This document shows positions 1-10,732 of a DNA stretch of 10,732 nucleotides, piece by piece. This DNA is from Acidobacteriota bacterium. Its GTDB lineage: Bacteria > Acidobacteriota > Blastocatellia > Pyrinomonadales > Pyrinomonadaceae. Position 1 is the stretch's first letter; every line of letters begins with the position of its first letter. The notes beneath the pieces were generated by a model. The model was given only the letters and a program-made list of their open reading frames with translations, ran no database searches and was not told the DNA's origin. The stretch spans positions 24,326 to 35,057 of the forward strand of contig QHXL01000099.1 of the NCBI GenBank assembly GCA_003222935.1. The letters are read 5' to 3'. Both the position numbers and the translations under genes were made by a program.

Positions 1-578
1 CAGCCCACCGCCTGGAGCAGTTGGGTTCCAGTAGGCGATGATTGCGAGACGATGTTCAGATCCTTGTGTCCCCAGTGGGAAGGCATCTGTCGTCCATGTG
101 AGCTTGGGTCATCTTCGGAGCCAACCGCGGCAAGTAGTTGTTCGAGTGGTGTCATGCCCAACTGCAAACAAAGCGCTCGATCGCGATAGTACGGATAAAA
201 CCAATCGTAGCCCGCTTTCAATGCCATGCCGGCTGCCACGAGTATTGCTTCATGTCCGGCGCCACTTATCTGAAAGTAGATCTTGTTCTGACCCTTGAGT
301 TGAATCTCTCTGTCGTCGATACGCCGCGACAAGTACATCGTTCGATAGATTTCGATCAGTGTCTTGTGATCGAGATCGAATTTACCTTGTGACTTTGCCG
401 GAGCCGGCTTCAAGGCCTGCACAGCTTTCGGAGTGGATGCTCTCGGCTTAGGCACTCCGACAGGCGTCGGACGTGGCGCCGGCGCTGGCTGAGCTGCCTG
501 CGGTTGTTCATTAACAACATCAGTGGTGTCCGATTCCGACTTTCTAACGAGCTTCAGTACTTTGGTATCAGTATTCAT
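1..578 (-). CDS. Branched-chain 2-oxo acid dehydrogenase E1, alpha-type N-terminal part (partial)
   Basis: TPP-dependent E1 decarboxylates branched 2-oxo acids from Leu/Ile/Val and passes the acyl group to the lipoyl E2. I read 192 codons from the ATG at 578 to the window edge without a stop; the rest lies outside. Residues 71-192 match the alpha-E1 fold. Visible are the 'SGAGHEA' segment (105-111), 'YYRDRAL' (130-136), 'GRQMPSHWG' (162-170) and '[13 protein letters not shown]' (180-192), the last two close to human BCKDHA. Residues 24-66 are a Pro/Ala/Lys-rich, probably disordered extension that is unusual for an E1. The ATG lies inside the end of the upstream TPR gene (11 bp overlap, ATGAATACTGA), suggesting translational coupling and one operon with the acyl-CoA dehydrogenase. 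Many bacteria of this kind carry alpha and beta domains fused; that cannot be seen here. Pyruvate- or acetoin-type E1 is a less likely alternative. Confidence 0.88.
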
Positions 579-885
579 AGTTGCTTGCCAGGGTCATTCG
601 ATATTCTTCCGCCATGCCAGGGTGTCCGTGACGTTGAGCAGTTTCGATTCCGCGTTCGTAGGCTTCCTTCGCTTTATCGCGTTGACCGAGCCGCTCGTAG
701 GCACTCGCCAACATCCCAAAGGCGTTTCCTTCGTCTTCCGAAACGTCGAGGTAACGAGTAATCATCTCGATCAACTCTTCGTTCTGCCCTGTCTTTTCAT
801 ACTCTTTCGCCAGGCCAAACATCACACTTGTATTCGTGGGATCGTTGGCGAGCATTGTCTTAAACAGTTCGATACGATTCTGCAT
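568..885 (-). CDS. Small TPR-repeat protein
   Basis: A 105-residue soluble protein with no signal peptide. Two clear tetratricopeptide units can be read. The first is around residues 19-48 ('[20 protein letters not shown]'); the second is around 53-82, with the typical pattern '[18 protein letters not shown]', A..AY..G at the expected places. TPRs are protein-protein interaction scaffolds; the partner is unknown. It lies between the acyl-CoA dehydrogenase (19 bp gap) and E1 (11 bp overlap), so it is probably co-translated with both and may assist that metabolism, but this is inference from position only. Start choice: ATG at 885 gives a protein beginning at the first TPR helix. An in-frame TTG at 915 would add 10 residues and overlap the dehydrogenase stop by 11 bp. 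Neither has a strong Shine-Dalgarno. Confidence 0.82.
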
Positions 886-904
886 AGCTAACTCAACCAG
901 CTTT

Positions 905-2086
905 CTACTTTCCAATAATCAACTTTGCGATCGTTTGCAACTGCATGTTTGAAGTGCCCTCATAGATTGCGCCGATTTTCGAGTCGCGCCAGTATTTTTC
1001 AACCGGGTAATCTTTTACGTAGCCATAACCACCGTACAGCTCAATTGCTTTTGAGGTGACTTTTTCGGCTACGCGGGAGGAGTAGAGTTTCGCCATCGCC
1101 GCTTCTTTCACAAAATTGATCCCGGCGTCTTTCATGCGCGCTGCGTTGTAAACCAAAAGTCGGGCGGCTTCGAGGTCAGTGGCCATTTCAGCAAGTTGAA
1201 ATTGCACACCCTGGAATTGATTGATTGGTTTACCAAATTGTTGGCGCTCACCGGTATAGGCAATCGCGCACTCGAGCGCGCCGGCAGCAATGCCGATCAT
1301 TTGGGCACCTATTCCGATTCGCCCTTCATTCAAAGTTTCGATCGAGATCTTGTAGCCCTTGCCCGTCTCACCCAGAACGTTTTCTTTCGGAACTTTGCAA
1401 TCTTCCAAAATCAGCTCAACAGTTGACGACGCTCGTATACCGAGCTTGTTTTCTTTCTTGCCAACTGAAAAACCTTCAAAGCCCTTTTCAATAATGAAGG
1501 CTGTGATTCCCCGGTATCCGGCTTCGGGATTCGCATTGGCAAACAACACAAAAATCTCTGCTTCGATGCCGTTTGTGATCCATAGCTTTTGTCCGTTGAT
1601 GGCGTAGTGATCGCCTTTATCAACGGCGCGCGTCTGCATCGCAAATGCGTCTGACCCTGAACTCGGCTCGCTCAATGCGTAGGCGCCAACGCTTCCGCTG
1701 GCTAGCCTGGTCAGGTACTTCTCTTTCTGCTCCGGTGTGCCCCAACGGATGAAGGCGTTATTGACGAGCGTGTTTTGCACGTCAACTAGAACTCCTACTG
1801 AAGCATCGACGCGGGATAGTTCCTCGACTGCCAGGATCGCTGTAAAGAAATTGGCGCTCGCACCACCAAACTCTTCCGGCGTTTCTATTCCCATCAAGCC
1901 GAGGTCGAAACACTGTTTGATAACGGCCGGATCGAGTTTTTGATGTTCGTCCATCTGCTCGACGCGGGGTCGTATCTCCCCTTCAGCGAACTCCCGAACA
2001 CTCGAGCGAAACATGCGCTCGTCTTCAGAAAGACTGGTAAGTGGTTGACCGGTTAATTGCTCAATTGCTGGTTGGGATTGACTCAT
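905..2086 (-). CDS. Short/branched-chain acyl-CoA dehydrogenase
   Basis: FAD-dependent alpha,beta-dehydrogenation of acyl-CoA, passing electrons to ETF. The 393 residues are a full-length family member. Seen in order are an N-terminal helical domain (about 20-130), the FAD-contacting 'ALSEPSSGSD' (137-146) and 'LWITNG' (168-173), a middle beta domain with 'ENKLGIRASST' (212-222), and the C-terminal helical domain. The last contains 'LNEGRIGIGAQ' (252-262), 'ERQQFGKPI' (280-288), 'ELYGGYGYVKDYPVEKYWRD' (349-368) and 'IYEGTSNMQLQTIAK' (374-388). E376 is at the catalytic base position used by short- and medium-chain enzymes. The 'LEAARLLVYNAAR' and 'KDYPVEKYWRDSKIGAIYEG' stretches are especially close to mammalian ACADSB, favouring 2-methyl-branched substrates; butyryl-CoA dehydrogenase is the main alternative. 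First gene of an operon ending in a branched-chain E1, which supports the branched-chain role. ATG 2086 is backed by an AAGGTG Shine-Dalgarno. Confidence 0.95.
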   Translation of the reverse strand: MSQSQPAIEQLTGQPLTSLSEDERMFRSSVREFAEGEIRPRVEQMDEHQKLDPAVIKQCFDLGLMGIETPEEFGGASANFFTAILAVEELSRVDASVGVLVDVQNTLVNNAFIRWGTPEQKEKYLTRLASGSVGAYALSEPSSGSDAFAMQTRAVDKGDHYAINGQKLWITNGIEAEIFVLFANANPEAGYRGITAFIIEKGFEGFSVGKKENKLGIRASSTVELILEDCKVPKENVLGETGKGYKISIETLNEGRIGIGAQMIGIAAGALECAIAYTGERQQFGKPINQFQGVQFQLAEMATDLEAARLLVYNAARMKDAGINFVKEAAMAKLYSSRVAEKVTSKAIELYGGYGYVKDYPVEKYWRDSKIGAIYEGTSNMQLQTIAKLIIGK

Positions 2087-2090
2087 CGTA

Positions 2091-2096
2091 CACCTT
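2091..2096 (-). promoter_or_regulatory. Ribosome binding site of the acyl-CoA dehydrogenase gene
   Basis: AAGGTG read on the minus strand, 4 nt before the ATG at 2086. It supports this start codon for the first gene of the operon. Confidence 0.6.
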
Positions 2097-2127
2097 GTTT
2101 TGTCTGAGCTATGAAGTTGAACGCTGC

Positions 2128-2157
2128 ATCATAATCAAGCCAAAAGTAAAAAGGCAA
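2128..2157 (-). promoter_or_regulatory. Candidate sigma70-type promoter for the acyl-CoA dehydrogenase/TPR/E1 operon
   Basis: On the minus strand, TTGCCT (2157-2152, 4/6 to TTGACA) is followed after 18 bp by TATGAT (2133-2128, 5/6 to TATAAT). Transcription would start near 2121, giving a leader of about 35 nt that contains the Shine-Dalgarno. The -35 box lies inside an inverted repeat (2154-2161/2173-2180), so a repressor or DNA structure could affect it. This is a visual match only. Confidence 0.4.
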
Positions 2158-2201
2158 AGACGGCAAAGCCAGGTCTTTGCACTTGGGACTTCGGCTTTTG
2201 G
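2140..2201. repeat. Nested inverted repeats in the intergenic region
   Basis: The inner pair is GCAAAGAC (2154-2161) with GTCTTTGC (2173-2180), 8 bp perfect with an 11 nt loop. The outer pair is CCAAAAG (2140-2146) with CTTTTGG (2195-2201), 7 bp perfect. GGCAAAG also occurs twice directly (2153-2159, 2162-2168). The arms flank or overlap the candidate -35 box of the leftward operon. It could be an operator, a hairpin in the leader of the rightward flippase transcript, or chance in an A/G-rich stretch. The rest of the 243 bp gap (2087-2329) shows no other clear signal. Confidence 0.45.
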
Positions 2202-2329
2202 TTTTGTTCGAGATTTGTGTTTTCCAATGGAAGGGGCCAGTTACTTGAGTTGGCTAATAGGCCGCTTCATTCCAAGACCAAAAACCCACGACCTTCCTCC
2301 GGTATGTTGATTGCTCGGGGGTTCTACCC

Positions 2330-3418
2330 ATGTGCTACCGTAACGCTATGACCCCGATTACTTCGACGAGTGATAAGAAAGCTCGGAGTCGTCGATTTGC
2401 TCCACTTGGCATCATCTTCGGTCTACTCGGGCTGCTGCTGTTCGCGTACTTCGTTCGCAAAGCTGGCATCGAAACAGTCTTTTCTGGAATTCGCAGCCTT
2501 GGTGTCGGCTTTCTCTTAATTCTCTGCATCTCCAGTGTCCGCCACATCGTTCGTTCACTCGCCTGGACTCGTTGCGTAGAAAAGCCCTACCGGCTGCGCT
2601 TTCGCGATGCTTTCGCGGCCCGACTGATGGGCGATGCAATCGGAAACATTATTCCCTTTGTGAGTTTTGCTGTAAGCGAACCTTCAAAAGCAGTCTTCGT
2701 CAAAGATCGAATCCCGCTAATGGTCGGGCTTTCTGCACTCGCAATTGAAAACATCCTTTACGGATTGTCGGTCGCACTTTTTATTTTCGCCGGCACCGCG
2801 ACTCTTCTGCTCAGCTTTTCTCTTCCGAAGCCACTGCGCTATGCGAGCATCGGCGCACTAATCACGATCTTCATTATTGTTCCCCTGGGATTTCTCCTGG
2901 TTAGAAGTCAGGCAAGATTCCTGAGCAGGACCATTCGATTTCTGAGTTCACGCGGACTGGCGAAAAACTTTATGTCGAGGATCTTGCCGCGTGCGGAAAC
3001 ACTGGAGGAACGTGTTTACGGTTTTTACGAACGGAACCAGGGCGGTTTACTTCCCATTTTTGGACTGGACTTAGCGTTTCACCTTGCGGGAGTTGTTGAA
3101 ATTTATGCCACCCTCCTTTTTATCAGTCCGGTGGCTCCAACCTGGCGTCAAGCATTCATTCTTGAATCGGTGAATCGAATCATCAACGTGGCGTTCAAGT
3201 TCATGCCATTTAGAGTTGGAGTCGATGAAGGTGGGACTGAACAGGTTTCGAAAGTGCTGGGTTTTGTTAAGGCCACTGGTGTCACGCTTGCGATCGTGCG
3301 CAAAGGGCGCGACATTTTTTGGAGCATGATCGGAGTTGCGTTGCTTTTGAAAAAAGGATTCTCGCTGACTTCAGTTGATGAGGACACTTCTGAAAGTCTT
3401 TCAAGCGCGAGAACGTAG
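2330..3418 (+). CDS. Flippase-like integral membrane protein (LPG synthase TM / UPF0104 family)
   Basis: A 362-residue polytopic membrane protein. Hydrophobic segments can be read at about 25-43, 57-72, 130-165, 171-192, 240-265 and 330-342, with a basic N-terminus (K16-R22). The late motif 'FRVGVDEGG' (294-302), then 'VTLAIVRKGRDIFWSMIGVALL' split over 318-339, matches the conserved region of the lysylphosphatidylglycerol-synthase membrane domain / HpnL-like family (G.QEGG ... R.RE..W). Members are thought to move or help modify lipids; the substrate here is unknown. There is no C-terminal aminoacyl-transferase domain, so it is not a full MprF. ATG 2330 has a G-run 9-13 nt upstream; ATG 2348, which removes six residues, is an alternative. 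Its stop is 4 bp from the stop of the convergent ABC permease gene, with no room for a terminator between them. Confidence 0.85.
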   Translation: MCYRNAMTPITSTSDKKARSRRFAPLGIIFGLLGLLLFAYFVRKAGIETVFSGIRSLGVGFLLILCISSVRHIVRSLAWTRCVEKPYRLRFRDAFAARLMGDAIGNIIPFVSFAVSEPSKAVFVKDRIPLMVGLSALAIENILYGLSVALFIFAGTATLLLSFSLPKPLRYASIGALITIFIIVPLGFLLVRSQARFLSRTIRFLSSRGLAKNFMSRILPRAETLEERVYGFYERNQGGLLPIFGLDLAFHLAGVVEIYATLLFISPVAPTWRQAFILESVNRIINVAFKFMPFRVGVDEGGTEQVSKVLGFVKATGVTLAIVRKGRDIFWSMIGVALLLKKGFSLTSVDEDTSESLSSART

Positions 3419-3422
3419 AGTA

Positions 3423-4520
3423 TTAGTCGTAAGCCAACGCACTGACTGCATCGAGATTCGAAGCACGCACTGCCGGATAGAGAGCACCAAGCACGCCACC
3501 AACTAAACCGATCGAAGCTGCCGTTAATGCCCACTGCCAACTGTATTCAAAAACCAAGCCGTAGACCTGGTGGATTAAGTACCCGGCAATTGCTGAAACA
3601 GCGAACCCTGCCAACAATCCAATCAGACTAATCAGTATTGCTTCCTTTTCGATGATGCCTATGATGAAACCTTTGGACGCTCCCATTGCTTTGAGAATTC
3701 CAATCTCGCGGGTCCTCTCAGTTATCGTCGTATACATCGCCAGCATGACGACGAGTGCACTCACAACGGCTGAGAGTCCTACCAGGACACGCAGGAACAC
3801 ACCAAGGTAAGGAATAGTCTTTTCGAAACTCGTAAACACGTCCGCCGTCGGCTGGATCGTATTTCCCGGTAGCTCAGTGTTTATTCTTTGAGCCACCTGA
3901 GAAACCTGATTCGAATCACGTAGTTTCACAAAGATGAATGTGCACTTGCCGTTCGCTTCAAGTGCCTCTTGCAAACCGGCCAACGTCAACTTCACCCGCG
4001 CCCCCGACTCAGGCGAGTAGATTCCGCTGATGCGATACTCTTGGGGACCAAATGGCTTAAATATGTCTCCAACGCGAAGGTTGTTGTTCCTGGCTTTAAC
4101 TTGATCGATCACAGCCTCATTCGGACTTTGTGGCGCTCGGCCATCGACAATCCGAATGTCGTTCATCCTGGAGTAGCCTTCCCACTCCACTCCATCGATT
4201 TGTTCAATACCAATACCTTTCGTCCCTTGAAAAAAGTGGCGAATGATCGGGATGGCATCCTCGACCCCTTCGATTGTTCTAAGTCGGTCGGCATAGCGCA
4301 CATCGAGATTTGCGGTCGATCCGGTCGCCTGGACAGCGCCGGGTCGCATAAAGATCAGTTCAGCCTTCACGTTCGTGGCGCGTTTCTGCAAGTCGTTGGA
4401 CATGCCTCGCGCGAGACCAGTGAAAAGCATCACCAGGCAAACGCCCAGGGCTATACCCGCCACGCTCACCAAAGTGCGAACAGGGCGTTGTCGAATGTTG
4501 GAAGTGACGAGGTTATCCAT
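3423..4520 (-). CDS. MacB/FtsX-type ABC transporter permease
   Basis: A 365-residue permease of the four-helix MacB/LolCE/FtsX type. The first membrane helix is at about residues 17-37 ('TLVSVAGIALGVCLVMLFTG'). A large extracytoplasmic MacB core domain follows (about 40-235), then the FtsX domain with three helices (about 240-268, 295-318, 330-350). 'TREIGILKAMGAS' (270-282) is the signature cytoplasmic loop that contacts the ATPase. Such permeases usually work with a separate ATPase and transmit force to periplasmic partners or extrude lipoproteins, peptides or drugs. No ATPase gene is next to it in this window, so it may borrow one encoded elsewhere. Start: ATG 4520 begins right before the usual 'NIRQRPVRT' cytoplasmic segment. 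A GTG at 4559 would add 13 residues that do not look conserved. Neither start has a clear Shine-Dalgarno. Confidence 0.9.
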   Translation of the reverse strand: MDNLVTSNIRQRPVRTLVSVAGIALGVCLVMLFTGLARGMSNDLQKRATNVKAELIFMRPGAVQATGSTANLDVRYADRLRTIEGVEDAIPIIRHFFQGTKGIGIEQIDGVEWEGYSRMNDIRIVDGRAPQSPNEAVIDQVKARNNNLRVGDIFKPFGPQEYRISGIYSPESGARVKLTLAGLQEALEANGKCTFIFVKLRDSNQVSQVAQRINTELPGNTIQPTADVFTSFEKTIPYLGVFLRVLVGLSAVVSALVVMLAMYTTITERTREIGILKAMGASKGFIIGIIEKEAILISLIGLLAGFAVSAIAGYLIHQVYGLVFEYSWQWALTAASIGLVGGVLGALYPAVRASNLDAVSALAYD

Positions 4521-4579
4521 AGATGAAATCGATCTTAGTCGGACGCACAATTGCGTCACCTGTTGTTAAGTTCCGGCAG

Positions 4580-4594
4580 GCCAACCTGGTTGGC
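4580..4594. repeat. 15 bp perfect palindrome in the divergent permease/glycosyltransferase gap
   Basis: GCCAACCTGGTTGGC: 7 bp arms around one central base, about 60 bp upstream of the permease ATG and 145 bp upstream of the glycosyltransferase start. Its size and symmetry fit a dimeric regulator's operator, most likely for the permease. A leader hairpin in the permease mRNA is the alternative. Otherwise the 219 bp gap (4521-4739) shows only a TTGACT at 4643-4648, which has no convincing -10 partner. Confidence 0.4.
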
Positions 4595-4725
4595 ATAACC
4601 ATAAATCATTTCCCGAAAAGCTCATAACGCGAGGCACGAATATTGACTGAGTTGTCGGGAAGTGGACGTAAATATTCCGTGACAGTTAACCCGTAGCTTC
4701 GACCCCGGATCAGCTACTGTTTTCT

Positions 4726-4731
4726 AAGAGG
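4726..4731 (+). promoter_or_regulatory. Ribosome binding site selecting a TTG start
   Basis: AAGAGG, 8 nt before the TTG at 4740. An in-frame TAA at 4725-4727 directly precedes it, and no ATG/GTG lies between, so TTG 4740 is the only upstream start for the glycosyltransferase N-terminus. Confidence 0.6.
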
Positions 4732-4739
4732 TAGTCGGT

Positions 4740-5399
4740 TTGTCTGGCAATTTCAAACTGAGTCCTTCCGCCCCATTGGTGGACATTCAGAGTAGGCCCC
4801 GTTTTTGGACGGGTGTAGCCTTAGACCGGCTCGGAGTTGGATCCCTCGATTGGTCAGTCGTCCTCACTTTGGTTCTTCTCGTTATCCTCGGCCTTGGTCT
4901 TCGTGTCACTCAACTCGGCGCAATCGGTTTTGCCGAGGATGAAATGAACAAATTGGATGCCGTGCATGCCTACGAGCGAGGCGACTTCTCAGTCAATGCC
5001 GAACATCCGATGGTGATGAAGGTCTTGATGCTGCTCTCGTTGCACGTCGCACCAAATGCGAGTGAAGAGGCAGCACTTCGCTTTCCGAATGCGCTCATCG
5101 GAGCTCTCACCGTGATTCCACTGTTTCTCCTGACGGGAGCTTTCTTTGATCGCAGAACTGCATTACTCGGCTTTCGGCGTCAACGCCATCACACACAATC
5201 GCATTGGAAAAGAAGATTCACTGCTAGTGTTCTTCATGCTTTTCGCGTACTTCTTCTTCCTTCGAGCAAAACAGTCAGCACCGCAAAACAAACTCGCAAG
5301 ACAACGGAATTACATCGCCAGCGCCATCGCTTTTGGGTTAATGATCGCTTCCAAGTACTTTCCTCACTACCTTGGCCTCAATATGCTCTTTCACCATAA
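4740..5399 (+). CDS. PMT/ArnT-like glycosyltransferase, N-terminal fragment (frameshifted)
   Basis: Begins with TTG behind AAGAGG. Meaningful protein runs to about residue 143 (5168): a short cytoplasmic head, TM1 at about 39-58, the first outer loop 'GFAEDEMNKLDA' (63-74), 'AEHPMVMKVL' (87-96) and a second TM at about 116-135 ending 'FFDRRTALL'. The acidic pair D67/E68 in loop 1 is the catalytic site position of the GT39/GT83 (protein O-mannosyltransferase/ArnT) superfamily, which transfers sugars from polyprenyl-phosphate carriers outside the membrane. After 5168 this frame turns into a basic, non-membrane sequence (RRQRHHTQSHWKRR...) and stops at 5399, while the family sequence continues in the next frame. 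It is therefore the front part of one broken or mis-sequenced gene together with 5146-6372. Confidence 0.75.
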   Translation: MSGNFKLSPSAPLVDIQSRPRFWTGVALDRLGVGSLDWSVVLTLVLLVILGLGLRVTQLGAIGFAEDEMNKLDAVHAYERGDFSVNAEHPMVMKVLMLLSLHVAPNASEEAALRFPNALIGALTVIPLFLLTGAFFDRRTALLGFRRQRHHTQSHWKRRFTASVLHAFRVLLLPSSKTVSTAKQTRKTTELHRQRHRFWVNDRFQVLSSLPWPQYALSP

Positions 5400-6372
5400 C
5401 TTTCATGCTTACCAGCCAAAGCCGGGAGAACCGGGCGCGAAGACACCGCTTCTGTTTTTCCTCCTTATCGGTGTTGTACTTGTCGCCGTTAGTCCGGCAC
5501 TCCTGATGCCACAAGTTTGGCAGTACATGAATGCCTACATGGGTGAGCGACTTTTATCGCACTCCGGATACTTGTTTGCCGGTCAACTCTACAAGAACAA
5601 CATGTCGAGTTCGCCTTTTGGGGGAACGCCCGTTTACTTTTACCTCGTGTTTTTGGCGATCAAAGTTCCACTCTTCATTGTTGCCGGTTTTCTACTCGGG
5701 CTGATTGTGGCGATAAAACGAAGACGAGAGATTGGCTATGCATTTTTGATCTTCATGTTTCTGTTTTGGATAGTTCCCTACTCATTGATAGGCGGAAAAT
5801 GGTTGCGCTACACGCTCTCGTTAATGCCGATTGTTTACATGCTTGCTGCTGTGGGTGTGATTGCTCTGATCGACTGGGCTAAGTCGAAATTTCCCGAGTC
5901 AAAGCACGCGTCGGTAGTTGTTACTGGAGTTGCCGTCGCTCTTTTTGTTGTCGTACCGGCGTGGACAGCCTTCGCTCATGCACCACATTACGCGCTCTAC
6001 ACCAACAAACTCGCGGCAAGCAAAGCAGGCTTCTTTTTTCCTCATGATGAGTTTTACGACGACGGCTTACGCGAGGCGATCAGCTACATCTGCGAGCAAG
6101 CGCCCCCGGGTGCTACCATCGCTCACGAGACCCCGGGAGTAACCAGGTATTACTTGAAAGAGTTTGGCCGCACCGATCTAAATTCAAAAACAATTTCGGC
6201 TGGGGATTTTAGTCCTTTGACCCAATCGGGAACCGTCTATGTAATTGCGCAACGTGGGCGCACGTATTTCGAGAACCGCGCTGAACTCGAAGTTGTGCGA
6301 TCGAACTTTCAAAAAGTACATGAAGTGACGATCGACGGTGTCAGCGCAGTTGAGATATTTGTAAAGCATTAG
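5146..6372 (+). CDS. PMT/ArnT-like glycosyltransferase, C-terminal fragment (frameshifted)
   Basis: This frame carries the remainder of the glycosyltransferase from about 5170 on ('AFGVNAITHNRIGKEDSLL'). The nominal TTG start at 5146 has no biological support, since the real protein enters from the other frame. Several membrane helices follow, then 'GGKWLRYTLSLMPIVYMLAA', which fits the conserved K..RY...P motif before the last helices of PMT-superfamily enzymes. About 130 residues of soluble C-terminal domain end the protein at the TAG. Joined, the two fragments give about 543 residues, normal for the family. The acceptor and sugar donor cannot be told. The metallophosphatase gene starts 58 bp downstream on the same strand and may be co-transcribed. 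Confidence 0.8.
   Translation: MIAELHYSAFGVNAITHNRIGKEDSLLVFFMLFAYFFFLRAKQSAPQNKLARQRNYIASAIAFGLMIASKYFPHYLGLNMLFHHNFHAYQPKPGEPGAKTPLLFFLLIGVVLVAVSPALLMPQVWQYMNAYMGERLLSHSGYLFAGQLYKNNMSSSPFGGTPVYFYLVFLAIKVPLFIVAGFLLGLIVAIKRRREIGYAFLIFMFLFWIVPYSLIGGKWLRYTLSLMPIVYMLAAVGVIALIDWAKSKFPESKHASVVVTGVAVALFVVVPAWTAFAHAPHYALYTNKLAASKAGFFFPHDEFYDDGLREAISYICEQAPPGATIAHETPGVTRYYLKEFGRTDLNSKTISAGDFSPLTQSGTVYVIAQRGRTYFENRAELEVVRSNFQKVHEVTIDGVSAVEIFVKH
5157..5178 (+). other. Frameshift site within the glycosyltransferase gene
   Basis: Up to CTC at 5166-5168 the family sequence is in the frame of 4740; from GCT at 5170 it is in the frame of 5146. Compared with my memory of the family, where about 15 residues separate 'TALL' from the 'R' of the next loop motif, about four residues seem to be missing. 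A small deletion of length 2 mod 3, for example 11 nt, would explain both the gap and the shift; a one-base insertion or a sequencing error is also possible. There is no slippery heptamer. Confidence 0.65.
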
Positions 6373-6430
6373 CACTGTCCGATAGACTTGCCGCGTCGAC
6401 TCCCTTTGTTTTAAGCACTCTGATAAAAAG

Positions 6431-8080
6431 ATGAACATTAAAAAAATATTCTGTGTCGCCGTATGTCTGTCAGCGCTCCTCTTATTGGTTGCAGCATTCC
6501 CGCCGTCGGGATTTGTCGCACCCGAGCGAGTTCAAATCACGATCCTGGGCACGACCGATCTGCACGGCAATATCAACCCGATCGATTACTACACGAATAA
6601 ACCAGACAATCGCGGACTCGCAAAAGTCGCCACGCTCATCAAGCGAATACGAAAAGACCAGCCCAATGTCGTCCTGGTTGATTCGGGCGACACTATTCAA
6701 GGATCACCGCTCGAATCATTCCATGCGCGAAAGAATAATGGTCCGATAGACCCGATGATGCGGGTGATGAATTCGCTGAACTACGACGCTATGACTGTTG
6801 GTAACCATGAATACAACTTCGGCAATGCAGTACGCGAGAAGGCGCGAACGGAAGCTAAATTTCCCTGGCTGTCGGCAAATACTTACGACATAAAGACAGG
6901 CAAAACTCACTACCAGCCGTACCTCATTCGTGAAGTCGCGGGCGTGAAGATTGGAATCCTTGGTCTGACAACTCCTGGCATTCCCAATTGGGACAATCCA
7001 CCAAATTATGCAGGACTCGAGTTTCGGAACCCACTTACCGAAGCAAAAAAATGGGTTCCAATAATGCGGGCGAAGGAGAAGGTTGATGTCGTAGTAATTG
7101 CAATGCACATGGGCCTCGGTGAGGATTTGCGGACCGGTGAAGTTAGCCCCGGACAGGTTCTTCATGAAAACGAAGCAATCGGCATAGCGAAACAGGTACC
7201 CGGGATCGATGTGATTTTGATGGGCCACACCCATCGCGATGTTCCCGCACTTATCATCAACGGCGTACTACTAGCCCAGGCAAATCACTGGGGGCGACAC
7301 CTGGCACGCGCCGATGTGTATCTCGAGAAGTCACCGACCGGGTGGCGAGTTGTTGCGAAGTCTGCACGTACGATCCCCACAGACGAGCGAGTGGAACCTG
7401 ACACGGAAGTTGTAAAACTTGCAGAGCCTTATGATTCTGAAACTCAGTCGTGGCTGGCTCGCACAATCGGAGAGTCGTCAACCGAGTTGACCGCAAAGGA
7501 TGCTCGTTTCCGCGACGCCGCAATTATCGACCTCATTCAAAAGGTTCAACTCGAAGCCGGCAATGCCGACGTTTCGATGGTCGCGGTTTTTAATTCTGAC
7601 GCGCGCATAGCAAAGGGTCCGGTGACGGTGCGCGATATCGCCGGACTCTACGTCTACGAAAACACTCTGGCAGTTTTGGAAGTAACCGGACAACAGTTGA
7701 AGGAAGCGCTCGAGCACTCGGCGAAGTACTTCAAGGAATACGTTCCCGGTAAACCTGTGGCGGAGCAGATCAACCCGAGCATTCCTGCCTACAACTTCGA
7801 CATAGCTGAAGGCGTAAATTACGAACTCGACATTTCGAAGCCTTTTGGTAATCGAATTCAGAAGTTGAGTTTTCGTGGACAGCCCGTACGACCCGATCAA
7901 AAGTTTCGACTTGCAACAAACAATTATCGCGTCAATGGCGGCGGCGGCTACACGATGTATAAATCTGCGCCCGTGGTTTTTCGATCTAGCGCGGAGATTC
8001 GAGAGTTGATCATTGATTGGTTAGAAAGACATAAGACCGTGCCACCAGAGCCAACTAACAATTGGAAGTTGCTACCTTAA
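6431..8080 (+). CDS. Secreted CpdB/UshA-type 5'-nucleotidase or cyclic-nucleotide phosphodiesterase
   Basis: 549 residues with an N-terminal signal peptide (KK at 4-5, hydrophobic 7-22), so it acts in the periplasm or outside. The calcineurin-type metallophosphatase domain (about 34-300) shows all metal-site blocks: 'TDLHGN' (D43, H45), 'VDSGDTIQGSP' (D87), 'GNHEYNFG' (N125, H126), 'AMHMG' (H226) and 'GHTH' (H266, H268). The C-terminal 5'-nucleotidase domain (about 342-525) has 'YENTLAVLEVTGQQLKEALEHS' split over 409-430, 'YNFDIAEGVNYELDIS' (454-469) and 'ATNNYRVNGGGGY' (495-507), which supply the nucleotide-binding surface. The 'YNFD..EGVNYE.D' stretch and 'TDLHGN..P.DYY' resemble CpdB/YfkN (2',3'-cyclic nucleotide 2'-phosphodiesterase/3'-nucleotidase) more than UshA. 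The likely role is scavenging nucleotides or phosphate. A strong hairpin terminator follows 16 bp after the TAA. Confidence 0.92.
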   Translation: MNIKKIFCVAVCLSALLLLVAAFPPSGFVAPERVQITILGTTDLHGNINPIDYYTNKPDNRGLAKVATLIKRIRKDQPNVVLVDSGDTIQGSPLESFHARKNNGPIDPMMRVMNSLNYDAMTVGNHEYNFGNAVREKARTEAKFPWLSANTYDIKTGKTHYQPYLIREVAGVKIGILGLTTPGIPNWDNPPNYAGLEFRNPLTEAKKWVPIMRAKEKVDVVVIAMHMGLGEDLRTGEVSPGQVLHENEAIGIAKQVPGIDVILMGHTHRDVPALIINGVLLAQANHWGRHLARADVYLEKSPTGWRVVAKSARTIPTDERVEPDTEVVKLAEPYDSETQSWLARTIGESSTELTAKDARFRDAAIIDLIQKVQLEAGNADVSMVAVFNSDARIAKGPVTVRDIAGLYVYENTLAVLEVTGQQLKEALEHSAKYFKEYVPGKPVAEQINPSIPAYNFDIAEGVNYELDISKPFGNRIQKLSFRGQPVRPDQKFRLATNNYRVNGGGGYTMYKSAPVVFRSSAEIRELIIDWLERHKTVPPEPTNNWKLLP

Positions 8081-8096
8081 GAACTGTGATGAACTA

Positions 8097-8143
8097 AAAA
8101 CCAAAACGGCAACCCGGGGGCGTTGGGTTGCCGTTTTGGTTTT
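8097..8143. terminator. Bidirectional intrinsic terminator, 19 bp perfect stem
   Basis: AAAACCAAAACGGCAACCC (8097-8115) pairs without mismatch with 8125-8143 around a 9 nt loop (GGGGGCGTT). The right arm ends in TTTT for the plus transcript of the phosphatase gene; on the minus strand the stem ends in TTTTT, so it can also stop the convergent secreted-protein transcript. Confidence 0.88.
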
Positions 8144-8149
8144 GGGGAG

Positions 8150-8178
8150 AAGCGAGCCACCCCTTATTGGGCTCGCTT
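8150..8178. terminator. Second hairpin, possible terminator of the minus-strand gene
   Basis: AAGCGAGCC (8150-8158) pairs with GGCTCGCTT (8170-8178), 9 bp perfect with an 11 nt loop. U-runs are poor on both strands, so termination would be weak; it may back up the adjacent main terminator. Confidence 0.45.
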
Positions 8179-8186
8179 TCCGTGCG

Positions 8187-8203
8187 GGCGGGGCTACCGC
8201 GCC
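8187..8203. repeat. Third, GC-rich imperfect hairpin
   Basis: GGCGGGG (8187-8193) against CCGCGCC (8197-8203), six of seven pairs with a 3 nt loop, 7 bp beyond the stop of the minus-strand gene. It could protect the 3' end of that mRNA or be part of a dispersed intergenic repeat; a genome comparison would be needed to tell. Confidence 0.3.
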
Positions 8204-8210
8204 AGCCTGG

Positions 8211-8678
8211 TTACTTTCGAGCGAGTGCAATCTCGACTCGTTCATACTTTAGATTCCTGGTCTTCGGGTTCGCTGAGAGTTCTGTTCGGGTGGCTTCTTC
8301 GGCACTCGACTCACGTAAGACGCGGCCTGTGGAGTAGCCTGCACTCCAAACTTCAGCCAGGAAGTAGGAATTTCCATAACGGTGAAACACAAGCTTCGCT
8401 CGCGAACTGGGCCTTGTACTGACGAGCGCATTTGAAAGTCGCATCACCGAGAGAGAACGATTGGTCGATCTGACTCGTATCGTGTCTCCACCTGACGTTA
8501 TCTGGGCGACGTCGTATCTTCCAGCGGGCATAGTCTGACTGCCGATCGTGAATTCAAAGGGGACGTTCGCGATTTGGTTACGTGACGATTGTCCATTTGC
8601 CGACACGGCGGCGCTGATGAGAGTCAAAGTTGCTATCAACAGCAACATCGTCATCTTTTTGATCATAGGTTGTGCCAT
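8211..8678 (-). CDS. Small secreted protein of an Acidobacteriota-type family, function unknown
   Basis: 155 residues. An N-terminal signal peptide (KK at 7-8, hydrophobic 11-25) has a probable cleavage after 'VSA' (residue 27), so the mature protein is exported. The mature part begins with 'NVPFEFTIGSQTMPAGRYDV' (38-57), then a beta-rich domain with 'LVFHRYGNSYFLAEVW' (96-111) and 'GYSTGRVLRESSAEE' (114-128). I recognise this pattern as a recurrent family of small secreted proteins in Acidobacteriota; no activity is known to me, and no catalytic residues stand out. Start: ATG 8678 has GAGGAGG at 5 nt. The frame remains open to an ATG at 8843, but that extension is not signal-peptide-like and would cover the predicted promoter. 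A -24/-12 promoter match lies upstream. The gene is divergent from a sigma54 activator that may control it. Confidence 0.85.
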   Translation of the reverse strand: MAQPMIKKMTMLLLIATLTLISAAVSANGQSSRNQIANVPFEFTIGSQTMPAGRYDVAQITSGGDTIRVRSTNRSLSVMRLSNALVSTRPSSRAKLVFHRYGNSYFLAEVWSAGYSTGRVLRESSAEEATRTELSANPKTRNLKYERVEIALARK

Positions 8679-8683
8679 GGTTG

Positions 8684-8690
8684 CCTCCTC
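8684..8690 (-). promoter_or_regulatory. Strong ribosome binding site of the secreted-protein gene
   Basis: GAGGAGG (minus strand), 5 nt before ATG 8678; the strongest Shine-Dalgarno noticed in the window. It decides this start over the upstream in-frame ATG at 8843 and predicts high translation. Confidence 0.8.
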
Positions 8691-8735
8691 TAGTGCATTA
8701 CTGCTTGGGTCAGGATTCTTGTCGATATCCCTCAT

Positions 8736-8751
8736 TGCTAGACGCATGCCA
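8736..8751 (-). promoter_or_regulatory. Candidate sigma54 (-24/-12) promoter of the secreted-protein gene
   Basis: Minus strand reads TGGCATGCGTCTAGCA against the RpoN consensus TGGCACG-N4-TTGCA. It has the invariant GG and GC exactly 10 bp apart and 10 of 12 specified bases agree (mismatches at the sixth and thirteenth positions). Transcription would start near 8725, leaving about 47 nt of leader with the strong Shine-Dalgarno. The divergent neighbour is a sigma54 activator, which raises the likelihood. No sigma70-type pair was evident for this gene. Confidence 0.55.
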
Positions 8752-8835
8752 CAAGTGATCGCCAAACTGAGCAGTTGAATCATTGAGCATTTGCGTACTT
8801 GTATGTTCGCCGGCATTTGCTGAGGATCCTTATCC

Positions 8836-8872
8836 CTATCCATTCGGATAGACTTTTTATCCGGTCGGATAG
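8836..8872. promoter_or_regulatory. Tandem palindromic sites, candidate activator-binding (enhancer) sequence
   Basis: Two 16 bp near-identical elements: CTATCC-ATTC-GGATAG (8836-8851) and TTATCC-GGTC-GGATAG (8857-8872). Their centres are 21 bp apart, two helical turns, so bound dimers would sit on the same face of the DNA. An additional half-site TATCC is at 8831-8835. They lie about 119 and 140 bp upstream of the predicted sigma54 start of the secreted-protein gene, and 79-115 bp upstream of the activator gene's ATG. Both positions suit an upstream activating sequence and autoregulation. The binding protein is inferred, not shown. Confidence 0.6.
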
Positions 8873-8950
8873 CAAACTCGTCCAGGTATTGGCAAAGAGA
8901 AATGATTGTCTGAAAACTTAGGCACGCGTAGACTTTGACTCATCTCAATC

Positions 8951-10732
8951 ATGGAGCCACGACTCACAGCCATCGCGGGAAAACTTAAGGGCGCTGTATT
9001 CAAACTCGCCGACGGTCCATTTGTGATCGGCCGTGAAACGGCGGCGAATTTGTGTCTCGCCGACGCTTCCGTGTCGCGGCGCCATTCAGTAATTGAAAAG
9101 AAAGAGGACGCTTATGTAATTGCGGATCTCGAAAGTTTGAACGGGACGTTTGTTAATGATGTGCCAGTTAGATCTCGACGACTGGAACATGGGGACCACG
9201 TAAAGATTGGCGAGTCGCAGTTTTTGTTTTTGGTCCATGAGGACACCCCTTCCAAGTCGAGTCATGTCAACCTGGAAGATCGTCAAGTGCTCAGTGGATC
9301 GACAGTACAACTGCGTTTCGATGAAGCGCTGTACGTGATGGCTCGAGATCTCAGTGCGTTGATGAAGATCAGCACAGCGATCAATGCCATTCGTGGTCTT
9401 GAAGACCTCCAGCAACGTTTACTTGAGCTTCTCTTCGAAGTTGTCCCGGCTCAACACGGAGCGATACTGCTAACGGCGAATGAGTCACTCGACGACAACT
9501 CAGTATTCGCACTGGATCGCGCCGAAGGTCGAAACCAGTCAGTAACGGTGAGTAAAACAATCGCACAGCAGGTATTAAGAGAAGGAGTGGCCCTCTTAAC
9601 TTCCGACCTTGAGAACGACGAGGAATTAACGAGTGATAGTTTGATCCAGTCTCAGGCCGTTTCTGTCATGTGTGTGCCGTTAATGATGTTGGATCGCAAG
9701 TTAGGCGTCTTGTATCTCGACACACCGCTAAAAGGCGACCGGTTCAATAAAGATCATTTGCAGTTAGTGACTGCCATCTCATGCATTTCAGCTGTGGCGA
9801 TTGAAAATGCGCGCCACTTTGAATGGTTGGAAAGTGAGAACCAACGACTCCTCGAAGATGTAAACATCGAACACAACATGATCGGCGAAAGTGCTGCGAT
9901 GCAACGCGTCTATCATTTTATTTCGAAGGTGGCGCCGACCGAGTCAACTGTCTTGATAGTTGGCGAAAGTGGCACCGGTAAAGAGTTGGCGGCCCGTGCG
10001 ATTCACCGCAATAGCAAACGTTCACAGAAGCCTTTCATGGCCGTCAATTGTGCCGCACTAACCGATACGCTTTTGGAGAGCGAACTGTTTGGTCATGAAA
10101 AAGGCGCATTCACCGGGGCATTCACGCAAAAGAAAGGTCGACTCGAGACAGCCGACGGCGGGACAGTATTTCTTGACGAGATTGGCGAACTTACGCCGTC
10201 GCTACAGGTAAAACTACTGCGAGTTCTGCAGGAGCGTGAGTTCGAACGCGTTGGCGGAACGCTAACGATAAAGGTCGATCTTCGTCTTATTGCCGCGACA
10301 AATAAAAATCTTGAAGACGCGATTGCGTCAGGTGAGTTCAGGCAGGACCTTTTCTATCGACTTAATGTTGTGTCGTTTGAGATGCCAAGATTGAAGGACC
10401 GAAAAGAAGACATCCCCCTGCTCGCAAGTTATTTTGCGCAGAAGTACAGCAGCAAATGTAACCGGCGAATTATCGGTGTCTCGACGGAAGCCCGAACTTA
10501 TTTAAGTAGTTACGATTGGCCTGGCAACGTGCGTGAGTTTGAAAATGCGATCGAACGCGCAGTGGTCCTTGGCTCGACTGATTTAATCCTACCCGAGGAT
10601 TTGCCAGAAACTTTGCTTGAGACAGAATCTAACATTTCACCAAGCACGAATTATCACGATGCCGTTACTCAGACTAAGAAGCAGATTATTCTTAGTGCGA
10701 TGGAACAATCGAAGTCAAACTATACCGATGCG
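8951..10732 (+). CDS. FHA-GAF-AAA+ sigma54-dependent transcriptional activator (partial, C-terminus cut)
   Basis: 594 codons are open to the window edge. Domains: FHA (about 4-95) with 'IGRE' (26-29), 'SRRH' (42-45) and 'NGTFVND' (64-70), the residues that bind phosphothreonine. GAF-like sensor (about 135-290, '[19 protein letters not shown]'). Sigma54-interacting AAA+ domain (about 310-545) with Walker A 'GESGTGKE' (338-345), the sigma54-contacting 'GAFTGA' (385-390), Walker B 'VFLDEIGE' (406-413), '[11 protein letters not shown]' (463-473) with the arginine finger, and '[19 protein letters not shown]' (523-541). Residues from about 570 start a Fis-type DNA-binding helix region, truncated by the window. 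There is no receiver domain, so the input is probably a Ser/Thr-kinase phosphopeptide via FHA plus a GAF signal. ATG 8951 is the only start after the in-frame TGA at 8936; no Shine-Dalgarno is visible. Divergent from the secreted-protein gene it may activate. Confidence 0.95.

Follow-up and report, generated by a model that had tools for sequence, protein, structure and literature searches.

The window analysed here, a stretch of 10,732 nucleotides (G000:C547:24326-35057), belongs to the MAG of an Acidobacteriota soil bacterium, of 5.19 Mb in 695 contigs with a completeness of 88.6%. It carries a sigma54 activator gene and, divergent from it, the gene of a small exported protein, named SEC in this work. 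The initial annotation had reported an activator, tandem palindromes, a -24/-12 element and an exported protein, and inspection of the window confirmed all of these elements in their places. The features are listed below, from the activator to the end of the SEC transcript.

8951..10732, plus strand: FHA-GAF-AAA+ sigma54 activator gene; the ORF is open at the window end, and the HTH falls within or after a stretch of N located just outside the window
8906..8934, plus strand: probable sigma70-type activator promoter, TTGTCT-N17-TAGACT (sequence reading)
8858..8871, no strand: predicted operator half of the tandem pair, TATCCGGTCGGATA (pattern and comparison)
8837..8850, no strand: predicted operator half of the tandem pair, TATCCATTCGGATA, closer to the sigma54 box (pattern and comparison)
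8736..8751, minus strand: -24/-12 sigma54 promoter element TGGCATGCGTCTAGCA, predicted start at about 8725
8684..8689, minus strand: SEC Shine-Dalgarno sequence AGGAGG (sequence reading)
8211..8678, minus strand: SEC, exported protein of 155 aa from an uncharacterised family (ORF and homologue searches)
8095..8144, core 8109-8131, minus strand: terminator-like 3' hairpin with a C-rich loop at the end of the SEC transcript (patterns, alignment, covariance model)

Pfam searches on the activator returned an N-terminal FHA domain at residues 25-87 (PF00498, 2.7e-18), a GAF domain at 149-285, the sigma54-interaction AAA+ domain (Sigma54_activat) at 310-475 (PF00158, 3e-73) and an AAA lid at 482-562. 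GAFTGA was found intact at residue 385, verifying the divergent activator gene described beforehand. The FHA sequence contains the GR, SRRH and NGTFVN residues, which have a role in FHA domains. The position of the HTH falls in the N run immediately beyond the window, followed by a GNAT domain in the same open frame, while the complete genes of relatives encode proteins of about 620-650 aa whose C-terminus, judged by eye, is a Fis-like HTH. At the corresponding place of the putative activator promoter several relatives showed a -10 similar to GCGTACACT.

The small exported protein proposed as target was recovered with its ribosome-binding site at the positions given above. A long frame opening at 8843 was discarded as the true start of SEC, as the Shine-Dalgarno sequence and the signal peptide place the start at 8678. 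Searches with SEC sequences (8211-8675 or 8214-8675, first Met excluded) detected 435 unnamed database proteins at E<=0.001, no Pfam family at E<=0.001 and no NCBIfam family at E<=0.1. The structure model of SEC was beta-rich with a mean pLDDT of 80.5, the blocks of the mature part mostly ranging between 81 and 95, and structural comparison of this model returned no clear relative.

The two palindromes lie 21 bp apart between the genes. The usual spacing rule from the -24/-12 element, with transcription beginning about 12 bp after the GC, puts the predicted start near 8725 and the palindromes about 112-146 bp upstream of it, in agreement with the 110-150 bp first estimated. The opposite-strand box itself was located at 8751-8736, as annotated, but departs from the consensus used at two positions; its GG and GC stand ten bases apart in a TGGCAC-N5-TTGC-like arrangement, the pattern taken here to mark a sigma54 element. 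The single palindrome TATCCN4GGATA occurs at four places in its own genome, where 5.2 Mb of sequence would contain about five matches to ten fixed bases; a lone palindrome is not rare, the tandem pair is. Dinucleotide shuffles and reversed-pattern controls ruled out chance as the source of the palindromes, and two other palindromes of the same genome (C541, C414) were rejected as targets, both being inside coding frames.

In the host MAG, rpoN was not found by searches with two Pfam models and with the protein of one relative. As the same MAG encodes 13 near full-length sigma54 activation domains, an assembly gap is the simplest reading. The gene is present in 55 of 60 family genomes and in 38 of the 39 good-quality ones, including the four other sampled genomes of the genus, and the absence of sigma54 from the lineage was rejected for the family on these counts.

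Conservation of the operators and of the -24/-12 box

Conservation of the intergenic region was evaluated at 57 activator loci, drawn from a survey at E<=1e-150 that gave 63 rows in 45 of 118 family genomes. Tandem operators occurred within 450 bp upstream of the activator at 45/57 loci (20 dinucleotide-shuffle sets: mean 0.0, maximum 0), the remaining 12 having no tandem pair at the fixed threshold, and a divergent -24/-12 box occurred within 650 bp, again at 45/57 loci (20 shuffle sets: mean 2.0, maximum 4). Activators with a Tyr at a variable recognition-helix position described below, or with an unread HTH, were accompanied by a divergent SEC gene at 33 of 38 loci (three with the signal peptide only; L100 a degraded remnant), and those with an Asn at none of 19. 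The activators of L234, L237, L242 and L245 have an altered GAFTGA loop (GAFTSA/GAFTTA), and three of these loci have no tandem pair. At L221 and L223 SEC is gone, and the operators, the box and the hairpin are gone as well.

A search of the genome contigs yielded 33 activator loci with eight close orthologs (L029-L036, 68-74% identity). Six of them (L029, L031, L032, L033, L034 and L036) showed palindromes 20-21 bp apart and the opposite-strand -24/-12 box, and L030 and L035 showed neither. An alignment of five close relatives (L099, L100, L104, L105 and L107) showed islands of conservation over the two palindromes, the box, the 5' leader and the activator promoter region.

Gene-blind searches were also carried out. 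Across 119 family genomes, a relaxed pair pattern matched 26 rows, equal to 25 sites, spread over 21 genomes; the same pattern reversed, as a control, matched one genome. Besides the window's own, 24 pair sites were fetched: an activator was present at 16, a SEC homologue at 17 (L100 as a remnant) and at least one of them at 19, leaving five with neither (L091, L106, L110, L111 and L112). A second pattern, in which 105-135 bp separate one palindrome from TGGCAC-N7-GC, matched 23 rows from 20 of the 118 genomes searched and none in the control; 17 of the rows are at activator loci. The window escapes this pattern because of its TGGCAT and its palindrome-to-box gap of 85 bp, against 108-126 bp in 22 of 36 measured loci.

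In these 36 loci, where the pair and the box lie 20-200 bp apart, the operator period was 19-23 bp and exactly 21 bp in 27. The distance from the box to the pair varied with an SD of 25.5 bp and that from the pair to the activator ATG with an SD of 96.3 bp, the steadier gap being on the side expected if the operators serve the divergent promoter. The co-conservation of gene pair, palindromes and box, the check proposed in the initial annotation, was thus borne out and supports its circuit interpretation.

Activator matches outside the family were found in 32 of 347 phylum genomes. Among 20 loci fetched from 31 out-of-family rows, 14 had at least one site (one mismatch at most), nine of them in tandem 20-21 bp apart, while a box was present at 11 and a SEC homologue at four.

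Recognition helix and operator base 5

Operator sites were selected by TATC-N6-GATA alone, ignoring base 5, and this base was then compared with the recognition helix of the adjacent activator. Where the helix reads HPN[Y]LHR, with Tyr, base 5 was C or T in 88/88 half-sites (a site being available at 29 of 34 loci); where Asn takes that position it was A or G in 51/54 half-sites (15 of 19 loci). The exact sites outside the family all had C or T at base 5 and all stood beside Tyr-type activators. In alignment with NtrC, the variable residue presumably falls among known DNA-contact residues.

An activator tree was built from the first 560 residues, excluding the HTH, for 56 of the 57 loci (L105 was too short). 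Residue and base each changed twice on this tree and agreed in 43/43 scorable loci; the loci outside the score were four with an unread HTH, nine with no exact TATC-N6-GATA site and L233, which was tied. A single Asn clade was not rejected (p-AU 0.219), so that the rule may reflect one event; the data hold one or two independent switches, too few pairs for a test. In these comparisons, one residue of the recognition helix tracks operator base 5.

A candidate sigma54 circuit

Taken together, the comparison shows that the activator, the predicted operators, the box and SEC are conserved together, as are their spacing and the base-5 tracking. These data point to a local NtrC-type sigma54 circuit in which the activator would switch on the divergent SEC transcript, a reading to which we assign a probability of roughly 0.85. 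The FHA-GAF activator would probably be expressed from its own housekeeping-type promoter, and its Fis-type HTH would bind the paired operators, of the form TATCY-N4-RGATA. A signal reaching the FHA and GAF domains, in all probability a small ligand together with a phosphothreonine-bearing partner, would then allow the enhancer-bound protein to turn on the divergent -24/-12 promoter, the resulting transcript comprising the SEC coding region and, at its end, the hairpin with the C-rich loop. The phosphothreonine input is suggested by the FHA domain and by the kinase genes beside a sister activator group: a Ser/Thr kinase gene was present in the flanks of 9/57 activator loci, including all seven of one Asn group, and this input fits for that group only, the flanks of the window activator containing no kinase gene.

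The intergenic position of the operators would also agree with a mainly autoregulatory role, repressing or activating, on the activator gene, the divergent promoter being incidental. In L108, L157 and L105 the operators do lie 10-62 bp from the activator ATG, where a bound protein would meet the activator's own promoter. Over all measured loci, however, this distance spreads from 10 to 358 bp, with the larger of the two SD values reported above, and three loci (L092, L101 and L102) carry the operator pair and the box before a SEC gene whose fetched flank contains no activator. We consider autoregulation as the main role very improbable. At these three loci, control of SEC in trans is likely. 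As a further alternative, the operators might be read by another activator of the same class, with the adjacent FHA-GAF gene linked to them on other grounds. In its favour, the host MAG has 13 near full-length sigma54 activation domains and G109, a 75%-complete genome, holds L101 and L102 and no activator match at E<=1e-150. Against this stand the 43/43 agreement between the residue of the adjacent activator and operator base 5 and the outcome of the gene-blind searches, which returned mostly loci of this activator; a different reader of the operators seems marginally less probable still than autoregulation.

The circuit resembles NtrC, NorR and NifA systems in its AAA+ domain with GAFTGA, in the Fis-like HTH of relatives and in a -24/-12 promoter with paired palindromic sites at a distance of about 100-150 bp. 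It differs from them in its target, an orphan exported protein, and in the scores of the activator, which were below the curated cut-off in each of the best 25 of 43 NCBIfam models. In Myxococcus xanthus, sigma54 enhancer-binding proteins with an FHA domain were reportedly described by Jelsbak, Givskov and Kaiser in 2005; they share the fusion of FHA to the sigma54 activation domain and a presumed phosphothreonine input. Here, in contrast, a GAF domain is added, the activator is divergent to one exported-protein gene, the host belongs to Acidobacteriota and the operators are predicted. The literature search, with most subscription papers outside its coverage, found no publication that describes a circuit of this kind for Acidobacteriota. 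The proposed circuit would provide a specific regulatory context for the uncharacterised SEC family.

The 3' hairpin and possible outputs of the circuit

Beyond the initial annotation, the analysis adds the covariation of regulator and operator, the operators before SEC genes that have no activator beside them, the 3' hairpin and the loci devoid of SEC. The hairpin lies downstream of SEC and consists of GGCAACCC-AACGCCCCC-GGGTTGCC followed by a T tract; it would otherwise pass as an ordinary terminator. Allowing one mismatch, the fixed C-rich-loop pattern occurred once in its own genome, and a similar pattern matched six rows from five of the 118 family genomes, each row at an activator locus. 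The 23-nt core was identical in G000, G029 and G048, and twice in G115.

Seventeen of 22 hairpins were aligned, leaving out four from Asn loci and that of L093. In this alignment 93.4% of the cells were paired and 8 of 16 pairs had changed on both sides, with 0/500 shuffles as high, although sequence relatedness inflates such pair-change counts. A covariance model was then run on 71 loci (468 kb), in which the window copy is a training sequence. At E<=0.0013 it matched nine other loci in the sense of the target (L096, L101, L102, L114, L220, L224, L227, L257 and L275), followed by L236 at E 0.037, and the position of the hairpin relative to the SEC frame was compared for L101, L102, L224, L227 and L236. 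A control of 40 loci (203 kb) gave one match, at E 0.02. Among 26 non-training loci with SEC or its signal peptide, 9 were matched and 17 were not at the E<=0.0013 threshold, and the four Asn hairpins and L093 gave no match at E<=0.05, indicating that the hairpin is frequent within one part of the family and not universal. Rfam returned no match.

At six loci with Tyr-type or unread activators the mature domain of SEC is missing, yet the hairpin, the box and one or more operators are kept: L108, L109 and L226 have no SEC match, while L218, L219 and L257 retain the signal peptide with a short tail (42-44 aa). Four Asn loci (L238, L240, L243 and L244) have a different hairpin, 360-400 nt away from the activator and with C in its loop, and no protein target was identified in the regions examined beside L238 and L243.

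Some outputs of the circuit may therefore be RNAs or micropeptides. Compatibly with the circuit proposed above, the lasting output might be a trans-acting RNA with the C-rich hairpin or a signal-peptide micropeptide, with SEC as dispensable cargo, a reading that we regard as possible but doubtful. The SEC-less loci, the covarying pairs, the identical core and the hairpins of the Asn loci speak in its favour, as do the C-rich terminator loops of the LhrC sRNA of Listeria monocytogenes, which bind Shine-Dalgarno sequences (PMC4132741). The likeness concerns a C-rich terminator loop that could pair with Shine-Dalgarno sequences, whereas the hairpin considered here is a predicted structure that usually ends an mRNA; it is a resemblance and not membership. 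On the other side, a terminator must persist wherever its transcript persists and most Tyr loci retain SEC; moreover, two of the six SEC-less loci come from sister species and two are paralogs within a single genome, and the covariance model missed most SEC- or signal-peptide-bearing loci outside its training set as well as all four Asn hairpins. That the conserved product is specifically an RNA with a nearly invariant stem core, acting in trans and possibly pairing with Shine-Dalgarno sequences, is slightly less likely again. If this were true, Acidobacteriota would have a new class of dual-function RNA, signal-gated and sigma54-dependent, in which some lineages have shrunk the SEC frame to a micropeptide or lost it while keeping the switch and the hairpin.

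The candidate sigma54 circuit also offers a predicted operator whose recognition would follow a one-residue/one-base rule, and it predicts further targets in trans. In two genomes, L106 and L111 have operator pairs before a similar two-gene cassette of small, probably exported proteins, and both proteins of L111 and the first of L106 gave weak, sub-cutoff matches to carboxypeptidase-regulatory-like domains.

Operator pairs away from the activator

The paired palindromic operators were also observed apart from the sigma54 activator gene. Two genes for the exported protein were detected in the relative G109 (loci L101 and L102), each accompanied by the operators, the -24/-12 box and the terminator-like hairpin, and the activator was absent from the flanks of both; this 75%-complete genome returned no activator match at E<=1e-150. 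In two genomes (loci L106 and L111) operator pairs stand before the same kind of two-gene cassette, whose products are small proteins that are probably exported, some of them showing weak carboxypeptidase-regulatory-like matches.

Leader and shortened forms of the exported-protein gene

The 5' leader of the exported-protein gene, running from the sigma54 box to the start codon, carries two conserved inverted repeats in L099, L100, L104, L105 and L107:

Inverted repeat 1, GTAAG...CTTAC
Inverted repeat 2, GGTCGA...TCGACC

Neither was seen in the corresponding leader of the window, which is shorter. In L218, L219 and L257 only the signal peptide and a short tail are left of the protein (42-44 aa), and the hairpin follows the shortened frame, which might encode a micropeptide output.

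Activator variants and the end of the activator gene

Among activators with Asn in the recognition helix, the GAFTGA motif is replaced by GAFTSA or GAFTTA in L234, L237, L242 and L245, and three of these four loci lack the upstream tandem pair. A Ser/Thr protein kinase-like gene flanks all seven members of one Asn-type group (L228, L233, L235, L249, L251, L252 and L253). In L005, the locus carrying the window, the activator HTH is broken by a run of N just beyond position 10732, and past this run the open frame goes on into a GNAT acetyltransferase domain.

A split glycosyltransferase-like gene

4740-6372, + strand, membrane glycosyltransferase-like gene in two overlapping frames (4740-5399 and 5146-6372)

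Since the relative in L030 has a single frame over the corresponding stretch, this split appears to be a frameshift or an assembly error.
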